This document shows, one piece after another, positions 1 to 64,000 of a stretch of DNA of 64,000 nt (position 1 is its first letter; every line of letters begins with the position of its first letter). A model generated the notes under the pieces. That model was not told the origin of the DNA. It saw only the letters and a list, made by a program, of their open reading frames with translations, and searched no databases. The stretch is from contig CP051243.1 of assembly GCA_017795025.1 (NCBI GenBank), positions 1,736,001-1,800,000 of the forward strand, in the 5' to 3' direction. The position numbers and the translations under genes were made by a program. The stretch comes from Flavobacteriales bacterium. Its GTDB lineage: Bacteria > Bacteroidota > Bacteroidia > Flavobacteriales > Schleiferiaceae.

Positions 1-1130
1 GCAAGCTGGCTGAAGCCTTAAGCGAGCAACAAAAAGTGAATTCCGAACATCCTGCACTCATCACCTTTACCACCGGCAGTACCGGCATCCCCAAGGCTGC
101 CATTCGGAGTCATGGTATTCTTAAGCATCAATTTGAGGTGCTCATCGATGAAGTTGAAATTAATGCCGAGGCGGTAGATATGCCAGTTTTACCGATTGTG
201 CTCTTCCTAAACCTAGGCGTGGGCAGCACTTCGGTTATCGCCAATTTCAATCCGCGTAAAGTCGAGAGCCTAAAACCGGATATAATTTGGCAGCAAGTGC
301 AAGAGCATCAGGTGAATCGCATAACCGCCTCTCCCTATTTTGTAAAAACGCTGGCCTTGCATCTTAAAAACCATAAAGCGGAGCTTGGAAGTCTGCAAAA
401 AATCGTAACGGGTGGAGCTCCCGTTTTTCCGGCCGAGGCTCAAATTTATACTTCCGCCTTTCCGGAGACAGATATCCAAATCGTTTACGGCTCAACAGAG
501 GCCGAACCTATTAGTTCCATAAAGGCTCATGAACTGGTAAACCATCACTTTGAACTGAATCCCGGCTTGGCGGTAGGAGCATTATACGAAGGCCTGGAGC
601 TTCGGATTATCAAGTTAGAAAAACCGCAGAGCAACAAACTTAGTCAAGAAGAATTTGCAGCTCTTAGCTTAACTGATGGTGATTTAGGCGAAATCGTGGT
701 GAGCGGTAAGCACGTTGTTGAAGCCTACTTTAGGAATGAGCAGGCCTTTCAGGAAAATAAGATTGTGGTCGATGGTAAGATCTGGCATCGAACCGGCGAT
801 AGCGGGATTATGAGAAACGGTAAACTCTTTTTAACCGGACGTTGCCAAGAATTAATTTCGGTGGAGGGCCGTTACCTTTCAGGCTTCATTATTGAAAATC
901 AATTGCAGCAGATACCTGGTATAAGGATGGGAACCCTTTTAAAACTAGAGACTAAGAACTTTCTCATTGTGGAAACCGAACTAAGCTTAGCCGACCTCAA
1001 AGATCAACTTCCCTCCTTGCCCTATGATCAGTTGCTTCGTTTGAAAAACTTTCCCCGCGATCCTCGGCATAATTCCAAAATCGATTATGGAGCGCTAAAG
1101 GATCAAATTCGATTACTAAAAAAGCCCTAA
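1..1130 (+). CDS. OleC-like AMP-binding acyl ligase, 5' end cut by window edge
   Basis: The frame is open to the window edge (it reads from base 3), so the N-terminus is missing; the GTG at 36 lies too close to the core motif to be a credible start. Motifs of the adenylate-forming (ANL) superfamily follow in order: TFTTGSTGIPKA (about bases 66-101), YGSTEAEP (about 486-509), RTGD (about 789-800) and a C-terminal DPRHNSKIDY with the presumed catalytic lysine. That last motif and the LPIVLFLNLGVG stretch resemble OleC-type enzymes, which activate beta-hydroxy acids in olefin/beta-lactone synthesis. The substrate is inference, and a generic fatty acyl-CoA ligase is the alternative. No other ole gene is in the window. 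Confidence 0.75.
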   Translation, partial: KLAEALSEQQKVNSEHPALITFTTGSTGIPKAAIRSHGILKHQFEVLIDEVEINAEAVDMPVLPIVLFLNLGVGSTSVIANFNPRKVESLKPDIIWQQVQEHQVNRITASPYFVKTLALHLKNHKAELGSLQKIVTGGAPVFPAEAQIYTSAFPETDIQIVYGSTEAEPISSIKAHELVNHHFELNPGLAVGALYEGLELRIIKLEKPQSNKLSQEEFAALSLTDGDLGEIVVSGKHVVEAYFRNEQAFQENKIVVDGKIWHRTGDSGIMRNGKLFLTGRCQELISVEGRYLSGFIIENQLQQIPGIRMGTLLKLETKNFLIVETELSLADLKDQLPSLPYDQLLRLKNFPRDPRHNSKIDYGALKDQIRLLKKP

Positions 1131-1155
1131 TCCTATTTTCATAGAACTAGGGCTT
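1116..1155 (-). terminator. Intrinsic terminator of the slipin gene
   Basis: On the minus strand an 8-bp stem AAGCCCTA/TAGGGCTT is followed by six T residues (the A run at 1118-1123 on the plus strand). One arm overlaps the stop codon of the convergent ligase gene. It sits directly downstream of the slipin gene, which ends at 1160. Confidence 0.6.
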
Positions 1156-1159
1156 AGGG

Positions 1160-2257
1160 CTAAGCAGAGGAGAAAATTTCGCGAAGTTTCGCACCGAGGT
1201 CGCCCCCGTTAATCGTAATCTCTCCTACTTTGTCAACTACCTTTTCTAGGTATTCCATTTCCTTCAGCTTCCAAAGCATAGGATTGTTTTCCATCAATTT
1301 GGCAGTATTCATCAAGCTTCGGGTTGAGCTGGTTTCCTCTCGACGCATAATCGAGTTGGCTTCCGCTCTTTTTTCGGCTACCAAAACTTGATTCATGATC
1401 TCTCGCATTTCACCAGGCAGAATGATATCGCGAATACCTACTTCCATCAATTCAATACCCAACTCTCGCATTTTAGGTGCTACCGCTGCAGAAATCTCGG
1501 CCGCTAAGCGCAACTTGCTTTTTAGCAATTCGTCGAGACTTAATTCGGCAACGAAGGCCCGCAAGGCCAAGGCTAAAAGATGGTAGGCTTGCTTTTGGTA
1601 GTTTACATTTTCCAAAAGGGCCTTTTCAACATCTACCACCTTCCATTCGGCCAAAAGGTTCATCCGCAAGGCAGCCTTATCGGCACTTAAAAGCTCTTGA
1701 CCGCTTAGCTCCATACTTTGACGCTTTAAATCGGCCTTAAGGAGCTTCATACTATTTTGGTTATTCCAGTAGAAGTATTCACCTGGACCAAGTGCCTTCA
1801 ACAGCTTATTATCCATTAACAGCAATCCAGCCTCAGCTTCTTCCACCTTAAACACTCTTAGGTAACCCGCCGCTGCTAAGCTTGCCCGGTAATCGGGCTT
1901 TAGATTAGCGGGAGGCTCCAAGTCATTAAGGTTAAAAACCAGTATTTCGGTCGCGAAGCGTCCTTTCCAGTAGGCGGTGAAACCAGGCAAAATTTGCTCT
2001 TTGATCACCCCATTTTGAATCACCAATCCCCTTTCATTTTGAGCAAGTCGCGCCACATGGGCATACTTGTTCAGGAACTCCAGGTTAAGCAAGGGATCTA
2101 CCGATGCGGGAAGTACTACTTTATCTCCCATCTTAACTCGATAAAGGCTCCGGTTGGTCCAGATCCAATTTCGACCTTCGGTAAATACTTTTTCAATAAG
2201 TCCATTTTTCACTACTAAAGTGAGGTAACCACGAGGGTTACGAATTAAACGTAACAT
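1160..2257 (-). CDS. Slipin-family (SPFH/Band 7) protein
   Basis: This is a 365-residue protein. Its first half holds three similar segments (GLIEKVFTEGRNWIW, GVIKEQILPGFTAYW and LLKALGPGEYFYW). An SPFH/Band 7 core follows, ending in the slipin-typical DIILPGEMREIMNQVL and VAEKRAEANSIMRREET, a long amphipathic helix. I see no hydrophobic membrane segment, so a cytosolic or peripheral scaffold is likely. SPFH proteins form ring-like oligomers. In many bacteria slipins accompany RtcB/Ro60/Y RNA repair loci, and here the gene lies just downstream of a Y RNA-like element on the same strand, which makes an RNA-related role a reasonable inference. Its own promoter is not clear, and it may be read through from the RNA. 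Confidence 0.85.
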   Translation of the reverse strand: MLRLIRNPRGYLTLVVKNGLIEKVFTEGRNWIWTNRSLYRVKMGDKVVLPASVDPLLNLEFLNKYAHVARLAQNERGLVIQNGVIKEQILPGFTAYWKGRFATEILVFNLNDLEPPANLKPDYRASLAAAGYLRVFKVEEAEAGLLLMDNKLLKALGPGEYFYWNNQNSMKLLKADLKRQSMELSGQELLSADKAALRMNLLAEWKVVDVEKALLENVNYQKQAYHLLALALRAFVAELSLDELLKSKLRLAAEISAAVAPKMRELGIELMEVGIRDIILPGEMREIMNQVLVAEKRAEANSIMRREETSSTRSLMNTAKLMENNPMLWKLKEMEYLEKVVDKVGEITINGGDLGAKLREIFSSA

Positions 2258-2515
2258 AGTTTCATTTTTTTGGGAAATCCCCGGTTAAACATAAATACCA
2301 AGGGCAAGGCAGCAGGGGCATTATTCCTTTGGGGAATAAAGTTGATCACCGCTCCAATAGCCGGCATTTTGAATTAGCGTTCAAGCAATACTCAGCCTCC
2401 GGTTTAATAACCGCCTGCTGTTGACCGGTCGTAAGCGACCAGCCTTTTTACCCTTTAACACCTTGGTATTGATTCATTTTAAAGAGTGAATCATACTCTG
2501 TTCCTTGGTAGCTTA
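2258..2515 (-). other. Structured untranslated leader between the Y RNA-like element and the slipin gene
   Basis: This stretch has no gene but several helices on the minus strand: GGTCG-CTTA-CGACC (2427-2440), CGGTT-ATTA-AACCG (2400-2413) and TTATTCC-CCAAA-GGAATAA (2321-2339). The segment GTCAAC-A-GCAGG (2425-2414) can pair with CCTGC-ACG-GTTGAC at 2529-2516. None of the hairpins is followed by a T run, so they do not look like terminators. I did not identify a known riboswitch class. Confidence 0.4.
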
Positions 2516-2700
2516 GTCAACCGTGCAGGATCACTAAACCGAAACCTACTGGCTTATAATCCAGAGTTTGCGCTCTACCAACTGAGCTATCTCCACCAAA
2601 AGGAGAGTGGGATTCGAACCCACGACACCAAACGGGCTTGCCATTGATTGCTTTATAGGGCGGCATACTGTTTCCAGCACCATGGTGACCTACAGAGACA
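2516..2700 (-). ncRNA. Y RNA-like (YrlA-type) RNA with a circularly permuted tRNA-like module
   Basis: Read 5' to 3' on the minus strand, the 3' half of a tRNA comes first: anticodon-stem strand GTTTG (2633-2629), five variable bases, T-arm GTGGG-TTCGAAT-CCCAC (2623-2607) and acceptor strand TCTCC (2606-2602). A 7-nt loop follows, and then the 5' half: GGAGA (2594-2590), TA, D-arm GCTC-AGTTGGTA-GAGC (2587-2572), G and CAAAC (2570-2566). The acceptor arm is thus a closed hairpin and the anticodon stem is open. The open end continues into nested pairings: TGGC/GCCA (2643-2640/2553-2550), GAAAC/GTTTC (2674-2670/2545-2541), and a 9-bp helix with one bulged T (2693-2685/2534-2525). This is the topology known for bacterial Y RNAs, which hold Ro60 with the terminal stem and mimic tRNA at the other end. 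The ends are approximate. No Ro60 gene is in the window. Confidence 0.7.
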
Positions 2701-2745
2701 CCTATCGTGGTCCCCCCGGCGCAATCTCACCGTATTTTAATGCGT

Positions 2746-3267
2746 TTAGCGCTTTACTTTCGACTTTGCCGTTTGCTTGGCTTGGAGCTTTCGCTTCTGC
2801 TTGAGCATGTCAATAAACTGCTCAATACGATCCTTTTGCTCGGGACTTTTAGATAATAAAATTAGCCTCTTATAATAATTTATAGCCAATTTAAATTCCA
2901 TTTTTAAGTCCATTATATAAGCCATATAGGCAATTTTCTGCATCTCAGGCATGGGCACTTTACGGTTGATATAATCCAAAAACCGAAGGGCTTCATTCAA
3001 TGCTCGGGCTTCAATCATGCAATTGAGCAAGGCCGCTGCCGCGCAAGGATTTTGCGGATCCAGAGCTACGGCTCGTTCGGCTAATTCTCGCGCTTGCCCT
3101 ATCCAATTAAGGTCGTAGAGATAATAGCGTGATTTCAAACACAAACTTGCTTGGTGCTCAGGATCATAGGCCAAAGCATAGTCCAGATTCTCTTCAACCT
3201 CTGCAAGATCAAAGGGATAAGCGTCGTAAGCTTTTAAATAATAGGAAGTAACTAGTGAAGTTGACAT
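2746..3267 (-). CDS. Small TPR-like repeat protein
   Basis: This 173-residue protein is almost all alpha-helical, with tetratricopeptide-like pairs: NLDYALAYDPEHQASLCLKS, ARELAERAVALDPQNPCAAA and a further pair ending LAINYYKRLIL. It ends in a lysine-rich tail (KQKRKLQAKQTAKSKVKR). There is no signal peptide, so it should be cytosolic, and the basic tail could bind RNA or DNA. It ends 46 nt before the Y RNA-like element on the same strand and may share a transcript with it. A terminator-like hairpin in its leader (3317-3348) suggests attenuation. The function is unknown, and the TPR assignment is by repeat pattern only. Confidence 0.7.
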   Translation of the reverse strand: MSTSLVTSYYLKAYDAYPFDLAEVEENLDYALAYDPEHQASLCLKSRYYLYDLNWIGQARELAERAVALDPQNPCAAAALLNCMIEARALNEALRFLDYINRKVPMPEMQKIAYMAYIMDLKMEFKLAINYYKRLILLSKSPEQKDRIEQFIDMLKQKRKLQAKQTAKSKVKR

Positions 3268-3316
3268 ATTTTTTGCTTAAAGTGTTGATACCGACCGGGT
3301 CCTGCACTTTACAGCA

Positions 3317-3348
3317 AAAAAAATCCCGGTCCTTTAGGGAGCCGGGAG
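3317..3348 (-). terminator. Intrinsic terminator/attenuator upstream of the TPR gene
   Basis: On the minus strand a strong stem (TCCCGG plus CTCC pairing with GGA-CCGGGA, one bulge, 5-nt loop) is followed by eight T residues (A run at 3317-3324). It lies about 50 nt upstream of the TPR start codon, where there is no upstream gene to terminate except a 23-codon reading frame, so attenuation or a short leader RNA is likely. Confidence 0.6.
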
Positions 3349-3373
3349 CAAATCTGCAGCTTGTGAAAAGCAA

Positions 3374-3445
3374 CTAAAATTCTCTCGACCCCAGCCAAAG
3401 TAGGCGTGGTCCATCTTGTTCTATTTTAAAGGTTAAACAATGCAT
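3374..3445 (-). CDS. Possible 23-residue leader peptide ahead of the attenuator
   Basis: A short frame runs from ATG at 3445 to TAG at 3374 and reads MHCLTFKIEQDGPRLLWLGS followed by REF. It ends 25 nt before the terminator-like stem at 3317-3348, the arrangement expected of a leader peptide or a small standalone gene. It is not rich in one amino acid as classic attenuator peptides are. The rest of 3268-3596 is AT-rich intergenic sequence with no gene seen. This could be a chance frame. Confidence 0.3.
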   Translation of the reverse strand: MHCLTFKIEQDGPRLLWLGSREF

Positions 3446-3596
3446 GACTTGCTCTTTTTTAATTTGTCGATGCAAAAGAATAAAACATTTTTTTATCACG
3501 CAAGTACAAATGGAAAAATATTTAAATTAAATATATAACGCTAATGAAATAGATTAATAAGCTAGGAAAAAGACATTAATTATTTAACTTCATGGC

Positions 3597-5843
3597 ATGT
3601 TAAAGCACTTCCTTTGTCTCCTGCTCTGGGGGATATTTTTAAACGCGCTGCAGGCCCAAAACTCCCCTTGCGCGGGAGCGGATAGCATCCGGATTGTGGT
3701 TATCGGATCTTCAACTGCCGCAGGGGCTGGAGCCAGTCCTTCCGATTCCTCCTGGGTGAATCGGTATCGCGACCACCTGCAGACCTTAAATCCGGGAAAC
3801 GAAGTCATCAACCTGGCCCGAGGAGGTTATAATACCTGGCGCTTAATGCCCGATTACTTTAGCCCTCCCGCTAACCGTCCCAGTCCCGATAGCTTACGAA
3901 ACATTAGTCATGCCTTACGACAAAACCCAGATGCCATTATCATAAACCTCCCGTCTAACGATGCGGCCATTGGCACTGGTGTTAATGAACAGATGAGCAA
4001 CTTCATTCACATGGATAGTTTAGCTCTAGCACAGGGGGTTCCGGTTTGGGTGTGCACCACTCAACCGCGGAATTTTTCCGCCAGTCAAATTCAAATTCAA
4101 CTTGGCGTACGCGACTCGGTGCTGGCCTATTTTACGCATCGAGCATTAGACTTTTGGACCGGACTAGCCAACAATCAAAATACAATTGATAGCACCGTTA
4201 ACAGCGGCGATGGTGTGCATGTAAACAATCTAGGCCATCGCATCCTATTTCAGGTCGCCGCCCAAGCTGCTTTACCAGATACTTTGGTTAACCCCTTAAG
4301 TGGAACGGACTTAAAGGCTCAAGTTCCGCAATGGCTAAACCCAAGTCTTTGCGGCGATCGCCATAGCCCTCTCGTCGTTACCATAAGTAATTTGGGAAGT
4401 GATAGCCTCAATGGCAGCGCCGAGGTGCAATTAGTTCGGGAAAACTTAATCAGCCAACAGTTCGACACCCTTCGGCAAACCCTAAGCAACCTTGCTTCCT
4501 GCGCCAATCAAAGTATCCTATTTTCCCTCAACACCCTCAACGAAACCAAGTGGCGCTTAAAGGCCAGAGTCCTGTTTGCCGGCGACACGATCAGCCATAA
4601 TAATGAGAGCCCTTGGATAAGTATCCAAACCCAAGCAAGTCCAAGCCTTTCGGTGCGCGACACGAATCTTTGCGCAGACGACAGCCTGCACATTCAAGCC
4701 ACTGGTCAAGGCCTTATTCGCTGGTTTGAGGATGCCCAATTGCAAAACCAAGTGGGCGAAGGCGATAGCTTATTTTGGTCTGGAACTCAAAGTGACAGCC
4801 TCTTTTTGCGCGCCTATAAAGGACCCTTCTTTTACTTGGACAAACTCCAGGCCGCCAGTAGTCACAATATTCAGTGGAATGGCTGCATGTTCAATTTAAT
4901 TGCGAGTTCTGATACTGTATTTATCGACAGCATCGACTTCTATTCCGGAAACACGGGAGACTTGCAAGTAAACATCAAAACCCTTACTGGCTCTTATATT
5001 GGTCAGGAAGGAAGTCCAAACAATTGGTCAAGCGCTCTAAGCGATAGTGTTTATGGTGCTGTTGCAGATGGGCTCTACACCCTAAACTTCGACAGCTCCC
5101 TGGTAGTGCCTCCCAACGACACCTTAGGGGTTTATCTTTACCTCGAGAACGCTAACCAGCGGCTGTCCTATCAAAGTGCACCCAGTAGCACTATTTACCA
5201 AGGGCCCGGATTGAGTTTGCAAGCTGGCACCGGAGTAAGTCACAACTTTGGAAGCACTTTTTTTCCCCGACATTTTAGGGGTAGTATTTACCACCATTAC
5301 GGCTTTAAAGTAGATGGACAGTGCCAAAGCGAAATTGACACCTTAGTTATCCGTCGATCCACCGCCCAATTGAATATAGGTAGAGACACCACCCTTTTAA
5401 GTCACGATAGTATTGTTTTAAGACTACCGTCAGGTTTTAGCGATGCCCATTGGTCCGATGGCTCACAAACCGACTCCTTAATCGTAAAGCATCAAAGCAA
5501 TTTACAAGGGAGCTTTCAGTGGATATGGCTGGAAGCAAGGGATAGTTTGGGCTGTCTTCATCGCGATAGCTTACAGGTTTTTCATCGCGGAATTTCTTTA
5601 GCTGAAATCATGGATTCCGAGCTGCAGGTTTTCCCCAACCCTAGTGATGGTCGCATCAACATCCAAACCCGCAGGGTAGGCAATTACCACTTAAACCTCT
5701 ACCAGCTCAACGGAAGTTTGCTAAAGCAAGCCCAGTTTAAAGGGCAACATTTTATTTGGGAGACCCATCTGCCGAAAGGCTTATACCTATTGCAAATGGA
5801 AGGGGAACACCAATTGCTTGTACACAAGATTCAGGTTCAATGA
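3597..5843 (+). CDS. Secreted SGNH/GDSL-type hydrolase with T9SS sorting domain
   Basis: The 748-residue product begins with a signal peptide (MLKHFLCLLLWGIFLNALQA). An SGNH hydrolase domain occupies roughly residues 30-225, with the nucleophile block VVIGSSTAAGAG (Ser38/39), an asparagine block LPSNDA and the Asp/His block GDGVHVNNLGH near 203-206. The middle carries beta-sandwich-like segments, and the C-terminus has FPNPSDGRINIQ and GLYLLQMEG, typical of a T9SS type A sorting domain. It should be exported by T9SS and act on esters or acetyl groups of polysaccharides outside the cell; the exact substrate is unknown. The stop overlaps the next start as ATGA. Confidence 0.85.
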   Translation: MLKHFLCLLLWGIFLNALQAQNSPCAGADSIRIVVIGSSTAAGAGASPSDSSWVNRYRDHLQTLNPGNEVINLARGGYNTWRLMPDYFSPPANRPSPDSLRNISHALRQNPDAIIINLPSNDAAIGTGVNEQMSNFIHMDSLALAQGVPVWVCTTQPRNFSASQIQIQLGVRDSVLAYFTHRALDFWTGLANNQNTIDSTVNSGDGVHVNNLGHRILFQVAAQAALPDTLVNPLSGTDLKAQVPQWLNPSLCGDRHSPLVVTISNLGSDSLNGSAEVQLVRENLISQQFDTLRQTLSNLASCANQSILFSLNTLNETKWRLKARVLFAGDTISHNNESPWISIQTQASPSLSVRDTNLCADDSLHIQATGQGLIRWFEDAQLQNQVGEGDSLFWSGTQSDSLFLRAYKGPFFYLDKLQAASSHNIQWNGCMFNLIASSDTVFIDSIDFYSGNTGDLQVNIKTLTGSYIGQEGSPNNWSSALSDSVYGAVADGLYTLNFDSSLVVPPNDTLGVYLYLENANQRLSYQSAPSSTIYQGPGLSLQAGTGVSHNFGSTFFPRHFRGSIYHHYGFKVDGQCQSEIDTLVIRRSTAQLNIGRDTTLLSHDSIVLRLPSGFSDAHWSDGSQTDSLIVKHQSNLQGSFQWIWLEARDSLGCLHRDSLQVFHRGISLAEIMDSELQVFPNPSDGRINIQTRRVGNYHLNLYQLNGSLLKQAQFKGQHFIWETHLPKGLYLLQMEGEHQLLVHKIQVQ

Positions 5844-7090
5844 CCCAAAGTCAAAAACTTGCCCGCTTACTTGCCCTCATTTTAGCGGGAGAAGCAATCT
5901 TTATGCTGCCCTTTGTAATTCCGCGGGTTTTTCGCAGTACCCTACTGGAGGTTTATCAAATTGATAATATCGAACTCGGCTATTGCTACTCGACCTACGG
6001 GATTGTTGCCATGCTTTCGTATTTCTTTGGTGGGCCAATTACCGACCTTTTCCCGGCCCGAAAATTAATGGCCTTGGCGCTTAGCCTTACCGCTTTAGGA
6101 GGTATTGTAATTGCTGTTTACCCCGGTTATTTTGCTTTACTCATCACTTATGGCTTTTGGGGCTTTAGCACCATTTTCTTGTTTTGGGCTGCCTTGATGA
6201 AAAGCACTCGTCTTTTAGTAGAGCCGCAAAATGAAGCAAAGGCTTTTGGTTGGGTAGAAGGTGGACGAGGTTTAAGCTCCGCATTATGGGCCAGCTTGGC
6301 CGTTTTGCTCTTCAATTGGTTTTTTCGGGAAGAGGCCACAGACCAAAGCATAAGCCGCAACTTAGCTTACCAAAATGTATTGATTGCATGCAGTGCCTTG
6401 CTCATTATAATAGCGATTTACACCTATCTGGTTTTACCACCTAAGGAACCCGGGACCGATGTAAAACATAGCTTTCTGGCGGTAAAAAAACTGAGCAAAA
6501 ACCAAGGACTTTGGCTACAGGCGGCAATTGTTTTACTGGCTTATTGCGGCTATAAGCTTACCGATGATTTACCCTTATATGCTCGGGAGGTTTGGAATTA
6601 CAGCGAAAAAGCCGCCTTAGAATTAAGCAGTAGCGCCTTGTACATTCGACCTTTGGCAGCTGTTTTAGCTGGGGTAGCGGCCGACCGTTTTAAATCGCCT
6701 CGCATTGTTTTACTCTGCTTTGGCAGCGGAGCGATAGGCGCTTTTTTCTTAGGCTTTGAGGCAACTGCTTTTTGGGGAGCCTTCAGTTTTATTTGGTTCG
6801 GTTTAGGTTTGGCCGGCATTTATGGCCTGCGCGGAATATACATAGCCCTTATGCGTGAAAACGGTATTGATAGAGCCTTAACTGGCACCGCGGTTGGTAT
6901 TGTGTCGGTGATTGGTTACTTGCCCGATATATTTATCAGTCCATTTATGGGCTACGTTTTGGAAAACAACCCAGGGCCAAGCGGACAATACTACCTCTTT
7001 CGTTATCTAGGCCTATTTATGGCCATCGGTTTTTTCATTGCCCTAGCCTGGCGCAATTTTGGACAAAAAACTAAACCTGCTTCATACTAA
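5840..7090 (+). CDS. MFS transporter
   Basis: This is a polytopic membrane protein of 416 residues with about twelve hydrophobic segments, a major facilitator pattern. I chose the ATG at 5840 (MTQSQKLARLLALILAGEAI) rather than an upstream in-frame ATG at 5756: it overlaps the stop of the previous gene as ATGA and begins directly before the first membrane helix. A loop motif, FGGPITDLFPARKLM, corresponds to the MFS loop 2-3 signature, and its counterpart AAVLAGVAADRFKSPR is in the second half. The substrate is unknown. The 3' end overlaps the convergent tex gene by 20 bp. Confidence 0.8.
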   Translation: MTQSQKLARLLALILAGEAIFMLPFVIPRVFRSTLLEVYQIDNIELGYCYSTYGIVAMLSYFFGGPITDLFPARKLMALALSLTALGGIVIAVYPGYFALLITYGFWGFSTIFLFWAALMKSTRLLVEPQNEAKAFGWVEGGRGLSSALWASLAVLLFNWFFREEATDQSISRNLAYQNVLIACSALLIIIAIYTYLVLPPKEPGTDVKHSFLAVKKLSKNQGLWLQAAIVLLAYCGYKLTDDLPLYAREVWNYSEKAALELSSSALYIRPLAAVLAGVAADRFKSPRIVLLCFGSGAIGAFFLGFEATAFWGAFSFIWFGLGLAGIYGLRGIYIALMRENGIDRALTGTAVGIVSVIGYLPDIFISPFMGYVLENNPGPSGQYYLFRYLGLFMAIGFFIALAWRNFGQKTKPASY

Positions 7091-9200
7091 ATTGAATGCG
7101 CTTACGAGGGATATCTACAGAAATCACCTTAACCTTAACCTGTTGCTGTAAGTGAACAACTTCGTTCGGGTCACGTACAAATTTATTGGCCAGTTCACTA
7201 ATGTGGACCAAACCATCCTGCTTCGCCCCAACATCTACAAAGGCCCCGAAGTTGGTAATATTACTAACGATTCCAGGTAAGATCATGCCCTCTTGTAAAT
7301 CACTTATACTGCGCACCCTGGCATCAAATTGAAACCCCTTGGCCGCCCCTCGAGGATCTCTTCCGTGTTTGGCTAATTCCTGGATAATGTCCTTTAAAGT
7401 GGGCAGGCCTAAATCCTTTTGGGTGTAATTCGATAAATCCAATTGAGAAAGCAAATCAGCTTTACCGATTAAATCACGAACCGAACGCATCAGGTCCTTA
7501 GCCATTTTTTCCACCACCGGGTAGGACTCTGGGTGCACACCCGAATTGTCCAGGGGGTTTTCGGCTTCGGGAATTCGTAAAAACCCCGCGGCCTGTTCAA
7601 ATGCCTTGGGCCCCAATTTGGGAACTTTTAGCAAATCCTGTCGCGATTTAAAAGGCCCATGTTCTTCGCGGTAATTGACGATGTTCTCGGCTAATTTTGG
7701 TCCCAGTCCTGATATGTATTCAAGCAAATGCTTACTGCTAGTATTTAAGTTTACCCCTACTGCATTCACCACTTGCTCCACCACTCGACCAAGGGCCGCT
7801 TTTAAAGCATTTTGATCCACATCGTGTTGATACTGTCCCACCCCAATACTCTTGGGGTCAATTTTCACCAATTCAGCTAAGGGATCCATCAGGCGACGAC
7901 CGATGCTTACTGCTCCTCGTACCGTAACGTCATAATTGGGAAACTCGGCTCTTGCTACCGATGAAGCCGAATAAACTGAGGCTCCCGCTTCGCTCACAAC
8001 AGAGGCCTGAACGGGATATTTAAACCGCACCTTTTTACTTACAAACTCCTCGGTTTCCCGTCCGGCCGTGCCATTCCCAATAGCCAGGGCTTCAATTTTA
8101 TAGGCTTCCGCCAGATGCGCAATCTTTGCCGCTGCCTTACCGGTTTCACGCTGGGGCGGATGGGGATAAATGGTATCATTGTGAAGCAGCCCTCCTTGCT
8201 CATCCAAGCAAACAACCTTACAACCCGTGCGATAACCCGGATCAATGGCTAAAATGCGCTTTTGCCCCAAGGGCGGACTGAGCAACAATTGCTTTAAGTT
8301 TTCGGCAAAAACCTTGATGGCCGATTCATCTGCCTTCTGCTTGCTTTCGGCGGCGAACTCCGTTTCGAGGGAGGGCTGCATCAAACGCTTGTAGCTATCT
8401 TTTAAGGCCAAATAAACTTGTTCGGAGGCTGCGGTATTCCCTTTAACAAATATCCGCTCTAGGATGGCGAGTGCCTCGGATTCCTCAGGAGCAATCTTTA
8501 CCCGTAAAAAGCCTTCCTGCTCGCCGCGACGAATGGCTAATAGGCGATGACTGGGAATGCGATTTAAGGGCTCTTGGAAATCGAAATAATCCCGGTATTG
8601 GGCAGCATCCTCCGCCTTGGCTTTTTTAAGTTTCGACTGAATAATCGCTTTTCGCGCATAGAAATTTCGCAAGGATTTCCGGGCACTTAATCGCTCATTC
8701 ATCCATTCTGCCATAATAGCTCTAGCGCCGCTTAGCGCGTCTTCTACGGAAGTAAGCTTTCCTTTTACAAAGCTTGCCGCTAAAGCCTCGGGATCGCGAT
8801 GATCCTGCTTCATTAAACTGCCGGCGAGGGGCTCCAGCCCTAAGTCTCGGGCAATCGAAGCTTTAGTTTTACGCTTGGGTTTAAAGGGAAGATATAGGTC
8901 CTCTAATCCGTTTAAATCCCAAGTATTTTCGATCTTATGTTTTAGCTCATCATCTAATAAGCCTTGATCTTCTATAGCCTTTAGGATGTGCTCCTTGCGC
9001 TGATTTAATTTTTCAAAATAATCGGCCTTTTCCTGTATTTGCTGAATCTGTAATTCGTCTAAGCTTTCCGTCCGTTCTTTTCGATAACGAGCGATAAAGG
9101 GGATGGTGGCTCCCTCTGCAAAAAGTTGGAGGGTATTTTGAACTTGCCCTTCCTTTAAAGAAAGACTGCCCGCAATGCGCGCGGCGATGTTTTGGAGCAT
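7071..9200 (-). CDS. tex: Tex-family RNA-binding transcription accessory protein
   Basis: The 709-residue length and domain order match Tex: an N-terminal helical HTH-like region (TIPFIARYRKERTESLDE), a YqgF/RNase H-like domain (RILAIDPGYRTGCKVVCLDE near residue 315), helix-hairpin-helix repeats (YISGLGPKLAENIVNYRE and LLKVPKLGPKAFEQAAGFLR) and a C-terminal S1 domain (GIVSNITNFGAFVDVG, DGLVHISEL). Tex binds nucleic acids and influences transcription; it works in the cytoplasm. The gene stands alone on the minus strand, with its own -7 element at 9218-9225 and a terminator from the preceding gene just upstream. Confidence 0.93.
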   Translation of the reverse strand: MLQNIAARIAGSLSLKEGQVQNTLQLFAEGATIPFIARYRKERTESLDELQIQQIQEKADYFEKLNQRKEHILKAIEDQGLLDDELKHKIENTWDLNGLEDLYLPFKPKRKTKASIARDLGLEPLAGSLMKQDHRDPEALAASFVKGKLTSVEDALSGARAIMAEWMNERLSARKSLRNFYARKAIIQSKLKKAKAEDAAQYRDYFDFQEPLNRIPSHRLLAIRRGEQEGFLRVKIAPEESEALAILERIFVKGNTAASEQVYLALKDSYKRLMQPSLETEFAAESKQKADESAIKVFAENLKQLLLSPPLGQKRILAIDPGYRTGCKVVCLDEQGGLLHNDTIYPHPPQRETGKAAAKIAHLAEAYKIEALAIGNGTAGRETEEFVSKKVRFKYPVQASVVSEAGASVYSASSVARAEFPNYDVTVRGAVSIGRRLMDPLAELVKIDPKSIGVGQYQHDVDQNALKAALGRVVEQVVNAVGVNLNTSSKHLLEYISGLGPKLAENIVNYREEHGPFKSRQDLLKVPKLGPKAFEQAAGFLRIPEAENPLDNSGVHPESYPVVEKMAKDLMRSVRDLIGKADLLSQLDLSNYTQKDLGLPTLKDIIQELAKHGRDPRGAAKGFQFDARVRSISDLQEGMILPGIVSNITNFGAFVDVGAKQDGLVHISELANKFVRDPNEVVHLQQQVKVKVISVDIPRKRIQFSMKQV

Positions 9201-9217
9201 GAATAGGTATTATTCCG

Positions 9218-9225
9218 CAAAGATA
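9218..9225 (-). promoter_or_regulatory. -7 promoter element of tex
   Basis: TATCTTTG on the minus strand fits the Bacteroidota -7 consensus TAnnTTTG, 18 nt before the tex start codon. No good -33 TTG is visible because the preceding terminator hairpin occupies that region. Confidence 0.5.
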
Positions 9226-9231
9226 AGGGCC

Positions 9232-9258
9232 AAAAAAAACCCCGACTAATGCCGGGGC
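9232..9258 (-). terminator. Intrinsic terminator after the yceI-like gene
   Basis: The minus strand has stem CCCCG/CGGGG around an 8-nt loop, followed by eight T residues. It separates the YceI-like gene from tex. Confidence 0.7.
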
Positions 9259-9286
9259 TTTAACAACCAAGAGAGAATTTGAAGGC

Positions 9287-9835
9287 TTAGGCCTCAACTG
9301 CTGCTTCCACAGCGGCTAATTGCACTTCACCTTCCATTTTGATCTCGTCAGAAACCAATAGGTTTCCAGCCTCATTTACAACATGAAACTTAAGACCAAA
9401 GTCTTTGCGGTTTAACTTGCCTTTAAACGAAAAACCAGCTTTTACATTACCCCAAGGGTCCTTGGCTACCCCACCTACTTCAACTTGTAATACAACTGGT
9501 TTGGTTACATCGCGAATGGTCATCTCACCATGTAACTCAAACTCATTTCCGTCAACCGCTTTAATTTCTTTACTCACGAAGGTTAACTTCGGATAGTTCT
9601 CGGCATTAAAGAAATCATCACTCTTTAGATGCCCATCGCGCTCCTCATTACCGGTGGTAATACTCGCTACATCGGCAGAAAAGCGGAACTCCCCCTTGCT
9701 AAAGTCCTCTCCTTCCGAGCTCACCTCACCGTCAAAAGAATTAAAGGTTCCGGTAACGGTGGTAATCATTAAATGCTTTGCTTTAAAATGAATGTTCGTG
9801 TGGGCAGGATCGATGGTCCATTTTTGCGTACTCAT
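9287..9835 (-). CDS. YceI-family lipocalin-like protein
   Basis: This 182-residue protein starts WTIDPAHTNIHFKAKHLMIT and continues with VTGTFNSFDGEV, FRFSADVASI and GEMTIRDVTKPVVLQVEVGG, the hallmark strands of the YceI fold, a lipocalin-like barrel that binds isoprenoid-type or other amphiphilic ligands. Unlike E. coli YceI it has no signal peptide, so it should be cytoplasmic. The frame ends in an alanine/glutamate-rich tail. It is a single-gene transcript: a promoter with two operators lies upstream (9851-9904) and a terminator downstream. Strong local regulation is expected; the ligand is unknown. Confidence 0.9.
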   Translation of the reverse strand: MSTQKWTIDPAHTNIHFKAKHLMITTVTGTFNSFDGEVSSEGEDFSKGEFRFSADVASITTGNEERDGHLKSDDFFNAENYPKLTFVSKEIKAVDGNEFELHGEMTIRDVTKPVVLQVEVGGVAKDPWGNVKAGFSFKGKLNRKDFGLKFHVVNEAGNLLVSDEIKMEGEVQLAAVEAAVEA

Positions 9836-9850
9836 AACTATCTATTTTTA

Positions 9851-9904
9851 ATTAGTGTTAAAACATTGATAGGGCAAATATATAATTAATGTTTAAACAT
9901 TGAT
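9851..9904 (-). promoter_or_regulatory. yceI promoter flanked by two near-identical 20-bp operators
   Basis: On the plus strand ATTAGTGTTAAAACATTGAT (9851-9870) and ATTAATGTTTAAACATTGAT (9885-9904) differ at only two positions and are each largely palindromic; the second contains the perfect 14-bp palindrome AATGTTTAAACATT. Between them, on the minus strand, is the -7 element TATATTTG (9882-9875). One operator covers the -33 side and the other the start region, as expected for a repressor, for example a MarR- or TetR-family protein. The identity of the regulator is inference. Confidence 0.65.
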
Positions 9905-9910
9905 AATCGA

Positions 9911-9937
9911 TAAAAGAAATCCGCACTTGCGGATTTC
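9911..9937 (-). terminator. Intrinsic terminator of the DUF2911 gene
   Basis: A 9-bp stem GAAATCCGC/GCGGATTTC with a 4-nt loop is followed on the minus strand by TTTTA. It sits 8 nt beyond the stop of the DUF2911 gene and just before the yceI operators. Confidence 0.7.
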
Positions 9938-9944
9938 CTATATT

Positions 9945-11063
9945 TTAGCTTAAGTGAGCGGCCAAAGGATATTGATACTTGCCCGCTTCCATGTCGGCAA
10001 TTACTTGCTTTAGTCGCTCGGTAAAGAGGTCCGGAACATCCGAAGCCAGGCCTTTCAACACCTTTAAAGCTTCCTCAGGCTTTTGGTTATGATAGAGCGC
10101 CACCCCGTAATCAAGCTTCATTACCCAGTCATCCGGAAAGTCAGCCTCCAAACTTTCGGCCATCGCTAAAGCTTCTGGGTAACATTTGTTTTGCAGCAGG
10201 GCCGACAAAAAACTCAGTTTCGCATTTCGATCCCCAGCGAGGTTTTTCGAAGCCTCAAAGAGGTCTTTTTGAGCTTCTTTATCGCCCAGGGCACCTAATA
10301 GAAACAACTTGGTGCTGTAATTGTACAAATTAGGATTAGCGCCAAAACCGCCATATCCCCCTTCAATAGAATGATTCACCCAAGTGAGCCCTTCTTCCAG
10401 ATGTTGTTGATGATCATAACAAAAACGAGCGGCATCGTTCCAGGCTTCCCAGCGATAGGTGTTGGCTCCCCGCAGTTCGGAGCGAAGGGACTGCATCACC
10501 GTTGCTACTAAATCTACTTTGATTTCAATCGGTACCCTCCGGTCCGCCCATTCCAAAGCCAGAATAAGGGTACTGTCGTTTTGATGATCAAACTCAAAAT
10601 CTAACTTCTCACTGTAACTATAAGCCGTATCGCTTACTTCCACCTTCAGGCTTATGTCCTTTTCTAAATCTAAATAATAGGAACCCCAAAGCTGATTGGC
10701 ATGTGCAAATAAAATTTGATGTTTATGCCCATTGGGAATTAGGTGCAAGCCATACTTTCCTGCGGCCAGCTTTTGCCCTTCTATATATACATCTGTATCA
10801 AAGCTGATGGTGGTATTCATATTGGCACCTGCCCGCCAGGCTATTGGATTTCCCTTTTGAGGAATCACTCTGGGGTTCTCCCAAACCTTACGTCCTCGAG
10901 CGAGGGGACTGTGGTAATGCAGTTCAATGCTAGTGACCCCAAGGCTTTGCCGCTCCTTTACTTCGGGGCTCGCTTTAGGTAATTTAAGATCGTGAAATTG
11001 AGCATTGAGCATAAAGCTCAAACAAAATAAGGTCAGAAAAGACCCTGCTTTAAACGTGTGCAT
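9945..11063 (-). CDS. DUF2911 domain protein with C-terminal TPR-like region, exported
   Basis: The 372-residue protein has a signal peptide (MHTFKAGSFLTLFCLSFMLNA). The DUF2911 domain (about 30-175) shows SPLARGRKVWENPRVIP, WRAGANMNTTISFDTDV and LAAGKYGLHLIPNG. The rest is helical with repeat-like pairs (EEGLTWVNHSIEGG, PEALAMAESLEADFPDDW, PEEALKVLKGLASDVPD). DUF2911 proteins are common in Bacteroidota and their role is unknown; periplasmic location is inferred from the signal peptide. There is no lipobox cysteine and no T9SS tail. It is divergent from the next gene across 170 bp. Confidence 0.85.
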   Translation of the reverse strand: MHTFKAGSFLTLFCLSFMLNAQFHDLKLPKASPEVKERQSLGVTSIELHYHSPLARGRKVWENPRVIPQKGNPIAWRAGANMNTTISFDTDVYIEGQKLAAGKYGLHLIPNGHKHQILFAHANQLWGSYYLDLEKDISLKVEVSDTAYSYSEKLDFEFDHQNDSTLILALEWADRRVPIEIKVDLVATVMQSLRSELRGANTYRWEAWNDAARFCYDHQQHLEEGLTWVNHSIEGGYGGFGANPNLYNYSTKLFLLGALGDKEAQKDLFEASKNLAGDRNAKLSFLSALLQNKCYPEALAMAESLEADFPDDWVMKLDYGVALYHNQKPEEALKVLKGLASDVPDLFTERLKQVIADMEAGKYQYPLAAHLS

Positions 11064-11233
11064 GTACTAGAATCTTGAACTCAAGTAAATGCAGAACTTT
11101 TAGGAATCGGAGGCACTAAAATAAGGAAACAAGCTTCCTTTATCGGACAAAAACAACCATTCATCGACAAAAATCTGTAGTTTCACACACAAATTACCAC
11201 CTTCTTAGAATCAACCCTCTCAAGACCAAACAA

Positions 11234-13579
11234 ATGAAACAACAATTATTCATTCTTTTTACCTGTTTAGCTTTCGGCTCACTTTCCGCTCAAAGTTTAA
11301 CGGCTCCTGTGGCCGAAGGTGTCTTTGGTGGCCAGGTTGGCGATTTTGATACCTGGGCCTATGGTAGCGATTCCATTTACATCGTTTGCGCTACCCAAAG
11401 TCCTAACTCCTTATTTTGGGCCAAAGCCAAGCGCAATGGTGCTCGTCAAAATTTAGCCTGGCAAACCGTTCCTTCAGCTGATGCCGATGATGGTTTTGGC
11501 AGCTCCATTCTTAATGTGGAGGTGCATGAAACCAGCTGGAATATCTTTTTCCTTTCCAATGGAAAAGTTTACAGCACCTATATCGGTTCCAGTTCTGCCA
11601 CTTTAATCGACTCTATGGTAAAGGAGTTCATCATTGTAGGCGACACCATGGCATTGGTAAAAAACAACCCCATGGCTGGTGGTCAAGATGTGATGGATTT
11701 TGGATATATCACACCAGCTACCGGAAGCTATGTGAAAGTAGGCAGCATTAATCTCTTAAAGAATTACAACGAGCCTCCACAAATGCTCATCGATCCTTCG
11801 GATGGACATCTACACCTCTTCGAAAGAGGTAGCAGCCCTCATCGTTATAAACTGATGGACCCCTTTAACGCTATGTCTAACTCTACTTCACTCACCTCAG
11901 CCGTTAACCCCAGTCCCATTCGGCCTAATATCGAGTGGCGTACTTATGGCTTTGATGGCAGTGGCACCTGGTACGTCGCCGGACAACCACCCTTAAACAA
12001 TCCGACCATGCAAGACCGCCGGATTGCCTTTAGCACCGACAATGGCCTTACTTGGAATGACACGACTATCAACACCCCCGGCCCCATTGGTGGCGTGGTT
12101 GGTAACAATATGGTATTTCAGCCCTACAACTCAGGACTAAAAACCGCCCTTTACATTGGGAATGCCGTGGAACAAGATTTAAGCACTTGGGCTAATTGGA
12201 TCAATCCTGGCGCTCTTTATATAGAAGATTTAAACCGAGCCAATGATGGCTTTAGCCAAATGGACCCCCTCGATTCGGATATCATTTACCACACCACCAA
12301 TATTGGCTTTGGTTATTCCAGCCATCAAGGTGATTCGATTTTTGGCTGGAATGAAGGCCTCACCGCGGTTCAGGTAAACGACATCGACATGACCAGCGAT
12401 TTTGCCACGGGTTTTGTCGCCTCAAAATCGGGGATACGAAAAGTGGAAAATTACAATACGAGTAGTCCTACTTGGAGTCCGCCGGTATTTCCAGATTTTG
12501 ATGGTTCCCCATACACTGCTGTTGGTATGACAGCCGGCATGCCCGATACCGTTTTTGTTGGGAATCAAAGAATTTACCGCAGTCAAAACGGAGGGGTACA
12601 AACCAGCCCGATGAACGATGGCTGGGATCAAGTTTTTAGTCCTGAAAACCCTCCCTTAAATTTTAATCGCATCAATACCCATTGTACTGCGATTGCAGTT
12701 GCTCCCGACAGCGCCAATATTGTTGTAGCTGGCTTTGCTATCGATTTTGGGGATAAGGGCGGGTGCTTTTACAGCACCGATGGAGGTAACAATTGGATGC
12801 AATTATTAATCCTCAGCTCCAGTCCCGGTCAAGATGTGGATGTTAGCGATGTGGTGATAAGCCGTGAATCTGGAAATCTAGTGGCTTATATCGGTTTACA
12901 AGCTGATCCAACCACTAGTGGTCATTATGGTGTGTATCGCGCAGTATTAGGAAGTACCGGTTTTACCGTAAGCGCAGATGGCCCTTTTGGTGCCACCGAC
13001 CATACTGTTGATTTAGAGCTCAATAATAGTGGCGATAGCTTGTTTATCTTAAACCGTGATCCAGGTTTATTACCGGTAAGTAATGTATTTATCAAAGACC
13101 TAAGTGCCGGAACCTGGTCAAATTTTAGCGGACCTTCCGCCGCGGGAGAAGCCACCGCGATTACCGATGGTGATGGTTATGTATTCGTTTCCCTCGATGA
13201 AACTATTTATGTTAATAGTAATGATGGCAGCTTGGGATGGAGCTTAGGCTATGCCTACCCCGTAGGTACCGAGATTAATGTTTTATTTTATGATGAGCTG
13301 CTGGTTGGAACCGGCACCGGACTGTATTCGCACGATTTAAACCCCGATATTAGTTTGGATGAAGAATCATTCAAACCCATGCACCTTTTCCCTAATCCTG
13401 CCAATAGTCATATCTACTGGGAAGGCAAGCAAAAAGTTAAGGCTTTCGACCTCAATGGACGACTCATCTACGAAAGTGCGCAAGCCGAAGAAAGCTTAAA
13501 TTGCCAAGCCTGGCCCGAAGGGGTATACCTCATTCGTTTGGCCAATGGACTGACTGAAAAAATCATTTTGCGCCATTAA
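11234..13579 (+). CDS. Secreted beta-propeller-like protein with T9SS sorting domain
   Basis: This 781-residue exported protein has signal peptide MKQQLFILFTCLAFGSLSA. It contains BNR/sortilin-like repeats with Asp-box motifs (IAFSTDNGLTWNDT, CFYSTDGGNNWMQL) and many aromatic/glycine strands, so a large beta-propeller is likely. The C-terminus (MHLFPNPANSHIYWEG, VKAFDLNGRLIYES, WPEGVYLIRLANG) is a T9SS type A sorting domain, so the protein should end up outside the cell or on its surface. No catalytic residues were recognised. The next gene begins 2 nt after the stop, so they may be cotranscribed. Confidence 0.82.
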   Translation: MKQQLFILFTCLAFGSLSAQSLTAPVAEGVFGGQVGDFDTWAYGSDSIYIVCATQSPNSLFWAKAKRNGARQNLAWQTVPSADADDGFGSSILNVEVHETSWNIFFLSNGKVYSTYIGSSSATLIDSMVKEFIIVGDTMALVKNNPMAGGQDVMDFGYITPATGSYVKVGSINLLKNYNEPPQMLIDPSDGHLHLFERGSSPHRYKLMDPFNAMSNSTSLTSAVNPSPIRPNIEWRTYGFDGSGTWYVAGQPPLNNPTMQDRRIAFSTDNGLTWNDTTINTPGPIGGVVGNNMVFQPYNSGLKTALYIGNAVEQDLSTWANWINPGALYIEDLNRANDGFSQMDPLDSDIIYHTTNIGFGYSSHQGDSIFGWNEGLTAVQVNDIDMTSDFATGFVASKSGIRKVENYNTSSPTWSPPVFPDFDGSPYTAVGMTAGMPDTVFVGNQRIYRSQNGGVQTSPMNDGWDQVFSPENPPLNFNRINTHCTAIAVAPDSANIVVAGFAIDFGDKGGCFYSTDGGNNWMQLLILSSSPGQDVDVSDVVISRESGNLVAYIGLQADPTTSGHYGVYRAVLGSTGFTVSADGPFGATDHTVDLELNNSGDSLFILNRDPGLLPVSNVFIKDLSAGTWSNFSGPSAAGEATAITDGDGYVFVSLDETIYVNSNDGSLGWSLGYAYPVGTEINVLFYDELLVGTGTGLYSHDLNPDISLDEESFKPMHLFPNPANSHIYWEGKQKVKAFDLNGRLIYESAQAEESLNCQAWPEGVYLIRLANGLTEKIILRH

Positions 13580-13581
13580 GA

Positions 13582-13926
13582 ATGAACCCCGTTGAAGAAT
13601 ATATACTAAAGCAAAAAGGAGCTCATCAGGAGCTCCTTGCTTTTTTACATTCTCATTTCGTTCAAAAAGGCTTACAAGCCAAAATCGCTTATGGCCTTCC
13701 TTTCTATTACGGGAAAAAGTGGGTTTGTTATATGAAACCTAATAAAGACCTCAGTTTAGACCTCTCCTTTACTCGGGCCAATCAGTTTGAAGACCCCAGC
13801 GGTTTACTCGAAACGCGCGAGCGACGCCAAATAAAAAGTTTAGTCCTACACGACTTAGAAAGCCTACCCTTTGAAGCCATTGAGGCCTGTTTGGCTGCCG
13901 CGATGGAGCTCGATAAAAAAAGCTAG
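13582..13926 (+). CDS. DUF1801 family protein
   Basis: This 114-residue protein shows the DUF1801/YdhG-type pattern: an N-terminal helix, then KIAYGLPFYYGKKWVCYM and a terminal helix (FEAIEACLAAAMELDKK). The family has a small alpha/beta fold without an established function. It starts 2 nt after the upstream T9SS protein gene. There is no signal peptide, so it should be cytosolic. The family call rests on the GLPFYYGKK core. Confidence 0.75.
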   Translation: MNPVEEYILKQKGAHQELLAFLHSHFVQKGLQAKIAYGLPFYYGKKWVCYMKPNKDLSLDLSFTRANQFEDPSGLLETRERRQIKSLVLHDLESLPFEAIEACLAAAMELDKKS

Positions 13927-13931
13927 TCGAC

Positions 13932-13974
13932 TGATAAATATCATTTTTAGGCAGAAAAGCTGCTACTACATTTG
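13932..13974 (+). promoter_or_regulatory. FNR/CRP-like dyad and promoter of a candidate small RNA
   Basis: TGATAAATATCA (13932-13943) fits the FNR-type half-sites TGAT-N4-ATCA. The -7 element TACATTTG (13967-13974) matches TAnnTTTG. If transcription starts near 13981, the dyad is centred about -43, a class II activator position. The same dyad occurs at 18728-18741 with almost the same spacing to its -7 element. Confidence 0.5.
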
Positions 13975-13980
13975 ACTTGT

Positions 13981-14072
13981 CATAAGTAGTAGTTCTTTAA
14001 ATAACGTTCATTACAATTATGAACGAATAGCCTAAAGCACCGAGTCCCTCTCCATGCTTTTAGTGCTTTTTT
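13981..14072 (+). ncRNA. Candidate small RNA between the DUF1801 gene and typA
   Basis: No reading frame covers this stretch. It has hairpin CGTTCAT-TACAATT-ATGAACG (14005-14025) and a terminator-like stem AAAGCAC/GTGCTTT (14034-14069) that runs into six T residues. A -7 element and an FNR/CRP-like site lie directly upstream. It could instead be an untranslated 3' extension of the DUF1801 gene, and no known RNA family was recognised. Confidence 0.4.
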
Positions 14073-14080
14073 GTTTTTCT

Positions 14081-14109
14081 GCGTCCGCCTAAAAGCGGAT
14101 GCTTTTTTT
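14081..14109 (+). terminator. Intrinsic terminator, plus strand
   Basis: Stem GCGTCCGC/GCGGATGC with a 6-nt loop is followed by seven T residues. It is the second terminator after the candidate small RNA. Confidence 0.65.
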
Positions 14110-14126
14110 GGTGTTTTTTTGGAATG

Positions 14127-14152
14127 AAAAAGCCGCGTCCCCGCGGCTTTTT
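14127..14152 (-). terminator. Terminator of typA, probably bidirectional
   Basis: Stem AAAAAGCCGCG/CGCGGCTTTTT has a TCCC loop, with T runs on both strands. It sits 6 nt beyond the stop of typA. Confidence 0.75.
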
Positions 14153-14158
14153 CGTTTT

Positions 14159-15961
14159 TTAGAAATTAATCTTTTCTCCTCTTTTTCGCTCCGTTTCCTT
14201 TAGTAAGGTTTTCCGTAAACGAATACTTTGCGGAGTTACTTCTACATATTCATCCCCTTGAATGTATTCGAGGGCTTCTTCTAAGGAGAACTCAATATGC
14301 GGTGCAATGCGCATTTTATCATCGGCCCCAGCCGAACGCATATTACTTAGCTTCTTAGTCTTGGTAATATTAATGGTTAAGTCGCCGGGACGATTATTTT
14401 CACCAACAACCTGTCCTTCATACACTTCTTGGTTTGGCGGAATAAAGAAGCGGCCACGGTCCTGAAGGTTATTCAAAGAATAAGGAATGGCCTTTCCGGT
14501 CTCTAAAGCGATTAAGGAACCATTCTGACGGCCAGGAATCTCACCTTTATAAGGTTGGTATTCCACATAGCGATGCGACATCACGGCTTCCCCAGCGGTG
14601 GCGGTCATAAGGTAATTACGCAAACCAATAATTCCGCGTGAGGGAATCATAAAGTCCAAATGCATACGATCGCCCTTGGGCACCATTTGGGTTAACTCCC
14701 CTTTCCGCATGGTTACGGCTTCAATCGCCTTACCATGAATTTCCTCTGGTAAATCGATGTTTAGCTCTTCCATCGGCTCGCATTTTACGCCATCAATCTG
14801 ACGGAAAATTACCTGGGGCTGCCCGATTTGCAATTCATAGCCCTCACGACGCATGGTTTCGATAAGAACCGAAAGGTGCAGTACACCCCGGCCATAAACA
14901 CGCCAAGCGTCGGCCGAATCCGTTTCCTCTACCCGAAGGGCCAAGTTTTTCTCGAGCTCTTTATCTAAACGCTCACGAATATGACGTGAGGTTACAAATT
15001 TTCCTTCCTTTCCAAAAAATGGAGAATCGTTAATGGTGAAGCCCATACTCATGGTAGGTTCATCAATACGAATGGTAGGCATCGCCTCTGGATTCTCATG
15101 ATCGGCAATAGTATCGCCAATGTCGAATCCTTCAATTCCGGTAATAGCGCAAATCTCTCCGCTGCTTACCTCATCTACCTTACGTTTCTCGAAACCTTCA
15201 AAAACAAAAAGTTCCTTAATACGAGATTTCACCATCTTTCCATCGCGCTTTACGAGGGTAACCGGTGAATTAGCTTTTAAAGTTCCGCGGTGCACTCGGC
15301 CAATCGCGATCCTTCCGATGTAAGAAGAATAATCAAGGCTGGTGATCAACATTTGAGGAGTACCCTCACGGGAAACCGGGGCGGGTATATGCTCAATAAT
15401 CGAATCGAGCAAGGCGTTGATGTTATCCGTAGGCTTTTGCCAATCTTCACTCATCCATCCTTGCTTGGCACTTCCGTAGATGGCCGGAAAGTCCAGCTGC
15501 TCTTCGGTCGCTTCCAAACTAAACATCAAGTCAAATACCATTTCGTGTACCTCTTCTGGGGTACAGTTGGGCTTATCTACCTTATTAATTACCACAATGG
15601 GCTTAAGGCCTAACTCCAAAGCTTTGGCAAGCACGAAGCGCGTTTGAGGCATCGGTCCTTCAAAGGCATCAACGAGTAGCACTACGCCATCGGCCATATT
15701 AAGAACCCGCTCTACCTCACCACCGAAATCGCTGTGACCCGGGGTATCGAGAATGTTAATTTTATAGTCGCCATAACGAACGGATACGTTCTTGGCTAAG
15801 ATGGTGATACCTCGCTCTTTTTCAAGGTCATTATTATCCATGATTAATTCTCCGGGACTCTCGTGGTCTTCGAAGATTTTACAGGATAGGAGCATTTTGT
15901 CGACCAAGGTCGTTTTTCCGTGGTCTACGTGAGCGATAATCGCAATATTTCGCAGCTTCAT
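14159..15961 (-). CDS. typA: Ribosome-associated GTPase TypA/BipA
   Basis: The 600-residue length fits TypA. The N-terminal GTPase domain has G1 AHVDHGKTTLVDKM (residues 10-23), switch motif ERGITI, G3 DTPGHSDFGGEVER and G4 VINKVDKP. EF-G-like domains and the TypA-specific C-terminus follow (RGIIGLRNYLMTATAGEAVM, RQNGSLIALETGKA). TypA is a translational GTPase that helps large-subunit assembly and stress adaptation. The gene is monocistronic, with a -7 element at 15983-15990 and a strong terminator downstream. Confidence 0.96.
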   Translation of the reverse strand: MKLRNIAIIAHVDHGKTTLVDKMLLSCKIFEDHESPGELIMDNNDLEKERGITILAKNVSVRYGDYKINILDTPGHSDFGGEVERVLNMADGVVLLVDAFEGPMPQTRFVLAKALELGLKPIVVINKVDKPNCTPEEVHEMVFDLMFSLEATEEQLDFPAIYGSAKQGWMSEDWQKPTDNINALLDSIIEHIPAPVSREGTPQMLITSLDYSSYIGRIAIGRVHRGTLKANSPVTLVKRDGKMVKSRIKELFVFEGFEKRKVDEVSSGEICAITGIEGFDIGDTIADHENPEAMPTIRIDEPTMSMGFTINDSPFFGKEGKFVTSRHIRERLDKELEKNLALRVEETDSADAWRVYGRGVLHLSVLIETMRREGYELQIGQPQVIFRQIDGVKCEPMEELNIDLPEEIHGKAIEAVTMRKGELTQMVPKGDRMHLDFMIPSRGIIGLRNYLMTATAGEAVMSHRYVEYQPYKGEIPGRQNGSLIALETGKAIPYSLNNLQDRGRFFIPPNQEVYEGQVVGENNRPGDLTINITKTKKLSNMRSAGADDKMRIAPHIEFSLEEALEYIQGDEYVEVTPQSIRLRKTLLKETERKRGEKINF

Positions 15962-15982
15962 AAGGTGCTTTTAATGAGGCGG

Positions 15983-15990
15983 CAAAGCTA
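15983..15990 (-). promoter_or_regulatory. -7 promoter element of typA
   Basis: TAGCTTTG on the minus strand is an exact TAnnTTTG match 22 nt before the typA start. No clear TTG is present at -33. Confidence 0.5.
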
Positions 15991-16017
15991 CGCTATTGGA
16001 ACGGTATAAAGTGCGAA

Positions 16018-16728
16018 TTAAGAAATTACAATTTTACGGGTTACCGCAGCACTTTGATTACTGAGGCGCATAAGGTAGATTCCCTTAGGTAAATCGCTGA
16101 TAGAAAAATCTTTACGATCCTTTCTAAGGGTCAAAACACGCTCCTTTTTACCAGTTAAATTATAGATTTCCACCAGGGTATTTCCACTGGGTACTTTGCG
16201 AAAATGAAGGCTTCCATTCGCGTAATAGAATTGTAAACTCTCCAAACTGTTCTCCGGAAGTGAAATACTGTTCGAAGCATTTAAAGCGGCCGACCTTGCT
16301 TGAGACTCACTACCACCCGTGTAAATAATGTTGGAATCAACTGGACTGTAAACGATATAGCGAGGGGTGCCCGCACTAAAGAAAAACTCGTTGGAATCGA
16401 TAAAGGTGTAAATGGAAGACCAGGAATGGTTGTTTACCCAATTATTAAGCTGGCTGCAAGTGGGTGTGCTGGAACTGTAGGTGAGCGTCATAGCACCCCA
16501 AACTTGAACGTTTGGATTGGAGCCGGCCCAAGTTCCCCAGCCCCCAGCTCTGCTCACGCAAATGCTGCAATCAAAACCTTTAGAGGCTACAATTAGCGCC
16601 TTGCCGGTGCCTAAAACCTGATAAATGGATTGACTGTTTCCCGAACAATCGGTAACGGAGTAATCAGCTACCTGAGCTGGTAGGGTGAAAAAAGAGCAGA
16701 TGAAAATAAACAGGTATAAATGCTTCAT
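16018..16728 (-). CDS. Secreted CxxC protein, thioredoxin-like, with T9SS sorting domain
   Basis: The 236-residue product has a signal peptide (MKHLYLFIFICSFFTLPA) and a domain of about 135 residues with a CSIC motif in GFDCSICVSRAGGWG, the position of a redox active site in a thioredoxin-like fold (ALIVASKGFDC corresponds to the strand before it). The tail (GNTLVEIYNLTGKKERVLTL, LPKGIYLMRLSN) is a T9SS type A sorting domain. An extracellular redox or metal-binding role is inference. It is monocistronic and downstream of the araC-hemH pair, with a gap of 46 bp. Confidence 0.72.
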   Translation of the reverse strand: MKHLYLFIFICSFFTLPAQVADYSVTDCSGNSQSIYQVLGTGKALIVASKGFDCSICVSRAGGWGTWAGSNPNVQVWGAMTLTYSSSTPTCSQLNNWVNNHSWSSIYTFIDSNEFFFSAGTPRYIVYSPVDSNIIYTGGSESQARSAALNASNSISLPENSLESLQFYYANGSLHFRKVPSGNTLVEIYNLTGKKERVLTLRKDRKDFSISDLPKGIYLMRLSNQSAAVTRKIVIS

Positions 16729-16774
16729 ATTCTAAAGTTCGCTTCAAGATACTAATTTAAAAAGACTTGGTCTC

Positions 16775-17800
16775 TTATTTCTTAGCATACAATTCTGTGC
16801 CAAAATTGGCGAGCAACTGTGCCCAGTCGTCCTGATCGTTTAAACAAGGTATCAGGGTAAATTCCTCACCCCCATTTTCAAGGAAAAGCTCACGCCCTTC
16901 TTCTCCAATTTCTTCGATGGTTTCCAAACAATCGGAAACAAAAGCCGGACAAACCACCGCCAGTTTTTTACAACCTTTTTGAGCTAATTCAACAATCGTT
17001 TTATCCGTGTAAGGGTCCAACCACTTAATCGGCCCCAGCCTACTTTGAAAACTGGTCGAATATTTACCGTCTTCTAAATCTAACAGACGCGCTACATCCT
17101 TAGTAGTTGCCAAAGTTTGGTGGCGGTAACAAAAAACTTGAGCCGGACTATCCTTGGCACAACAATCATCTAGACGTAGACAATGCGCTTTACTTACATC
17201 GCTCCCTTTAATTTGACGTTCCGGCACCCCGTGATAACTAAAGAGCAAGTGGTCGTATTCTTCAGGCAAAGCGGACTTGATCGAATTCGCCAATATCACT
17301 TGGTAGCGTGGGTCGTCGTAAAAGGCCCCTTTAATGCGCAAGTCTAAATTGGGGAAATGCGCTTCAAAAACGTCTCGGGCTTTTACCGCAACCGTTTCAT
17401 AGCTACTCATGGCATAATGAGGATAGAGTGGAACTAAACTCACCCGTTCCAAATCGGGATGCTCTTTAAGCAGACCTTCAACCGCCGATTGGATCGAAGG
17501 GTTGCCATAACGCATTCCTAAAGCTACGGGCATGGCACTATGCTCCTGCACCTTATCTCTTAAGCGCTCCGAAAGGACCATCAAGGGAGAGCCTTCATCC
17601 CACCAAATGGACTTATAAGCTTCGGCCGATTTTGGTGGTCGGGTATTTAAGATAATGCCCTTCACTAAAAAGGTGCGGAACCACTTTGAGAAGTCCACTA
17701 CCCTTTCATCCATTAAAAACTCCCCCAAATAGCGGCGCACATCTTTTACCGCATAAGAATCTGGAGAACCCAAATTCACAATTACTAATGCCTCTTTCAT
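16775..17800 (-). CDS. hemH: Ferrochelatase
   Basis: This 341-residue enzyme inserts ferrous iron into protoporphyrin IX (or coproporphyrin in some lineages), the last or near-last step of heme synthesis. Family motifs are IVNLGSPDSYAVKDVRRYLG at the N-terminus, the catalytic-histidine region LLFSYHGVPERQIKGSD, and CPAFVSDCLETIEEIGEEG near the C-terminus. It lies 5 nt downstream of the AraC-type regulator gene and back-to-back with the hemA operon across one regulatory region. A cluster of cysteines (LDDCCAKDSPAQVFC) is noted, but I cannot say whether it binds a metal. Confidence 0.95.
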   Translation of the reverse strand: MKEALVIVNLGSPDSYAVKDVRRYLGEFLMDERVVDFSKWFRTFLVKGIILNTRPPKSAEAYKSIWWDEGSPLMVLSERLRDKVQEHSAMPVALGMRYGNPSIQSAVEGLLKEHPDLERVSLVPLYPHYAMSSYETVAVKARDVFEAHFPNLDLRIKGAFYDDPRYQVILANSIKSALPEEYDHLLFSYHGVPERQIKGSDVSKAHCLRLDDCCAKDSPAQVFCYRHQTLATTKDVARLLDLEDGKYSTSFQSRLGPIKWLDPYTDKTIVELAQKGCKKLAVVCPAFVSDCLETIEEIGEEGRELFLENGGEEFTLIPCLNDQDDWAQLLANFGTELYAKK

Positions 17801-17805
17801 CCGCT

Positions 17806-18711
17806 TTAGCGATTCATTAAATATTTTTTCGGTGTTACTCCAAATTTCTTGCGGAAGGCCGCAATAAAGTGACTCGGGTTGGTGTAGCCGATCTGATAAG
17901 CTACCTCATTTACCTTCATGTCATTTTCATCTAAGGCCTGCCGGGCAACATCCAGTCGATAATCATTTAGATACTTAAATACCGTAGTGCTGTAAATGTT
18001 CTTAAAACCCTCTTTTAATCGATACTCATTTAAACCCACTTCCTTCGCTAATTCGGGAATGGTGGGAGGATCGGTCATTCTTTCAATCAGAATTTTTTTC
18101 GCCAAACGAATCTTCTGCACATTATCCTCATTCTCTAAAAAAGGACAGGCCTCGGTATCGGTACCTTCTCGGCGATTAAAAAACCAAGCGAGGATTTCAA
18201 AAACCTTTGATTTCTCGAATATACCTTGAGCCGGCCCATTAACCGGAGTTTGAAAAATCTGACTCAAAGCCACCATTGTCGCTGGCTCTAGTTTACTTTC
18301 GGAGTAAAACTTCTTGTCTACATTTTCGGGGTTGATGAAAGCCAGCTCCTTACTTCCCTCCACAAACATGCGGTGCAGGCGTTCCACCGTAACGTATAGG
18401 AACAAAATTTTACTCTTTGGAGCTACCTCAATATCCATCGGCAGGGCCTGAATAGGATTATAGAAAAGTAAGTTATGCTCCGACTTAAGGTTGAGCTTAT
18501 AGGCGCCTCCGTGAAATGAAAACTCAGCACCACCTTCATAAGCGAAGTAAAACTGAATGAGGCTTTGGTCAATCTCCCGCCTTAAACGAAGAACCTCCTC
18601 CTCCGGGTGATTAACCTTTACTATCGCAATATCAGGACTTAAGGCCGTATGTTCTACCCAACTTTTTCGGGTATTTATTTCCGGACCAAGGATTTCAAAA
18701 TTCAATTCCAT
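17806..18711 (-). CDS. AraC-family transcriptional regulator
   Basis: The 301-residue protein has an N-terminal ligand/dimerisation-type region and a C-terminal AraC DNA-binding domain (about 205-300) with two helix-turn-helix units: IPELAKEVGLNEYRLKEGFK and VNEVAYQIGYTNPSHFIAAF, the latter followed by FRKKFGVTPKKYL. It is cotranscribed with hemH and divergent from hemA, so control of heme genes is likely though not shown. Its -7 element TAATTTTG (18723-18716) leaves almost no leader, so the mRNA may be leaderless. Confidence 0.9.
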   Translation of the reverse strand: MELNFEILGPEINTRKSWVEHTALSPDIAIVKVNHPEEEVLRLRREIDQSLIQFYFAYEGGAEFSFHGGAYKLNLKSEHNLLFYNPIQALPMDIEVAPKSKILFLYVTVERLHRMFVEGSKELAFINPENVDKKFYSESKLEPATMVALSQIFQTPVNGPAQGIFEKSKVFEILAWFFNRREGTDTEACPFLENEDNVQKIRLAKKILIERMTDPPTIPELAKEVGLNEYRLKEGFKNIYSTTVFKYLNDYRLDVARQALDENDMKVNEVAYQIGYTNPSHFIAAFRKKFGVTPKKYLMNR

Positions 18712-18715
18712 GGGG

Positions 18716-18772
18716 CAAAATTAGAACATGATAAATATCATTGGCGACATATTCCCGTTTATTTTATCCTTG
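18716..18772. promoter_or_regulatory. araC/hemA divergent promoter region with FNR/CRP-like dyad
   Basis: ATGATAAATATCAT (18728-18741) is a perfect inverted repeat ATGAT-N4-ATCAT. For the plus strand, TTG (18741-18743) and TATCCTTG (18765-18772, one mismatch to TAnnTTTG) form a candidate hemA promoter with the dyad centred near -44. For the minus strand, TAATTTTG (18723-18716) is an exact -7 element of araC and the dyad lies between its -33 and -7. One protein could therefore activate hemA and repress araC-hemH. A second -7 candidate for hemA is TATTTTTG at 18894-18901. Confidence 0.5.
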
Positions 18773-18911
18773 CAAGCGCAATACTCACCTGTGAAACACC
18801 AAAAAATCTAAGAATGATTCTAAATAAGCCCAATGCAACTTATCGGGTTATTTTTCATACTTATCAAGGTAAAAAGTGTGGTGCTGATTGGGATATTTTT
18901 GCCAGCGTTAT

Positions 18912-20150
18912 ATGAAGGAGTTCGAAGTAAGTCGTTATGCTAATTTCTTTTTGGTGGGAATCGACCATCAAAAAGCAAATGTTTCGATTCGGGAAAAGTT
19001 CTCGCTTAGCGATGAGCAAGCCAATCATTTAATTCACGAGTATCGTCAGGAAGGCGGTGACGGCATAATGGTATTATCCACCTGCAACCGCACCGAAATT
19101 TACGCCTTCGCCAATTGCCCGAGAGACCTCATAAGCCTCTTTTGTAAATACAGTGGCAACTCCAAATCCGAGTTCGAGCCCTACCAAAACATCAAACAGA
19201 ATAGAGAAGCGATTGCTCACCTCTACCGCGTAGGATCGGGCTTAGAATCTAAAATTTTGGGCGACTTCGAAATTATCGGTCAGGTGAAAAAAGCCTACCA
19301 GCGTTCGAAGGACCTTGTTGCACACAATGCCTTTTTGGACCGCCTGGTAAATATTGGCGTGCAGTGCAGCAAACGCGTAAAAAACGAAACGGAACTTAGT
19401 ACTGGAGCCGCCTCGGTAGCCTTTGCCGCTGTATTACAGGTAAAAGATTACTTAAAGGTAAATCCCAAGCCAAGTGTATTGCTTTATGGCATGGGTAAGA
19501 TGGGAAGAACTACCTGCGAAAATCTGGTGAATCAAACGGGAATCGAGGATATCACGCTCATTAACCGAACCGAAACTAAAGCTATTGATTTAGCCGACCG
19601 TTTTGGTTTAAAGCACCTTGATTTAGAGCATCTGCAAGAAGGTCTTGATAAAGCGGACATTGTAATTGTCGCTACCGGAGCGAGCACGCCTACTGTGCAC
19701 TTAAACGATTTTGAAGACCAGAAAGAGCGTTTGATTCTCGACTTAAGTATGCCTCGCAACGTTGCGGCCGAACTTTATGATTCCGAAAATTACCGGGTTA
19801 TTGATGTCGACCATCTTTCTGAAATTGCTGAAGAGAGTATCCGAAACCGCCAGTCTCAAATTCCTTTAGCCGAGCTGATTATCGATCAAAAGATAGATGA
19901 GTTTTACGAGTGGTTGGAAAGCCGTCGCGTTGCTCCAACCCTGCAAGCGATGCGCAGCAAGATGGAGCAGTGGAAGCAAAAGGAAATTGTAGGCTTGCAA
20001 AAAAAATTCCCCGACATCCCCGTAGAGCAAGCGGAATACTTCGCTTCGCAAATGCTTAACCGCATTACGGGTCAATTCGCTCGTCAGTTAAAAAATGGTA
20101 ACAATCTCAATAACGATTTGCGTACCATACACCATATCTTCGAGCTTTAA
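18912..20150 (+). CDS. hemA: Glutamyl-tRNA reductase
   Basis: HemA reduces glutamyl-tRNA to glutamate-1-semialdehyde with NADPH, the first committed step of the C5 heme pathway. I start at the ATG at 18912 (MKEFEVSRYANFFLVGIDHQ, 412 residues); an in-frame ATG at 18888 would place a promoter-like element inside the gene. Motifs are STCNRTEIYA with the catalytic Cys58, GSGLESKILGDFEIIGQVK, the NADPH-binding VLLYGMGKMGRTTCENL and the C-terminal dimerisation helix with FARQLKNGNN. It heads the hem operon, with 8 nt to hemC. Confidence 0.96.
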   Translation: MKEFEVSRYANFFLVGIDHQKANVSIREKFSLSDEQANHLIHEYRQEGGDGIMVLSTCNRTEIYAFANCPRDLISLFCKYSGNSKSEFEPYQNIKQNREAIAHLYRVGSGLESKILGDFEIIGQVKKAYQRSKDLVAHNAFLDRLVNIGVQCSKRVKNETELSTGAASVAFAAVLQVKDYLKVNPKPSVLLYGMGKMGRTTCENLVNQTGIEDITLINRTETKAIDLADRFGLKHLDLEHLQEGLDKADIVIVATGASTPTVHLNDFEDQKERLILDLSMPRNVAAELYDSENYRVIDVDHLSEIAEESIRNRQSQIPLAELIIDQKIDEFYEWLESRRVAPTLQAMRSKMEQWKQKEIVGLQKKFPDIPVEQAEYFASQMLNRITGQFARQLKNGNNLNNDLRTIHHIFEL

Positions 20151-20158
20151 AAGCGAGT

Positions 20159-21085
20159 ATGAAAACCCTCCGCATTGGTACCCGCGACTCCGAACTGGCC
20201 CTTTGGCAGGCGCGTAAAGTAGCTCAGGCGCTCGAAGCTAAAGGTCATAAAACCGAATTGGTCGAACTTAAATCGGCAGGTGACCTCGACCTTACCACCC
20301 CATTAAATCAATTTGGGGGCACGGGAATTTTCACCAAAATCCTCGACGAGGCCCTTTTAGCCCAAAAGGTCGATTTAGCGGTTCACTCCTTAAAAGATTA
20401 TCCCACCCAAGCCCCTCAAGGAATTTTAATGGCCGCTGTTTTACCGCGGGGACCTGTAGAAGATATTATTGTGCACAAGGGATCCATTGATTTTCTTGAC
20501 CCCAAAAACACCGCTACCGCCTTAGTAGCTACCGGCAGCATCCGACGTATTGCCCAGTGGAAGAGTCGTTACCCGCATCACGATAATCCCAACTTACGAG
20601 GAAACGTTCAAACCCGACTAAGAAAGCTTGCGGAAGGCGATTGGCAAGGAGCCATTTTTGCTAAAGCCGGATTAGAGCGCCTAGGCATTTTACCTGAAAA
20701 CCATAGCGTTTTGGATTGGATGATCCCAGCGCCAGCACAGGGGATTGTGGGTATTACATGCCTTTCGGCAGATGAAGAAACCCTCGAAATACTCAAATCC
20801 ATTAATCACACTGAAACCGCCTTGCGGGCTCAAGTGGAGCGCGACTTTCTTCGCACCGTTGAAGGGGGCTGCTCAGCTCCGGTAGGGGCTTACAGCGAGA
20901 TTAAGAATAACGAACTTTCTCTTAAAGCAGGTGTTTTTAGTTTAGATGGCAGTCAAAAGGTAGAAGTAGAAAATACGATACCTTTGAATGCTGCTCCCCA
21001 GTTAGGGAAACAGCTTGCCATTAAAGCCTTAGAACAAGGCGCTAAGGCCATCATGGAAAACATCAAAAATGACCAGCGAAAGTAA
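20159..21085 (+). CDS. hemC: Hydroxymethylbilane synthase (porphobilinogen deaminase)
   Basis: This 308-residue enzyme joins four porphobilinogens into hydroxymethylbilane. It begins LRIGTRDSELALWQARKVA and has AVHSLKDYPT, the arginine-rich GSIRRIAQWKSRYP and the dipyrromethane-cofactor cysteine in VEGGCSAPVGAY (about residue 238). Length and order are normal for the family. It overlaps hemD by 17 bp in another frame, which suggests translational coupling. Confidence 0.96.
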   Translation: MKTLRIGTRDSELALWQARKVAQALEAKGHKTELVELKSAGDLDLTTPLNQFGGTGIFTKILDEALLAQKVDLAVHSLKDYPTQAPQGILMAAVLPRGPVEDIIVHKGSIDFLDPKNTATALVATGSIRRIAQWKSRYPHHDNPNLRGNVQTRLRKLAEGDWQGAIFAKAGLERLGILPENHSVLDWMIPAPAQGIVGITCLSADEETLEILKSINHTETALRAQVERDFLRTVEGGCSAPVGAYSEIKNNELSLKAGVFSLDGSQKVEVENTIPLNAAPQLGKQLAIKALEQGAKAIMENIKNDQRK

Positions 21086-21782
21086 GCGACCCCTCATCTT
21101 CGCAACCCGCAGTCTTTCAGAGGAACTGCAAGTAAAACTCGATCAGGCCGGACTGGACTTGGAGTCACAGGATTTTATTGAAGTGGAGCATACTTTCAAC
21201 GCGACTACTTTTCGCGAGCGCTTGCTTGATTCGGATAGCTCAGCACGCGTATTTACCAGCAAAAATGCCGTTCGTAGCCTCAAAAAATTATTAGAGTCCG
21301 AAGCTAACCTCAGCATTCCCCCTAAGAAGACTTTTACGGTGGGTATCAAGGCGACTGAAATGCTCGCCAAACTTGGCATTAAATCCAATGTTCGGTCCGA
21401 GAACGCCCTCCTACTGGCTCAAATCATTGCCCGTAATAGCGATGTGAAATCGGTTGACTTTTTTTGTGGCGATAAGGCCTTAGATGACCTCCCCGAATAT
21501 CTGGAGAATAAAAATGTGCGGGTGCACAAAGAGATTGTTTACCATACCGAAATGGTTTACGCCCAGGTAGATACCTCCAATTTTTCGGGTATCATCTTTT
21601 TAAGCCCTAGTGCCGCATTTAGCTTTTTCAAAAAGAATAAAATTCCAAGTGGCATTCCTTGCTTTTGCATTGGCGCTACAACCGCCGAAGCGGTTCGCTT
21701 GCGTTCCGACAACCCCCGCATCTGCGCCAAGGAGCCCACGCTTAATGGAGTTATTGAAACCTTAATTGCTCATTTTGCCTAA
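21069..21782 (+). CDS. hemD: Uroporphyrinogen-III synthase
   Basis: The 237-residue product has the low-similarity two-lobed pattern of HemD: PLIFATRSLSEEL at the start, VFTSKNAVRSLKKLLE, FTVGIKATEMLAKLGIK, IIFLSPSAAFSFFKKN and CFCIGATTAEAVR. It closes hydroxymethylbilane with inversion of ring D. The assignment is strengthened by its place between hemC and hemE. Its start lies inside the end of hemC. Confidence 0.9.
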   Translation: MTSESKRPLIFATRSLSEELQVKLDQAGLDLESQDFIEVEHTFNATTFRERLLDSDSSARVFTSKNAVRSLKKLLESEANLSIPPKKTFTVGIKATEMLAKLGIKSNVRSENALLLAQIIARNSDVKSVDFFCGDKALDDLPEYLENKNVRVHKEIVYHTEMVYAQVDTSNFSGIIFLSPSAAFSFFKKNKIPSGIPCFCIGATTAEAVRLRSDNPRICAKEPTLNGVIETLIAHFA

Positions 21783-21799
21783 AGGCCTAATTTTAGTAC

Positions 21800-22828
21800 A
21801 TGACAACACCAAAAAACGACCTTTTCCTCCAAGCCCTTAGAGGCGAAAAAGTAAGTCGTCCCCCGGTATGGATGATGCGTCAAGCCGGACGATACCTACC
21901 GGATTTCATGAAACTGAAGGAGAAATATAGTTTCTTCGAAAGGGCTGAAAACCCAGAATTAGCCACCGAGATTACCGTTATGCCTATTGAGCAGGTGGGG
22001 CCGGATGCCGCTATATTATTCAGCGATATTTTAGTAATCCCGCAAGCCTTAGACATAGAAGTGCAAATGATTCCGGGTAAGGGTCCTTTTTTACCCAATC
22101 CCATTCGTACTGCCGCGCAGGTAGATGCCTTGCCAGATATTGATGTAAAAGACCGTTTGCATTATGTTTATTCGGCCATCGACCTAAGCTTGGACGCCCT
22201 TAACAATGAGGTTCCCTTGATTGGCTTCGCCGGCTCCCCTTGGACCATCCTATGTTATATGGTAGAAGGTCAAGGGAGTAAAACCTTCGACAAAGCCAAA
22301 GAATTTTGTTTTTCACAACCGGAGGCCGCTCATAAATTATTGCAGAAGATTACCGATGTAACCATCGCTTATCTGCGCCATAAGCAGGAAAGAGGAGTGC
22401 ATGCTATTCAAATTTTTGATAGCTGGGGTGGCCTACTTTCGGCCGAAGACTATCGTAGTTTCTCCCTTCCCTACATCAAGCAAATCGTGGAGGCACTGCA
22501 CAGCTATACGCCGGTAATCGCCTTTGCTAAAGGCTGCTGGTTTGCCTTAGAGGAAATGAGTCAAATGCCGGTTAGTGCCCTTGGCCTCGACTGGACTACC
22601 AGTCCGCAAATGGCGAGGGAGTTCACCAGTTTCCAAACCACCTTACAGGGTAATTTCGACCCGGCCCGCTTGTTGTCGCCCATTCCAGAGATTGAGCGCC
22701 TAACCAAGCAAATGATTGACGAATTTGGCACCTATAAGTACATTGCGAATTTGGGTCATGGCATCCTGCCCAATATCCCGGTCGATCATGCTAAAGCATT
22801 TGTTAATACGGTAAAAAATTATGGCTGA
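21800..22828 (+). CDS. hemE: Uroporphyrinogen decarboxylase
   Basis: HemE removes four carboxyl groups from uroporphyrinogen III. The 342-residue protein has the N-terminal signature [17 protein letters not shown], the [11 protein letters not shown] region, the [16 protein letters not shown] segment and [16 protein letters not shown]. Its 3' end overlaps hemF by 8 bp. It is cytoplasmic and typical in length. Confidence 0.97.
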
Positions 22829-23738
22829 TCTTAAAGATCGTTTCGTAAGCTTTATTCGCGGCCTTCAAGATGAAATTTGCCAAGCACTGGAGGACCTCGA
22901 TACTAAGGCTAAGTTTAAGGAAGACCACTGGGAACGTCCAGGTGGAGGTGGCGGTCGTTCGCGAGTTTTAAGCGAAGGCAAAGTTTTTGAAAAAGCGGGC
23001 GTAAGCACTTCCATCGTACATGGAGAGATGCCGGAGGCCTTGAAAAAAAACATGCAAACGGAAGGAGCTCAGTTTTTCGCCTGTGGCATTTCTTTGGTAA
23101 TTCACCCCGAACACCCAATGGTGCCTACCACCCACGCTAACTTTCGCTTTTTTGAAATGTATGACAAGGAAGGGAATGCTATAGATGCCTGGTTTGGCGG
23201 GGGTAGTGATTTAACGCCTTATTACCTTTTTGAAGAAGACGCGGTTCACTTTCACCGCGAACAAAAGCTGGCTGCCGATAAACATGGCAAAGAACTATAC
23301 CCGCGCTTTAAAGAGGCTTGTGATGAATATTTCAAAAATCATCACCGTCAGGAAGGACGTGGTATTGGAGGTACCTTTTTTGACTATTTAAAAGCAGATG
23401 CCAAGCGAAGCTTAGAAGACTGGTATCAGTTTACTACCGACATGGGAAAAAGCTTTCTCCCCTCCTATTTACCCATTGTAGAAAAGCGAAAAGACTTAGC
23501 CTACACGGAGGAACAACGCTATTGGCAAGAACTTCGTCGCGGACGTTATGTAGAGTTCAATTTGGTTCACGATCGAGGTACCCTCTTTGGGCTGCGCACT
23601 AACGGCCGTACCGAAAGTATTTTAATGAGCTTACCACCCAGGGTACGCTGGGATTATAATGTGGAACCCAAACCGGATAGTCCGGAAGCCCAACTAGTAG
23701 AAGTGCTTCGTCATCCGGTGGCTTGGATCAAAGACTAA
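22821..23738 (+). CDS. hemF: Oxygen-dependent coproporphyrinogen III oxidase
   Basis: The 305-residue enzyme converts coproporphyrinogen III to protoporphyrinogen IX using O2. Motifs are [48 protein letters not shown] and [19 protein letters not shown]. It overlaps the end of hemE by 8 bp and is followed by hemB 4 nt later. No oxygen-independent HemN is in the window, so from this locus alone the step needs oxygen. Confidence 0.96.
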
Positions 23739-23742
23739 ATTT

Positions 23743-24726
23743 ATGTTGCACAGACCGCGCAGATTAAGACAAAATGCCGCCATTCGCGGAATTGCTCAAG
23801 AAACCCATTTGCATGCTTCCGATTTTATCGCACCGCTTTTTGCGGTAGAGGGTGAAGGGATAAAAAGTGAAATTGCCTCCATGCCTGGCTACTTTCGCTA
23901 CAGCCTTGATCTTTTGGAAACCGAAGTAAAGGCGCTCGAGAAACTGGGCTGCACGGCCCTACTCCTCTTTGTTAAGGTTCCTGATGAGCTTAAAGATAAT
24001 GAAGGACAAGAGGCGGTTAACCCCGATGGCCTTATGCAACGCGCTATTCGGATGATTAAAGATACCGTTCCCAATATGGTCCTAATGACCGATGTGGCCT
24101 TAGACCCTTATTCTAGTTTAGGCCACGATGGGATTGTAGAGGATGGCGAAATACTAAATGACGCCTCGGTGGGTGCTTTGGCCGAAATGGCTGTTAGTCA
24201 TGCCCAAGCTGGGGCTGATTTTGTGGCGCCCAGTGATATGATGGACGGACGTATTGAAGCCTTGCGCATTGCCTTAGATACTTCGGGCTTTGAAAACGTG
24301 GGCATCATGAGTTACAGCGCCAAATATGCTTCTTGCTTCTATGGACCTTTCCGCGATGCCTTGGACTCTGCTCCGGTGGACATGGAAAATGTGCCACGCG
24401 ATAAAAAAACCTATCAAATGAATCCCGCTAATGCAATTGAAGCCAAGCGGGAAGTGGAGCTTGATCTTCAGGAAGGTGCCGACATGGTAATGGTGAAGCC
24501 TGCAATGGCTTATTTAGACATCATCCGTCAAACTAAGGAAATCAGTAGCGTACCGGTTAGCGCCTATCACGTAAGTGGAGAATATGCCATGATAAAGGCC
24601 GCGGCCGCTAATGGCTGGCTCAATGAAGAAGAAGCTATGGTAGAAACGCTAACCGCTATTAAAAGGGCGGGAGCGGATTTAATTGCGACTTACTTCGTGA
24701 AGGAAATTTTGGAGTATTTGAGGTAG
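23743..24726 (+). CDS. hemB: Delta-aminolevulinic acid dehydratase (porphobilinogen synthase)
   Basis: HemB condenses two 5-aminolevulinates to porphobilinogen. The 327-residue protein has the two Schiff-base lysines in IMSYSAKYAS (about 193) and MVMVKPAMAY (about 251), plus APSDMMDGR. In the metal-site loop it reads DVALDPYSSLGHDG, with Asp/Ala/Ser instead of the cysteines of zinc enzymes, so it should be a Mg/K-type enzyme. It is the last gene before a MITE-like insertion and hemL. Confidence 0.96.
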   Translation: MLHRPRRLRQNAAIRGIAQETHLHASDFIAPLFAVEGEGIKSEIASMPGYFRYSLDLLETEVKALEKLGCTALLLFVKVPDELKDNEGQEAVNPDGLMQRAIRMIKDTVPNMVLMTDVALDPYSSLGHDGIVEDGEILNDASVGALAEMAVSHAQAGADFVAPSDMMDGRIEALRIALDTSGFENVGIMSYSAKYASCFYGPFRDALDSAPVDMENVPRDKKTYQMNPANAIEAKREVELDLQEGADMVMVKPAMAYLDIIRQTKEISSVPVSAYHVSGEYAMIKAAAANGWLNEEEAMVETLTAIKRAGADLIATYFVKEILEYLR

Positions 24727-24742
24727 GGTATTTTTTTAGTGG

Positions 24743-24994
24743 TTGCTTCAACGCAGAACTAAGGAGTAGGCAGAGGCTTAAGCCTTTTAATATGCTGGAA
24801 GAGAGCTATAACCAAATCTTTAGAAACAGTATTACCTATTCATTTATCGCAACTCCTCACTTACCTTCGACTTTCAAATAAAAAACTTGGTTTATTAATC
24901 AACTTCAATGTACCAGTATTAAAAAAGGGCATTCATCGACGAATCCTAAAACTCTGAGAAACTCTGAGCCCTCATTATCTCTGCGTTGAAGCAA
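24743..24994. mobile_element. MITE-like element between hemB and hemL
   Basis: A 252-bp stretch is bounded by perfect 15-bp inverted repeats TTGCTTCAACGCAGA (24743-24757) and TCTGCGTTGAAGCAA (24980-24994). It has no reading frame, is AT-rich and holds a tandem 10-bp repeat AAACTCTGAG (24949-24968). This is the form of a miniature inverted-repeat element. No target duplication is obvious. It separates hemL from the rest of the hem operon. Confidence 0.6.
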
Positions 24995-25005
24995 TATAAA
25001 ACAAC

Positions 25006-26289
25006 ATGAATAACAATAGTAAATCCCTTTTCCAACAAGCTTCTAAGTATATCCCCGGTGGAGTAAACTCTCCTGTACGGGCCTTTAAATCAGTGGGAGG
25101 CGACCCTATTTTTATGGAGCGCGCTAAAGGAAGCTACCTCTACGACGCGGATGGGAACCGCTATATAGATTACATCGCTTCTTGGGGTCCGATGATTATG
25201 GGTCATGCCTGGGAACCGGTGATTAGTGCTGTGCAAAAAGCGGCTGAGCGCTCCACTTCATTCGGTGCACCTACCGAAATGGAGATTTCGCTCGCCCAAC
25301 TTATCGTGGAGAACATCCCCAATATGGAGCGCATCCGAATGGTTAACTCCGGTACTGAGGCCACCATGAGCGCTATTCGACTCGCCAGAGGATTTAGCGG
25401 AAAAAATAAGTTCATCAAATTCGCAGGTAACTATCATGGTCATGGCGACAGCTTCCTTATTAAGGCCGGAAGTGGAGCCATTACCTTAGGTCAGCCGAGC
25501 AGCCCGGGAGTAACTCCAGGCACCGCACAAGATACCCTACTGGCAGAGTACAACGACTTAGCCGGAGTGCAAGCCCTTGTAAAGGCTAATCCCGATGAAA
25601 TTGCCGCGATTATTCTTGAACCCATTCCTGGGAATATGGGTTGCATCCTCCCCGAAAAAGGATTTATTGAAGGACTACGGCAGCTTTGTGATGAAGAAAA
25701 CATCCTACTCATCTTTGATGAAGTTATGACTGGATTTCGTTTGGGCTTTGGGGGAGCACAAGCTACCCTTGGAGTGGAAGCCGACTTAGTTACCTATGGT
25801 AAGGTAATTGGCGCTGGACTTCCAGTAGGTGCCTACGGCGGAAGGGAAGATATTATGGAGTACGTGGCGCCCAATGGCCCGGTTTATCAAGCAGGAACCC
25901 TCTCTGGGAATCCTATTGCCATGACCGCGGGCTACACCTTACTTAAACACCTCTTGGAGCATCCGGAAGTTTATACTGAATTGGCGGCCAAATGTGAAAG
26001 CATCGAAAGGGGTATTCGCCCGCTTTTGGAAGCGAAAGGACTTCCTTATCAAATTAACCGTCAGGGCTCGATGATCAGTGTGCATTTTACCGACACGGCC
26101 GTGCGTGATTTCGACAGTGCCCAAACCGGAGACAATGCCCACTTTAAGAACTTCTTCCATGGCATGCTGAAACGCGGTGTTTATCTGCCCCCGAGCGCTT
26201 ATGAAAGCTGGTTTTTAAATGCTGCGCTTAGTGCAGAGGATATTGACCATACCCTGCAGGCGGCTAAAGACAGCTTAGCAGAACTTTAA
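25006..26289 (+). CDS. hemL: Glutamate-1-semialdehyde 2,1-aminomutase
   Basis: HemL converts glutamate-1-semialdehyde to 5-aminolevulinate, the step after HemA. The 427-residue PLP enzyme has [19 protein letters not shown] at the N-terminus, [28 protein letters not shown], the PLP lysine in [18 protein letters not shown] (Lys266) and [16 protein letters not shown]. It lies 279 bp after hemB, with the MITE-like element between them; promoter elements inside that gap are not clear. A strong hairpin follows the gene. Confidence 0.96.
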
Positions 26290-26299
26290 AAATGAGAAA

Positions 26300-26333
26300 T
26301 CCTGACATCCGGCACAAAACCGGAATGTCAGGA
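26300..26333. other. Strong hairpin after hemL
   Basis: TCCTGACATCCGG pairs with CCGGAATGTCAGGA (13 bp with one bulge, 7-nt loop). No T run follows on either strand, so it is not a classic intrinsic terminator; it may protect the hemL 3' end or act with Rho. The rest of 26290-26491 shows no gene. Confidence 0.5.
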
Positions 26334-26491
26334 CCTCATCAACCAACCAAAATGGGCAGAAACCCATATTGTCTTGTTACAATCATGTGGCACGAAATAC
26401 CCAATTCATTGTTTATTTAGAACCCAGGAAAGGCTAAAATTGTTCATTAATTCTTTAGCTAAGAATTCCGTTCTTTGAAAAAAATATAAGC

Positions 26492-28276
26492 ATGTATCGC
26501 CTTCTTTTACTCTGCATAACCGTTGTACTTAGCTTTGGTGCCCAAGCGCAAAATCTTCCGGTTTTTAAGGTTTACACCTACCATAGCGAACAGTTCGATC
26601 AAGGGGGTACAGAAGTACATGCCTACGATCCTCTATCGCAACGTTTATTCTCGACAAATGCCGCAGAGGATAAGGTGGACATCCTATTAATGAGCGACCT
26701 CAGTAAGCCAGGTCGTATTGGCCGTATCGATCTTAGTGGATACGGAGGCAAGGTGAATTCTTTGGCCTTTCAGGGTACGACTCTAGCGGTGGCCTTGCAA
26801 AGCAACTTCCCTCAAGGTGATGGTAAGATTTTATTTTTCGATACCAATGGCACTTACCTTAATCAACTAATTGTTGGAGCCATGCCTGATATGGTCACCT
26901 TTAGTCCCTCCTTACAGCATATCCTAGTGGCGAATGAAGGGGAACCCTCCGACGATTACAACAGTGACCCCGTGGGGAGCGTCTCCATCATCAACTTTAG
27001 CTCCGGAAATCCGGCTGGATTAAGTCAGGCCGATGTGCAAACCGTGAGCTTCGCTAAATACGATACACTTCCCTACGATTCTAAGATTAACATCTATGGC
27101 AATAACGGGCAGGCCAGCTTTTCCCAAGATGTGGAGCCCGAGTATATCTGCTTTAATGCCAATGGCTCTAAGGCCTATGTTACCTTACAAGAAAACAATG
27201 CTCTAGCCATTATTGATGTGTATACCGCCAGTTTAGACACCGTGGTTGGATTAGGCTATAAGGATTGGAATCAAAGCCCCAATACCCTGGATGCCTCGGA
27301 CCAAAGTACGGGGATAAAATTTCAGAATTACTTCAACCTCTTTGGACTCTATCAGCCCGATGCCATCTGTTTTTACAGCGATGCGAATGGCTCCTATTTA
27401 ATGACCGCCAACGAAGGGGATGCCCGCGATTACAGTGCTTATAGTGAGGAGGAACGCATCAACAATGTTAATCTTAACCCGATTACCTTTAATAGTCCCA
27501 GCTTCCTGCAAAACGATACCGTATTAGGTCGTTTAAAGGTGAGCACCTCCTTAGGTAATTACAACAATCCCTTTTTACACGATTCCCTCTTCACTTTTGG
27601 AGCACGAAGTTTTAGTGTTTGGGATACCGATGGTAATTTAATTTGGGACAGTGGTGATGAGTTTGAAAAGACTTTAGCCCTTTTACACCCCCAAAATTTT
27701 AATTCCGACCATAACGATAACAGCAGTTTTAAAGGTCGAAGCGACGATAAAGGTCCCGAGCCAGAAGCCATTTGCACCGGAGAAGTGCTGGGTAGTAATT
27801 ACGCCTTTATTGGCTTGGAGCGGATAGGAGGAATCATGATTTACAATATTGACGATCCCAGCAATCCGGTTTTCGATTCTTACATTCTCGATCGCGACTT
27901 TAGCGTTCCAGCTTCAGATAGTGCGGCTGGCGATTTGGGTCCAGAGTTTTTAAGTTTTATTAAACCTGCTGATAGCCCCAATGGGCAGCCCTTATTGCTA
28001 GTAAGTAATGAAGTAAGTGGTACCCTTAGCGTTTATCAATTAGGTTCCGGTCTGGGTATCGAGCAAGTACAACAAGAAAGTTTAGAGGTTTATCCCAATC
28101 CTAGTACTGGCATTTTTCGGTTCAGTAAACCGGGTAGTTTTGACCTGTATAATAGTCAAGGGCAAAAGCTGAACTCCTATAAAAATACCGAAGCCATCGA
28201 CCTAAGTCCCTATCCCGATGGCTACTACATCTTAAGGGCAGCGAATGGCAGTGGCCTTCGAATTCTGAAAAAGTAA
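26492..28276 (+). CDS. Choice-of-anchor I family secreted protein with T9SS tail
   Basis: The 594-residue protein has a signal peptide (MYRLLLLCITVVLSFGAQA) and the pattern of the choice-of-anchor I domain: a beta-propeller with EVHAYDPLSQRLFSTNAAED, VANEGEPSDDY, TANEGDARDY and GPEPEAICTGEVLGSNYAFI. The C-terminus (LEVYPNPSTGIFRFSK, YPDGYYILRAANG) is a T9SS type A sorting domain. It is thus exported, perhaps calcium-binding through its acidic DGD/EGD loops; enzyme activity is not known. The next gene starts 3 nt after the stop. Confidence 0.85.
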   Translation: MYRLLLLCITVVLSFGAQAQNLPVFKVYTYHSEQFDQGGTEVHAYDPLSQRLFSTNAAEDKVDILLMSDLSKPGRIGRIDLSGYGGKVNSLAFQGTTLAVALQSNFPQGDGKILFFDTNGTYLNQLIVGAMPDMVTFSPSLQHILVANEGEPSDDYNSDPVGSVSIINFSSGNPAGLSQADVQTVSFAKYDTLPYDSKINIYGNNGQASFSQDVEPEYICFNANGSKAYVTLQENNALAIIDVYTASLDTVVGLGYKDWNQSPNTLDASDQSTGIKFQNYFNLFGLYQPDAICFYSDANGSYLMTANEGDARDYSAYSEEERINNVNLNPITFNSPSFLQNDTVLGRLKVSTSLGNYNNPFLHDSLFTFGARSFSVWDTDGNLIWDSGDEFEKTLALLHPQNFNSDHNDNSSFKGRSDDKGPEPEAICTGEVLGSNYAFIGLERIGGIMIYNIDDPSNPVFDSYILDRDFSVPASDSAAGDLGPEFLSFIKPADSPNGQPLLLVSNEVSGTLSVYQLGSGLGIEQVQQESLEVYPNPSTGIFRFSKPGSFDLYNSQGQKLNSYKNTEAIDLSPYPDGYYILRAANGSGLRILKK

Positions 28277-28279
28277 GCT

Positions 28280-28966
28280 ATGTTATATTCCCAAATCCTG
28301 AAGTTTTATCAAGATTTAGAATTAGACGAAAAAATCCTTCCCAAAGACGTACGGGTAATGAACCCCTACCGCGGTGATGAACCAGAAGTGGAACGGCTCT
28401 TAAAGGAATACTACCAGAAATACTACAGTGATACGGAAAAGCGAGGGCTTATTTTGGGCATCAACCCTGGCCGTCTCGGAGCGGGTCAAACCGGCATCCC
28501 TTTTACCGACACCCCCGCTTTACAGGATATTTGCGGAATACATACCAGCATTGAAACACGGGAGACCTCATCGGAATTTGTGTACAAGGTGGTACAGGCC
28601 TATGGTGGACCCCACTCCTTTTTTAAAGATTGGTTTATTGGTGCCGCCTGTCCACTTGGTTTTTTACACTACAATGATAAAGGCAACTGGGTAAACTGGA
28701 ACTATTACGACGAGGAGCCTTTATTTGAAGCGGTAAAAGACTTTATGATTGAACAGCTGAGGCTTCAAATTGAGCTGTGTGGTAAACCCGAAACAGCAGT
28801 GGTTTGGGGCACCGGTAAAAATATGAAGTACCTCTCCAAAATAAATAAGGAGGCCAAGCTCTTTAAGGACTTAATTCCTTTAGAACATCCCCGTTATATT
28901 TTACAGTATAAGCGCAAATTGGTTGATGAGTACATCCGTAAATTCCTGACTCACCTAAAGACTTAA
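28280..28966 (+). CDS. SMUG2-type uracil-DNA glycosylase family protein
   Basis: The 228-residue protein has the glycosylase motif A GINPGRLGAGQTGIPFTD (about residues 53-70), similar to the uracil-binding loop of SMUG enzymes, and a C-terminal LEHPRYILQYKRKLVDEY in the motif B position. It should remove uracil or other damaged bases in DNA repair. It is intracellular, though its gene follows a secreted-protein gene by 3 nt, so the two may share a transcript by chance of position. Confidence 0.82.
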   Translation: MLYSQILKFYQDLELDEKILPKDVRVMNPYRGDEPEVERLLKEYYQKYYSDTEKRGLILGINPGRLGAGQTGIPFTDTPALQDICGIHTSIETRETSSEFVYKVVQAYGGPHSFFKDWFIGAACPLGFLHYNDKGNWVNWNYYDEEPLFEAVKDFMIEQLRLQIELCGKPETAVVWGTGKNMKYLSKINKEAKLFKDLIPLEHPRYILQYKRKLVDEYIRKFLTHLKT

Positions 28967-28970
28967 GCAC

Positions 28971-29372
28971 TCAAGGTTGTTCGGGCATGGCCGCAGGCAT
29001 AAAGACTTGTTCTTTTAAGCGGACCGAGTCCAGTTCAATATGCACTTGAGTATCTTCACCCTTTAAATAGCCGAAAATTTCAAGTTTCCGAAAATCGACC
29101 ATTGGTTTTTGAGCATTGAAGCTTGCAGTATAATACCCCCCTTCCTGCAATTGTGCTGCTGCACTTTGGTCAGCATAGCGCATACTTTCCACTTGCAACT
29201 GGGGATTCTCAAACTTCACCCAAAAGGTTTCGCTAATTCCTGCTTCGGCCGTTCCTCCTACCGTTCGAACGAAGTAATAATCCCTGGTATCAAGATTAAG
29301 CACCACGGAGGATTTTGACCCTCCGCAGCTTTGAATAATCAGTACAAGTATAAGTAAGGCCAGCTTCCGCAT
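28971..29372 (-). CDS. Small lipoprotein of unknown function
   Basis: The 133-residue protein starts MRKLALLILVLIIQSCGGSK, a lipoprotein signal with the modified cysteine at the IQSC box. The mature part is about 115 residues, likely beta-rich. No domain was recognised. It is downstream of, and only 3 nt from, the large T9SS protein gene on the same strand. Confidence 0.6.
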   Translation of the reverse strand: MRKLALLILVLIIQSCGGSKSSVVLNLDTRDYYFVRTVGGTAEAGISETFWVKFENPQLQVESMRYADQSAAAQLQEGGYYTASFNAQKPMVDFRKLEIFGYLKGEDTQVHIELDSVRLKEQVFMPAAMPEQP

Positions 29373-29375
29373 GTT

Positions 29376-32300
29376 TTACTCTTTAATAAAAGTGCTGCGT
29401 TCTTGGGCTCCACTTTCATGTTCCCATTCAAAGATGTAAGAGCCTTTCGCTAAGCCTTTGAGACTTAATCCCTCATTAAGGTTTGCACATTGACCTTCCA
29501 TAATAAGGGCGCCGCTTAAACTATAAATACGGTAGCTTGGATACTCTGAACTTTTTAGTCCACGGAAGTATAAGATGTCCTTGGTTGGATTAGGATATAG
29601 ACTAGGCCAAGAAATATTTTGTTCTCCAAGGCTAACATCGTTCCCAATTAAAATTACCGAGAAGTCCTCTACTTCCCCGTCAAAATAATTACAAGGATCA
29701 GCGGATAGGGTACTATCCATTACCCGCACCCGCATTCTTACCGTATCTATGCCACTATACTGTGGGGCCGTAAAAGTGGCATATGCATAATTCGTGGCAT
29801 CAATAGGTCTAAAGGGCAAGGCCTCGCTGTCACTAAACACGGTATCATTGTTATAATCAATCCAAGCGCGTACCACATCTCCAGGATCATTACCGTTTAC
29901 CAGAACCGACATCGAATATACCTGATTGGCATTAAGGTTGGCGTACAAATTTGTGTAGTCGGTATAGGCTGCTCTCCCACCATAAGCTTGCAGGTTCGAA
30001 AGGATTACTTCATCAATATACTTGGTCGTGAAGCTATTTTGATCGCCCGCTTTACAAAAACCGGTATCCTGAATTTTGTAATGGAAGCGGTAAGTGGCGG
30101 AAGTGTCATTTGAGCTTCCCACCGCATATACTTTAAAATGCATATCGCCACCAAGCTCTAATTTAGGAATAGGACGAATCGTTTTCCAAATAGAGTCTTG
30201 GGTGTAAACCATGCCGATGGTGCTATCTAAATCCAAACTATTGGCCGACCATACCGCATATACAGTGTCGATAGTGCCAGCATAAGAAATACGCGCATAA
30301 ACATCTTGCGGCATAGCATCGGTAGGACTAAAAAAACTAGGGGGTGTTTCCACTCTCGTATCCCATATCTTTGGATAGGTACCACGGTCTTTTAAAGAAA
30401 TTTGCCACATTCCCCTACCCCAAGTTGCTGCTCGTAGGATATTGGCTCCGTGGTGAATCTCTAAATCAGAAATGGTGGTGTTCGGTAAATTGGTATTGTA
30501 GAGGAACCAATTGTTGGCGTTCATGGCTTTTACATAAACACCAATCTCTGCTCCCAGGTAAATATTATGATCCGGACTATCATCAATTGCCACACAACGA
30601 ATGGGCATATCGCCCAAGTTTCCCGTAATATTAGTCCAGGTATTACCTTGATCAAAGGTGATGAAAACCTTATTATTATTGGCTTGGTAGCTCGCAAAGC
30701 TCACCACCAAAATAGAATCCGAATGAGGCGCAAAAGCCACATCGCTGATGCTATGATTGGTCCCTGGTAATGGATTATTGGGGCTGCTCACCGAAGTTTG
30801 CCCTCCATCAAATGAAAAACGCAAATTGCCTCGGCGTGTAAAAGCGATTAGGTTCCCATCATTAGGGGCTATAGCTGCCTTGGCAATGGTACGGTCGTTT
30901 CCAAAGGGCTGCTCTCGGCGGGTCCAGTTTTGGCCAAAATCATTACTGCTGTAGATGTAATCGCCAAAGTGATAAAGTTTGAAATGATTGGTAGAGCTGC
31001 GATCCAGAGGTGCTTCCCAAGCTCCCGTCTGATTAGCCGGTGTAGCGCTTTGCTGGCTGCGTCCTCCATCAAAAGTAAGGCGGCGCGTTCCATACTGCAC
31101 ACTTCCCATCATCCAATCGCGATTTAAAGGATGCACTAAGCCTTCCATTCCATCGGCACCGTAAAACTCGACCCAACCTTCGGGACGGTAAAAACTAGTG
31201 CCATTATCCTGAGAGCCCGTTACGGTAGAAAATTGATCGCCCTGACAAAGTCCTAAGGCATAAAACTCCCGAATCCCTGTGCCGCGTGAAAGTCGAGTCC
31301 AACTGGTCCCTTGTCCATTACTGCGAGCGAGGTAACCATCGGTACCAATTACAAACTCCCCATTAATACTTTCAATTTCGCGCAAGTCGGCATGCACATA
31401 ATTGGGGGAATTAAAGGGGGTATTTTGACCTACAAACCAATTAGCCACTTTATTAAAAGAAACGCCACCATTGGAGCTTTGGTAAATTTCCAACATTCCA
31501 TAAATCATGATGGAGGTATCCTGGTCGCTAACCGCAAAACCATCACAAACCCCAGTAGGATTACTCATAAACTTAAAGGTTTGCCCTTTATTTAAGCTTT
31601 TCCATACGCCAGAGTTACTTGCGGCATAAAGGCAATCGGGGCAATCCGGGCTAACTGCAATTTCTGCATTGGTCGTGCTAAAGGCACCTGATCCATCAAC
31701 TAAAGAGGCGGAAGAAGTAAAGGTAAGTCCCCCATCTTGGGATACCCGCACCACATTTCGATTGGAAGGGTGGTCATCGAACATATACATGATGGCGGTA
31801 TCGGTAGGATGAAACTTGATATGGGTTACTCTTGCACCTGGCTCGACTTGCGTCCAGTTGGTAGATTGTAAATCATCGTTTGAAATGTAAAGACCCGAAT
31901 TAGTTCCGATGTAAACGCGTCCGGGTATAGATGGATGATAGACGATTTGGTACACCTGGCCAATTTGACCCAAGCCGGTCCACGAAACACTCGTTGGATT
32001 AAAGGCGGTAGTGTCCCAGGTTTGACCACCATCTACCGAACGGTAAATACCATGACTGGCTCCATTTCGGGCATTGCGAAGATTGATTAATACCGAGTCC
32101 CGATTACTAGGGTTAACCGTGAGGGTATTTACTCCGGTTGCGGCCAAAAACTCGGTACTCGAGCTATTCCAAGTTTGGCCACCATTGCTAGAAGACCAAA
32201 AGCCGCCACTGCGTGAACCCAAATAAAGAAAATCGGGATCGTTAGGATCGGAGTAAAAGCACTCTACTCGACCTAAGCCGGGGTTATAGCCCCCACTCAA

Positions 32301-32642
32301 ACTATCAATTTGATAGGGTCCCATATCAATCCAGCCCTGGCTAGTAGCCGCTTCCATGTTGGCTTGCACTTGCTCCCACTGCTTTTTCAAAAAATAAGGA
32401 TCTACCTTAGAGCGATCTCCATCGGGGTACTTCCATTCGTTGGCCCAAAGCCAGCGTTGATATCCTTTATATCCCGAACCTTCCTCGGTGCCGTGCTCCT
32501 CAAACCAAGCTTCGGCGGCCGCCTTCACTTCTTGAATGGAGTATTGGGGGTCATACATCATTTCCTTATAGGCCTGCGCCGAGGCTAAGCTGGATATTAA
32601 TAGTAGACCGAATAGTAAGTGCAGAGATTTTGAAATAGGCAT
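29376..32642 (-). CDS. Large secreted beta-propeller protein with GEVED-like domain and T9SS tail
   Basis: I start at the ATG at 32642 (MPISKSLHLLFGLLLISSLA), which gives a proper signal peptide and 1088 residues; an in-frame ATG at 32732 only adds a non-signal stretch that overlaps dinB. Sortilin/BNR-type repeats with Asp-box motifs dominate (IYRSVDGGQTWDTT, LRFSFDGGQTSVSS, VFITFDQGNTWTNI). A GEVED-like domain follows (VRAWIDYNNDTVFSDSEALP, FDGEVEDFSV), then the T9SS type A tail (LYPNPTKDILYFRGL, GLAKGSYIFEWEH). It is extracellular; the ligand is unknown. Confidence 0.85.
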   Translation of the reverse strand: MPISKSLHLLFGLLLISSLASAQAYKEMMYDPQYSIQEVKAAAEAWFEEHGTEEGSGYKGYQRWLWANEWKYPDGDRSKVDPYFLKKQWEQVQANMEAATSQGWIDMGPYQIDSLSGGYNPGLGRVECFYSDPNDPDFLYLGSRSGGFWSSSNGGQTWNSSSTEFLAATGVNTLTVNPSNRDSVLINLRNARNGASHGIYRSVDGGQTWDTTAFNPTSVSWTGLGQIGQVYQIVYHPSIPGRVYIGTNSGLYISNDDLQSTNWTQVEPGARVTHIKFHPTDTAIMYMFDDHPSNRNVVRVSQDGGLTFTSSASLVDGSGAFSTTNAEIAVSPDCPDCLYAASNSGVWKSLNKGQTFKFMSNPTGVCDGFAVSDQDTSIMIYGMLEIYQSSNGGVSFNKVANWFVGQNTPFNSPNYVHADLREIESINGEFVIGTDGYLARSNGQGTSWTRLSRGTGIREFYALGLCQGDQFSTVTGSQDNGTSFYRPEGWVEFYGADGMEGLVHPLNRDWMMGSVQYGTRRLTFDGGRSQQSATPANQTGAWEAPLDRSSTNHFKLYHFGDYIYSSNDFGQNWTRREQPFGNDRTIAKAAIAPNDGNLIAFTRRGNLRFSFDGGQTSVSSPNNPLPGTNHSISDVAFAPHSDSILVVSFASYQANNNKVFITFDQGNTWTNITGNLGDMPIRCVAIDDSPDHNIYLGAEIGVYVKAMNANNWFLYNTNLPNTTISDLEIHHGANILRAATWGRGMWQISLKDRGTYPKIWDTRVETPPSFFSPTDAMPQDVYARISYAGTIDTVYAVWSANSLDLDSTIGMVYTQDSIWKTIRPIPKLELGGDMHFKVYAVGSSNDTSATYRFHYKIQDTGFCKAGDQNSFTTKYIDEVILSNLQAYGGRAAYTDYTNLYANLNANQVYSMSVLVNGNDPGDVVRAWIDYNNDTVFSDSEALPFRPIDATNYAYATFTAPQYSGIDTVRMRVRVMDSTLSADPCNYFDGEVEDFSVILIGNDVSLGEQNISWPSLYPNPTKDILYFRGLKSSEYPSYRIYSLSGALIMEGQCANLNEGLSLKGLAKGSYIFEWEHESGAQERSTFIKE

Positions 32643-32694
32643 AAAATAGGAATCTAGGAATTCCGCTAATTTAGAGCATAATTTAAGGACTTCC

Positions 32695-33780
32695 ATGACC
32701 GGCATTCCATCCGAGTACATTCGAAAAATCATTCATGTAGATATGGATGCCTTTTATGCTTCTGTGGAGCAAAGGGACCGCCCGGAACTCCGTGGTAAAC
32801 CCCTTGCCGTTGGAGGCTCCCGAGAGCGTGGTGTAGTGGCCGCAGCCAGCTATGAGGCGCGCGCATTTGGGGTTCGATCGGCCATGCCCTCGGCTATTGC
32901 CTACCGGCGCTGCCCGAATATCATTTTCGTCAAGCCCGATTTTAAACGCTATCGTGCGGTATCTCAGCAAATTCGTGAAATTTTTCATCGGTACACCGAT
33001 TTGGTGGAACCGCTCTCCTTAGACGAAGCCTATTTAGATGTGAGTGTAAATAAGGAGGGCATTAGCAGTGCCAGTAAAATTGCTCGAAAAATTCGAGAAG
33101 CCATACAGGCCGAAACCGGTCTCAATGCCTCCGCCGGAATTTCCATCAATAAATTTCTCGCCAAGGTGGCTTCCGACATCAACAAACCCAATGGTCAAAA
33201 AACCATTTTACCCGAAGAAGCCCTGGACTTTTTGGAAGAACTCCCCATCGCTAAGTTTTATGGTATTGGTTCCAAAACAGCCGAAAAAATGAAGCGGCTG
33301 GGTATACATCACGGTAAAGATTTAAAATCTTGGGACTTGGCGCTCCTCAAACAAGAATTCGGGAAAGCCGGTGCGCACTATTATAATATCGTTCGGGGGC
33401 TACAAAAAAGCGAGGTTAAGCCCTTCCGAAAGCGAAAGTCTTTGGGAGCCGAACGTACCTTCGACAAGGACCTAAAAGGTTTAAAAGAATTGGAAGAGGC
33501 CTTTGATTTGGTTTTTGAAACCTGGGCCCAAAGAGTTGAAAGTTCTGAATTAAGAGGCCGAACCATCAGCTTAAAGCTGAAAAGTCAAAACTTTGAGCAA
33601 ATAACGCGCAGTCAAAGTTATAGCCAGCCCTTAAAAACAACCAAGGCCCTACGCGAAGCGGCTTGGAAGCTTGTGGTTAATGAGTATGAGGGTCAAGCCA
33701 TTCGTCTCCTTGGACTTAGCCTATCAAATTTTGCAGAAGAATCGAAAGTAGTGGAGCAACAACTCACCTTGGATTTTTAG
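32695..33780 (+). CDS. dinB: DNA polymerase IV (Y family)
   Basis: The 361-residue protein has the palm motifs IIHVDMDAFYASVEQRDRP and PLSLDEAYLDVS with the catalytic acidic residues, GVRSAMPSAIAYRRCPN, a helix-hairpin-helix region (FYGIGSKTAEKMKRLGIHHG) and a little-finger domain (KSLGAERTF). It copies damaged DNA with low fidelity. A beta-clamp-binding tail is plausible at the very C-terminus (QQLTLDF). It is divergent from the large T9SS gene across 52 bp. Confidence 0.95.
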   Translation: MTGIPSEYIRKIIHVDMDAFYASVEQRDRPELRGKPLAVGGSRERGVVAAASYEARAFGVRSAMPSAIAYRRCPNIIFVKPDFKRYRAVSQQIREIFHRYTDLVEPLSLDEAYLDVSVNKEGISSASKIARKIREAIQAETGLNASAGISINKFLAKVASDINKPNGQKTILPEEALDFLEELPIAKFYGIGSKTAEKMKRLGIHHGKDLKSWDLALLKQEFGKAGAHYYNIVRGLQKSEVKPFRKRKSLGAERTFDKDLKGLKELEEAFDLVFETWAQRVESSELRGRTISLKLKSQNFEQITRSQSYSQPLKTTKALREAAWKLVVNEYEGQAIRLLGLSLSNFAEESKVVEQQLTLDF

Positions 33781-33802
33781 ATTTGCATTAATTATTATTC
33801 CC

Positions 33803-34642
33803 ATGAAAAAAATTTCCCTTGTTTTCATACTTAGTGCCTTCTTCTGGGTTTCCTGCGAGGAAGACACCATTAACGATGTGATTAGTGGTAACATCTCGAC
33901 CACCCAAATTATTGATGGATTAAAAATGGCTTTGGATATAAGCTCGGATACTTCCATTACCAAGCTCTCTAAATTTGATGGTTACTTTGCTGATCCTCAG
34001 GTGAAATTGGATTTACCCTTAGGTACGCAAGCTGCCATAGCCGCTTTAAAGTCGCAAAACATAGATTTAGGAATCGCCACCATTACGGGCGAAGATCTTT
34101 ACAATGGCACCACCATTTTAGGAATCACCATACCCGGAATTAGCAGTCAGGAAAGCGAAGTAGTAGAAGGCATTAACCGGGCCGCTGAAAATGCCGCTAG
34201 TACGGCCAAGCCCATCTTTAAAGATGCCATCTTGGGAGTTAGCTTTTTAGATGCGAGCTCTATCCTTCTTAGTGGAAGCGACACGGCCGCTACCGCCTAC
34301 TTACGCACCAATACTGGTGGACAAATGTATCAGGCCTACGAGCCTAAGGTGGATAGTACCTTAAACAGCCTTATGATTGGCAATTTAAGTGTGGCTAAAT
34401 CCTATGAGGATTTTGTAAAAGACTACAACGACCTTCTGGCGATTGGAATCCCTGGCTTTGGCGATGTGTCTAGCTTAACCGGGCTTAATAATATTCAGGT
34501 AGAAGACCTATCGGCCTATACTACCAATAAAGCTTTAGACGGGCTGTACGACAAAATGGGGGAGGAAGAAACCGCCATCCGCACCGACCCTGCCGCCCGG
34601 GTTAATGATTTATTATCTCTGGTATTTGGACTTCTCGATTAA
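33803..34642 (+). CDS. DUF4197 lipoprotein
   Basis: The 279-residue protein begins MKKISLVFILSAFFWVSCEE, a lipoprotein signal with lipobox cysteine. The rest matches the DUF4197 pattern (IIDGLKMALDISSDTSITKL, INRAAENAASTAKPIF, GGQMYQAYEPKVDSTLN, ALDGLYDKMGEEETAIRTDP). The family is common in Bacteroidota and Proteobacteria without a defined role. Its stop overlaps the next start by one base (TAATG). Confidence 0.88.
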   Translation: MKKISLVFILSAFFWVSCEEDTINDVISGNISTTQIIDGLKMALDISSDTSITKLSKFDGYFADPQVKLDLPLGTQAAIAALKSQNIDLGIATITGEDLYNGTTILGITIPGISSQESEVVEGINRAAENAASTAKPIFKDAILGVSFLDASSILLSGSDTAATAYLRTNTGGQMYQAYEPKVDSTLNSLMIGNLSVAKSYEDFVKDYNDLLAIGIPGFGDVSSLTGLNNIQVEDLSAYTTNKALDGLYDKMGEEETAIRTDPAARVNDLLSLVFGLLD

Positions 34643-35091
34643 TGCGCATTTACCTTCTCCTCGGCCTTCTGCTAGCCGGTAGCCTGCAGGCTCAAAACAG
34701 TGCGGCTTATACCGACGCTCAGATTAAAGAATACATTGAAATCAGCAACAGCTTTATCGCTTTTAAGGCGCAACAGGCCAACTATGCCCAGCGCATGCAA
34801 AGTGAATTGGGAATTTCCGATGCGGATATGGAGGAAAGCCTGGCCCGCTTAAGAGGGCTTGGATCTTGGGAAGCATTGCGTTCGGAATTGGAACCCGACT
34901 TTGCGGTACGTTTTGACTCCCTAATGACCTATCGTGCCACTTTAAAGGATCGTTTAAAAACCTTCTTGCTCGATGAGCTAGAGGCCCATAATTGGACCGA
35001 AGATCAGTTCGAGCATTTTAAGCTCACCCTGCAGTCCGATCCCAAGCTTCAGGAGCGTATGCTGAAAATCAGTAAGACTTTGAAGCCATGA
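34642..35091 (+). CDS. Exported helical protein of unknown function
   Basis: The 149-residue product has signal peptide MRIYLLLGLLLAGSLQA and a helical mature part (YTDAQIKEYIEISNSFIAFK, a middle LGSWEALRSELEPDF and the end LTLQSDPKLQERMLKISKT). No domain was recognised. It is overlapped by one base with the DUF4197 gene before it and by 4 bp with ddl after it, so it is part of that operon; a periplasmic site is likely. Confidence 0.6.
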   Translation: MRIYLLLGLLLAGSLQAQNSAAYTDAQIKEYIEISNSFIAFKAQQANYAQRMQSELGISDADMEESLARLRGLGSWEALRSELEPDFAVRFDSLMTYRATLKDRLKTFLLDELEAHNWTEDQFEHFKLTLQSDPKLQERMLKISKTLKP

Positions 35092-36062
35092 AAACAATTG
35101 GAATTTTAATGGGCGGATACTCGGGAGAGTACGAAGTTTCTATTGCCTCAGGAAATGTGGTTTATCGCAATCTGCAAAACCAAGGATATGAATTATTTCG
35201 GGTGGAACTAAAGCGCAATCAGTGGGAAGCCTTGGATGACAATGAGAATCGCTACCCCATTAATACAGATGACTTTAGTTTTCACCTGGGAGAACGCCAC
35301 GTGAAGTTTGATGCCGTCTTTAATGCCATCCACGGTCATCCTGGTGAGGATGGACCTTTGGCCGGCTACTTTGATATGGTGGGTTTAGCCTATACCAGTT
35401 CGGGCCAGTTTGCTAGTGCCCTTACCTTTAATAAGGCCGAGTGCAATATTATTTTAGAGCGCTACGGTTTTAAGGTGCCTAAAAGTATCTTCTTACATGC
35501 CGAACCTAATTTGACGCATCAAGATATTATTGATCAACTGGGACTGCCTTGTTTTGTAAAACCATGTCGCAGCGGATCTTCCATTGGTGTAAGTAAGGTT
35601 AAGAGCCCCGAGGAATTGGCCCCAGCGATTGAAAAAGCTGCCGCAGTGGATCATAAAATCTTAATCGAAGCGATGGTACCAGGTTTAGAACTAGCCTGCG
35701 GGGTGAGCGATCACAGCGGTAAACCAGAATCCTTAGCGGTTACGCATATTAAACCGACCAACGATTTCTTCGATTATGAAGCCAAGTACAGCGGATTATC
35801 GGAAGAAATAACACCAGCGCAAATCCCGGCTGATGTTTACGAAAAGGTAATGCGTCAAACCGAAAGGGTATATCAACTACTGGAGTTAAAAGGACTGGCC
35901 CGTATCGACTACATTCTCGATGAAAACCTAGAACCCATCTTAATTGAGGCCAATACGGTACCCGGTTTTAGTGAAGCTAGTTTATTGCCTAAGCAAGCGG
36001 TACACGCCGGTTATGACCTTCCCAGTCTTTTCGGAGCAGGCATCGAAAAAATCCTATCTTAG
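35088..36062 (+). CDS. ddl: D-alanine--D-alanine ligase
   Basis: Ddl makes the D-Ala-D-Ala dipeptide for peptidoglycan using ATP. The 324-residue protein has GGYSGEYEVSIASGNVV, HGHPGEDGPLAGYFDMVGL, the P-loop-like CRSGSSIGVSKV and the metal-binding end LARIDYILDENLEPILIEAN with TVPGFSEASLLPKQ. It overlaps the preceding frame by 4 bp (ATGA). coaD follows after 5 nt, a pairing common in this phylum. Confidence 0.95.
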   Translation: MKTIGILMGGYSGEYEVSIASGNVVYRNLQNQGYELFRVELKRNQWEALDDNENRYPINTDDFSFHLGERHVKFDAVFNAIHGHPGEDGPLAGYFDMVGLAYTSSGQFASALTFNKAECNIILERYGFKVPKSIFLHAEPNLTHQDIIDQLGLPCFVKPCRSGSSIGVSKVKSPEELAPAIEKAAAVDHKILIEAMVPGLELACGVSDHSGKPESLAVTHIKPTNDFFDYEAKYSGLSEEITPAQIPADVYEKVMRQTERVYQLLELKGLARIDYILDENLEPILIEANTVPGFSEASLLPKQAVHAGYDLPSLFGAGIEKILS

Positions 36063-36067
36063 GACAT

Positions 36068-36526
36068 ATGAAAGTTGCGGTTTTCCCAGGATCTTTTGAT
36101 CCCATTACACTTGGACACCTTGATATTGTTAGCAGGGCGATTCCCCTTTTCGATAAGATAATCATCGCAGTGGGACGCAATGCCAACAAAAAGTATATGT
36201 TCTCGGAGGAGCAAAGGGTGGAATGGATTAAAGAAACCTTTAAGGAGGAAGCTAAAATTTCGGTCGACCGTTACTCCGGTCTTACTACTCGCTACTGCAC
36301 CGAAGTTGGCGCTCAATTTATTTTAAGAGGGCTCCGCAACCCGGCCGACTTTGAATTTGAAAAGGCTATCGCTCAAACGAATCGCAAGCTCAAAACCGAC
36401 CTCGAAACGGTTTTCCTTTTAACCTCAAGTGGGCTTTCTTCTATCAGCAGCAGCATTGTTAGGGATGTCATTCGAAACGAAGGCGAATACCAGCAGTTTG
36501 TACCCGCAGCAGTTCGAATCAACTAA
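36068..36526 (+). CDS. coaD: Phosphopantetheine adenylyltransferase
   Basis: CoaD transfers AMP to 4'-phosphopantetheine in coenzyme A synthesis. The 152-residue protein has the nucleotidyltransferase motif FPGSFDPITLGHLDIVSR, LRGLRNPADFEFE and the ISSSIVRDV signature in place of ISSTxxR. Its end overlaps the convergent Nudix gene by 4 bp. Confidence 0.95.
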   Translation: MKVAVFPGSFDPITLGHLDIVSRAIPLFDKIIIAVGRNANKKYMFSEEQRVEWIKETFKEEAKISVDRYSGLTTRYCTEVGAQFILRGLRNPADFEFEKAIAQTNRKLKTDLETVFLLTSSGLSSISSSIVRDVIRNEGEYQQFVPAAVRIN

Positions 36527-37131
36527 GACAATTCCTCTTGCAGGGCGTCTAGTACCAGGGAAATATTCCCGTAAGTATTCTTGCGGTTTTCCAGCACCTC
36601 TTTCGGGTCACACCAACTGGCGTCCAAAATATCTTCTTCCAACTGTGGTACCAAGAAATCGAAGCCATTGGCAATGCGCATGGCATACCAATAGGTACGC
36701 TTTAAAATTAGGCGGTCGTTTAAAGGGTAGATGTGATAGGTGGTGGGCAATATGCCGATGATCTCCGGACGAGGCACTCCGGTTTCTTCCTCTACCTCTC
36801 GCAAGGCCGCCATTTCTCGGGGCTCGCCCAATTCAATCTTGCCTTTTGGTAAATCCCATTTCCCCAAGCGATAAATCATCAAAAGTTTTTGATCCGGATT
36901 TAAAACCGCTCCTCCTGCGGCTTCGATAAGCCTGAAATTGCGCTTAAACTCGTTCCAAACCTCCGAGAGGTTACGGGCAAAAACATACACGGGAGGATGC
37001 GCCGATTTTAAACGAGCCTGAACCAAATTAAGCAGCTGGGCATTCCCCAAATAATCTACTGCTGCATCTTGCGGTTCATCCCCTATAATTAGGAGCGATT
37101 CCTTGATGAAAACTTTATAAATTTGACCCAT
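36523..37131 (-). CDS. Nudix hydrolase with N-terminal extension
   Basis: I use the ATG at 37131 (MGQIYKVFIKESLLI, 202 residues). An upstream in-frame ATG at 37218 lies inside pyrE. The Nudix box GKIELGEPREMAALREVEEE plus TGV sits at residues 97-119, with an N-terminal part of about 70 residues that is not a standard Nudix element. The enzyme should cleave a nucleoside-diphosphate-linked substrate, identity unknown. The start codon shares CATG with the pyrE start. Confidence 0.88.
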   Translation of the reverse strand: MGQIYKVFIKESLLIIGDEPQDAAVDYLGNAQLLNLVQARLKSAHPPVYVFARNLSEVWNEFKRNFRLIEAAGGAVLNPDQKLLMIYRLGKWDLPKGKIELGEPREMAALREVEEETGVPRPEIIGILPTTYHIYPLNDRLILKRTYWYAMRIANGFDFLVPQLEEDILDASWCDPKEVLENRKNTYGNISLVLDALQEELS

Positions 37132-37771
37132 GATTTTAGACCCTAGTATCGCGCATGAAACAGCTGAAAAGCTGATGCAAATTAAGGCAATTAAACTGCA
37201 ACCCAAAGCACCTTTCACCTGGGCAAGTGGATGGCAGTCTCCAATTTATTGTGATAATCGCATTACCCTTAGTCATCCCGAACTTCGAAATTACCTAAAA
37301 CGCGCCTTGGCCGAAGCCGTAAAAAAGCTTTATCCCGAGGTTGAAGTGATTGTTGGAGTGGCAACTGGAGCCATCGCAATCGGTGCCTTGGTGGCAGATG
37401 AATTAGGATTACCCTTTGTTTATGTGCGTCCAGAACCTAAAAAACACGGACGTCAAAATCAGATTGAAGGTGAACTCGCCCCGCATTCCAAGGTGGTGGT
37501 GATTGAAGATTTAATTTCTACTGGTGGCAGCAGCCTAAAAGTGGTGGATGTTTTACGCCAGTCCAGTGCCGAAGTACTAGGCATGCTCGCCTTGTTTACC
37601 TATGCTTTTAGAGTGGCCGAGCAAAACTTTGCCGATGCCAAACTCGCTTTGCATACCTTGAGCGATTACCCACACCTTTTGGAAGCACTTCGAAATAGTG
37701 GCTCTTTAAATCAAGAAACTTTTGATACTCTCATCAAGTGGCGGGAAGACCCTTCCATTTGGAAAGCTTAA
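37130..37771 (+). CDS. pyrE: Orotate phosphoribosyltransferase
   Basis: PyrE makes orotidine-5'-phosphate from orotate and PRPP in pyrimidine synthesis. The 213-residue protein has KAPFTWASGWQSPIYCDNR, VGVATGAIAIGALVADELGL, YVRPEPKKHGRQNQIEG and the PRPP-binding VVVIEDLISTGGSSL. The ATG at 37130 fits the family's N-terminus; its sequence overlaps the opposite-strand start of the Nudix gene (CATG), so promoters of both must lie inside the neighbouring coding regions. An SRPBCC gene follows after 4 nt. Confidence 0.95.
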   Translation: MILDPSIAHETAEKLMQIKAIKLQPKAPFTWASGWQSPIYCDNRITLSHPELRNYLKRALAEAVKKLYPEVEVIVGVATGAIAIGALVADELGLPFVYVRPEPKKHGRQNQIEGELAPHSKVVVIEDLISTGGSSLKVVDVLRQSSAEVLGMLALFTYAFRVAEQNFADAKLALHTLSDYPHLLEALRNSGSLNQETFDTLIKWREDPSIWKA

Positions 37772-37775
37772 AAAT

Positions 37776-38162
37776 ATGACCATAGAATCTCCCTCCGTAC
37801 GGATTTCCAAAACTCCGGCCGAGTTCTTCAGCTTAATGGAAGACCTCCAAAATATGAAATTGGTTATGCCGGAATCGGTAGAACGCTTTGAAGCTGATGA
37901 AAACACCTTTGTATTTGGTTTGAAAGGAATGCCAGATGTTCGCCTTTTGATTGATGAAGTGAAGCCTCCCAGCCTCTTAAAATTCAAAGCGGCGAGCTCC
38001 AAATTAGACTTCACCCTAAGTACAATCCTCGAGGAAGGTGCGGAAGGCACGATGGTTAAATACCTTTTCGAAGGAAATTTTAACCCCATGATGAAAATGA
38101 TGGTGGAACGCCCCTTAAGTCGTTTTATCCAAGACCTTAGCGAAAGTACGGCGAACCTTTAG
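37776..38162 (+). CDS. SRPBCC-fold protein
   Basis: I take the ATG at 37776 (MTIESPSVRISKTPAEFFSL, 128 residues); an ATG at 37722 would overlap pyrE. The pattern (helix, then strands with FVFGLKGMPDVRLLIDE, and a final helix MKMMVERPLSRFIQDLSES) matches the START/SRPBCC fold, which binds hydrophobic ligands. It is cotranscribed with pyrE. The ligand is unknown. Confidence 0.75.
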   Translation: MTIESPSVRISKTPAEFFSLMEDLQNMKLVMPESVERFEADENTFVFGLKGMPDVRLLIDEVKPPSLLKFKAASSKLDFTLSTILEEGAEGTMVKYLFEGNFNPMMKMMVERPLSRFIQDLSESTANL

Positions 38163-38166
38163 CCGT

Positions 38167-38910
38167 CTAAAAAACAAAGCTAATTTCTTGGTGCTGTAGG
38201 AATTCGGTCACACCATTTTCCCATTGAACGTTTAGGCTACCATTGGCTTCAACGCCAAGACATTTCATGTGCAGTTGACGCCCCCCTCGCAGGACGGGCA
38301 CAAATTCTTCTTTGCCGTAAAGTAGTTTATTGAAAGCCTCATGCTGCGTTTTAAAATGGCCAGACTGTAATTGGAGGTAGCGAAAATCGAGATGCTCGGC
38401 AAAATCCTCGAAAACGGAGACTGGACGAATATCTCGCTCTAAAACGCTACTGAGGCTCGTGGCCAAGGGGTGCTCAAATTGCTGCTGTCGAACATTCACA
38501 CCAATGCCAATGATACAGGATTCGATGCTGCTTCCGCGCAGGCTAGACTCCGATAAGACCCCCGCCAGTTTACGTTTTTGCCAGAACCAGTCATTGGGCC
38601 ACTTGATTTGGGTTTCCAAATTATAGCTTCGTCCCAAATCAATTAAAGCAAGACAAACTGACATAGTTAAACGATAGGCTTCCGCAGCTGGCAGGAATTT
38701 AGGCCTCAAAAAAAGGCTCATCAATAAGTTTTGCCCCGGATTAGAATCCCATTGTTTGCCATATTGTCCTCGGCCTGATGTTTGGTAATTGGAAAGCAAG
38801 CAAAATCCCTCAGGCAATTCTTTTTGAATGCTGAGTTTCTTTAGCGCATCATTTGTACTATCAACTTCGTTAAGAATTTGATATTCCTGAGCAATCAGTT
38901 TGGTGTTCAT
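38167..38910 (-). CDS. birA: Biotin--[acetyl-CoA-carboxylase] ligase
   Basis: This 247-residue enzyme attaches biotin to carrier proteins. It has the biotin-binding SGRGQYGKQWDS, the ligase motif KWPNDWFWQKRKLAGVLSES and GIGVNVRQQQF. It lacks the N-terminal helix-turn-helix of E. coli BirA, so it is a non-regulatory (group I) ligase. It is divergent from rsfS across about 65 bp. Confidence 0.92.
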   Translation of the reverse strand: MNTKLIAQEYQILNEVDSTNDALKKLSIQKELPEGFCLLSNYQTSGRGQYGKQWDSNPGQNLLMSLFLRPKFLPAAEAYRLTMSVCLALIDLGRSYNLETQIKWPNDWFWQKRKLAGVLSESSLRGSSIESCIIGIGVNVRQQQFEHPLATSLSSVLERDIRPVSVFEDFAEHLDFRYLQLQSGHFKTQHEAFNKLLYGKEEFVPVLRGGRQLHMKCLGVEANGSLNVQWENGVTEFLQHQEISFVF

Positions 38911-38954
38911 GGGGCTTTATTCAATAAGGAGGTAAGCAGCTTGCTAACAATGCT

Positions 38955-38962
38955 TAATTTTG
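38955..38962 (+). promoter_or_regulatory. -7 promoter element of rsfS-ftsH
   Basis: TAATTTTG is an exact TAnnTTTG match about 14 nt before the rsfS start. A TTG at 38941 is too close to be its -33 element. Confidence 0.45.
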
Positions 38963-38975
38963 CACCTCAAAATAA

Positions 38976-39347
38976 ATGGATTTAATGTCGCAAACGAATT
39001 TTTCGCCACTGGTCGATGAAATTATTGAAGGAATGGATGATTTGAAAGCATCAAACATCACCGTTCTGGATCTTCAAAATATTGAAAACTCTATCTGCTC
39101 TTTTTTTGTTATAGCCGAAGGAACCTCAAATACTCAGGTTAAAGCGATTAGTGATTCGGTAGAAAAACGTGTGCGAACCGAGCTTAAGGAAAAACCTTGG
39201 CATATAGAAGGTTTGGAAAATGCCGAGTGGATTTTGATGGATTATGTGGACACGGTAGTACACATCTTCCAACCCGAAACCCGCAAATTTTACGACTTAG
39301 AGAGCCTTTGGGGCGATGCGGAGCTTCATCACATTGAAGCCCACTAA
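38976..39347 (+). CDS. rsfS: Ribosome silencing factor RsfS
   Basis: The 123-residue protein binds L14 and blocks subunit joining in slow growth. It has the family core DLKASNITVLDLQNIENSIC, FFVIAEGTSNTQVKAISDSV and HIEGLENAEWILMDYVDTVV with HIFQPETRKFYDLESLWGD. The start may be the ATG at 38976 or at 38985. It is 12 nt upstream of ftsH, a usual operon pair here. Confidence 0.93.
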   Translation: MDLMSQTNFSPLVDEIIEGMDDLKASNITVLDLQNIENSICSFFVIAEGTSNTQVKAISDSVEKRVRTELKEKPWHIEGLENAEWILMDYVDTVVHIFQPETRKFYDLESLWGDAELHHIEAH

Positions 39348-39359
39348 TAAAAACATAGA

Positions 39360-41480
39360 ATGGAAAACGAAAAGGATAACAAAGAGCAACTGCGCAAATT
39401 AAAGGAGCAGTTTTCGAAGAATTCAGGCGAAAAACCAAAAGGAGATAATAAAGGTGGCGGAGGCGATCCTCGTCGTCGCTTTAATTTTTACTGGGTTTAC
39501 GCCATAATTGCGCTCATCTTTATTGGCCTGCAAGTGCTAAGTAGCATGGGGGGCAATATTCAAACCACCACTTTCGCCGATTTCACCGAAATGATCGAGC
39601 GTGGTGATGTGAACAAAGTGAAAATTATCAACCAGCGTATCGTTCAGGTTTACCTTACGGAAGATGCACTAGCCTCCGATAATGAAGCTTACAAGGAAAT
39701 AGAGACAAATCCCATGGGAGGCAAAAGTGGCCCTCATTTCAGTTTTGAAATGCCCTATGAGGCCTATAAGGAGAACATGACCTATTTCTATGAGCAGAAC
39801 CCAGAGTTGAAGCCACAACGCGTGGTTCCAGAATTTGAGGAACGCAAAGATATTTGGGGAGAAGCTTTAGCCTATATCCTACCGCTAGTGATATTAATTG
39901 GTATTTGGATTTTTATCATGCGCCGTATGAGCGGTGGTGGCGGAGGTCCCGGTGCGCAAATCTTTAACATTGGTAAATCGAAGGCCCAGCTCTTTGACCA
40001 AAACACCAATGTGAAAGTCACCTTTAAAAACGTGGCTGGCTTAGAAGGCGCCAAGGAGGAAGTGCAAGAAATAGTTTCCTTCCTTAAAGATCCCGATCGC
40101 TACACCTCATTAGGCGGTAAGATTCCTAAAGGAGCGCTTTTAGTAGGTCCTCCCGGAACGGGTAAAACTCTTTTAGCCAAAGCCGTGGCCGGCGAAGCTA
40201 AGGTACCCTTCTTCTCCCTATCTGGATCCGATTTCGTGGAGATGTTTGTGGGGGTTGGTGCTTCTAGAGTACGCGACCTATTTAAGCAAGCCAAAGAAAA
40301 ATCACCGAGCATTATTTTCATCGACGAGATTGATGCCATTGGCAGAGCGCGGGGAAAAAACGCCTTATCGGGTGGTAATGATGAAAGAGAAAATACGCTC
40401 AACCAGCTTTTAACCGAGATGGATGGTTTTGGTACCAATGAGCATGTGATTGTACTGGCCGCTACTAACCGAGCCGATATTCTAGATAAAGCCTTAATGC
40501 GGGCCGGACGTTTTGATCGTCAGATCTTTGTGGACTTGCCCGAGCTTAATGAGCGTCGCGAAATCTTTAAGGTGCATCTTGCCCCCCTAAAATTAGCGGC
40601 CAAATTAGACAGCGACTTCTTGGCCCGTCAGACCCCTGGTTTTAGTGGAGCTGATATCGCAAATGTTTGTAACGAAGCCGCGCTTATTGCTGCTCGGAAG
40701 AACAAAAAAGCGATTGAGCAGGAAGACTTCCTCGATGCCGTTGATCGAATTATTGGTGGATTAGAGAAGAAATCGAAGATTATTTCTCACGATGAAAAGA
40801 AAATCATTGCCCATCATGAGGCGGGTCATGCTACTATTAGTTGGCTCTTAGAACATGCCCATCCATTGGTAAAGGTGACCATCGTACCCCGCGGTAGATC
40901 TTTGGGGGCTGCTTGGTATTTGCCCGAAGAACGTCAGCTTACCAACACTGATCAAATTTTAGATGAGATGTGTTCGGCCTTAGGCGGACGGGCCGCGGAA
41001 GAGATTATCTTTAATAAGATATCTACGGGTGCATTAAGTGATCTTGAGAAAGTAACCAAACAGGCCAGAGCCATGGTTACGATTTACGGCTTAAATGAGA
41101 AGCTTGGAAACATCACTTATTACGATTCGCAAAACAACAACGACATGGGCTTCACGAAGCCCTACAGCGAGCGCACGGCGCAGTTGATTGATGAAGAAAT
41201 AAGTAAGATTATTGAAAATCAATACGAAAGGGCCAAAGCGCTATTAACAGAGAATAAGGAAAAACTTATTCAATTAGCCGAAATGCTTCTCGAAAAAGAA
41301 GTTATTTTTAAAGAGAATTTAGAGGAGATTTTTGGCAAGCGTCAATGGAAAAGCAGAGATGAAGTTTTACACGATGAAAACCATCCTGCCGAAGACGCTA
41401 AAGCGGAGGGAGAAGAAGCAGCTAAAGCTGATAAGACTGCCCCCGAGGAAGAGCCAAAGAACAGCGATCTCCCGGCTTAA
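39360..41480 (+). CDS. ftsH: ATP-dependent zinc metalloprotease FtsH
   Basis: The 706-residue membrane protease has two transmembrane helices (about 35-52 and 168-187) around a periplasmic domain. The AAA module has Walker [11 protein letters not shown] (about 263), Walker [15 protein letters not shown] and second-region homology [18 protein letters not shown]. The zinc site [11 protein letters not shown] follows near 485. It ends in an acidic/lysine-rich tail of about 45 residues. It degrades unfolded membrane proteins. It lies in an operon rsfS-ftsH-LUD-cdsA-psd-ACBP. Confidence 0.97.
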
Positions 41481-41487
41481 ATAAAAT

Positions 41488-42132
41488 ATGGCGGATCAGA
41501 AATCAAAAAAGGGCTTCTTAGGTAGGTTCATGGATATTTTATCCGGTCGACCTAGTACCGAATCCGAGCCCATTGAAAAAGATCCACAGGTTATAGAATT
41601 CCCTTCTGACGAAAGTGATCCCACAGACCTCGGTTTTGTGCGGAAGTTCACTGCATCGGGAGGGAAATTTCTTTACTGCGAAGACGAAAGTGAGGCCTAT
41701 CAGTATTTAAGCAGTATCATGCAAGAATCGGGTCTTGGTAAGGTGTACTGCATCGACGAGAACCTCAACTCCATTTTACGGAAGGCTCAAATTGATGTAG
41801 ACCTCGAAGATTGGCAAAACTCAGATGCATTTTGCACTTCTTGCGAATATTTAGTGAGCTTTAACGGCGGTATCATGATCTCCGCCAATCAGCTACACGG
41901 AAAAAAATTAGAAGACCTTCCCGAGACTTTAATCACTATTGGACGCACCAGCCAGATTACCGACAACCTTCGGTCGGCCCTAGCCGGAATACGGATGCGC
42001 TACAAGAATAATCTACCTTCTCAAATTACCACCATTAAAGGTCCCAAGAAGGTCGAAAACCTGGAAGAAAACGACCAGGGTAAAATCTGCAATAAGGAGA
42101 TTTATTTGCTATTACTGGAAGATCAGCTCTAA
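41488..42132 (+). CDS. LUD-domain protein in the ftsH-cdsA operon
   Basis: The 214-residue protein matches the LutC/YkgG (LUD) pattern in its second half: CEYLVSFNGGIMISANQLHG, LPETLITIGRTSQI and DNLRSALAGIRMRY. The N-terminus is charged and not conserved. It follows ftsH by 7 nt and abuts cdsA. LUD proteins help lactate oxidation elsewhere, but no lutAB genes are here, so its role is unknown. Confidence 0.8.
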   Translation: MADQKSKKGFLGRFMDILSGRPSTESEPIEKDPQVIEFPSDESDPTDLGFVRKFTASGGKFLYCEDESEAYQYLSSIMQESGLGKVYCIDENLNSILRKAQIDVDLEDWQNSDAFCTSCEYLVSFNGGIMISANQLHGKKLEDLPETLITIGRTSQITDNLRSALAGIRMRYKNNLPSQITTIKGPKKVENLEENDQGKICNKEIYLLLLEDQL

Positions 42133-42954
42133 ATGAAAAACCTGATCACACGAGCCTTAAGTGGGGCGGTATATGTCGCACTTGTAATTAGCACCATATT
42201 CTTTTTAGAAGATGGCGCCTGGTACTTGGCTTTAATATTAGGCATTCCGGCCCTCCTCGAGTGGCACAGCTTTAAACCCGAAGCCCATAGCAGAAGACAA
42301 TCGGTTTTTTCCATCTTATTGTTCCTCCTGGCTTTGGCTTGCATTCATCCTAAACTCAATGCCTACTGGGAAGCGCGTTTAGCCTTCATGGCTTTATCGG
42401 TCGCGCTGTTTCTAATTTTAGATAGCATGTTTCAGGAATCGGAGACTAATGAAGATTTAAACCTCGATAGCCTTTTCCGAAATAGCTTTGGCATCCTTTA
42501 TATACTTGGCCCTCTACTAAGCCTCGTAGCCCTCAGCTTTATTGATGCCTGGGTTTTAGGAGGGGTTTTCATTTTAATCTGGTGTTTTGATTCCTTTGCC
42601 TATTTAGTAGGTCGATTTCTCGGTTCCCATAAAATGATGCCACGCATTTCACCCAAAAAAACTTGGGAAGGCTTTATAGGTGGCACCATCTTTACGGCTG
42701 GGGCCGCGAGCTTAATCTGGAAATACTCCGGAAGTGAAGTGCTAAGCTTGGAGCAATGGCTGCTACTTTCCGTTTTGGTAGTAGCTAGTGCCACTTTGGG
42801 CGATTTATTCGAATCTGCCTTAAAGCGCAAGCATAACCTAAAAGATAGCGGTAACATGATGCCAGGGCACGGCGGAATTTTGGACCGAATTGATAGTTTA
42901 CTTTTTGTGATGCCCGTTTCCTTCTTATTTTTGATTCTTATAGCCACCAAATAA
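42133..42954 (+). CDS. cdsA: Phosphatidate cytidylyltransferase
   Basis: CdsA makes CDP-diacylglycerol for phospholipid synthesis. The 273-residue protein has about seven or eight membrane helices and the C-terminal signature SGNMMPGHGGILDRIDSLLF, plus FLGSHKMMPRISPKKTWEGF. It starts directly after the LUD gene and is followed after 1 nt by the decarboxylase gene, forming a membrane-lipid operon. Confidence 0.95.
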   Translation: MKNLITRALSGAVYVALVISTIFFLEDGAWYLALILGIPALLEWHSFKPEAHSRRQSVFSILLFLLALACIHPKLNAYWEARLAFMALSVALFLILDSMFQESETNEDLNLDSLFRNSFGILYILGPLLSLVALSFIDAWVLGGVFILIWCFDSFAYLVGRFLGSHKMMPRISPKKTWEGFIGGTIFTAGAASLIWKYSGSEVLSLEQWLLLSVLVVASATLGDLFESALKRKHNLKDSGNMMPGHGGILDRIDSLLFVMPVSFLFLILIATK

Positions 42955-42955
42955 T

Positions 42956-43615
42956 ATGATACGCATTCACCACGAGGGATTCCGCATCTTACTTCAAACC
43001 CTAATTGGGCTTGGTATTATTAATGCCCTAGTCATTTGGCTTAGTGATTTAGAGTGGCTCGAAAACCTGGTTTTAATCATCAGCCTTATCATTTATGGCT
43101 TGGTTTTACAGTTTTTCCGAAACCCCAAACGCTTCCCTCCTCAAGGTGAAGACATTGTGATTAGTCCCTGCGATGGGAAGGTTGTTTCGATTGAAGAGAT
43201 TGAAGAACCCGAGTACTTTAAAAAGAAAATGCTGCAAATAAGCATTTTCATGTCTCCTCTTAATGTTCATGTGAACCGCTATCCCGTAAATGGTAAGGTG
43301 AAGTATTCGCAGTATCATGCCGGTGCCTATTTGGTAGCTTGGCACCCTAAGTCAAGTACTCTTAATGAACGTACCGCCGTGGTGGTCGAAAATCCTGCGG
43401 GCGTGGAAGTGATGTATAAGCAAATTGCCGGTGCCGTGGCGCGTAGAATTATCAACTATGCCAAGGTAGGTTCTCGGGCCGTGCAGGGCGCAGATTGCGG
43501 ATTTATTAGATTTGGCTCAAGAGTAGATATTGTGCTACCGCTGGATGCGAACATCCTGGTTAAGGTAGGCGATAAAGCACGCGGCGGGGAACAGATTTTA
43601 GCGGAATTAAAGTAG
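42956..43615 (+). CDS. psd: Phosphatidylserine decarboxylase family protein
   Basis: The 219-residue protein has two N-terminal membrane segments and the short Psd core: FFRNPKRFPP, VISPCDGKVVSIEE, IFMSPLNVHVNRYPVNGKV and RFGSRVDIVLP, where the Gly-Ser pair (about residue 186) is the self-cleavage site that forms the pyruvoyl group. It makes phosphatidylethanolamine. It sits in an operon with cdsA. Confidence 0.93.
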   Translation: MIRIHHEGFRILLQTLIGLGIINALVIWLSDLEWLENLVLIISLIIYGLVLQFFRNPKRFPPQGEDIVISPCDGKVVSIEEIEEPEYFKKKMLQISIFMSPLNVHVNRYPVNGKVKYSQYHAGAYLVAWHPKSSTLNERTAVVVENPAGVEVMYKQIAGAVARRIINYAKVGSRAVQGADCGFIRFGSRVDIVLPLDANILVKVGDKARGGEQILAELK

Positions 43616-43621
43616 AATCTT

Positions 43622-43903
43622 ATGAGCAGCGATTTGGATAAAGAGTTTGAGAAATACGTTGAGCTAGGTAACAATATGCCTCCACAAGCTGCTGATGATA
43701 TGCTCATTGCTTATGCCTACTTTAAGCAGGCGACAGTGGGTGATATCGATAAAGATCGACCCACCGAATCGAGCAATGTGGTGCAAACTTTTAAATATGA
43801 TGCTTGGCGCAGATTAGAGGGTATGCCTTCGAAAGAAGCTAAAAAACGCTATATCCAAACGATTATCGAGCTGCAAGAGCGACTAAAGAAGGGCGAACTT
43901 TAA
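43622..43903 (+). CDS. Acyl-CoA-binding protein
   Basis: The 93-residue protein shows the ACBP four-helix pattern: LDKEFEKYVELGNNMPPQAA, LIAYAYFKQATVGDIDKDRP, FKYDAWRRLEGMPSKEAKKR and a final helix. It buffers long-chain acyl-CoA. It follows psd by 6 nt and overlaps the end of cmk by 4 bp. Confidence 0.9.
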   Translation: MSSDLDKEFEKYVELGNNMPPQAADDMLIAYAYFKQATVGDIDKDRPTESSNVVQTFKYDAWRRLEGMPSKEAKKRYIQTIIELQERLKKGEL

Positions 43904-44607
43904 GCACCGCGCTCTTTAGCCCATTCCAATGCTTTAGCCAATTGGGCTTCCCTACTGATCTTGGTATTATCTAAAACCAAAGCATCCTCCACTTGAATTA
44001 AGGGTGAATCGGCACGAGTGGTATCCAACAAATCTCTGGCCGCTAAGTTTTCCCGAACCTCCTTCATGGGCTGAGATTGCCCCTTCCCTTCTAATTCCTC
44101 AAAGCGCCGCTGAGCTCGAATTTCGGGATCGGCCGTCATAAAAATTTTCAATTCAGCATCAGGAATAACCACTGAGGCAATATCCCTACCATCCATTACC
44201 ACTTTACCCTTGGCGGCAATTTCCTTTTGCTGTGCTACTAAGTACTTTCGAACCGCCGAAACCCTGGCTACCAAACTCACTTTTCCGGCCACCTCAGCAC
44301 CCCGGATTTCCCGCTCTACATCTTGTCCATTGACTAAAATATGCGGCGCTTGATTTGCCTTAGCCTCCGAAAAATCCAGACTTATTAGGGCAAGCTCGGC
44401 AATTAACTTTGCCTCATCTAAATGCCCCTCTTTAAAAAGCCCTTGCTTTAAAGCCCAATAGGTTACCGCCCGATACATGGCTCCGGTATCGATATATCGA
44501 TAGGATAATGCTTGTGCTAATTCCCTGGCTAAAGTGCTTTTCCCCGTAGATGAATAACCATCCACCGCAATGCGAATGCCTTTGCTATGGCTTTTTTCTG
44601 AACTCAT
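43900..44607 (-). CDS. cmk: Cytidylate kinase
   Basis: Cmk phosphorylates CMP and dCMP. The 235-residue protein has P-loop AVDGYSSTGKSTLARELAQ, YIDTGAMYRAVTYWAL, KVVMDGRDIASVVIPDAELK and LAARDLLDTTRADSPL. Its start overlaps the end of porQ by 23 bp; the porQ-cmk pairing is seen in many T9SS-bearing Bacteroidota. Confidence 0.95.
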   Translation of the reverse strand: MSSEKSHSKGIRIAVDGYSSTGKSTLARELAQALSYRYIDTGAMYRAVTYWALKQGLFKEGHLDEAKLIAELALISLDFSEAKANQAPHILVNGQDVEREIRGAEVAGKVSLVARVSAVRKYLVAQQKEIAAKGKVVMDGRDIASVVIPDAELKIFMTADPEIRAQRRFEELEGKGQSQPMKEVRENLAARDLLDTTRADSPLIQVEDALVLDNTKISREAQLAKALEWAKERGA

Positions 44608-45613
44608 CTAAACTAGTTCGCAAAGTAATCTGATTGGCTCCTCCGGCAATGTGAAACATATTGCGGCTGTAGTGCAAGTAAAATTTCGAAATCCGAATGC
44701 CACCCCCTACCGAAAAACCGGCTACCGTTCGCCGCGTATCTAAATTAAGCTCCTGACGTCTCCTAAAACTGTAACCAAACTGAATATTAAAAGATTCGGA
44801 AGGGGCAAACTCGGCACCAATCACTACATGGCGCAGCAAATTATTCCAAACAGAGGGGAAGTTCTCTTCTATTTCGCCGGTAAACTGATTGACGGTAAAA
44901 TTAGTGGGATCGGTGTATCTAAGGTCAAAGCGCTCTAAATGTTCCAAGGTAATTTGCCAACGAAGGGGCATATGCTCAAAACGATTGGAGAAGCCCAATT
45001 GAATTTCAAAAGGTAAATTCTCTCTTTGCTCGGCATAGGGGTTAAGTTGAAAACCAGCGTTTTTAAACACTAAGGCCATAGCCATGCGGTGCTTTGGAAT
45101 TTGGTAGGTAATCCCTGCATCCCAGGCTATACCCCAGGAACTCCAAGTGTCGTATACCGAGTTAATCACCTTCATGGTGGCGCCAAAGGACCAATTGGAA
45201 TCGAGCTGATAAGAATAGCCCAAATTTACCGACATGTCGTTCCCCGTAAAGGTACCCTGACGTATACCAATCACATTGGCTCGGTCAAATTCGCCGTAAT
45301 CGAAGTATTGTAATTGCAAGAAAAAAGTACCCACACTATCAAAGTGCTGCGCATAGGCCAAATCTGCAAATCGAATGTCGGAAACATAATCTACCACACT
45401 ACTGCTAATTTGGCCACTCATTTCCGGACTTAGCAGCGAAGGGTTATAGAGGGCAAAATTGAGGTCGGCCACGGGATTAGCAATGGCATTGCTTCCCTGA
45501 CCGGCTACACGGGCGGAGGCTATATTATTTAGAAATTGAAAAGTGGTACGTCCTCCCACCTGAGCCTTCATCACAAAAGGCAGTAAAAGGATTAAGGGTA
45601 CTAGTTTTCTCAT
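44585..45613 (-). CDS. porQ: Type IX secretion system protein PorQ
   Basis: The 342-residue protein has signal peptide MRKLVPLILLLPFVMKAQVG and an outer-membrane barrel of the PorP/PorV-like family (TTFQFLNNIASARVAGQGSN, DLNFALYNPSLLSPEMSGQI and INVGYSY-like strands to the end). PorQ belongs to the T9SS attachment complex on the cell surface. It overlaps cmk. The possible promoter TTG-N21-TAACTTTC (45651-45620) would give a nearly leaderless message. Confidence 0.9.
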   Translation of the reverse strand: MRKLVPLILLLPFVMKAQVGGRTTFQFLNNIASARVAGQGSNAIANPVADLNFALYNPSLLSPEMSGQISSSVVDYVSDIRFADLAYAQHFDSVGTFFLQLQYFDYGEFDRANVIGIRQGTFTGNDMSVNLGYSYQLDSNWSFGATMKVINSVYDTWSSWGIAWDAGITYQIPKHRMAMALVFKNAGFQLNPYAEQRENLPFEIQLGFSNRFEHMPLRWQITLEHLERFDLRYTDPTNFTVNQFTGEIEENFPSVWNNLLRHVVIGAEFAPSESFNIQFGYSFRRRQELNLDTRRTVAGFSVGGGIRISKFYLHYSRNMFHIAGGANQITLRTSLDEFRKKP

Positions 45614-45619
45614 GGAGGC

Positions 45620-45651
45620 GAAAGTTATGAAAAGAACGCCGATGCCCTCAA
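45620..45651 (-). promoter_or_regulatory. Candidate porQ promoter
   Basis: TTG (45651-45649) and TAACTTTC (45627-45620, one mismatch to TAnnTTTG) are 21 nt apart on the minus strand. Transcription would begin at or next to the porQ ATG at 45613. Confidence 0.4.
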
Positions 45652-45691
45652 TTTATTTGTTGGGAACCGACTTCCTTTTTTATTCGCTTGC

Positions 45692-48184
45692 TTAGGATTT
45701 TGCTCCAAAGCCAATCGTCTTCGATTCGGCCTTTAAATTCTTAGGATTCGCTACTAATTCCTCGCTCAAACCAATCTTAATAACCTCCATCATGCGATCT
45801 ACATAATGAAAGTTTAAACCTTTAAGATAGTCTTCCCGAATCTCCTTCACATCCTTTTCATTTCGACGCGATAAAATGATATCGGTGATATTGGCCCGTT
45901 TAGCAGCTAAGATTTTCTCCTTAATTCCACCCACGGGCAGCACTTCTCCTCTAAGGGTAATCTCGCCAGTCATAGCTAGTTTAGGCATTACTCTACGCTG
46001 GGAAAATAATGAAGCTAAGGAAGTTAAAATGCTAATCCCTGCCGAAGGACCATCCTTAGGAACCGCACCTTCTGGGAAGTGAAGATGCACGTCGTACTGA
46101 TCAAAAAGTCGATAGTCGACACCAAACTCCTCCGCATTAGCCTTTAAATAAGCCATGGCAATGCTGGCTGATTCCTTCATCACATCACCCAAGTTACCGG
46201 TAATGCTTAAGCGGCCCTTACCCTTGGCGATAGATGATTCTATATATAAGATATCGCCACCAACGGGGGTCCAAGCCAAACCTGTAACTAAACCGGCAAT
46301 GGAATGATCTTCATATCGATCCTTGGTAAAGCGCTCGGATCCGAGGATATCGTACACTTGATTCACCTTAGGCTTGGCATGGTACTCTTGCTCCATGGCA
46401 ATACTTTTTGCGGCATAACGCACCACTTTGGCAATCACCTTATCCAAACCACGAACTCCAGATTCGCGGGTGTAATGCTCTACGATGTACTCCAAAACCT
46501 TTTTGCTCAGGCTCAAGTCTTTCTTCTCTAGGCCATGTGCCTTCAATTGCTTTGGCAGAAGGTGCTTAGCCGCGATTTCCACCTTTTCCTCAACGGTGTA
46601 ACCATTAATCTCAATGATTTCCATTCGATCGCGTAAAGCAGGGTGAATGGTATTTAGATTGTTGGCCGTTGCCACAAAAAGCACCTTGCTTAGGTCGTAG
46701 CCCACCTCTAGGTAGTTATCGTAAAAAGTGCTGTTTTGCTCCGGATCTAAAACCTCCAACATGGCTGAGGCTGGATCGCCATGCCCACGACCGGTAGCCA
46801 GTTTATCAATCTCATCCAAAACGAAAACCGGATTAGAAGCTTCTGCCTTCTTAATGCTCTGTAGCAAGCGACCGGGCATCGCTCCGATATAGGTTTTACG
46901 GTGACCACGAATTTCGGCCTCATCACCTAAGCCTCCTAAGGACATGCGTACATAGGATCTACCGAGGGCCTCGGCCACGCTCTTACCCAAACTGGTTTTC
47001 CCCACTCCGGGAGGTCCATATAAACAGAGGATAGGCGCTTTCATATCGCCCTTCAGCTTTAATACCGCTAGGTATTCTAATAGGCGCTCTTTAACTTTCT
47101 CGAGACCGTAATGATCTCGATTCAAAATCTTTTCGGCCCGTTTTAAATTGAAGTTATCCTTGGAAGTTTCGTTCCAAGGTAAATCGAGCATAAACTCTAA
47201 ATAATTTCTTTGAATGCTAAATTCGGGAACCTGAGGATTTACTCTTTGTAGCTTGCTGAGTTCCTTATCAAAAAGCTGCGCCACTTTCTCAGGCCAATCT
47301 TTCTTCTTCCCTTTGGCTCGCATTTCTTCAATCTCCGATTCGGTGCTACTACCACCTAACTCTTCTTGAATTTGACGCAGCTGTTGCTGAAGAAAATACT
47401 CGCGCTGTTGTTTATCAAAATCAAGGCGTACTTTATCCTGAATCTCATTGCGCATTTCCAACATTTGGGCCTCGAGATTTAGCAACTTAAGCACCTCGGT
47501 CGCGCGGTCCTTAAGGTCATTGATCTCCAACAGATGCTGCTTCTTATCTACCTCCGCATTCATATTATTGCTCACGAAGTTGAGTAAGAAGGTATCGCTA
47601 TCAATACTACGGATGGTTAAAGCCGCCTCATTGGGAATTTCCTGAGACTTATCGATGATGTCTAAAGCAACCTCCTTGATGGACTCCATCATCATTTTAA
47701 ACTCCTGATCGGTACCATCGGGTATACGCTCGTCTGATTTCTGAACCTTGGCATATATATGCGGCTCTGTTCGGGTAAAATCTTCTATGACAAAACGTCG
47801 CAGCCCTTGCAGGATAACGGCTGTATGTCCGTTAGGTAATTTAAACTGACGGATCACTTTAGCTACCGTTCCGCTGCGATATAAATCCTCGGTACTGGGG
47901 TCTTCCTTGTCACCATTACGCTGACTAACCACCCCAAGTAGACCTTGGTTCTTACTTACCTGATTTAGTAGAGAAATTGATTTTTCCCTGCCGGCGGTAA
48001 TGGGAATTACCACTCCTGGGAAAAGTACGGTGTTGCGTAAAGGTAAAATGGGCAATTCTTCGGGTAGGGCCTGACTTTTCAAGCTTTCCTCATCCTCTTT
48101 GCTCATTAGAGGAATATATTCTCCCTCTTCGCGCATCACCCCCATATTTAATTGATTGATATCCTTAAAGTCCATGAAACTCAT
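45692..48184 (-). CDS. lon: ATP-dependent protease Lon
   Basis: The 830-residue protein has the Lon N-domain (LPEELPILPLRNTVLFPGVV), a coiled-coil middle, AAA Walker A LYGPPGVGKTSLGKS, Walker B PVFVLDEIDKL, and a Ser/Lys protease domain with PKDGPSAGISI and GEVLPVGGIKEKILAAKRAN. It degrades misfolded and regulatory proteins. It is about 65 bp downstream of the GlmU-like gene on the same strand, and a weak promoter may lie in that gap. Confidence 0.97.
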   Translation of the reverse strand: MSFMDFKDINQLNMGVMREEGEYIPLMSKEDEESLKSQALPEELPILPLRNTVLFPGVVIPITAGREKSISLLNQVSKNQGLLGVVSQRNGDKEDPSTEDLYRSGTVAKVIRQFKLPNGHTAVILQGLRRFVIEDFTRTEPHIYAKVQKSDERIPDGTDQEFKMMMESIKEVALDIIDKSQEIPNEAALTIRSIDSDTFLLNFVSNNMNAEVDKKQHLLEINDLKDRATEVLKLLNLEAQMLEMRNEIQDKVRLDFDKQQREYFLQQQLRQIQEELGGSSTESEIEEMRAKGKKKDWPEKVAQLFDKELSKLQRVNPQVPEFSIQRNYLEFMLDLPWNETSKDNFNLKRAEKILNRDHYGLEKVKERLLEYLAVLKLKGDMKAPILCLYGPPGVGKTSLGKSVAEALGRSYVRMSLGGLGDEAEIRGHRKTYIGAMPGRLLQSIKKAEASNPVFVLDEIDKLATGRGHGDPASAMLEVLDPEQNSTFYDNYLEVGYDLSKVLFVATANNLNTIHPALRDRMEIIEINGYTVEEKVEIAAKHLLPKQLKAHGLEKKDLSLSKKVLEYIVEHYTRESGVRGLDKVIAKVVRYAAKSIAMEQEYHAKPKVNQVYDILGSERFTKDRYEDHSIAGLVTGLAWTPVGGDILYIESSIAKGKGRLSITGNLGDVMKESASIAMAYLKANAEEFGVDYRLFDQYDVHLHFPEGAVPKDGPSAGISILTSLASLFSQRRVMPKLAMTGEITLRGEVLPVGGIKEKILAAKRANITDIILSRRNEKDVKEIREDYLKGLNFHYVDRMMEVIKIGLSEELVANPKNLKAESKTIGFGAKS

Positions 48185-48248
48185 TCAAACGAAATTTGTG
48201 GCCTTTGCAGCCAATCATGGAAAGGTCAATCAATATGCCAAAGGGCTC

Positions 48249-49424
48249 TTAGCCGCGGTAAGTGGTCGTTTTGTCAAAAACCACCTGCAAAATGTCACGC
48301 TCTACTTGATCGAGCTCAATCCCGCGACGTACCATCACCAGCTCCGCAGTTTTCATCGCCTTATCAAAACGGTATTCGCTAAAGCCACCTGATCCTCCCC
48401 AGCTAAAAGAGGGGATAAAGTTTCGGGGAAAGCCACCCCCATAAATATTGGCACTAACACCTACTACGGTTCCGGTATTAAACATGGTATTAATACCACA
48501 TTTGGAATGGTCGCCCATCACCAAACCACAGAATTGCAAACCGGTTTTGGAAAATCGGCCCTCTACATAATCCCAAAGCTTCACCTCTTCGTAGTTATTC
48601 TTCAAGTTCGAGTTATTGCTATCGGCGCCAATATTACACCACTCCCCGATTACGGAGTTCCCTAAAAAACCATCGTGACCTTTATTAGAATAGCCTGTTA
48701 AAACCGAATTATTCACCTCCCCACCTACTTTACTGTGAGGCCCAATGGTGGTAGGTCCATAAATTTTGGCGGCGAGCTTTAAGGTAGCATGTTCGCATAA
48801 GGCAAAAGGACCGCGGATCACGCTTCCTTCCATTACCTCAGCATCTTTACCAATGTAGATCGGACCCGTCGTCGCGTTTAATACCGCCGCCTCTACCGAG
48901 GCTCCTTCTTCTACAAAGATGCGTTCTCCAATTAGGGTATTGCTATCTGAAAGGAGAGCTGATGTCCGACCTTCCGTAAGTAAGTCAAAGTCTCTTTCTA
49001 ACTCCGCACCATTGTATTGAAAAATGTGATACGGGCGACTGATATAGGTGAGCTCGCCTTCATATTCAAGGACGGTGGTATCCTGTTCCTGATCCTCTTC
49101 CAGCACCTTGCGACTGCGACTGGCAATTACAATATCCTCCTTCATCAAGGTTTCATCGGCTCCTAAGCCTAAAACCAAATCCACTAATTCGGAATCGGGG
49201 CATACGGCGGGGTTAAGGAACAAATCATCGCCCACTTCCTTTAAAGGGAATTTAGTGCTTAAATAATCTTCGGTGAGGTAGGAAACCTCCTTTGCCTCTG
49301 AGATGCGCATTAACCACTTTTCTTCAAGACATAATATGCCACAGCGCAATTTCGCAGTCGGACGGGTAAAGGTTAGGGGCAAAAGATGGTCGCGATTAGA
49401 ATCGTCGAAGAATATGATGTTCAT
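48249..49424 (-). CDS. GlmU-like sugar nucleotidyltransferase/hexapeptide protein
   Basis: I start at the ATG at 49424 (MNIIFFDDSNRDHLLPLTFT, 391 residues). The N-terminal half is a reduced nucleotidyltransferase-like domain, and the C-terminal half is a left-handed beta-helix of hexapeptide repeats (IYIGKDAEVMEGSVIRGP, YGPTTIGPHSKVGGEV). Bacteroidota carry this family as GlmU-like proteins besides or instead of GlmU. The exact substrate is uncertain. A terminator from rpmE2 lies upstream. Confidence 0.85.
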   Translation of the reverse strand: MNIIFFDDSNRDHLLPLTFTRPTAKLRCGILCLEEKWLMRISEAKEVSYLTEDYLSTKFPLKEVGDDLFLNPAVCPDSELVDLVLGLGADETLMKEDIVIASRSRKVLEEDQEQDTTVLEYEGELTYISRPYHIFQYNGAELERDFDLLTEGRTSALLSDSNTLIGERIFVEEGASVEAAVLNATTGPIYIGKDAEVMEGSVIRGPFALCEHATLKLAAKIYGPTTIGPHSKVGGEVNNSVLTGYSNKGHDGFLGNSVIGEWCNIGADSNNSNLKNNYEEVKLWDYVEGRFSKTGLQFCGLVMGDHSKCGINTMFNTGTVVGVSANIYGGGFPRNFIPSFSWGGSGGFSEYRFDKAMKTAELVMVRRGIELDQVERDILQVVFDKTTTYRG

Positions 49425-49461
49425 GTTTGATGATTTGATTTGCAAGATAAATCAGGTCCAT

Positions 49462-49495
49462 AAAAAAACCCCTTCGCCATGTGGAAAAGGGGTTT
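49462..49495 (-). terminator. Intrinsic terminator of rpmE2
   Basis: On the minus strand stem AAACCCCTT/AAGGGGTTT around a 12-nt loop is followed by seven T residues. It lies between rpmE2 and the GlmU-like gene. Confidence 0.7.
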
Positions 49496-49516
49496 AAAAT
49501 ATCGTTAAGTCGGGGC

Positions 49517-49768
49517 TTACTTTTTACGGTTAGCGTAGCGACTGCGGAATTTATCCACACGACCAGCGGTATCAACCAATTTAACCTTACCGGTATAGAA
49601 TGGGTGAGAAGCTGCTGAAATTTCCATTTTGATTAATGGATATTCTACACCTTCGATTTCGATGGTGTCGCGGGTATCAGCGCATGAACGGGTAATGAAG
49701 TAATCTTCGGTTCCCATATCCTTGAATACACAAGGACGGTAATTTTCTGGATGAATTTCTTTTTGCAT
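49517..49768 (-). CDS. rpmE2: 50S ribosomal protein L31, type B
   Basis: I start at the ATG at 49768 ([19 protein letters not shown], 83 residues); an in-frame ATG at 49843 overlaps the promoter. The sequence has the L31 B-type features ([20 protein letters not shown]) and lacks the CxxC zinc site of type A. It is monocistronic, with promoter at 49817-49847 and a terminator downstream. Confidence 0.96.
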
Positions 49769-49816
49769 AACTCTTATAATAGTGGTTAGGATTTTGCCCA
49801 AGCCAAAAAAGGGCTG

Positions 49817-49847
49817 CAAAGCTATGTAATTACTTAGAAGCACACAA
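49817..49847 (-). promoter_or_regulatory. rpmE2 promoter
   Basis: TTG (49847-49845), a 20-nt spacer and an exact -7 TAGCTTTG (49824-49817) form a good Bacteroidota promoter on the minus strand about 49 nt before the start codon. Confidence 0.65.
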
Positions 49848-49906
49848 ACCTTTCAAACTGAAAAAAATAGAAGATTTGTATACCTAGGGGTTTCAAAGAT
49901 AGGAAG

Positions 49907-49914
49907 TACTTTTG
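49907..49914 (+). promoter_or_regulatory. -7 element of the right-handed beta-helix lipoprotein gene
   Basis: TACTTTTG matches TAnnTTTG. Transcription from about 49921 supports the ATG at 49939 over the upstream TTG at 49912. Confidence 0.45.
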
Positions 49915-49938
49915 AGCCCTTACAAGCGTTACTTGCAC

Positions 49939-51432
49939 ATGCTTAAAAAACTGCTTTTACTTCTTACAATCGGATTGTTTTTCTTGGGCGCATGCCGTAA
50001 GGAAGAAAACATTGTGGTGGCCAGCGCCGAATTGCGCTTTTCAACCGATACTGTTTTTCTCGATACCGTGTTTGAAACCATTGGCTCAAGCACCTACGAA
50101 CTAAAGGTCTACAATGACAGTAAAGAGTCCATTTCGATTCCCCAAATTCGATTAGCAGACCCCCTTAGTCCTTACCGCTTAAACGTGAATGGCACCGCCA
50201 GCAATGTGGTAAACAACGTGGAGATTTTACCCGAAGACAGTATCTACATTTTTATAGAAGTTAATGCCGGAGAGGTACAAAGTAGTCCAGAGCTCTTAAT
50301 TGAAGATCAAATATTATTCGATTTACAAGGGCAAACCCAATCGGTCGAATTAGTGAGCCTAGCCAAGCAAGCCATCTTTCATTTCCCCAACCGCTTTATT
50401 GTGCTGGGTTCTGGTCCCGGTGCGGTCGTTATTCCCTACTCCATCATTAACTGCAATGAAACCTGGGACGCTAGCATTCCCCACGTAGTATATGGCTATG
50501 CCGTTGTGGACAGTGGCTGTACCTTAACCATCGACCCTGGTACTAATGTCCACTTTCATGAAAACAGCGGTTTATGGGTTTTTAATGAAGCGCAGTTGCA
50601 AATTGCTCCGGGAGCACTCCCTGGACAAGGCGACTCGGTTACCTTTAGTAGCGATCGCTTAGAGCCCTTTTACGAAGAAGTACCAGGCCAATGGGGCGGG
50701 GTTTTGGGAGGCCTTTATATTGGTCAGGGCGCCAGAGCGACCATCAATAATCTGGTTTTAAAAAACGCCGTGAATGGTTTGCGAACCGATAGTGCCATCT
50801 ATCCGGACCAGCTCAGCATCACCAACTCCTATATTCTAAATTCTTCCCGAACGGGCTTTTATGCTGGATACAGTAATGTGAATGCCCAAAACCTAGTGGT
50901 TGCAAATCAGGGCTTATACGGCTTTTATGCCTTTGGCGGGAACTACGAATTTCGCCACTGCAGCTTTGTTAATTATTGGAGTCAATCCACTCGACAGGAA
51001 GCCTGTGTTTTGCTAACCAATTTCTTAGAGTTCCAAGACAATAGTGGCACCCTCCAACGTATTAGCCGGGATTTGGAAAAGGCCTATTTCGGAAATTGCG
51101 TAATTGACGGAAATAACAGTCAGGAGCTTACCCTTGCGCAAGACCAAGCGGCTCAATTTAACTTTAGCTTTAACGATGTGATGTTGAAGCTCGATAATGA
51201 CCCGGAGGACCGTGGTTTCTCCATTACCGATCCAGGCTTTAACTCCGTATTGGTGAATTTGGTGAGCGACTTCAGAAATCGCTCGAACAACAATTATCAA
51301 TTGGATTCACTCTCCCAATTAATTGACCAGGGGAATACCAATGATGGCTTTGTGGTACCCACCGATATTTTAGGGAAGATTCGAAACTTTAATGGGCTGC
51401 CCGATTTAGGCGCCTACGAAAGGCAGTTTTAG
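49939..51432 (+). CDS. Lipoprotein with right-handed beta-helix pattern
   Basis: From the ATG at 49939 the 497-residue protein starts MLKKLLLLLTIGLFFLGACR, a lipoprotein signal with lipobox cysteine. The first part is an Ig-like beta domain (ELRFSTDTVFLDTVFETIGS). The second has recurrent short strands (SGLWVFNEAQLQIAPGALPG, GARATINNLVLKNAVNGLR, SFVNYWSQ) typical of a parallel beta-helix and ends in LGKIRNFNGLPDLGAYE, often seen at the end of such proteins. It is a surface or periplasmic lipoprotein of unknown function. It overlaps the next gene by 4 bp at convergent ends. Confidence 0.75.
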   Translation: MLKKLLLLLTIGLFFLGACRKEENIVVASAELRFSTDTVFLDTVFETIGSSTYELKVYNDSKESISIPQIRLADPLSPYRLNVNGTASNVVNNVEILPEDSIYIFIEVNAGEVQSSPELLIEDQILFDLQGQTQSVELVSLAKQAIFHFPNRFIVLGSGPGAVVIPYSIINCNETWDASIPHVVYGYAVVDSGCTLTIDPGTNVHFHENSGLWVFNEAQLQIAPGALPGQGDSVTFSSDRLEPFYEEVPGQWGGVLGGLYIGQGARATINNLVLKNAVNGLRTDSAIYPDQLSITNSYILNSSRTGFYAGYSNVNAQNLVVANQGLYGFYAFGGNYEFRHCSFVNYWSQSTRQEACVLLTNFLEFQDNSGTLQRISRDLEKAYFGNCVIDGNNSQELTLAQDQAAQFNFSFNDVMLKLDNDPEDRGFSITDPGFNSVLVNLVSDFRNRSNNNYQLDSLSQLIDQGNTNDGFVVPTDILGKIRNFNGLPDLGAYERQF

Positions 51433-52109
51433 AAAATCGGATAGGAATAGGATAGCAAAACACCCCAATAAGTATCATTACTGGCGATGATATCAGGATC
51501 GGTTTCTAAAAATCCATCCATAGTGTCACCCCCGCTATTAGTGAAGCGCAGCTCAAAGGTGATAATGCCCTGATAAGCCACACGGTATTTGGTACCCAGT
51601 CCGTAGAAAGTGCTAAAACCTGAATAGCCGTTGGTTTCAATTTCCAGACCCTCTGGGATTAAGCGATCAACATACAACTCCGGATTCCAGCCCGAAACGC
51701 CTAATCCACCTTTAATAAAAACGGTCCATTTATCCTCCAAGTGATACTTCCCGAAACGGATAAAATGAATTTCGGTAAAGGCATTGCTATTTAGCAAACT
51801 GGTGGTCACCGATAAGCCACGGTTAAAATTATTATGGTTCTTATCTGCCGCCTGAAGGTTAGCATAATTTACATCGAAGCCAATGCCAAACCAATCATTA
51901 AAATGATACTTGGCAAAGATGGAAATCGAAGGAGAAAGCTCCGCGAAAACCGCATTTACATTAGAGGAGTTGGCAATTTCATTGCTCATGTTTAGCGTAC
52001 CTATTCCGGCGCCAAACTCATAATACTTTGTTCTTTTGGTTTGAGCTTGTACCGAAAAGGTAAAGATCATGGCCAAAAATAAAAGGGCGTATTTCATGCA
52101 GTTCTTCAT
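51429..52109 (-). CDS. DUF6089-type outer-membrane beta-barrel protein
   Basis: The 226-residue protein has signal peptide MKNCMKYALLFLAMIFTFSV and strands with the pattern of DUF6089 proteins (YYEFGAGIGTLNMSNEIAN, SIFAKYHFNDWFGIGFDVNY, YWGVLLSYSYPIF at the end). A small outer-membrane barrel is likely. It overlaps yaaA by 4 bp (ATGA) and is cotranscribed with it, though the functions are unlikely to be linked. Confidence 0.8.
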   Translation of the reverse strand: MKNCMKYALLFLAMIFTFSVQAQTKRTKYYEFGAGIGTLNMSNEIANSSNVNAVFAELSPSISIFAKYHFNDWFGIGFDVNYANLQAADKNHNNFNRGLSVTTSLLNSNAFTEIHFIRFGKYHLEDKWTVFIKGGLGVSGWNPELYVDRLIPEGLEIETNGYSGFSTFYGLGTKYRVAYQGIITFELRFTNSGGDTMDGFLETDPDIIASNDTYWGVLLSYSYPIF

Positions 52110-52870
52110 TGTTGATCTCTTAAAAACACGAGCTTTTCATTTGCAGAGCGGGCCGTGTCTAAATAGTACCCTGCTAAGTTAAAATCTTTTAGCTCTTGCC
52201 AATCAGTTATTCGATGTTGTACGATGAAATTTGCCATCAAACCTCTCGCTTTCTTGGCAAAGAAGGATAAAACTTTGTACTCCCCCTTGGACCAATCTAA
52301 AAACTCCACATCAATAAATTTATTGGGAAGCTCCAGCTGCTTCAGTACTTGCGCGTATTCCTTACTCGCTAAGTTCACGATTATTTCCTGCGCATCTAGC
52401 GTTTCCTTCAAATGCGATTTTAGGGGCGCTTGCCAAAACTCGTAAAGGTTCTTTTTACGACCAATGGGCAAAGGGGTTCCCATTTCTAATCGATAGGGCT
52501 GTATGAGAGTATTGGGTTGTAAAAGACCATACATTCCGGATAGAATCCAGATTTGCTGACTGGCAAAGGACATATCTTCTTCGGACCAATTCCAAGCTTC
52601 CATACCTTGGTATACGTCTCCGGTAAAGGCCAGGGCGGCTTGCTTTCCTTTAGACCAATTTTCGGCCGACCATTCTAAGTTACGTTGCCGATTAAGCTTA
52701 GCCAGTGGGGCGCTAATCTTTTGCAGCTTCATCAACTTTGGTGCGCTAAGGCCGGCCATTTTTCTTGCCACCTTGGCCGATTCCTCCATAAACTCAGGCT
52801 GCGTGGCCGCACCTATTCTTAAGTCTTCTTCAAAGTTTAGCGATTTTGCTGGGGAAAGTATCGTTTTCAT
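52106..52870 (-). CDS. yaaA: Peroxide stress protein YaaA
   Basis: The 254-residue protein has the DUF328/YaaA signature: ILSPAKSLNFEEDL, FTGDVYQGMEAWNW, LSGMYGLLQPNTLIQPYRLE and INLASKEY-like VNLASKEYAQVL. YaaA lowers free iron and DNA damage under peroxide stress. It is the first gene of a two-gene unit with the DUF6089 gene. Confidence 0.93.
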   Translation of the reverse strand: MKTILSPAKSLNFEEDLRIGAATQPEFMEESAKVARKMAGLSAPKLMKLQKISAPLAKLNRQRNLEWSAENWSKGKQAALAFTGDVYQGMEAWNWSEEDMSFASQQIWILSGMYGLLQPNTLIQPYRLEMGTPLPIGRKKNLYEFWQAPLKSHLKETLDAQEIIVNLASKEYAQVLKQLELPNKFIDVEFLDWSKGEYKVLSFFAKKARGLMANFIVQHRITDWQELKDFNLAGYYLDTARSANEKLVFLRDQQ

Positions 52871-52942
52871 AGCTCAAAGATAAAACGGATGTGCCTTTCG
52901 GTAGCTAGCATTTTAAGAGGCATCAATCAAAATTATCAGACA

Positions 52943-52976
52943 CAAAAAAAGCGCCTTGCTTTGCAACAAGGCGCTT
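52943..52976 (-). terminator. Intrinsic terminator of the YwqK-like gene
   Basis: A 10-bp stem AAGCGCCTTG/CAAGGCGCTT with an 8-nt loop is followed by seven T residues on the minus strand. It lies 20 nt after the stop of the YwqK-like gene. Confidence 0.8.
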
Positions 52977-52995
52977 CCAATTTTATAAGCTCTAC

Positions 52996-53358
52996 TTAGC
53001 GTTCTACAGTTAAGTTATTCTCCCCTACTGACCAGGTTCGAACAATGCTAATGCTGTTATCAAGGTAAGTCACCTCAAATAAGGTTTCGCGGTCATCTGA
53101 CCATACAAACCAAACGCCTTCTTTCTTTCCATCTACATAAGTAGCTTCGATTCGAACTTCACCGTCACGTGTATATTCAGTCCATTGACCGTGTGATTTA
53201 CCATCTTTCATAAAGCCCACTTCCTTTACGATATCGGTTCCATCAAAGTATTTAGTTACCTTGATTTGGGTACCAACTCGTTCGTACTTGGGGCTTTGCG
53301 CGTTAGCTGTAGCCGCCATCATTAAGCCTATCACTAAAATTCCGATTAACTTTTTCAT
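52996..53358 (-). CDS. Exported YwqK/MORN-like repeat protein
   Basis: I start at the ATG at 53358 (MKKLIGILVIGLMMAATANA, 120 residues); an upstream in-frame ATG at 53421 overlaps the promoter. After the signal peptide come MORN/YwqK-like repeats (VGFMKDGKSHGQWTEYTRDG, YVDGKKEGVWFVWSD). It should be periplasmic or surface-located. The function is unknown. The promoter region carries repeated TTAACATT motifs. Confidence 0.75.
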   Translation of the reverse strand: MKKLIGILVIGLMMAATANAQSPKYERVGTQIKVTKYFDGTDIVKEVGFMKDGKSHGQWTEYTRDGEVRIEATYVDGKKEGVWFVWSDDRETLFEVTYLDNSISIVRTWSVGENNLTVER

Positions 53359-53386
53359 GACTACAGTTTTATAGGTTTCAACAGGA

Positions 53387-53508
53387 CAAATATACGTAAA
53401 ATATTTACACTGAGTTAACATTGGGTTAACATTAAGTAGTGTGAATCAGGCTTAGTCCCTGTTTTTCAGTTAGTTAAAATGTTAACCTAAGGTGAATTTA
53501 ATGTTAAG
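53387..53508 (-). promoter_or_regulatory. YwqK-like gene promoter with TTAACATT repeats
   Basis: The -7 element TATATTTG (53394-53387) is exact. Upstream, GTTAACATT occurs as direct repeats 11 bp apart (53414-53422 and 53425-53433), over the -33 region. Two inverted copies, AATGTTAAC (53478-53486) and AATGTTAAG (53500-53508), are 22 bp apart. The 11-bp phasing is that of OmpR/PhoB-family binding sites; the regulator is not known. Confidence 0.5.
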
Positions 53509-53514
53509 GAGCAT

Positions 53515-53541
53515 AAAAAAAGGTCGGCAAAACCGACCTTT
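53515..53541 (-). terminator. Intrinsic terminator of pruA
   Basis: A 9-bp stem AAAGGTCGG/CCGACCTTT with a 5-nt loop and a T run on the minus strand lies 25 nt after the pruA stop. Confidence 0.75.
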
Positions 53542-53565
53542 CTACTGTTATCTACTAGGTAAATA

Positions 53566-55203
53566 CTAGTCTCTCGCTAAAAACGGATATCCGTAATGTT
53601 CAGGGGTAAGTAAGGTTTCTTTAATTAAGCGTGGGCTCACCCAGCGGTAAAGATTTTGCTTAGAACCAGCCTTATCATTGGTACCAGAAGCACGAGCGCC
53701 CCCGAAAGGTTGCTGACCTACCACGGCACCAGTTGGCTTATCATTAATATAGAAGTTCCCCGCCGCATTGCGTAAAGCGCGCTCCCCTACTTCTAAGGCG
53801 TAACGATCTTCGGAGAACAAAGCTCCCGTTAAGGCGTAAGGAGAAGTTTCATCTACCAATTTCAAAGTAGCCTCATACTCATTTTCGGGGTATACATAAA
53901 TAGTTAATACCGGCCCAAAAAGCTCTTCCTCCATAGTGGTATACTTCGGATCGGTAGTTACAATTACCGTTGGCTCCACAAAGTAGCCCTTGCTCTTATC
54001 GTAGTTTCCACCGGCAATAATCTCTGCCGCGCTATCTGCTTTGGCCTGATCGATATACTTGGCTAGCTTATCAAAGGAACCTTCGTGAATTACGGCGGTG
54101 ATAAAGTTTTCAAAATCACGGGGGCTTCCCATTTTAAGTTCAGCCATGGTGTTTACCAAACCTTCCTTAACCTCGGCCCATAAATTACTGGGGATATAGG
54201 CTCGGGAGGCGGCACTACATTTTTGTCCTTGGAATTCAAAAGCGCCACGTACCAGGGCAGTTACTACCTGCTGTACCTTAGAGCTGCGGTGCACCATCAC
54301 AAAATCCTTTCCGCCAGTTTCACCAACAATGCGTGGATAAGTGCGGTACTTGGTAATATTGTTTCCGATGGTTTTCCAGATGTCTTGGAAAACGGTAGTG
54401 GAACCTGTGTAATGCAAGCCGGCGAAATCAGGATGTGCAAATACGATATCCGCCGTTTCCTGAGGATCGGTGATAATCATATTGATCACGCCAGGAGGCA
54501 TGCCTGCTTCTTCAAAGATTTCCATCAATAAATGGGCAGAGTAAATCTGACTTAAAGAAGGTTTCCAAACCACGGTATTGCCCATCATTGCCATACTGCT
54601 TGGCAAGTTGCCGGCAATAGCGGTAAAGTTAAAAGGAGTAATGGCAAAGGTGAAACCTTCTAAGGGACGGTAATCCACGCGGTTCCATAAACCAGAATGG
54701 GAATGGGTATAGGGTTGCTCCGCGTAAATCTCGGTTGCATACTGAACGTTAAAACGCAAGAAATCGGCCAACTCACAAGCGGAGTCAATCTCTGCTTGGA
54801 AAATGGTTTTCGACTGCTGAATCATAGTAGCCGCATTAATTCTAGCGCGATAAGGTCCCGCTACTAAATCGGCGGCCTTCATAAAAATTGCAGAGCGGTT
54901 GGCCCAAGACATGTTTTCCCAGGCTTCCTTGGCATTTAAAGATGCGGCAATGGCATCATGTACATGCTGAGCGGTTCCAAAATGAAAAGAACCTACATCA
55001 TGCTGATGATCATGGGGAGGTAAAACACGCATGGTTTTGTCTGTGCGCACCTTTTCGCCATTAATAACCATTGGTATATCGATAGACTCAGCCCACATTT
55101 TATCGTAGGCCGCTTGAACCTCGGCACGTTCGGCAGAACCAGGAGCGTAGTCCTTAATAGGTTCATTAATCGCTTGAGGCACTTGGTAAAAGCCTTTTTC
55201 CAT
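53566..55203 (-). CDS. pruA: 1-pyrroline-5-carboxylate dehydrogenase
   Basis: This 545-residue aldehyde dehydrogenase oxidises pyrroline-5-carboxylate to glutamate in proline degradation. Motifs are TPFNFTAIAGNLPSSMAMMG, the catalytic glutamate in VGETGGKDFVMVHR (about 290), the catalytic cysteine in FEFQGQKCSAASRAYIP (about 327) and FYINDKPTGAVVGQQPFGG. It is monocistronic, with its own promoter and terminator. Confidence 0.95.
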   Translation of the reverse strand: MEKGFYQVPQAINEPIKDYAPGSAERAEVQAAYDKMWAESIDIPMVINGEKVRTDKTMRVLPPHDHQHDVGSFHFGTAQHVHDAIAASLNAKEAWENMSWANRSAIFMKAADLVAGPYRARINAATMIQQSKTIFQAEIDSACELADFLRFNVQYATEIYAEQPYTHSHSGLWNRVDYRPLEGFTFAITPFNFTAIAGNLPSSMAMMGNTVVWKPSLSQIYSAHLLMEIFEEAGMPPGVINMIITDPQETADIVFAHPDFAGLHYTGSTTVFQDIWKTIGNNITKYRTYPRIVGETGGKDFVMVHRSSKVQQVVTALVRGAFEFQGQKCSAASRAYIPSNLWAEVKEGLVNTMAELKMGSPRDFENFITAVIHEGSFDKLAKYIDQAKADSAAEIIAGGNYDKSKGYFVEPTVIVTTDPKYTTMEEELFGPVLTIYVYPENEYEATLKLVDETSPYALTGALFSEDRYALEVGERALRNAAGNFYINDKPTGAVVGQQPFGGARASGTNDKAGSKQNLYRWVSPRLIKETLLTPEHYGYPFLARD

Positions 55204-55234
55204 TTTATTTTTTTTAAGAGGTTTAAAAGCTGCC

Positions 55235-55260
55235 CAAAGGTACGTTTAAATGGTCGGCAA
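55235..55260 (-). promoter_or_regulatory. pruA promoter
   Basis: TACCTTTG (55242-55235) is an exact -7 match on the minus strand, with a TTG 15 nt upstream (shorter than the usual spacing). The pruA start follows 31 nt later. Confidence 0.5.
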
Positions 55261-55298
55261 AAAAAGGAGCTTAACTCACATTGGCCTCCTTTGAGGCG

Positions 55299-55952
55299 CT
55301 AAGCCTGCTTGGGGTTATCCTTCGCTTTTCGCGCGATTTGAATTACCTTGGGAACCGAAGACTGACTCGAAAACAGAAGCGCCGATAAGTGTGTCTGAAA
55401 CCAGGCGCCAGTATCAATATACCAGGCGTTCTCTTGGGGTCGAAAGAGCGGTTTGCCTGCGCTAATAATGTTATGACCAATTACCTGCACCTTAGGCAAT
55501 CGCTTTAAAGACTTTCTATTTTTTAGTAATCCGTTAATATCGGACGGGTTAAAGGGGTCTTTGGCGTTTTCAGATAAACCAGCATGACTCACATAAAGTT
55601 GTCCATTCTCCCAGTGCAGCGGCCATAATTTCACTTGCTTGTACACCTCTTTAGGTTCTAAGCCATAGTGCTCTAACTCTTTACACAGGGCCAAATAATT
55701 CTTAGATCGAGATTGCGCCTGAAAGTGCTCCAAGAACCATTGCTCGTGGTTTCCGCGAATCAACACCACCTTTTGGGGGTGCAGATTTTGCAACTTAAGG
55801 GCATACTTTATCGTCTTAGCCGAATGCGGACCTTTATTAATAAGGTCGCCTATCAAAATTAAATCATCCTCCTCCGGGCGCCAATGCTCTTTGAGCAGGG
55901 CCTTTAGGGTATGGTAGCAACCATGCACATCGCCGACGATGAGCACTCCCAT
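55299..55952 (-). CDS. Calcineurin-like metallophosphoesterase (PrpE/Ap4A-hydrolase type)
   Basis: The 217-residue protein has the metal-binding motifs VGDVHGCYHTLKALL, LIGDLINKGPHSAKT and IRGNHEQWFLEHF, plus VSHAGLSENA and VIGHNIISAGKPLF. These are shared by PrpE-type bis(5'-nucleosyl)-tetraphosphatases and serine/threonine phosphatases. The substrate is not certain. It lies 9 nt downstream of the dnaN stop on the same strand. Confidence 0.88.
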   Translation of the reverse strand: MGVLIVGDVHGCYHTLKALLKEHWRPEEDDLILIGDLINKGPHSAKTIKYALKLQNLHPQKVVLIRGNHEQWFLEHFQAQSRSKNYLALCKELEHYGLEPKEVYKQVKLWPLHWENGQLYVSHAGLSENAKDPFNPSDINGLLKNRKSLKRLPKVQVIGHNIISAGKPLFRPQENAWYIDTGAWFQTHLSALLFSSQSSVPKVIQIARKAKDNPKQA

Positions 55953-55961
55953 TCTAAGTTT

Positions 55962-57083
55962 TTAGGAATTCAGCATCACTGGCATTACCAGCATCAGGAT
56001 ATCCTCACCATCTTCTAAGGCATCTGCCGGAAGAATGATGCCTGCGCGGTTAGGGGCCGACATTTCCAAGTGAATGTTTTCGGACTCCAAATTGGTTAGC
56101 ATCTCGGTTAGGAAACGAGAGTTAAACCCAATCTCCATATCGTCGCCTTGATAATTACAAGTAAGACGCTCATGAGCCTTATTAGAGAAGTCTACATCCT
56201 CAGCCATGATTTGCAACTCGCTGCCCGCCATTTTTAGGCGTACCTGATGAGTTGTTTTATTCGAGAAAATAGCTACCCGCTTGGAAGAGCTTAAGAACTT
56301 ACTGCGCTCAATTTCCAAAACGTTGGGGTTTTCCTTGGGAATTACCGCCTCGTAATTCGGATACTTCCCATCAATCAAGCGACTGGATAAAACGATATTT
56401 TCAAACTCAAAACGAGCATTGGTTTCATTGTAATGAATCTTAACCTCATCGCCAATCGAAGCTAAGGTAGACTTCAAAATGTTGAGTGGCTTGCGGGGCA
56501 TGATAAACTCAGCGGTATGATCCGCCTGAATATCATTGCGACGATAACGCACTAATTTATGAGCGTCGGTAGCTACAAAGGTTAAATTCTCGGAGCTAAA
56601 CTGGAAGAAAACCCCCGACATTACCGGTCTTAAATCATCATTACCTGCGGCAAATAAAGTCTTATTAATGGCCGTGGCTAAAATCTCGGCCGAAATCACC
56701 GTAGTGCTCACATCCTCCATTTCCGGAAGCTGTGGGAACTCATCGCCTTCTACATACGCCAAGCTATAGCGTCCATAGTCGGATGAAATCTCCACCGTCA
56801 TACTCGAATCGTCGGTTGTAAAAGTTACCGGTTGTTCGGGCAGCGCCTTTAGGCCATCCAAAAGCAAACGCGCGGGAACGGCTGCAATTCCGTCTTCATC
56901 GCCTTGCACTTCCAAGGTTGATTTAATAGTCGATTCTAAATCGGAAGCCGAAATGCTCAATTGAGAACCCTCTAGCTCTAAGAGGAAATTATCGAGAATG
57001 GGTAAAGTGTTATTGTTGTTGAGTACACCTCCCACAATTTGCAACTGCTTTAAGAGCGCTCCGCTGGAAACGATGAATTTCAT
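55962..57083 (-). CDS. dnaN: DNA polymerase III beta subunit (sliding clamp)
   Basis: I start at the ATG at 57083 (MKFIVSSGALLKQLQIVGGV, 373 residues); an in-frame ATG at 57113 falls in the -7 element. Three clamp domains are visible, with LPILDNFLLELEGSQLSISA, GDEFPQLPEME and the C-terminal IILPADALEDGEDILMLVMP plus VMLNS. The clamp tethers the replicase to DNA. The gene is in a two-gene unit with the phosphoesterase. Confidence 0.97.
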   Translation of the reverse strand: MKFIVSSGALLKQLQIVGGVLNNNNTLPILDNFLLELEGSQLSISASDLESTIKSTLEVQGDEDGIAAVPARLLLDGLKALPEQPVTFTTDDSSMTVEISSDYGRYSLAYVEGDEFPQLPEMEDVSTTVISAEILATAINKTLFAAGNDDLRPVMSGVFFQFSSENLTFVATDAHKLVRYRRNDIQADHTAEFIMPRKPLNILKSTLASIGDEVKIHYNETNARFEFENIVLSSRLIDGKYPNYEAVIPKENPNVLEIERSKFLSSSKRVAIFSNKTTHQVRLKMAGSELQIMAEDVDFSNKAHERLTCNYQGDDMEIGFNSRFLTEMLTNLESENIHLEMSAPNRAGIILPADALEDGEDILMLVMPVMLNS

Positions 57084-57110
57084 AGATCCGCTTTTGGTAA
57101 AAATTATTCG

Positions 57111-57143
57111 CAAATATAGCCACTTCCGCGGCCTTCATTTCAA
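57111..57143 (-). promoter_or_regulatory. dnaN promoter
   Basis: TTG (57143-57141), a 22-nt spacer and an exact TATATTTG (57118-57111) on the minus strand lie 28 nt upstream of the dnaN start. Confidence 0.65.
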
Positions 57144-57162
57144 TGCTTGGAAAAATTTCCCT

Positions 57163-58182
57163 TTACTCTTCGTCTAAGAGTAATTCTGACTTTGATTTCA
57201 AGATATTTCTAAGGCCATAAAACTGCAAGAGCACCATGCGCTCATCATTAATAAAGCCATGCATGCGATCGGGGTCAAAGAACGACTGGGGGTCGTCGTA
57301 ATCGATGGTTTCGGGAGCGGCCTTAATGCGGTAACCCGTTACCTTGGTTTCCTCCCCAGAGGTACTGCGCACCTTTAAAGTAAATAAGGGGGTGGAAGCT
57401 AAAAGGGAATCTCTACGGCTATAAATGGGGTCGGAAGGAATAATCTCTCCTTCATACTTCAACTTGGCGCATGCAGCCAAATACATCTGCCCTTTTAAGG
57501 GGCTAAAGTTTTCTTCTACATTTTTACTAGCCGCCGAAACTAGGTAGATGCTATCCGGCGAAAAAACGCGAATATTAAAGCTTTCCTCCAGAGAATCGGG
57601 GTAGATCATTTCTACCTCCTTAATATTACGGGCATTCATCCGCACTAAATCGCGCGAACGCCAGAGATAAGGCTCGGAAATAAATCGAGTATTTAAGAAT
57701 CCGTTAAAACCTGGAATATGCACGGCATAGGGTAAATCTCCACCTTCTAATTTCATATACGTGCCCATTTCACTCGGGGTAGGCAACCCTACATAGAGCA
57801 CTTTGGCCAATTGGCCATTTTGATAAATCTCCACCTTCTTCCCGTACACCGATAGTTGGCGCTCCACCTCCGGAATCATGCGCTGGGGCAAGAAGTTTTT
57901 CATTTCCATGCGGTATAGAGTTTCCAATAAAACTTCAATCGCATCGCGTCGCACGAATTGCCCTCCTTCCATTTGCCAGCCATCGCTAGTTCTTTTTAAA
58001 CTGGCCGAGCTGGGACTCTTATCGCTAATCACAATTTTGTTGATGGAAGCCGTGTCCTTTACAGCAAAGGCATAGTTCTCGGGTCCCTCTAAGGTAGAAC
58101 CACCCGAATCTTGATTCAATAAATATCCGGCCACCGCCAGCAAAAGGATAAAAATGACGAGATATAATAAGTTGCGTTTCAT
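57163..58182 (-). CDS. DUF4340 protein next to gldG
   Basis: The 339-residue protein has one N-terminal membrane helix (LLYLVIFILLLAVAGYLL) and a periplasmic part with the DUF4340 pattern (FAVKDTASINKIVISDKSPS, GGQFVRRDAIEVLLETLYRM). DUF4340 proteins often accompany GldG-like ABC transporter components. It overlaps gldG by one base, so it is in the gld operon. A part in gliding or T9SS is inference. Confidence 0.85.
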   Translation of the reverse strand: MKRNLLYLVIFILLLAVAGYLLNQDSGGSTLEGPENYAFAVKDTASINKIVISDKSPSSASLKRTSDGWQMEGGQFVRRDAIEVLLETLYRMEMKNFLPQRMIPEVERQLSVYGKKVEIYQNGQLAKVLYVGLPTPSEMGTYMKLEGGDLPYAVHIPGFNGFLNTRFISEPYLWRSRDLVRMNARNIKEVEMIYPDSLEESFNIRVFSPDSIYLVSAASKNVEENFSPLKGQMYLAACAKLKYEGEIIPSDPIYSRRDSLLASTPLFTLKVRSTSGEETKVTGYRIKAAPETIDYDDPQSFFDPDRMHGFINDERMVLLQFYGLRNILKSKSELLLDEE

Positions 58183-59897
58183 TAAGACAAGTATTTACGT
58201 CGACGCCAGAAAAAGTTAAGCAGTCCAAAAATGAGGATAGACAATACCGGTATCAGCGTATTGACCAACTGCCATGTTAATCGTTGCTTCTTTACCCGAT
58301 CTAAATCCAATAATCGAATCTTGAGTTCCCGAGAGCGAATATCAATCAGGCCACTATCATCGAGCATATAATCGATGGCGTTTACCAGAAAGTCTTTATT
58401 GCCGTACTGCGTGCCCGTATACTGATCATAGCCCAATGGCAGAGGTGCTCCTTTAGGGATGTCTCGGTTTACAATATTGAATTGATTGCGGATGATATCG
58501 CCATCGGAAACGACCAACATTTGGTTTTCCACCGATACCTCCTTCATTTTTAGGGGCTCTCCATTTTCCTTGGGCTTGATACGGTTTTGATAAAGGGATT
58601 CAAATTTCCCTTCCAAAAGAATCGCCAATGGAATGCCTCGTTCGCGAAAGCGCTCGGGCGGAGGTGGTTGGTATAAATCGGCTAAGCTTACAATGGCCGG
58701 ACTCGCTCGTCGGGCGCTGTATGGGGAACTGCGCAGCAGCACCGTTTTTTGCACACCCTTGGCAATTACGGTATCCAAACTGGATCCAAACTGCACCCAC
58801 ACCGCATTTAAATCCTTAACCACCGGATGCTTGCTTTGCGGCATCAACATTGGGAAGTAAATCCAGGGGCGCATTTCCCGTTGATCATTAACCCTGGCGG
58901 CCACTCGATCGACCACCAAATCGGTATTTACGCGTACTCCGTATTTAAAGAGGAGGTCGTTAAGCTGTAATCGATCAAAGAGGGGCAGACTCATAAACTG
59001 CGATTTCTCGCTCAAGCTATCCATCGCCGCCTCTACCCCATCGAGGAGCCAAATGGCTTTACCGCCATTCATCACATACTGATCCAATAAATATTTATCC
59101 AGGTCGGTAAAGGCCTTATTCGGCTTGGCAATAATCATCGCGTCGAAGCGGTTTAGTCGCGTTTGTTGTTGTGCCACACTTAATTGCTCGCCGGTGGAAT
59201 CACTTTTAAATTCCCGGATATTAAAGAGGTTTACCTGATAATTACCACTGAGCTCTCGCGCAAAATCGGCTACCTCCCGCGGACCTAATTCACCATGCCC
59301 CTGTAAAAAGCCCACCAAGGGTTTGTTTACTTGCGTTAAACTGCGAATGGCACTGGCCAGACTAAATTCCAGATTTTCAATACTACTATTTATCTGCTGC
59401 TCTGGGGCCATACCCAATTGCGACTGCAAGAGTTGGGCGGGCATTTCCGCATCACCATAGCTTAAAATAGCCCCGGGGAAAATGGTTTGCACGGCACTGC
59501 CCCCATCTTTATTTATGGATAATTGATAGGGCTTTAAACCCTTAAACTGCAACTGCTGAAAAAGCGTATTGGTTTCTTCCTCCGAAGCATTCTTAGTAGG
59601 ATCTACAAAGGTGTATTGCAAGTTGGGGTTATAAGCCCTAAACTCATCCAACATTTGACGAGTTTCCAATTGCAAGCGCTGGAATCCGGCCGGAAAGCTA
59701 CCGTCCAAATAAACCTTAACTAAAACTACATCATCAAAACTTTCTAAAAGCTCTACCGTAGCGTCGGAAAGACTGTATCGCTTTTCTGCCGTAAGGTCTA
59801 AACGGAAAAACTTTAAACTCCCTATTAAATTAAGGAGTACCAAGATGCCCGTAAAGATGGCGAATCGGAATAGATCTCTGCGTTTCTTCATTACCAC
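58182..59897 (-). CDS. gldG: Gliding motility ABC transporter component GldG
   Basis: The 571-residue protein has an N-terminal membrane helix (LFRFAIFTGILVLLNLIGSL), a long periplasmic domain (RFDAMIIAKPNKAFTDLDKY, GKAIWLLDGVEAA) and a C-terminal helix (LIPVLSILIFGLLNFFWRRR). It pairs with GldF and an ATPase GldA, which is not in this window. The start may be at 59897 or at the in-frame ATG at 59891. It overlaps gldF by 7 bp. Confidence 0.92.
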   Translation of the reverse strand: MVMKKRRDLFRFAIFTGILVLLNLIGSLKFFRLDLTAEKRYSLSDATVELLESFDDVVLVKVYLDGSFPAGFQRLQLETRQMLDEFRAYNPNLQYTFVDPTKNASEEETNTLFQQLQFKGLKPYQLSINKDGGSAVQTIFPGAILSYGDAEMPAQLLQSQLGMAPEQQINSSIENLEFSLASAIRSLTQVNKPLVGFLQGHGELGPREVADFARELSGNYQVNLFNIREFKSDSTGEQLSVAQQQTRLNRFDAMIIAKPNKAFTDLDKYLLDQYVMNGGKAIWLLDGVEAAMDSLSEKSQFMSLPLFDRLQLNDLLFKYGVRVNTDLVVDRVAARVNDQREMRPWIYFPMLMPQSKHPVVKDLNAVWVQFGSSLDTVIAKGVQKTVLLRSSPYSARRASPAIVSLADLYQPPPPERFRERGIPLAILLEGKFESLYQNRIKPKENGEPLKMKEVSVENQMLVVSDGDIIRNQFNIVNRDIPKGAPLPLGYDQYTGTQYGNKDFLVNAIDYMLDDSGLIDIRSRELKIRLLDLDRVKKQRLTWQLVNTLIPVLSILIFGLLNFFWRRRKYLS

Positions 59898-60622
59898 TTC
59901 CGACTTTGAATTACTACCCGGGTAGCTCCCAAGAATAGCGCGATTACACTTAGGAAATACAACAAATCACGACTATCGAGCACCCCTCTACTCATGGATA
60001 CATAATGCTCGTTGATGCCCAATTTAAGAATCAGTAAATCAGCTGATCCAAAAAGTTCGAAACCAGCAATTTGATCAAATCCATAAAAAACAAAGAAGCA
60101 CAGGAACATCCCTAAGAGGAAGGCCACGATTTGATTATCCGTTAAACTAGAGGCAAATAGCCCGATACTTAAAAAGGCCGAACCTAAAAATAGTAAGCCA
60201 ATGTAGGAGCCAAAGGTTCCGCCGCTATCGATATTGCCGCTGGGATTGCCAAGAACCACCACCGAGTAATAGTAAATCAGAGTAGGCAGCAAAGCCAGTA
60301 AGAGCAAGAGTACTCCGGCGGTGTATTTTGCTAAAACGATTTGGATATCGGAGAGCGGCTTGGTTAGTAGTATTTCCATAGTACCGGCTTTCTTTTCATC
60401 GGCGAAAAGCCGCATGCTTAAAGCGGGAATGAGAAATAAAAATACCCAGGGAGAGATGGTAAACAAGTTCCCGAGGGAAGCATAGCCTCCATCTAAAATG
60501 TTAAAATTCCCAGGAAATAACCAGAGGAAGACCCCATTAATAAGGAGGTACACCAGGATTACTAGGTATCCGATGATACTCCCAAAAAAGGATCGAATTT
60601 CTTTTTGAATTAAGGCTATCAT
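59891..60622 (-). CDS. gldF: Gliding motility ABC transporter permease GldF
   Basis: The 243-residue membrane protein has six helices and the ABC-2 permease motif RLFADEKKAGTMEILLTKPL. It is a GldF-like protein by length and by its partner GldG. It overlaps the ABM gene by 4 bp (ATGA). The whole run from the SAM hydrolase to the DUF4340 gene is tightly packed. Confidence 0.93.
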   Translation of the reverse strand: MIALIQKEIRSFFGSIIGYLVILVYLLINGVFLWLFPGNFNILDGGYASLGNLFTISPWVFLFLIPALSMRLFADEKKAGTMEILLTKPLSDIQIVLAKYTAGVLLLLLALLPTLIYYYSVVVLGNPSGNIDSGGTFGSYIGLLFLGSAFLSIGLFASSLTDNQIVAFLLGMFLCFFVFYGFDQIAGFELFGSADLLILKLGINEHYVSMSRGVLDSRDLLYFLSVIALFLGATRVVIQSRKW

Positions 60623-60915
60623 CGCAGCGCTTCAATTTCTTGTGTACTCCAAGCTTCGGGCTTGGCTTTGAAAAGGGTTTTGGTAAAGGCCCATACCCCT
60701 TGAAAAAGTTCGGATTTACGGTAGGCTTCCAAATGCTCTTCTCCTTGCCACCAGCTATAGGTGAAGTAAACATTTGAATTATGGATATCGTTTAAAAGAA
60801 GTAAGCGTTCACATCCGGCGAAAGCCCGAATTTGGGCTTTATGCTTATGGAAGTTTTCCAAAAAAGCAGGCACAGCCTCTTCTTTAAAAGTCATTTTTAC
60901 GATCCGTACGATCAT
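60619..60915 (-). CDS. Antibiotic biosynthesis monooxygenase (ABM) family protein
   Basis: The 98-residue protein has the ABM ferredoxin-like pattern: IVRIVKMTFKEEAVPAFLEN, KAQIRAFAGCERLLLLND and FTYSWWQGEEHLEAYRKSEL. Family members are small monooxygenases or heme/quinone-related proteins. It overlaps its neighbours by 4 bp on both sides. The substrate is unknown. Confidence 0.85.
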   Translation of the reverse strand: MIVRIVKMTFKEEAVPAFLENFHKHKAQIRAFAGCERLLLLNDIHNSNVYFTYSWWQGEEHLEAYRKSELFQGVWAFTKTLFKAKPEAWSTQEIEALR

Positions 60916-61709
60916 TCGTAATTGATGCTTATTTCGTTCATAACACCTAAGCCCAACAAGCTACTAGCGCCATTTACCTCGCGGCTGCGCGGGTCTCGGT
61001 AGGCAATTTCCAGCAAACCTAAAGAATTAATTAGGGCTAGAACCCCATCTTGTGCATTATCCTGATAGGACTTAGCGATCTTACTTAAGGACTTGTTTCG
61101 GGGCAAATTTATTTCCAATCGGGTCGACTTCAAAGCTTCTTGTAGTTCCTTTCGACTCAAATTGGTGATCAGGTTGCCATAATTATCCACATAAATCACA
61201 TGCCCTATAATACGCTTACGCTGATGGTCGACGTTGGGCTTGGGTAAATAAGCGCGTTTTAAAGTTTCATGGGCCTTACCGAGCATGCTTAAAGAACCTC
61301 CTTTAGCCAGATGCACGGCCGCTTTGGCTAAGAAGTCGCGGCCCGGAAAAAGCGAATTCAACTGCTCCCCTATTTCAATCCGATGGACCGCCTTAGCCTT
61401 TCGGGAGGCTTGTAGAAGACTGAGCACGCCATTATCGGCGGCGATAAAAAACTGCCCATCCATTTCCATGGCCAGCCAAGTATTATTGCCGCCTAATTCG
61501 GAATTTAAAATCAGATGAACCGTGCCCACTGGAAAGCTGGAAAAGGTATTGCCAATAACAAAAGCCGCTTCAATTAAATCGCCCGGAGAAAGATCATGCG
61601 ACAGGTCCACCACCTTTAGCTCTGGAGCTAAGGAACTTAGTACCCCAAGTACGATACCGCGGTGGGGATCTTTATGACCATAATCGGAACTAAAGCTGAT
61701 CAATGACAT
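60912..61709 (-). CDS. SAM hydroxide adenosyltransferase (DUF62 family)
   Basis: The 265-residue protein has the family motifs FSSDYGHKDPHRGIVLGVL, LSHDLSPGDLIEAAFVIGNT, FIAADNGVLSLL and YVDNYGNLITNLSRKEL. These enzymes convert S-adenosylmethionine to adenosine and methionine with water as nucleophile. It is the first gene of the gldFG unit and divergent from phoH. Confidence 0.9.
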   Translation of the reverse strand: MSLISFSSDYGHKDPHRGIVLGVLSSLAPELKVVDLSHDLSPGDLIEAAFVIGNTFSSFPVGTVHLILNSELGGNNTWLAMEMDGQFFIAADNGVLSLLQASRKAKAVHRIEIGEQLNSLFPGRDFLAKAAVHLAKGGSLSMLGKAHETLKRAYLPKPNVDHQRKRIIGHVIYVDNYGNLITNLSRKELQEALKSTRLEINLPRNKSLSKIAKSYQDNAQDGVLALINSLGLLEIAYRDPRSREVNGASSLLGLGVMNEISINYE

Positions 61710-61799
61710 AGGCTAGTGAATCGGCCTTTTTGTTGTTATTTTGTAAAGCAAAAGTATTTAAAACAAGCGCAAGCTATAACCCTAAGAACACTAAGTAAT

Positions 61800-62756
61800 T
61801 TGACTGAAAAAATCCTAAGCATCGACTCCGTTGATCCCTTGGAAATTTATGGTGCTAATAATAAGTACTTAAATCTCATCAAAGCGTATTTTCCCGAATT
61901 AAAGATTATCGCCCGGGGCGGACAAATAAAGGTAAATGGTGAGGAAAGTCAAATTCTCAAATTTGAAGAAAAGGTTGAGGAAATCATTAACTACCTACAC
62001 CGCTATAATTCCTTAAGTATAAACCAGATGGACCGCATCCTGAAGGATGAAATGGTGGTGGAGTCGAAAGACAATGCCAATAGCGATACCATCCTTTACG
62101 GAACTAATGGGCAAGCCATAAAGGCCCGCACCCTTAACCAGCGGAGGATGTTAAAATCGATTGAGCAAAATGATGTGCTCTTTGCAGTTGGACCAGCGGG
62201 AACTGGGAAAACCTATACCGCTGTTGCCCTCGCCGTGCGAGCCTTAAAAAACAAGGAGGTAAAACGCATCATCTTAACCCGTCCTGCGGTGGAGGCTGGT
62301 GAAAACCTGGGTTTCCTTCCGGGTGACTTAAAAGAAAAACTCGACCCTTATTTGCAACCGCTTTACGATGCCTTAAGGGAAATGATTCCCCCCGAAAAGC
62401 TGGCCTTTTACCTCGAAAGCGGGGTCATTCAAATTGCACCTTTGGCTTTTATGCGCGGTAGAACCTTGGATCGGGCTTTTGTGATTTTGGATGAAGCCCA
62501 AAACACCACCCACGCCCAAATGAAAATGTTCCTTACCCGTATGGGCGCTTCTGCCAAATTTGTGGTTACGGGCGATGCCAGTCAAATTGATTTGCCCCGC
62601 AAACAAGTTTCGGGCTTAAAGGAAGCACTGCGCATCTTGAAAAACATTGAAGGCATCGACATTATATTCCTAGAAGAAAACGATGTAATTCGTCACCAAT
62701 TGGTGAAAAACATAATCCGCGCTTACGACAAAAATGAAAGCACTGACAAAAACTAA
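61800..62756 (+). CDS. phoH: PhoH-family ATPase
   Basis: I use the TTG at 61800 ([20 protein letters not shown], 318 residues). An in-frame ATG at 61716 would put a promoter-like TATTTTG (61737-61743) inside the gene. Motifs are Walker [36 protein letters not shown] and Walker [20 protein letters not shown]. PhoH proteins are ATPases/helicases linked to RNA. It overlaps purC by 23 bp. Confidence 0.9.
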
Positions 62757-63687
62757 TTTCAATTTCCCGGGTCAAACCCATTTTTACCAGGGTAAGGTAA
62801 GGGATGTGTACAGCCTCGAAAATGAGCTTTTGGTAATGGTCGCCTCCGATCGAATTTCGGCTTTTGACGTGGTGCTCCCCAAAGGCATTCCCGGCAAGGG
62901 GCAGGTACTTAATCAAATTGCGAACTACTTCCTTGATGCTACAGAGGACATTGTTCCCAATTGGAAAAAGGTGATGGCCGACCCCATGGTGACCATCGGC
63001 ACTAAAGCCGAACCCTTTAAAGTAGAAATGGTTATTCGAGGCTACCTAACCGGCCATGCCTGGCGCACCTATAAAAGTGGCTTGCGGGAACTTTGCGGGG
63101 TAGCCCTACCGGAGGGAATGGTCGAAAATCAAGCTTTCCCAGAAGCTATTATCACCCCTACTACCAAGGCAGATCAAGGCTTACATGATGAAGATATTAG
63201 CCGGGAGGCCATTTTGGCCCAGGGCATTGTTAGTGAAAGCGATTACCTGCAACTTGAAGCCTATACCAAAGCCCTCTTCCAAAAGGGGCAGGCCATGGCT
63301 AAAGAACGTGGGCTTATTTTGGTGGATACCAAATATGAATTCGGAAAAAACGCTCAGGGAGAAATTATCCTTATCGATGAAATTCACACCCCCGACTCCT
63401 CACGCTACTTTTATGCCGAAGGTTATGAGGAAAGACTTCAGGCCGGCGAACCGCAAAGGCAGTTAAGTAAGGAGTTTGTGCGGGAATGGCTGATGGCGAA
63501 TGGCTTTCAGGGTAAAGATGGACAAAAGGTCCCCGAGATGACCGAGGCTTTTGTACAGGAAGTATCCGATCGATATGCAGAGCTCTTCGAAAAAATTACG
63601 GGGCAGTCTTTTGAAGCCCAAAACTCGAATGACCCCGAAACACGTATTCAAGAAAACGTTTTACAACACTTAAAGCAGTTATCATGA
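62734..63687 (+). CDS. purC: Phosphoribosylaminoimidazole-succinocarboxamide synthase
   Basis: PurC (SAICAR synthase) links CAIR and aspartate in purine synthesis. The 317-residue protein has [68 protein letters not shown] and [14 protein letters not shown]. This longer form (about 310 residues) is usual in Bacteroidota. Its start lies inside the end of phoH, and its stop overlaps the next gene by 4 bp. Confidence 0.96.
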
Positions 63688-64000
63688 AAAAGACCTTTTA
63701 CCTCGCCGTCCTATTTAGCCTAAGCACCGCCCTTAATGCCCAGCTTGATTTCGGACTTCGGGCCGGAGTAGGCTTAGCTAAAGCTGGCATCAGCGATTTC
63801 GAGAGTGCCCAGCAAGCCATTCAGGATATGGAAGACGCCGAAAGAGAGTTGAGCTTTCACGCTGGCTTGTATTTCAAAATTGATGCTCCCGCCTTCTTTA
63901 TTCAGCCGGAGGTCATTTTCTCCCAAATCAATCAAAGTATTAATGCCGACCAGGTAGGAACCGGCGATTTACGAAGCTTGGAACTTGATCTTAGTCGGGT
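63684..64000 (+). CDS. Outer-membrane beta-barrel (porin/PorT-like) protein, 3' end cut by window edge
   Basis: The frame begins ATG at 63684 ([19 protein letters not shown]), a signal peptide, and continues [15 protein letters not shown] and [19 protein letters not shown], the usual pattern of PorT-family or small outer-membrane barrels. The gene runs past the window end, so length and class are open. It overlaps the purC stop (ATGA). Confidence 0.7.

What the first reader, a model, noticed from the sequence alone, without database searches (positions are those of the whole stretch)
2516..2700. Circularly permuted tRNA-like module in a Y RNA-like non-coding RNA
On the minus strand a tRNA 3' half (T-arm, acceptor strand) precedes the tRNA 5' half (acceptor strand, D-arm). 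The acceptor arm is closed by a 7-nt loop, and the anticodon stem (GTTTG/CAAAC, exactly 5 bp) opens into a nested stem that ends in a 9-bp helix with one bulged base. This is the published layout of bacterial YrlA-type Y RNAs, which tether Ro60 to nucleases and mimic tRNA. Neither Ro60 nor RtcB is near it here. If it is a Y RNA, it would be an orphan copy in a TPR/slipin context.
Basis: partly seen in the sequence, partly recalled or inferred. Interest (0 to 1): 0.85.

Follow-up and report, generated by a model that had tools for sequence, protein, structure and literature searches.

The report
Slipin-linked RNA that mimics tRNA
A bacterial stretch of DNA most likely encodes a structured RNA that imitates a tRNA with its two halves swapped; it sits next to a gene for a presumed ring-forming protein in dozens of related bacteria and probably belongs to a system that copes with damaged tRNA.

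Summary
Window 2633-2566 (-) is a complete circularly permuted tRNA module; a model built without its genus scores it 69.7 bits, E 1.9e-21 in the whole genome. Its helices covary across Bacteroidota relatives. The Y RNA reading holds only for the module. No Ro60 and no RtcB were found in the genome. The RNA has a covarying 5' three-way junction and a conserved 3' hairpin. The TPR/slipin context is its native home: 14 of 14 slipin-bearing genomes of the family have a module just upstream of the slipin gene, and all 10 RtcB-bearing family genomes are among those 14. In relatives the locus often also carries ordinary tRNA genes, up to 18. Ro60- or RtcB-linked YrlA RNAs share the module but lie in another setting. 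Vault/Band-7-like proteins with operon ncRNAs and RtcB are a published prediction, so this is a variant of a known kind: RtcB-less, one module. Proposed role, inferred: RNA part of a slipin RNP that handles damaged tRNA or baits tRNA nucleases. Transcription is untested.

The parts
2657..2715 (-). 5' three-way-junction domain of the RNA: P1 (2715-2712 with 2660-2657), P2 hairpin (2702-2684), P3 hairpin with conserved TA bulge (2681-2662)
   Evidence: covariation over 16 loci: 11 of 15 pairs with two-sided changes, 58 cells vs 20.6 shuffled; coordinates
2566..2633 (-). circularly permuted tRNA-like module: 39-43 strand, T-arm (2623-2607), self-closed acceptor arm (2606-2590), D-arm (2587-2572), 27-31 strand
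   Evidence: R1 69.7 bits, E 1.9e-21 in the genome; RF02553 38.7 bits; covariation; coordinates
2549..2564 (-). 4-bp hairpin with 8-nt loop (CTGG/CCAG), at the place where many relatives have a second module or an anticodon arm; weak
   Evidence: sequence; relatives
2470..2493 (-). conserved 3' hairpin, 7 bp, loop CTCTTTAAAA
   Evidence: hairpin with this loosely defined loop type in 44 of 88 loci vs 5% of shuffles
1160..2257 (-). slipin gene (365 aa, SPFH/Band 7), directly downstream and co-directional; three SPFH1-like repeats, SPFH domain, long helix; no transmembrane segment by hydropathy
   Evidence: Pfam PF01145; AF2 model pLDDT 80.6, pTM 0.57; repeats; hydropathy; linkage
2746..3267 (-). 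TPR protein gene directly upstream, co-directional; homologous to TPR genes in related loci
   Evidence: Pfam TPR_19; homologues in 17 of 80 loci and 7 of 13 family/order loci
2730..2740 (-). TTAAAATACGG box between the TPR stop and P1, shared as TTAARATACGG with the four same-genus homologues; possible promoter or processing site, untested
   Evidence: sequence comparison by eye

Best explanation
Window 2715-2470 (-) most likely encodes a structured non-coding RNA of the slipin-linked, tRNA-mimicking class. Shown by comparison: (1) a three-way junction at the 5' end; (2) a permuted tRNA module whose acceptor end is closed by a short loop, so that it has a tRNA elbow but no chargeable end; (3) a 3' hairpin; (4) a recurrent place directly upstream of, and on the same strand as, a gene for an SPFH/Band-7 slipin without a predicted membrane anchor. 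Inferred: the slipin assembles into a ring or cage and holds this RNA; the tRNA mimic then recruits or baits tRNA-acting enzymes (RtcB ligase where present, processing enzymes, tRNA nucleases) during tRNA damage, beside the reserve tRNA genes that many of these loci carry. In this genome RtcB and the tRNA array are missing and one module is left, so what remains (TPR, RNA, slipin) would serve an RtcB-independent part of the job, such as holding or decoying damaged-tRNA enzymes.
For: Module and covariation. 5' domain. 3' hairpin. Slipin is the first same-strand ORF over 110 aa downstream in 13 of 13 first loci; a module upstream in 93 of 97 slipin loci (one contig counted twice, G026 = L096) against 40 hits in 903,076 nt of control sequence. 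Reverse test from the RNA: of the 29 best non-window R1 loci in 392 phylum genomes, 7 are ordinary tandem tRNAs; of the other 22, 17 have the slipin within 1.5 kb (one of these, L195, also has an ARAGORN tRNA call overlapping the hit). RF02553 over 30 bits in 10 of 88 family genomes, all among the 14 with slipin. RtcB in 10 of 88 family genomes, all among the 14 (Fisher p 2.2e-10, not corrected for kinship); RtcB homologues within the held stretch (up to 5 kb each side) in 33 of 80 named loci. The module is kept in the 4 slipin genomes without RtcB (three of them draft assemblies), so it goes with the slipin. tRNA genes: 319 same-strand upstream, 0 opposite strand upstream, 3 downstream. A slipin beside rtcR in Citrobacter. 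An SPFH gene in the P. aeruginosa rtc locus (PMC13086221, passage). A slipin co-regulated with rtcB and a tRNA operon in Anabaena (PMC10272220, passages). [quoted passage not shown]
Against: No transcript, binding or phenotype data. No RtcB and no PF09414 RNA ligase were found in the genome, so repair by RtcB is not expected here. In the slipin loci the RNA always precedes the slipin, which a cis-acting leader would also explain. Four of 97 slipin loci show no module (L074, L085, L104 with only 62 nt of upstream sequence held, L120). In three relatives (L061, L065, L066) Rfam's tRNA model passes its threshold inside the multi-module RNA, and ARAGORN calls a tRNA there in a few more (for example L007): a collinear reading of one module's D-arm with the next module's T-arm competes with the permuted one, and in L061 the acceptor strands fit both.
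Confidence: 0.6

Rival explanations
1. Cis-acting leader: the tRNA-like structure is part of the slipin mRNA 5' region and controls slipin expression by being bound, cut or modified by tRNA enzymes, like tRNA-mimicking leaders.
For: Co-directional with and directly upstream of the slipin in the loci seen; the scan shows no terminator-like site between module and slipin on the minus strand.
Against: Operon RNAs such as YrlA also lie beside their partner gene yet act in trans (recalled). The leader would have to hold a 5' junction, up to three or more permuted modules and anticodon arms in relatives, more than known leaders need (judgement).
Confidence: 0.2
2. Decoy or bait for anticodon nucleases: the modules and their exchangeable anticodon arms soak up or sense tRNA-cutting toxins.
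For: Later modules have a perfect 5-7-5 anticodon arm in 29 of 42 units (69%) vs 33% shuffled; 26 of the 29 loops have U33, all 29 a purine at 37, with 11 different 34-36 triplets. Arrays of further tRNAs in the same loci.
Against: The window copy has no anticodon arm: a 4-bp stem with an 8-nt loop stands at that place. In Salmonella, YrlA was not cut by the nuclease that cuts tRNAs (PMC7790460, passage); those authors suggest it may inhibit the nuclease competitively.
Confidence: 0.25
3. A true YrlA-type Y RNA that tethers Ro60.
For: Same permuted module; RF02553 E 4.5e-7 on the 481-nt stretch.
Against: Below the gathering score (38.7 vs 69). No TROVE match in the genome or in 88 family genomes. 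5' domain of another kind. YrlA RNAs of other genomes of the phylum pass the threshold (L204 73.2 and 73.0, L206 83.8 bits) and carry GGCGAATGCC..GGRACTACAT-type flanks.
Confidence: 0.03
4. A circularly permuted tRNA gene whose transcript is ligated and processed to a working tRNA.
For: The order of parts is that of permuted tRNA genes; RtcB, a tRNA ligase, is linked in relatives.
Against: In the window the anticodon loop is missing: the stem opens into flanking RNA and no anticodon can be read. No RtcB found.
Confidence: 0.03
5. Remnant of two tandem tRNA genes with no function of its own.
For: Ordinary tandem tRNA pairs do score with RF02553 and R1, up to 68.5 bits with R1.
Against: Local acceptor pairing (at least 4 of 5 inner pairs in 96.5% vs 22% shuffled) and the 5-bp anticodon stem are kept with compensatory changes in 86 unique loci; place kept beside the slipin across Bacteroidota.
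Confidence: 0.02

Closest known systems
SPFH/Band-7 (vault-like) proteins with operon-linked tRNA-like ncRNA in RtcB repair systems (Burroughs & Aravind 2016, abstract recalled, paper not held; cited to that effect in PMC13404743)
   Same: SPFH/Band-7 gene, operon-linked tRNA-like RNA, RtcB in many relatives
   Different: No RtcB found in the window genome. The RNA is built of permuted modules with a 5' three-way junction; whether the 2016 paper describes this layout I could not check
YrlA, bacterial Y RNA (Rfam RF02553)
   Same: Circularly permuted tRNA-like module with closed acceptor arm and anticodon stem as the neck
   Different: No Ro60 found; different 5' domain; sub-threshold Rfam score
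Vault particle (major vault protein and vault RNA)
   Same: SPFH protein without predicted membrane anchor, with N-terminal beta repeats and a long helix after the SPFH domain; among the 50 entries listed, the only alignments that start before residue 100 are to MVP (3/4-324, Z 10.5-12.4); small RNA encoded beside it
   Different: 365 aa with three repeats; the repeats alone resemble SPFH1 of erlin/HflK best (Z up to 6) and MVP only weakly (Z 4.0); no evidence of a cage
Anabaena trn operon with co-regulated rtcB and slipin (PMC10272220, passages)
   Same: tRNA array, RtcB and slipin answer to one repressor, relieved under translational stress
   Different: There the genes lie apart under TrcR; in many Bacteroidota loci they lie together with the tRNA-like RNA

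Membership tests
Slipin-linked tRNA-like RNA (the class described here) | Permuted tRNA module with covarying acceptor, T, D and anticodon helices | tested here: met
Slipin-linked tRNA-like RNA (the class described here) | Directly upstream of and co-directional with an SPFH/Band-7 slipin | tested here: met
Slipin-linked tRNA-like RNA (the class described here) | 5' three-way junction and 3' CTYNTAAAA-type hairpin | tested here: met
Slipin-linked tRNA-like RNA (the class described here) | RtcB in the genome (10 of 14 slipin genomes of the family): a usual companion, not a defining feature | tested here: not met
   no match either in G015, G021, G023, which are drafts
YrlA / bacterial Y RNA | Rfam RF02553 score at or above gathering (69 bits) | tested here: not met
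   38.7 bits; positive control: 3 matches over gathering in L204 and L206
YrlA / bacterial Y RNA | Ro60/TROVE protein encoded in the genome, normally adjacent | tested here: not met
   0 in the genome, 0 of 88 in the family
YrlA / bacterial Y RNA | Permuted tRNA-like module | tested here: met
YrlA / bacterial Y RNA | Binds Ro60 | not testable with these tools
   needs biochemistry; no Ro60 found
Permuted tRNA gene | Complete anticodon loop that can yield a decoding tRNA | tested here: not met
   anticodon stem opens into flanks; ARAGORN finds none
Major vault protein (for the slipin) | N-terminal beta repeats with the MVP fold | tested here: inconclusive
   three mutually homologous repeats; N-terminal model: best rows erlin/HflK/prohibitin Z 4.4-6.0, MVP Z 3.7-4.0
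Major vault protein (for the slipin) | SPFH domain followed by a long helix, no membrane anchor | tested here: met
   (prediction only)

The most novel reading that the evidence does not exclude
A bacterial counterpart of the vault: a soluble slipin with SPFH1-like repeats forms a cage that holds a long RNA strung with permuted tRNA mimics. In relatives these carry exchangeable anticodon arms that bait whichever tRNA nuclease attacks, while the same locus supplies replacement tRNAs and, often, RtcB to mend the cut ones. The window genome would be a natural experiment in which the RNP works without the ligase.
Probability: 0.2. Interest if true: 0.9.

Novelty: new variant of a known kind. Interest (0 to 1): 0.62.

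Why it matters
The kind (Band-7/vault-like protein, operon ncRNA, RtcB) has been predicted, but no Rfam 15 family other than tRNA passes its threshold on the RNA in the window or in the 9 relatives scanned. The comparative structure here gives a testable model: 5' junction, permuted modules, 3' hairpin. The link to tRNA arrays, and the absence of RtcB from a complete genome, separate the question 'what does the slipin-RNA pair do' from 'what does RtcB do'. It also shows the YrlA-type tRNA-mimic module in two settings with different protein neighbours, Ro60 and slipin, which suggests that tRNA mimicry, not Ro60 binding, is the common core.

Tried and rejected
Rfam gathering scan of the window: no hit. 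Whole-stretch MFE folding: uninformative. The Rfam RF04351 match on the + strand (23.7 bits, gathering 68) is a T-arm resemblance and was dismissed. RF02553 and R1 scores alone do not prove the class: tandem tRNA genes give 36.9 bits with R1 in the own genome and up to 68.5 bits in other genomes (L181); 299 of 392 phylum genomes have an R1 match at E <= 1e-6 and I examined the 30 loci fetched for the best matches only; 9 of 14 control genomes ring with RF02553, none over the cut-off. I therefore used the slipin neighbour and anchor-only pairing as independent tests. PF09414 as a replacement RNA ligase: none. Sigma-70 scan: 1 site found against 1.0 expected; TAYNTTTG: 18 in the window against 25 expected, none at the RNA. 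Viral contigs: 3 slipin relatives without the permuted pattern; phage records: no match. The N-terminal repeats as an MVP fold: inconclusive (no Foldseek match with E <= 0.001). Literature: 10 searches. Band-7/slipin with tRNA-like RNA gave 0 papers at 4 of 6 terms; no listed title or abstract start describes this RNA's structure. The key paper (Burroughs & Aravind 2016) and Chen et al. 2014 on bacterial Y RNAs are not held, so the novelty of the layout is not settled.

Full report
WHAT IS THERE. On the minus strand, window 2633-2566 reads: 5-nt strand GTTTG, 5-nt variable loop, T-arm, acceptor 3' strand, short loop, acceptor 5' strand, TA, D-arm, one base, CAAAC. This is a tRNA cut in the anticodon loop and joined at the acceptor end. 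ARAGORN sees no tRNA in the window. Rfam at gathering level sees nothing; with E-values, YrlA (RF02553) matches 2646-2544 at 38.7 bits against a gathering score of 69.

IS IT REAL. A structural matcher found at least one permuted module in 93 of 97 and at least two in 69 of 97 (some may be neighbouring ordinary tRNA genes); 88 of 97 have one with at least 4 anticodon-stem pairs within 1 kb. The same matcher gave 40 hits in 903,076 nt of downstream control sequence. With anchors on the T-loop and D-arm only, without any use of acceptor or anticodon pairing, 130 units were found in 87 of 97 loci, 128 of them unique. Of the 86 unique first units, 96.5% have at least 4 of 5 inner acceptor pairs (22% when partners are shuffled); 66% have a perfect 5-bp anticodon stem with a fixed 5-nt variable loop (16% shuffled); with the better of a 4- or 5-nt loop, 94% have at least 4 pairs. 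On 29 selected modules outside the window's genus, 18 of 21 pairs show changes on both sides, 166 cells against 48 in shuffles. A covariance model from these, R1, gives the window 69.7 bits, E 1.9e-21 in the whole genome; the next own hit, 36.9 bits, lies on a Tyr-Gly pair of ordinary tRNA genes. Ordinary tandem tRNAs in other genomes reach 68.5 bits with R1 (L181), so the score must be read together with the absence of tRNA genes here and with the neighbour.

MORE THAN THE MODULE. Upstream, 2715-2657 forms a three-way junction (P1, P2 with the loop around TCTCTGTAG, P3 with a GAAA loop and a TA bulge). In 16 aligned loci 11 of 15 pairs change on both sides, 58 cells against 20.6 shuffled, 92.5% of cells paired; the count of further pair types is not above shuffles (26 vs 25.3). 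Downstream, a hairpin with a CTYNTAAAA-type loop (pattern loosely defined) occurs in 44 of 88 loci against 5% of shuffles; the window has it at 2493-2470 with 7 pairs.

THE PARTNER IS A SLIPIN, NOT RO60. In 13 of 13 first loci the first same-strand ORF over 110 aa downstream is homologous to the window slipin. In the family (88 genomes) the slipin is in 14, RtcB in 10, TROVE/Ro60 in 0; all 10 RtcB genomes are among the 14 (Fisher p 2.2e-10, which ignores kinship). All 14 carry a permuted module upstream of the slipin, the four without an RtcB match (G000, G015, G021, G023; the last three are drafts) included. RF02553 exceeds 30 bits in 10 of the 88 genomes, all among the 14; elsewhere it stays at 29.3 bits or less. 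The window genome, one contig, 99.97% complete, shows no RtcB, TROVE or PF09414 ligase. Starting from the RNA instead: the 30 loci fetched for the best R1 matches over 392 phylum genomes are the window and 29 others. Seven of the 29 overlap ordinary tandem tRNA genes. Of the other 22, 17 have the slipin within 1.5 kb (one of them, L195, also has an ARAGORN tRNA call over part of the hit). Of the remaining five, three stand beside a TROVE/Ro60 gene (L205, L206, L207; L206 also has RtcB) and one (L204) beside RtcB; in the fifth (L203) the two neighbouring proteins tested are neither. Rfam YrlA passes its threshold in two of the five (L206 83.8 bits; L204 73.2 and 73.0) but not in L203, L205 and L207; two of the corresponding 3-kb loci (L185, L189) show GGCGAATGCC..GGRACTACAT flanks. 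So one kind of module occurs with two kinds of protein neighbour.

THE LOCUS IN RELATIVES. In the 80 named loci (stretches of up to 5 kb each side; ORF clusters, one representative each tested with Pfam) an RtcB homologue lies in 33, a TPR-like protein in 24, a WYL regulator on the opposite strand in 18, an RNase T-like protein in 13. The window TPR protein matches proteins in 17 of the 80. Upstream of the RNA on the same strand there are 319 ordinary tRNA genes in 313 kb, none on the opposite strand, and 3 downstream in 364 kb; 52 of 80 loci have at least one, 35 at least three, 16 at least eight, the largest, L099, 18. The window keeps TPR, RNA and slipin; it has neither tRNA array nor RtcB. 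In many relatives a later module is followed by a complete anticodon arm: 29 of 42 later units (69%) have a perfect 5-7-5 hairpin (33% shuffled), with loops such as CTTTTAA (11), CTCATAA (5) and CTGTAAA (2); 26 of 29 have U33 and all 29 a purine at 37. The window has a 4-bp stem with an 8-nt loop at that place. A result against the permuted reading in relatives: Rfam's tRNA model passes its threshold inside the multi-module RNA of L061, L065 and L066 (3 of 9 loci scanned), joining one module's D-arm with the next module's T-arm or reading a later unit as a tRNA; the acceptor strands of L061 fit both readings, those of G003 and G026 the permuted one better (sequence). In Citrobacter the slipin stands beside rtcR and a nucleotidyltransferase, and in an E. 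coli record beside a nucleotidyltransferase; a T-arm with a closed acceptor hairpin but no D-arm lies upstream in both.

THE PROTEIN. The 365-aa slipin has no transmembrane segment by hydropathy. The AF2 model (pLDDT 80.6, pTM 0.57) has three beta repeats, the SPFH domain and a long helix. The repeats are mutually homologous by hhalign (96-98%). The SPFH part matches stomatin, HflK/C and prohibitin (Z about 13-18, residues about 109 onwards); among the 50 entries listed the only alignments that start before residue 100 are to major vault protein (3/4-324, Z 10.5-12.4, 224-242 residues, rmsd 5.7-8.9). The repeats alone match SPFH1 of erlin/HflK best (Z up to 6.0) and MVP weakly (Z 3.7-4.0), so the vault link is suggestive only.

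HOW IT MOST LIKELY WORKS. Shown: the RNA fold by covariation, the slipin linkage, and co-occurrence with RtcB and tRNA arrays in relatives. Inferred: transcription; binding of the RNA by the slipin; action on tRNA-damage enzymes. The RNA has a tRNA elbow without a chargeable end, so it could attract proteins that grip the elbow but not enter translation. Where RtcB and further tRNAs are present the set looks like a response to tRNA cleavage. Here, without RtcB, a holding or decoy role is the simplest reading.

WHAT IS KNOWN. [quoted passage not shown] The abstract of that 2016 paper, as I recall it, names SPFH/Band-7 modules with 'a novel tRNA-like molecule'; the paper is not held. An SPFH gene lies in the rtc locus of P. 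aeruginosa (PMC13086221, passage); a slipin, rtcB and a tRNA operon are under the repressor TrcR in Anabaena (PMC10272220, passages); Salmonella YrlA is not cut by the tRNA nuclease (PMC7790460, passage). I therefore file this as a new variant of a known, little-studied kind.

TAXONOMY. Its order-mates include many 600-kb reduced genomes and its slipin's best named relatives are almost all Bacteroidota, so Flavobacteriales is likely (inference).

Noticed in passing
L099, L107, L103, L127, L114, L108, L082 (upstream of the slipin): Arrays of 13-18 ordinary tRNA genes on the same strand (two of L107's 18 lie downstream) ahead of the tRNA-like RNA and slipin: apparent reserve tRNA sets in Flavobacteriaceae and relatives, reminiscent of the Anabaena trn operon.
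   Followed up: partly
L108, L110, L134, L064, L065 (last module before the slipin): Permuted modules followed by full 5-7-5 anticodon arms with canonical loops and different anticodons (CAT, TTT, GTA, GTT and others).
   Followed up: partly
L208 around 5815, L209 around 5627: E. coli and Citrobacter: T-arm plus self-closed acceptor hairpin without a D-arm upstream of a slipin gene with a nucleotidyltransferase; rtcR beside it in Citrobacter.
   Followed up: partly
L204 7111-7555 (L185), L206 7729-7841 (L189): YrlA RNAs over the Rfam threshold, in tandem in L204, with an RtcB gene adjacent (and TROVE in L206).
   Followed up: partly
L203 (L180): Several tRNA-like, partly permuted units in a row with neither YrlA, Ro60, RtcB nor slipin identified nearby; class unresolved.
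   Followed up: partly
window 2740-2730 (-): TTAARATACGG box between the TPR stop and the RNA in the five genus members that have the locus; it fits no promoter consensus tried.
   Followed up: partly
L154, L155, L156: Three viral contigs encode distant slipin relatives without the permuted module pattern.
   Followed up: no
own genome C1:1675837-1676018 (L172) and many other genomes: Tandem tRNA genes mimic the YrlA and R1 models (R1 36.9 bits here, up to 68.5 bits elsewhere), a pitfall for sub-threshold YrlA annotation.
   Followed up: yes
L079:2975-4114 (-) and similar in 18 of 80 loci: WYL-domain regulator on the opposite strand upstream, a possible stress regulator of the locus.
   Followed up: no
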